Positions 1-9,122 of a stretch of DNA of 9,122 nucleotides are shown here, one piece after another. A program made the position numbers and the translations under genes. Source of the stretch: Promethearchaeota archaeon (GTDB lineage: Archaea > Asgardarchaeota > Lokiarchaeia > Sigynarchaeales > MK-D1); NCBI GenBank assembly GCA_016839865.1, contig JAEOTN010000103.1, forward strand, positions 1 through 9,122, read 5' to 3'. The stretch's first letter is position 1. Each line of letters starts with the position of its first letter. Below the pieces are notes generated by a model. That model did no database searches. It saw nothing but the letters and a program-made list of their open reading frames with translations, and had not been told where the DNA came from.

Positions 1-866
1 AAGAGGGTGATATAATCCGATTGGATTTAATAATAGAGAATAACAGCAGTATACCACTCTCAAATCTTAACTGTACGATACCATCAAATGTACAAGGATT
101 AGAAAGGCTAGATAATTATACAGCACAATTCACTAACATACTTCCGAATGAAACCAAAATGTTTTCTACGGAGTTAAATAAGACGTATTGGGATTCCATT
201 ATATTTCCTGGTGTAGATTATTTTAACTCTAGTCAAATATATTCAATTCAGATTGCCCGGAAATGCCCTTTAATTTTGGGATATAAGGAATTTGAAATCC
301 ATAAATCCTTTTCAGATTATGATGGAATTTATAATTCTATTGTCACCGTTCAAATCAATATCACTAATACAGGCAATTTAGATGTTTACGATCTAACTGT
401 TGTTGATTTTGCAGGATATCCTAAAGAAGGATTCTCACTCATTAATGGAACCCCGGATAGATTCATCACATCCTTAACACCAAATGAGACATTCATTTAT
501 TCTTATACATTGAAATTCACTAAACAAGGATCTTATGAAATCACCCCTGCGTCACTCAATTATGAGTACATTACACAACAGACCGAGTACAGTAATGCTT
601 TTATTGTAAAAGTACGAAATTATTGGTTTGTAAATGCTCTTTATGTTATAATTCCAAGTATTATTGGAGGAGTAGCTACTGGGTTAATTTACTGGTCCAA
701 AAAAAGGTATGATTTAGAAGCCGCAGAATTTTCGAGAAGAGAAGAGTTAATGTTTGGTCAAGATCTTCGTTCTGTATCATGGAATAAACGTACTCTTCAA
801 GAAAATCTATATGAACTTAGCCATAATGACAATGGAAATCAAACTAAGGAGGATCGAAATAGTTGA
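1..866 (+). CDS. Partial membrane-anchored surface protein with CARDB/DUF11-like domains (3' end)
   Basis: The reading frame is open from the left edge (first full codon at 3-5), so the N-terminus and any signal peptide lie outside the window. The in-frame TTG at 21 sits inside a beta strand and has no Shine-Dalgarno sequence, so it is not the start. What remains is about 287 residues. A first beta-sandwich-like segment is followed, at about 336-617, by a second with the pattern of CARDB/DUF11 repeats: an INITNTGNLDVYDLTVVD stretch, then a Leu-Thr-Pro-Asn-Glu turn and an aromatic strand. One hydrophobic helix (about 627-692) ends in Ser-Lys-Lys-Arg, then comes a cytosolic tail of about 55 residues rich in charged residues, with an RREELMFG stretch. 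Glycosylation sequons are frequent before the helix. The topology is therefore outside-facing with a C-terminal anchor. The stop overlaps the next gene's start, implying co-translation. Function is unknown; binding or scaffolding beside the permease is inference. Confidence 0.85.
   Translation, partial: EGDIIRLDLIIENNSSIPLSNLNCTIPSNVQGLERLDNYTAQFTNILPNETKMFSTELNKTYWDSIIFPGVDYFNSSQIYSIQIARKCPLILGYKEFEIHKSFSDYDGIYNSIVTVQINITNTGNLDVYDLTVVDFAGYPKEGFSLINGTPDRFITSLTPNETFIYSYTLKFTKQGSYEITPASLNYEYITQQTEYSNAFIVKVRNYWFVNALYVIIPSIIGGVATGLIYWSKKRYDLEAAEFSRREELMFGQDLRSVSWNKRTLQENLYELSHNDNGNQTKEDRNS
846..853 (+). promoter_or_regulatory. Shine-Dalgarno sequence fixing the TTG start at 863
   Basis: AAGGAGGA lies inside the 3' end of the preceding gene, about 9 bases before TTG 863. 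It is a near-perfect match to the anti-Shine-Dalgarno end of 16S rRNA. It favours the TTG over the in-frame ATG at 896, which would delete the basic n-region of the signal peptide. Confidence 0.85.
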
Positions 867-3800
867 AAACTAGGAGAAAAAATCGACAGTTTTTGATGAT
901 TCTGACCTTCAGTATTTTATTGATTACAAGTGTCATAAATACAAAATTAAATGATAATGCAATATTGGGTGACAATAGAATAGAAGACAATCCGTCCTCC
1001 CAAATGAATTACATCAAGGACCAATTACATCTAGATCCTTATGTATGGGACACATTGGGATATACGGGTAATTCTAATGCATCTATCGCCATTATCGGTT
1101 CGGGAATTGACTATACTCATTCCAAATTTGGTTTGGATTCATATGGAGATAAAGATTTCTCCAAAAAGATTATTGGATGGAAGGATTACGTAAATGTAAC
1201 GAATAGCGATCCAATCGATCCTAACGGATTAAGTACATTTACCGCAGCTAGCGCGTACGGACAAAACGATTCCGATTCGAAAGTTCCATTAGATAGTGAG
1301 AATCGTACCACTATAACTCTTGGAAATAAATTCCTGCAAACAGAATTATTTCCTTCGAATCCGGGACCTGGATGGTTCAAGATCAAATTGGGATCTTTCT
1401 TCATAGATCAAGATAATGCAAATATCACTTTAAATGGAACATACACTGAATACAACGCAAATTTCATTCAAAATGCCAGTTTCCAGATACTGACAGATAG
1501 TACCATGTTAAACGAAACATCTGAAGACGCACATGGGTTATACAGGCAATTAACATATACAACTGGCTCTCAACCTGCAATTTATGACTTTTATTTTAGT
1601 TATTCTCTAGACTTTTCCAAACCTGTAAATTTCTCAGTTAATGCTATGATAAAAATACCTCTTGAAAGCAATTTTGACTATTCAGGAATTGCTCCCGACA
1701 CTAAAATCATTGGGTTGAGGGTATTAGATAAAAATTTGGAAGGCAATGTTTCTTCACTTGTCTCTGCTTTAAATTGGACGAAAGATAACCGAGATGATTA
1801 CCATATTGTGGGAGTTCAAATTGATTTAGGTCAATACAACTGGGATGTACCAACCATAGATTTATCAGAAGCTATCGAAAGTGTAATTGAGAGTGGTATT
1901 ATGGTATTTATACCTTCAGGTGATAATCTCCAAATATCAGATTCACTCAATCCATTAGTAGTTAATGAATTACCAATAGTCGTGGGCTCTGTAAGTGATA
2001 TTGGGAAATTGACCTATTATACATCCCTTGGACAAGAATTATCGTCAAATCATACGAAAATTGATATTTTAGCTCCCGGAGGAAGTTATCTTGCCGGACA
2101 TCGAACAATCATTGCAGCAGATACAAATGAGAATGATGCGACTGCTTATTTAAACGATCAAAGTGTAAATGATTCAACTTCTTTGGTAAGTTCATCAATC
2201 AGTACAGGATTTGTGGCGGCGTCGTATAATCTCTTAATTGAGGCTATTGGGGGATACTCAGTATGGGAAACTATTCGAACGGCTGATCTAACATTAGCTT
2301 TGAAATCGCGATTACTTATGACAGCAAGTGAAGTGAACCAAGTAAGAGAAGACAATCCCGAAACAACTATTATTGACGAAAGTGAGTCCACATTCTCACC
2401 GATTTTAGATCGAGGAGGTAAGGATACAAGAGAAGGTTTTGGATTACTTAACATCCCTGCAGCATTGGAAAGTTTGTTATTTGAGATTAGCGATAATAGT
2501 CAAATAACCAATAGTCTAGTTTCGGTTCCTGCTAATAGCACAGGGGTCCACAGCTTTGCTCGAAGAATTCATTTGACTCAAAATGAATACTATAAATTCA
2601 ATCTCACTTTTACAAATACTTCAGATCTTGATTTCTTCATATATGAGAATATATCTGATACTTCAGGAGATCCCACTATAATTCAAGAATCTACATCGAG
2701 TGGAAATACTAATGAATCGTTAGTTTTTGGATTAGAACAAGAATCTGGAGAGTACGTTGTCGTAGTAAAAGCAGTTAGTGGAGAATTGACGAATTTCACA
2801 TTGAATGTAACTCATATGATTAATGTGAACGTACCAACACTCACAGATCACACGGTTAATGGGATACAAGGATTCAATGATACATTGGACACCTTCGAAT
2901 TCATTATAAATTACACAGATTTGGATGATCTCCCTCCAATCACTATGGATCTTAATATAACAGGAATTCCATATTTGATACCATTTAGCCAAGTAACTTC
3001 AGATACAAATTACACTGATGGTTGCTTGTATTCATCTCAGTATCGTTTTTACGAGATAGGAGTATATGAATATCACATTATCGCATGGGATGGAGTGTCA
3101 TTAGTTCGTTCTCCTGGAATTTCCAATTACTCTTTGGAAGTTGTAACCGTTCAAAATGCAATTTATAATAATTATACTTGGGAGTTTCCAACAATTGATA
3201 ATTGGAATATGGATGGTGGATGGAACAATATTTCCCAAATAAATTCGATTGATACTCGTGCATTAAATACTACAACTTGGAATGCATTGTATTTCGGAGA
3301 TGATAGTTCCATCTCATTAGGAGAATATTCATATGAATCACTATCAGAGCTCAGTATTTCCTCGGCTTATTCCCCACAAATCTGGATAAATGGAAGTTCA
3401 ACTCCAGTTTTACAAGTCGGAACTCGTATTAGTATCAACCAAGGAGATTATTTCATGATAAATGCACGTTCAAATAGAACGGGATCATGGGAGACCCTTG
3501 ACTCGTTCACCAATCTCGAAAGCGAATGGATAATGCTTGAGTACGATTTACATGGATTCGCAAATTCCTACGTTCAAATCCAATTCATGGTAATTTTGGA
3601 TTTATTTAATGATATGGAGCAAAATAAAGGCGTTATACTGGCTGAGTTTAATCTACTGCAGCAACCTATAATAAATCTTCACTCAACCAGAATCTTCAAT
3701 TCGACAGTCACACCAAGTTTTGGTCCAAAATATCAAGAATTTCAGTATTCGGCAATAGTAGGCGACCAAGATGGTGTTACTCCTGATCTCGTATATTTAG

Positions 3801-5266
3801 AAATCGACAACATAAATTATACCATGTTTAATATATTAGGAGTTTTCGATGGTTCATTTGTTCTTGATAACGAAACTCTTCAATCGGGAGGAATTACATA
3901 TGCTTATGATATATTCCTAGCGACTGTCAGTAATTCCAGTTTTCGGATTCATGTAAGGGAAAATGGGGACTTTATATCCACAGAATTCTTCAATGGTCCC
4001 GAAATTAGCTCCCAAATCAATGCAACCTTTCCATATTATGGAATCCCAAGTAACATGAGTGTGTATGGTAATCCTCAACCCCAACCCAGCACAATTTGGG
4101 TGAGTTCCAGTAATTCATTCCACTATATTTCTCGCGACGCGGTATGGTATTCAGGAGAAAATTATTACATGGGATATGGGGAAAATTGGGATGTGTACAT
4201 GGTAACATCATTAATTCATATACCACCATCTAATGAGGAAAATGACAGAGTATTTTTGTGGTTTGAACATCAATTAATATTCGATTCACCAATTCCTACA
4301 TTATTTGACGATTATGCTCAGATTATGATCTCTTCTGATTTGGGAGATCATTGGTATGATCTAGATATTTATGAAGAAAATATTGATGGGTACCAATTAC
4401 AAAAGATTGATTTATGGAACTATAAAGGGATGGATGTGCTTATCCGATTTGAGTTCCATTCAGATGATACCGGTTTTCTACCAACATCTGAAACAGGTTG
4501 GTATCTACGGAACATCATGGTAAATGTTGATGAATCTATCGACAATGAACCCCCTACAATACTATTCACTAATATCATTCCTAACATGGAAGTCAATGAA
4601 ACTTTCACAATTGAAATAACCATTTTAGATCCATCCGGTGTTGATGATGAACTAGTTATTCTCTATATAAACACAGTTAGCATAGATGATGCGATTTCAG
4701 AAAATGGAGTGATTAGATATGAACTTGATACAACCCGTTTCCGAAATGGAAATACAACTGTTTCGGTCATAGCGTATGATCTAATGGGAAATCAACATAT
4801 CGAAAGTACTTATATCTCAATTCAAAATGAACGCAATCAATTCACTTGGGTTTATGTTATTGTTGGAGTAGCTGTGGTGCTAATTGCAGGGATACTCTTT
4901 TTTTATTTCCAGCTGTTAAAACCAGCTAAAAGAAAACGTGAATTAGCCAAAGAAATGCTAACAGAAGAGGATAAACAGAAATTGCTTGAAAAACAAAGAG
5001 CACGCGAGTTAGAGGAATTACGAATCCGAGAGGAGGCTGAACTTGCCACATCTGAATCTGAAGCATTGAAACCTTATACTTATAAATGTAAACGCTGTTC
5101 AAAACAATTCCAAAATAAGGAGTACATATGGTCTATGATGTGTCCTGATTGTAATACTGATACTTTGGATTTAGAGTATCAATGTAAAATATGTGGTAAA
5201 TTTTATTACTATGACCTTCCCGGAGAACATTTCTGTAAAGATTGTGATATTAAATTGCTAAAATAA
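863..5266 (+). CDS. Pseudo-subtilisin (S8-fold) single-pass receptor-like protein with cytosolic zinc ribbons
   Basis: A 1467-residue protein starting at TTG. Residues 1-27 are a signal peptide (KTRRK n-region, hydrophobic core). Residues about 55-540 follow the S8 fold: a WDTLGYTG lead-in, the Asp-region strand (73-86), the His region (119-133), IAPDTKIIGLRVLD (276-289), KIDILAPGG (399-407) and a GGKDTREGFGLLN exit (518-530). The catalytic Asp is Gly79, the His is Leu123 and the oxyanion Asn is Asp354; only Ser445 remains, so hydrolysis is not expected. There is no room for an I9 propeptide. Next come a PPC-like domain (about 553-648), Ig-like (650-760), jelly-roll/MAM-like (770-935), Ig-like (940-1045), jelly-roll-like (1050-1223) and Ig-like (1229-1323) segments. 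A helix (1327-1350), a coiled coil (1355-1400) and Cys pairs 1409/1412, 1427/1430, 1441/1444 and 1458/1461 complete it. I count 38 sequons, all before the helix. Role unknown; ligand binding coupled to the adjacent permease is inference. Domain names rest on recall, not a search. Confidence 0.9.
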   Translation: MKTRRKNRQFLMILTFSILLITSVINTKLNDNAILGDNRIEDNPSSQMNYIKDQLHLDPYVWDTLGYTGNSNASIAIIGSGIDYTHSKFGLDSYGDKDFSKKIIGWKDYVNVTNSDPIDPNGLSTFTAASAYGQNDSDSKVPLDSENRTTITLGNKFLQTELFPSNPGPGWFKIKLGSFFIDQDNANITLNGTYTEYNANFIQNASFQILTDSTMLNETSEDAHGLYRQLTYTTGSQPAIYDFYFSYSLDFSKPVNFSVNAMIKIPLESNFDYSGIAPDTKIIGLRVLDKNLEGNVSSLVSALNWTKDNRDDYHIVGVQIDLGQYNWDVPTIDLSEAIESVIESGIMVFIPSGDNLQISDSLNPLVVNELPIVVGSVSDIGKLTYYTSLGQELSSNHTKIDILAPGGSYLAGHRTIIAADTNENDATAYLNDQSVNDSTSLVSSSISTGFVAASYNLLIEAIGGYSVWETIRTADLTLALKSRLLMTASEVNQVREDNPETTIIDESESTFSPILDRGGKDTREGFGLLNIPAALESLLFEISDNSQITNSLVSVPANSTGVHSFARRIHLTQNEYYKFNLTFTNTSDLDFFIYENISDTSGDPTIIQESTSSGNTNESLVFGLEQESGEYVVVVKAVSGELTNFTLNVTHMINVNVPTLTDHTVNGIQGFNDTLDTFEFIINYTDLDDLPPITMDLNITGIPYLIPFSQVTSDTNYTDGCLYSSQYRFYEIGVYEYHIIAWDGVSLVRSPGISNYSLEVVTVQNAIYNNYTWEFPTIDNWNMDGGWNNISQINSIDTRALNTTTWNALYFGDDSSISLGEYSYESLSELSISSAYSPQIWINGSSTPVLQVGTRISINQGDYFMINARSNRTGSWETLDSFTNLESEWIMLEYDLHGFANSYVQIQFMVILDLFNDMEQNKGVILAEFNLLQQPIINLHSTRIFNSTVTPSFGPKYQEFQYSAIVGDQDGVTPDLVYLEIDNINYTMFNILGVFDGSFVLDNETLQSGGITYAYDIFLATVSNSSFRIHVRENGDFISTEFFNGPEISSQINATFPYYGIPSNMSVYGNPQPQPSTIWVSSSNSFHYISRDAVWYSGENYYMGYGENWDVYMVTSLIHIPPSNEENDRVFLWFEHQLIFDSPIPTLFDDYAQIMISSDLGDHWYDLDIYEENIDGYQLQKIDLWNYKGMDVLIRFEFHSDDTGFLPTSETGWYLRNIMVNVDESIDNEPPTILFTNIIPNMEVNETFTIEITILDPSGVDDELVILYINTVSIDDAISENGVIRYELDTTRFRNGNTTVSVIAYDLMGNQHIESTYISIQNERNQFTWVYVIVGVAVVLIAGILFFYFQLLKPAKRKRELAKEMLTEEDKQKLLEKQRARELEELRIREEAELATSESEALKPYTYKCKRCSKQFQNKEYIWSMMCPDCNTDTLDLEYQCKICGKFYYYDLPGEHFCKDCDIKLLK

Positions 5267-5271
5267 AGGAG
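5267..5271 (+). promoter_or_regulatory. Shine-Dalgarno sequence of the permease gene
   Basis: AGGAG sits in the 12-base gap between the stop at 5264-5266 and ATG 5279, with a 7-base spacer. The gap leaves no space for an independent promoter, so the permease is probably translated from the same message as the gene before it. Confidence 0.85.
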
Positions 5272-5278
5272 AAAAACT

Positions 5279-8188
5279 ATGAATACATTTCAATTTGCTT
5301 GGAGAGACTTTAAAAAACAGAAACTAAAAAGCATTTTCGCAGTTTTAGGTGTAATGATAGCAATTTTTCTCCTCACAGCAATCGGTATGTTAATAGATTC
5401 TCTGTCGTATAGTTTTCTGGATGTTGCAACAGCCCAATCTGGAAGTTCGGATCTAACAATAACCAAATCCGTTTCTCCAGATTTATCGTTCGATCCTTAT
5501 ATGAACCATACCTTTATTGAAACTGCAGCAAATATTGATGAGATTGATCATTATTATCCCCGAATTCTGAATTTTATTGATATGGAAACCCAACAAACTA
5601 TTGGAGACCCCAACCGTGTCATGTTTTATGGGTTAAATATCACGCTCGAACAAAATTCAGGTAAAATGGGTGATCTGGTATTATGTGATCCTATTACCTT
5701 AGCAGAAACCGAAGAAATTTATGAAGGACCCATACCCTCTGGTCGTGTCATCATATTAAAGAACACTGCAAAGATTCACAGTCTCTCTGTTGGGGATTGG
5801 ATGGTTCTTACATATACTCAATACAGCGTTAACGTAACAATAGATGCTATCTGTGTACAGAAACTTCGTTTCAACGCAGCAGAATCAAATTTAGTGATTA
5901 TGGACCTAGGGCATGCACAATCATTTTTAGATAAACCTAGAGAAGCAAACTACGTTATGGCAACATTTGCCAATCCAGGCAGAGTATATGATACTAGGAA
6001 TCTTGATGCGACTACTACTCGAATTCGAAATATTGGTGAAGACATTCAACGGGCATTAGGATTTGAATATATAATTTCCGCACCAAAATTAGCTGAAGTT
6101 GAAAATTCTGAATTCATGACGACATTGATGAATACAATGCTCGTTTTTGTGACGATAATGGCATTGTTAATTAGCGGAATTTTGATCAACTCAATCCTTA
6201 CCACTTCTATTGAAGAGAGGATCAGAGAATTTGGCATAATGCGTGTAGTTGGGGCTAAAAAAAGGGAAAACATGCAAATTGTCTTATATCAAGGGCTAAT
6301 TATTGCATTATTTGGAACGGGAGCAGGACTTGCAATAGGAATCGGTTCAGTTCCATTCTGGCTCTGGCTAATCTCTTCTCTCACAGAAATTTGGTCAAAA
6401 GGAATCCCAATGATTTGGAATCCACAAACAATTATTCAAAGTGCAGTAATTGGAGTGGCTGTCACTGTTGGAATTTCGTTGCTGCCAGCTATAAAAGCAG
6501 GAAGGATCCAAATTACGAACGCCGTTGATCCCTATCGTCGAGATCAAGAGCAACAGTACAAAATCAAAAAAGAAGGTTCTTCAAATATCAAAATAATGGT
6601 ATTGGGAATTGCCATTAGCACAGCAGGCCTATTAGTCTTTATATTTCTCCCTAGAATTATGCTTACAGAAGATCTGATGATTGTTATATCTATTTTCTTG
6701 ACATTGTTATTGGCAATTTTGATTGGAATGGTGTTTGCCCTTGTCGGTATAGTCCCAGCTTTTGAATGGTTGGTCGCTAGAATATTTAAACCGTTTATTC
6801 GAAAGGTTTTTCCCATAGTTCAATTAGGATTAAAACGCAATCGCAGGAGAAATCAAGGCAATATCCTATTATTCTCCTTAAGCTTTTCATTCATATTCTT
6901 TTTCAGCACGTTTATTGCTATGCGTGCTCAAATGACTACAAATAGCTTGCAAAATACATACGGGTCGGATTTAGTTCTTATCAATCAAGGAGCGGAATCT
7001 ACAGGAGATTATGTCGATTTTAATCTTTATGATCAAGTTTCTCAAACCATCGGTGTGAAAAATACTGCTCCTCTTATGTATAATACTATTGATCTCACCG
7101 AGATTTTATCAGTCCTAACAAAAGCATTGGAAGAAGGCATAGATCCCGAAGCAATTGGTGAGGCTTTTCAAAGAATTTTCACTATTAACAAAATTGAGAC
7201 CTATATCGGCTCTATCACGTTTAATAAATACGTCGATTGCGGTTTGTTCGGAGTAGATCAAGACTATGTTGACATTTCTAATAGAGAATTCTTTAGTTGG
7301 GATAAAAGTTCAGGTTCCGACACAAGTAGCTTTGAAGATCTTTTCGATTCTTCACGAAATGATACAATAATAATCTCAAAAAATATTGCTGATTACATAG
7401 GGGTCACAGAAATTGGAGACCAAGTCAGGATGGTCTTCGCCGAGGAAGGAGAGGAATCTTGGGATGGGACTGCCAGAACAATGACCGTTGTAGGTATCTC
7501 TGCAGGAATGCCGGGTATATGGAATTTCGGTAGTTCATCAGCGGGTGTGTGGGGTGCAGGAGTTATGATGTCAATAGAAAATTATGTCAGCTACATCTAT
7601 CCTGGTGAACCATTTAATCAAGCTACTCCTATAGATAAAATTCTCTTAAATTTAGAGGATACATCCGCAGAGAGTATCAATGATGCCAAAACCCTCATAA
7701 CTGACCTTTATGGAACAAACTATGAGATATTAGTTGATGATAACGTATCAAAGATTAACCTGTTCACCCAAAATGATGAAGTTATTGATATCATTATGCA
7801 GGTATTGTTGATTCTAACCATCATAATCGCCTTATTCGGATTGATATCCACCATGTATTCTTCTCTGTTAGAACGAATGTTCGAAGTAGGATTACTTAGA
7901 GCAATGGGACTACATAAAAATGATGTAAGGAAGGTTTTCATATTTGAAAGTCTGACTATGATGTTATCTTCAGGTACGATGGGCACAGGAATCGGAACGT
8001 TTATTGCGTATCAAATGATTGCAAATGTTGCGATTTTGATGGAAACTCCAGTAATATTTGCTTTTTCATTGGGTGCCTTTTTTAGGACGTATTTAATCTC
8101 AATCGGAGTCTGTATCATAGGAGTTTTACTGATAACCCGGAAAGTTTCGCAGTGGAGTATCATGGAAATATTTCGAAAGACGTTTTAA
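5279..8188 (+). CDS. ABC3-type permease of the FtsX/MacB/LolC superfamily, 10 membrane helices
   Basis: A 969-residue protein with two FtsX-type halves. Helix 1 (18-42) is followed by a MacB-PCD-like ectodomain (about 43-280, with an AKIHSLSVGD motif), then helices 2-4 near 284-308, 335-365 and 386-408. Helices 5-6 (437-459, 466-490) form a linker. The second half has helix 7 (528-548), an ectodomain (about 549-837, with an ADYIGVTEIGD motif) and helices 8-10 (838-860, 888-912, 930-953). After helices 2 and 8 comes the same family motif: EERIREFGIMRVVGAKK (312-328) and LERMFEVGLLRAMGLHK (864-880), the short cytosolic region expected to contact the ATPase. Both termini are predicted cytosolic. 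Known relatives use ATP-driven bending to move lipoproteins or drugs across the envelope, or to switch cell-wall enzymes on. Substrate here is unknown. No Walker-motif protein is in the window. Its stop overlaps the convergent gene's stop. Confidence 0.93.
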   Translation: MNTFQFAWRDFKKQKLKSIFAVLGVMIAIFLLTAIGMLIDSLSYSFLDVATAQSGSSDLTITKSVSPDLSFDPYMNHTFIETAANIDEIDHYYPRILNFIDMETQQTIGDPNRVMFYGLNITLEQNSGKMGDLVLCDPITLAETEEIYEGPIPSGRVIILKNTAKIHSLSVGDWMVLTYTQYSVNVTIDAICVQKLRFNAAESNLVIMDLGHAQSFLDKPREANYVMATFANPGRVYDTRNLDATTTRIRNIGEDIQRALGFEYIISAPKLAEVENSEFMTTLMNTMLVFVTIMALLISGILINSILTTSIEERIREFGIMRVVGAKKRENMQIVLYQGLIIALFGTGAGLAIGIGSVPFWLWLISSLTEIWSKGIPMIWNPQTIIQSAVIGVAVTVGISLLPAIKAGRIQITNAVDPYRRDQEQQYKIKKEGSSNIKIMVLGIAISTAGLLVFIFLPRIMLTEDLMIVISIFLTLLLAILIGMVFALVGIVPAFEWLVARIFKPFIRKVFPIVQLGLKRNRRRNQGNILLFSLSFSFIFFFSTFIAMRAQMTTNSLQNTYGSDLVLINQGAESTGDYVDFNLYDQVSQTIGVKNTAPLMYNTIDLTEILSVLTKALEEGIDPEAIGEAFQRIFTINKIETYIGSITFNKYVDCGLFGVDQDYVDISNREFFSWDKSSGSDTSSFEDLFDSSRNDTIIISKNIADYIGVTEIGDQVRMVFAEEGEESWDGTARTMTVVGISAGMPGIWNFGSSSAGVWGAGVMMSIENYVSYIYPGEPFNQATPIDKILLNLEDTSAESINDAKTLITDLYGTNYEILVDDNVSKINLFTQNDEVIDIIMQVLLILTIIIALFGLISTMYSSLLERMFEVGLLRAMGLHKNDVRKVFIFESLTMMLSSGTMGTGIGTFIAYQMIANVAILMETPVIFAFSLGAFFRTYLISIGVCIIGVLLITRKVSQWSIMEIFRKTF
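8185..8188. other. Shared TTAA palindrome supplying both convergent stop codons
   Basis: TAA at 8186-8188 ends the plus-strand permease and the reverse-strand TAA at 8187-8185 ends the surface-protein gene. The two genes therefore meet tail to tail with a 4-base overlap and no intergenic space. Confidence 0.95.
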
Positions 8189-9122
8189 GACGAGATTTCA
8201 TCATCTTTTTTCTTTCTTTTATACTGTAGCAATATTACAGAACTGATTAGACCAAGTATAATATATATGTTATATCCAGGAATCTTTCTTTGTGGAGGAT
8301 CAGGTAAATCAACTACAACTATTCCAGGTCTGGATATGACTGATTCGGTATTTTTCATAATTGTGGTCATAACATAGAAATATGTTCCTTCCTCTAAACC
8401 AAGTTCCGTGAAATTTGTTGAGGTTAAAGATTGATAGGGAGTACGGTTGGTAATATCAAGAATTGGGTGGATATCCTTGTATATGTTATATGATTGGGCT
8501 CCTTTCACTTCATCCCATTCGATCAAAAAAGATCCATTTGAACTTGGATTAGGTACTATTGGTTTGATGTTAGGTGGCTGAGGAAGATGATATGAATAAA
8601 TTTTAAGAAAGAGATGATAGTAATACTCCCCGTAATATGTTCCACAAATAGAAACGCCACTATTTACTCCGAAAATTCCAAGACCATAATCATTACGTTC
8701 CTCATAACCCCAAGTTAGTATATCAAGTCTTATTCCAGAATATGTATATTTTAGGTAAAGAACATCGGTAAATTCTCCATTTTCCTCCGTTTCGTACCCA
8801 CAAATATATGCATAATACTCGTTTGCCCAAATTGAATACCCAATATCATTTCTATCCCCTCCATAGCTTCTTGTCCATTCTCGGGTACCATTAGATGCAT
8901 ATTTCATAATGAGAACGTCAGTAACATCATTCTCAGCGTCCCATCTACTACCACATGTGTATAAACTAGTATTATAACCAAAAATTGAAGTACTGTATTC
9001 AACATTCACTGTCCCCCATGTCTTATTCCAGATCTGGTTTCCCTCTGAATCCCATTTGACAATAACAGAATCATTAAGTCCTGAACTGTAACTAGAAGTA
9101 CTTCCACATGTGTAAATTTCAT
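8185..9122 (-). CDS. Partial surface protein: beta-propeller repeats, FnIII-like domain, IPGYN C-terminal sorting/anchor signal
   Basis: The frame stays open to the right edge, so the 5' part is missing. The GTG at 9009 is internal, because repeat sequence of the same kind continues upstream of it (EIYTCGSTSSY and KWDSEGNQIWNKTWG). About 311 residues are visible. From the edge to about 8580 there are 51-52-residue repeats, each with a Y-x-C-G strand, a D-(V/A)-(L/I)-x-x-K-(Y/W) strand and a W-x-x-x-(W/Y)-G turn, as in SBBP-type beta-propellers. About 8577-8308 is a fibronectin-III-like domain (IEWDEVKGAQSYNIYKD). The end (8283-8188) is IPGYN, a hydrophobic helix and YKRKKKDDEISS, a tripartite layout like archaeal PGF-CTERM signals and, from memory, Loki-CTERM. 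It is probably a cell-surface adhesion or binding protein anchored at its C-terminus. It is on the opposite strand and need not be linked to the operon. Substrate unknown. Confidence 0.88.
   Translation of the reverse strand, partial: EIYTCGSTSSYSSGLNDSVIVKWDSEGNQIWNKTWGTVNVEYSTSIFGYNTSLYTCGSRWDAENDVTDVLIMKYASNGTREWTRSYGGDRNDIGYSIWANEYYAYICGYETEENGEFTDVLYLKYTYSGIRLDILTWGYEERNDYGLGIFGVNSGVSICGTYYGEYYYHLFLKIYSYHLPQPPNIKPIVPNPSSNGSFLIEWDEVKGAQSYNIYKDIHPILDITNRTPYQSLTSTNFTELGLEEGTYFYVMTTIMKNTESVISRPGIVVVDLPDPPQRKIPGYNIYIILGLISSVILLQYKRKKKDDEISS
8206..8220 (+). terminator. Possible T-rich transcription terminator for the three-gene operon
   Basis: A run of T6-C-T3-C-T4 begins 18 bases after the permease stop. 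Archaeal RNA polymerase often terminates at T-rich tracts in the non-template strand without a hairpin, so this could end the plus-strand message. The same bases encode the lysine/arginine tail of the opposite gene, so the tract may exist only for coding reasons. I see no hairpin and no comparable T-run for the minus-strand message just beyond its stop. Confidence 0.4.
8580..9122 (-). repeat. Tandem 51-52-residue beta-propeller-type repeats inside the surface-protein gene
   Basis: The cysteine codons of successive Y-x-C-G motifs lie at about 9108, 8955, 8802 and 8646 (first base, reverse strand), giving steps of 153, 153 and 156 bases. The 11-mer CCACATGTGTA (plus strand) occurs at 9104-9114 and again at 8951-8961, exactly 153 bases apart. 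The array continues past the right edge. At the protein level the last unit is shorter and more divergent. Confidence 0.8.

Follow-up and report, generated by a model that had tools for sequence, protein, structure and literature searches.

A five-gene ABC transporter operon of Lokiarchaea with an S8-family protein that lost catalytic residues in one clade

What would a subtilisin-like protein lacking catalytic residues do between an FtsX-type permease and another membrane protein? This question was raised by a 9,122-nt stretch of a Promethearchaeota archaeon of the MK-D1 lineage (contig JAEOTN010000103.1; here called the window, and probably the whole contig), in which a viral-contig scan found nothing. 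The ORF list gives three genes, all on the + strand: 3..866, which runs off the left edge, 863..5266 and 5279..8188. The first, gene 3 of the operon described below, encodes the C-terminal fifth (287 aa) of a surface protein of TRAPβ/DUF11 type, the piece being 71% identical to the 1284-aa orthologue of locus L001; the second (gene 4) encodes a 1467-aa S8-family pseudo-protease and the third (gene 5) a 969-aa permease, FtsX2. The first two ORFs share four bases (TTGA), and we read a ribosome-binding-like AAGGAGG (846..852) 5' of the TTG start of gene 4. The second and third ORFs are 12 bases apart, with an AAGGAG-type site, so that the coordinates agree with the overlap and the gap described in the initial annotation.

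The three genes form the 3' end of a conserved Lokiarchaeal operon of five genes, in the order ATPase, FtsX1, TRAPβ-like protein, S8 and FtsX2, with median intergenic gaps of 48, 16, 0 and 30 bases. It was complete in 32 of 45 loci, the other 13 ending at contig or locus limits. S8 adjoins the TRAP-like gene in 41/41 loci where both were scored; in further loci centred on the TRAP-like gene it lies on one side in 26/26, with FtsX1 opposite in 25/26 (L072, the exception, is a contig end). The adjacency proposed for checking across Asgard genomes was therefore found, and since the same order recurs in dozens of genomes, chance is excluded; the co-occurrence supports a putative conserved envelope system in Asgard archaea. 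Against the doubt that the neighbourhood might dissolve in relatives, the order is conserved and the S8 gene stood without its neighbours in 0 of 44 family loci, where the contig reached them, but the permeases do also occur without S8, in four outgroup loci (L076-L079) with a four-gene version ATPase-FtsX1-TRAP-FtsX2, so that they have no strict need for it. Flanking genes varied between clades in the eight loci viewed. In L001 and L080, the ATPase gene is directly preceded by a Gtr1/RagA-type GTPase gene. In the open-licence PMC texts and listings accessible to us on Asgard ABC permeases, subtilases, TRAPβ, type VII ABC systems and pseudoprotease plus FtsEX, we found no description of the operon, in keeping with the earlier impression that no named system has this composition.

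Because the window is too short to include the ATPase, evidence for it comes from relatives' operons, where a predicted ABC ATPase, which had been expected upstream of the left edge, heads the operon (L001 and L005 scanned) and pairs by similarity with FtsX1 in 33 loci. It is closest to LolD/MacB/FtsE/YbbA-type models. The window permease (5279..8188) matched the FtsX domain PF02687 (104.4 bits, cut-off 25.5; E 5e-30) in two stretches, corresponding to two FtsX modules, and by hydropathy it has 10 TM-like segments and two large ectodomains, one between TM1 and TM2 (5396..6139) and one between TM7 and TM8 (6920..7789); the best stretch of a MacB_PCD match (residues 557-794; 27.2 bits, cut-off 27) belongs to the latter. 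Among the solved chains nearest to the permease are YtrF, MacB, LolF and LolE. By hydropathy, this layout equals that of YbbP, which the accessible text of PMC12646458 describes as a permease of 10 TM whose ectodomains lie in the TM1-2 and TM7-8 intervals. The 10-helix FtsX-type permease of the initial annotation was thus confirmed in topology and domain, but the operon carries two permeases of this type, FtsX1 and FtsX2, and not one. The FtsX-type domain and the LolD/MacB-type ATPase of relatives' operons are features of the type VII ABC class.

The S8 protein (863..5266) has, by hydropathy, one signal-like segment and one TM helix (residues 1329-1347; 4847..4903), in agreement with the proposed single-pass protein, and ends in an eight-Cys double zinc ribbon (5087..5245) whose placement in the cytosol is predicted from the positive charge C-terminal of the TM. 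All eight Cys are present in 49/49 family sequences covering the tail. Searched alone, the window protein matched a mycosin model (4.5e-5) and gave no PF00082 match at E<=1; PF00082 was found on homologues 68-70% identical to it and, at 6e-34, on the L005 protein, and through such homologues we assign the window protein to the subtilase fold family. The closest solved relatives of the family are chains 3afg and 9ues, subtilisin-like proteases of Thermococcus; unlike the operon protein, these are chains of 539 and 427 residues, for which the match results gave no sign of a TM, a double zinc ribbon or an ABC partner.

At the Asp/His/Ser/Asn columns of the alignment, the window reads G/L/S/D: the catalytic Asp is Gly79 (1097..1099), the His is Leu123 (1229..1231), the oxyanion Asn is Asp354 (1922..1924) and the Ser is kept as Ser445 (2195..2197). 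We infer that the window protein is unable to cleave by the usual triad. Asp and His are both intact in 39 of the 42 operon loci covering the two positions, and in the sister rows L080, L081 and L085; the oxyanion Asn is intact in 41/44 loci and the Ser in 44/44. In the tree, the dead rows form one group (SH-aLRT 100). By alignment and tree, catalysis was lost once, in the window's clade, and the protease family is not basically dead: the term "dead protease" fits the window's lack of Asp, His and oxyanion Asn, but not its kept Ser nor the intact triads of most relatives. The Ser could point to residual or altered chemistry rather than a purely structural role. The propeptide region is absent from all dead members, which have 75-88 residues before the Asp column versus 134-193 in live ones; in two seemingly short live members it lies upstream in frame. 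Assembly error was ruled out as the cause of the dead site, since the loss recurs in seven distinct sequences, each on a contig of its own (window, L001, L002, L003, P0002, P0004 and P0005). Compensation by a second full-length S8 copy was likewise rejected, as G001, G002, G003 and G089 each gave a single full-length match; two more S8 matches in G003 cover the first half of the profile only.

By comparing identities between pairs of loci, we observed that two dead pairs with FtsX2 identity of 83-84% have S8 identities of 66-68%, where the 55 live pairs in the FtsX2 range of 75-85% have 68.9±3.1%, and that a third close dead pair, window and L002 (FtsX2 86.5%), has 68.8% against 77.6±4.6% in 11 live pairs at 85-90%. 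Dead pairs with L003 show 39.8-41.2% over the whole S8 protein (46.9±1.9% in 62 live pairs) and 43.5-44.7% over its catalytic domain (53.4±1.9%), whereas the TRAP-like partner is normal (39.3-42.4% versus 41.7±2.1%). By this measure, the first two pairs speak for constraint on the dead S8 protein, and the third pair and those with L003 show that it is partly relaxed.

We give roughly even odds, about 50%, to the reading that the operon encodes a surface machine driven by ATP and belonging to the type VII (mechanotransmission) ABC transporters, with the protease as a substrate-cutting or, in the window's clade, non-cleaving subunit. From the observed gene content, gene order, domain make-up, hydropathy topology and single loss of catalytic residues, we infer the following functional steps. 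An ATPase homodimer would power two permeases of YbbP topology, whose paired ectodomains would open and close outside the membrane and pull or present to the membrane-tethered S8 protease a membrane-associated substrate, for instance a surface protein that is misfolded or that bears a lipid anchor or a signal peptide. The TRAPβ-like protein may serve as an extracellular scaffold or clamp, and the double zinc ribbon, predicted to be cytosolic, may dock close to the ATPase or to a factor in the cytosol. The protease would cleave the substrate in most Lokiarchaea; in the window's clade it would keep the fold, nucleophile Ser, TM and ribbon and have a part in substrate binding or allostery. The cluster lacks S8 in four outgroup loci, so that such a machine can do without a protease.

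Two known systems resemble such a machine. FtsX is a 4-TM permease and EnvC a degenerate, non-catalytic hydrolase, the degeneracy of which is a possible parallel to the dead S8 protein. FtsEX, which the accessible text of PMC12646458 presents as a type VII ABC machine governing an outside hydrolase pathway, belongs to the same class, but the four TM typical there for type VII permeases contrast with the ten of the operon permease, which scores 10.3 bits against an FtsX_Gpos cut-off of 225. According to the same source, YbbAP–TesA of E. coli has an extracytoplasmic hydrolase encoded with the transporter, and it shares with the operon a 10-TM permease with ectodomains after TM1 and TM7, a LolD/YbbA-like ATPase and an outside hydrolase gene alongside. 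In contrast to it, the operon has no TesA-type (SGNH) hydrolase, its hydrolase being a membrane-anchored subtilase with a predicted cytosolic zinc ribbon, and it has a TRAPβ-like protein and, against the single permease of YbbAP–TesA, two permeases, which may be two transporters sharing one ATPase.

It is possible, if unlikely, that the operon instead extracts or exports lipids, lipoproteins or peptides in the manner of LolCDE/MacB, the TRAPβ-like protein being the true partner and S8 a subunit that joins occasionally, for processing or as a carrier. The FtsX fold, the MacB-like ectodomain, LolD as the best ATPase models, lolCE matches for both permeases, the four-gene core without S8 and the relaxed constraint on the dead S8 protein are consistent with this, but the scores fall far under the equivalog cut-offs (lolCE 53.1 of 362.45 on the window permease; LolD 235 of 307.75), the permease has ten TM in one chain, and S8 adjoins the TRAP-like gene in every locus scored.

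The ribbon suggests a different and improbable role, the one put forward in the initial annotation: a sensing module in which the dead protease is a ligand receptor signalling inward through its zinc ribbon, with permeases that gate or detoxify much as BceAB-type flux sensors do. The gene is retained although catalysis is lost, all 49 tails have the eight-Cys ribbon, and the GTPase gene lies beside two operons; but catalytically intact members have the ribbon just as well, so that it is no receptor invention of the dead clade, and no kinase was noticed among the flanking ORFs viewed, most of them without annotation.

The left gene was analysed further. Complete operon copies of its protein have about 1280-1340 aa, and its C-terminal Ig domain in the window (residues 101-201 of the piece; 303..605), followed by a TM helix (636..692) and a short cytosolic tail, scored 56.8 bits for TRAP_beta (PF05753, cut-off 22.4) and 15.6 for CARDB (cut-off 22.7). 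The "CARDB-like membrane protein" of the initial annotation is thus an overlapping membrane protein, and relatives' domains do pass the CARDB, DUF7507 or DUF11 cut-offs, but the window domain scores as TRAPβ and the full protein has ~1300 aa. Among PDB matches, TRAPβ ranked first by sequence profile (2.4e-5 for the family domain, 8.5e-4 for the whole-protein profile) and also by VIA-align Z (14.4-15.4, against 11.4 for the runner-up; a predicted model, of which mainly the part beyond residue ~430 was compared). The operon protein shares with TRAPβ (SSR2) of the eukaryotic translocon the membrane-proximal Ig domain and TM; TRAPβ is a stand-alone single-pass protein of ~180 aa (PDB chains ~183-186 aa), whereas the operon module is the end of a giant protein. 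The Lokiarchaeal-block genomes searched yielded no TRAPβ-like protein of ~200 aa standing by itself (12 genomes plus further matches listed, two short ones checked). These matches and this absence would suit secretion-exit quality control, in which the TRAPβ module sets the ABC-protease beside the Sec translocon to extract or trim emerging surface proteins; we consider this quite improbable, as Ig-type domains are common, the L005 domain scores higher as DUF11 (44.9 bits) than as TRAP_beta (30.6), Foldseek ranked TRAPβ only 26th and PF05753 also matches Methanosarcina acetivorans.

That the neighbours are co-transcribed and functionally separate is very hard to credit: co-transcription alone is no proof of a complex, but the order is constant in dozens of genomes while the flanks vary.

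Most ABC3 exporters of five Asgard proteomes match only uncharacterised systems, according to the accessible text of PMC7997004; one such system now has a defined, conserved five-gene composition including an enzyme, which makes its function testable. The operon is also a natural experiment, an enzyme-to-pseudoenzyme change within a fixed operon, and it joins an ATP-driven membrane machine, a surface protease and a protein with a eukaryotic-secretion-like module. An MK-D1 TRAPβ is reported in the accessible part of PMC11417166, with its accession in Table S1; TRAPβ calls in Lokiarchaea, which are used in eukaryote-origin arguments, may be matches to the ABC-operon protein. A bolder and improbable version is that the only detectable Lokiarchaeal TRAPβ-type protein is no translocon accessory but belongs to an ABC–protease machine powered by ATP, as the part of a giant surface protein next to the membrane, that eukaryotic TRAPβ would share ancestry with a module of an archaeal envelope quality-control machine at or near the Sec exit, and that in the window's clade the protease of this machine would have turned into a chaperone-like subunit that does not cleave. 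A two-row profile of small TRAPβ-like proteins gave no TRAPβ match in the PDB at E<=1, and so does not help to unite these proteins and the operon module as one family. Second PF05753 matches of ~450 aa were rejected as TRAPβ, since those of G001, G004 and G123 resemble DUF58-type proteins by eye; the rejection covers these three, with a 760-aa match in G092 standing outside it. By eye, the DUF58-like proteins of G004 and G123 sit beside a MoxR-type ATPase.

The window reproduces the three-gene layout described in the initial annotation: the first gene (3..866) runs off the left edge, the S8-like gene (863..5266) overlaps it by 4 bases and, after a 12-base gap, the FtsX/MacB-type permease gene (5279..8188) follows, the latter two each preceded by a ribosome-binding-like site. 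Hydropathy likewise agreed with the topologies put forward there, giving the S8 protein a single TM near its C-terminus, beyond which the eight-Cys tail would lie in the cytosol, and the permease 10 TM-like segments, of which TM1 and TM7 each lead into a large ectodomain.

An S8-family profile search of the genome collection returned 49 loci (L numbers; G numbers are genomes and P numbers homologous S8 proteins). By organism labels, which are MAG titles, 47 are Loki- or Heimdallarchaeal, the exceptions being L033 ("bacterium") and L049 (a proteobacterium); a few homologous proteins carry Odin- or Heimdallarchaeota labels instead. Five loci (L045-L049) hold other S8 proteins without the operon neighbours. 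The adjacency of the three genes across Asgard genomes and the upstream ABC ATPase suggested initially were both found: the other 44 loci and the window share the gene order ATPase, permease 1 (FtsX1), a ~1300-aa TRAPβ-like protein, S8 and permease 2 (FtsX2), and the ATPase that comes first in relatives has LolD, MacB, FtsE and YbbA-type models as its best, with scores below the equivalog cut-offs. The set is complete in 32 of 45, and in the 13 incomplete operons the absent genes fall past the contig or locus end. Median intergenic gaps are 48, 16, 0 and 30 bases in operon order (n = 33, 34, 41 and 41 pairs). Extra small ORFs interrupt the operon in two loci, L006, which has a masked stretch in permease 1, and L003 (G003:C272, ~3476-4026), which has one in-frame TAA near the 5' end of the TRAPβ-like gene.

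When 227 Asgard genomes were searched with a profile of the ~1300-aa protein, 161 gave matches at E<=0.001 and, among the matches listed, at least 57 at E<=1e-60; most of the weaker matches listed span the C-terminal domain only. In 26 loci from this search and its forerunner, many of the same species as L001-L044, the gene is flanked by S8 in every case, and in 25 of them by FtsX1 on the opposite side. All full-length matches in a 5.8-billion-protein search (7994 candidates scored) were records labelled Asgard, "archaeon" or without organism. The TRAPβ model PF05753 had its best match in the ABC-operon protein in 10 of 12 Lokiarchaeal-block genomes (G001-G005, G089, G092, G098, G104, G111, G136 and G140); weaker matches there fell in other ORFs, two of them DUF58-like by eye, and the model also matches Methanosarcina acetivorans.

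The "dead protease" of the initial annotation was upheld for the window, whose S8 protein lacks the catalytic Asp, His and oxyanion Asn, but its Ser is kept and the family is mostly live: Asp and His are both present in 39 of the 42 operon loci covering them (exceptions L001-L003), the Asn in 41 of 44 and the Ser in 44 of 44. Seven further loci (L080-L086, one probably repeating L011) are also intact. Asp→Gly, His→Leu or Gln and Asn→Asp, alongside an unchanged Ser, are common to the window, L001, L002, L003, P0002, P0004 and P0005. In a quick permease-2 tree, rooted with permease 1 and with long branches flagged, the four dead members with permease-2 rows form one group (SH-aLRT 100), and its sister rows, L080, L081 and L085, are all catalytically intact. 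Ahead of the Asp column there are 75-88 residues in dead members and 134-193 in live ones (67 in P0001, in which the window protein is called shorter; L020 and L033 are without this region, and L045-L049 and P0012-P0015 were omitted as non-family). Two live members looked short, L024 (69 residues) and L013 (78), and their missing region was found in frame upstream. By eye, the live region resembles a subtilase propeptide; it had no Pfam match.

In two close dead pairs (FtsX2 identity 82.7 and 83.8%), S8 identity is 68.4 and 65.8%, like that of live pairs (68.9±3.1%, 55 pairs at 75-85% FtsX2 identity). The window–L002 pair (FtsX2 86.5%) is lower, at 68.8% versus 77.6±4.6% (11 live pairs at 85-90%). 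Over the catalytic domain, the three close dead pairs reach 69.4-73.1%, against a live value of 73.6±4.3% (66 pairs at 75-90%). Pairs with L003 fall below live pairs over the whole S8 (39.8-41.2% versus 46.9±1.9%, 62 pairs), the catalytic domain (43.5-44.7% versus 53.4±1.9%) and the middle (38.6-41.2% versus 47.4±2.3%), but not in the TM-and-ribbon tail (39.2-40.6% versus 34.2±4.2%). Eight Cys occur in all 49 S8-family sequences that cover the tail (repeats P0001, P0003 and P0008 and non-family rows removed). These identities and the Cys count together indicate that the dead S8 was retained after losing catalysis, with some relaxation outside the tail, and is not a decaying pseudogene.

The proposed pairing of S8 with the permease stood in the 44 loci and the window but not in L076-L079 (G158, G159, G161 and G162), where permease 2 directly follows the ~1300-aa gene and the S8 gene is absent; all four genes are visible in two of these loci and the other two are cut upstream. 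A search of these four genomes for the S8 family turned up no full-length protein; in G159, profile positions 40-803 (of 1541) match a 4595-aa ORF. Since these loci branch outside every S8-bearing operon in the same quick, long-branched tree (SH-aLRT 99-100), the protease either joined a four-gene core later or was lost from it. In G158, G159 and G161, many large proteins match the middle of the S8 profile (60, 85 and 93 matches; ORFs up to 4940 aa). A ~425-450-aa gene lies 3' of the cluster in L076-L078 (L076 and L078 by eye); in L077 its product is a VWA protein whose C-terminus resembles a RING domain, with a score below the cut-off.

A type VII ABC class with an outside hydrolase partner is already known. 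PMC12646458 describes YbbP as duplicated modules forming one pseudo-dimer with two ATPases and a hydrolase carried on top, and the window permease has the same layout as reported there. By analogy, each operon permease may form a full transmembrane unit on its own; by hydropathy, permease 1 has 9 or 10 TM-like segments in two orthologues. We favour, at roughly even odds, a reading in which a membrane-associated protein would be presented to the S8 protease at the expense of ATP, and the dead form would serve as a binding or allosteric subunit. Gene content and order, hydropathy topology, catalytic loss and retention are observed; complex formation, the substrate, direction, coupling and the role of the ribbon are inferred. 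Despite the relaxed constraint and the DUF11/CARDB scores, this ATP-driven reading stays favoured on the strength of the tail's retention and of the profile and Z-score matches. The five-gene composition was not found in the literature searched, and the TRAPβ module and live/dead protease switch set the operon apart as a variant within the known class.

As for flanking genes, a ~500-530-aa Gtr1/RagA-type small GTPase gene sits immediately upstream of the ATPase in both the dead clade and the live sister rows (L001:505-2097; L080:1050-2564; similar starts by eye in L002 and L081), and an RNase III gene occupies this place in L005 and, by eye, in L014 and L028. At the 3' end of the window, a convergent gene (8185..9120, minus strand) encodes a beta-propeller-like surface protein whose C-terminal Loki-CTERM sorting domain scores 29.5 bits against a cut-off of 19.9; of the 49 loci, L001 and L002 alone were found to have such a gene, 3' of the operon.
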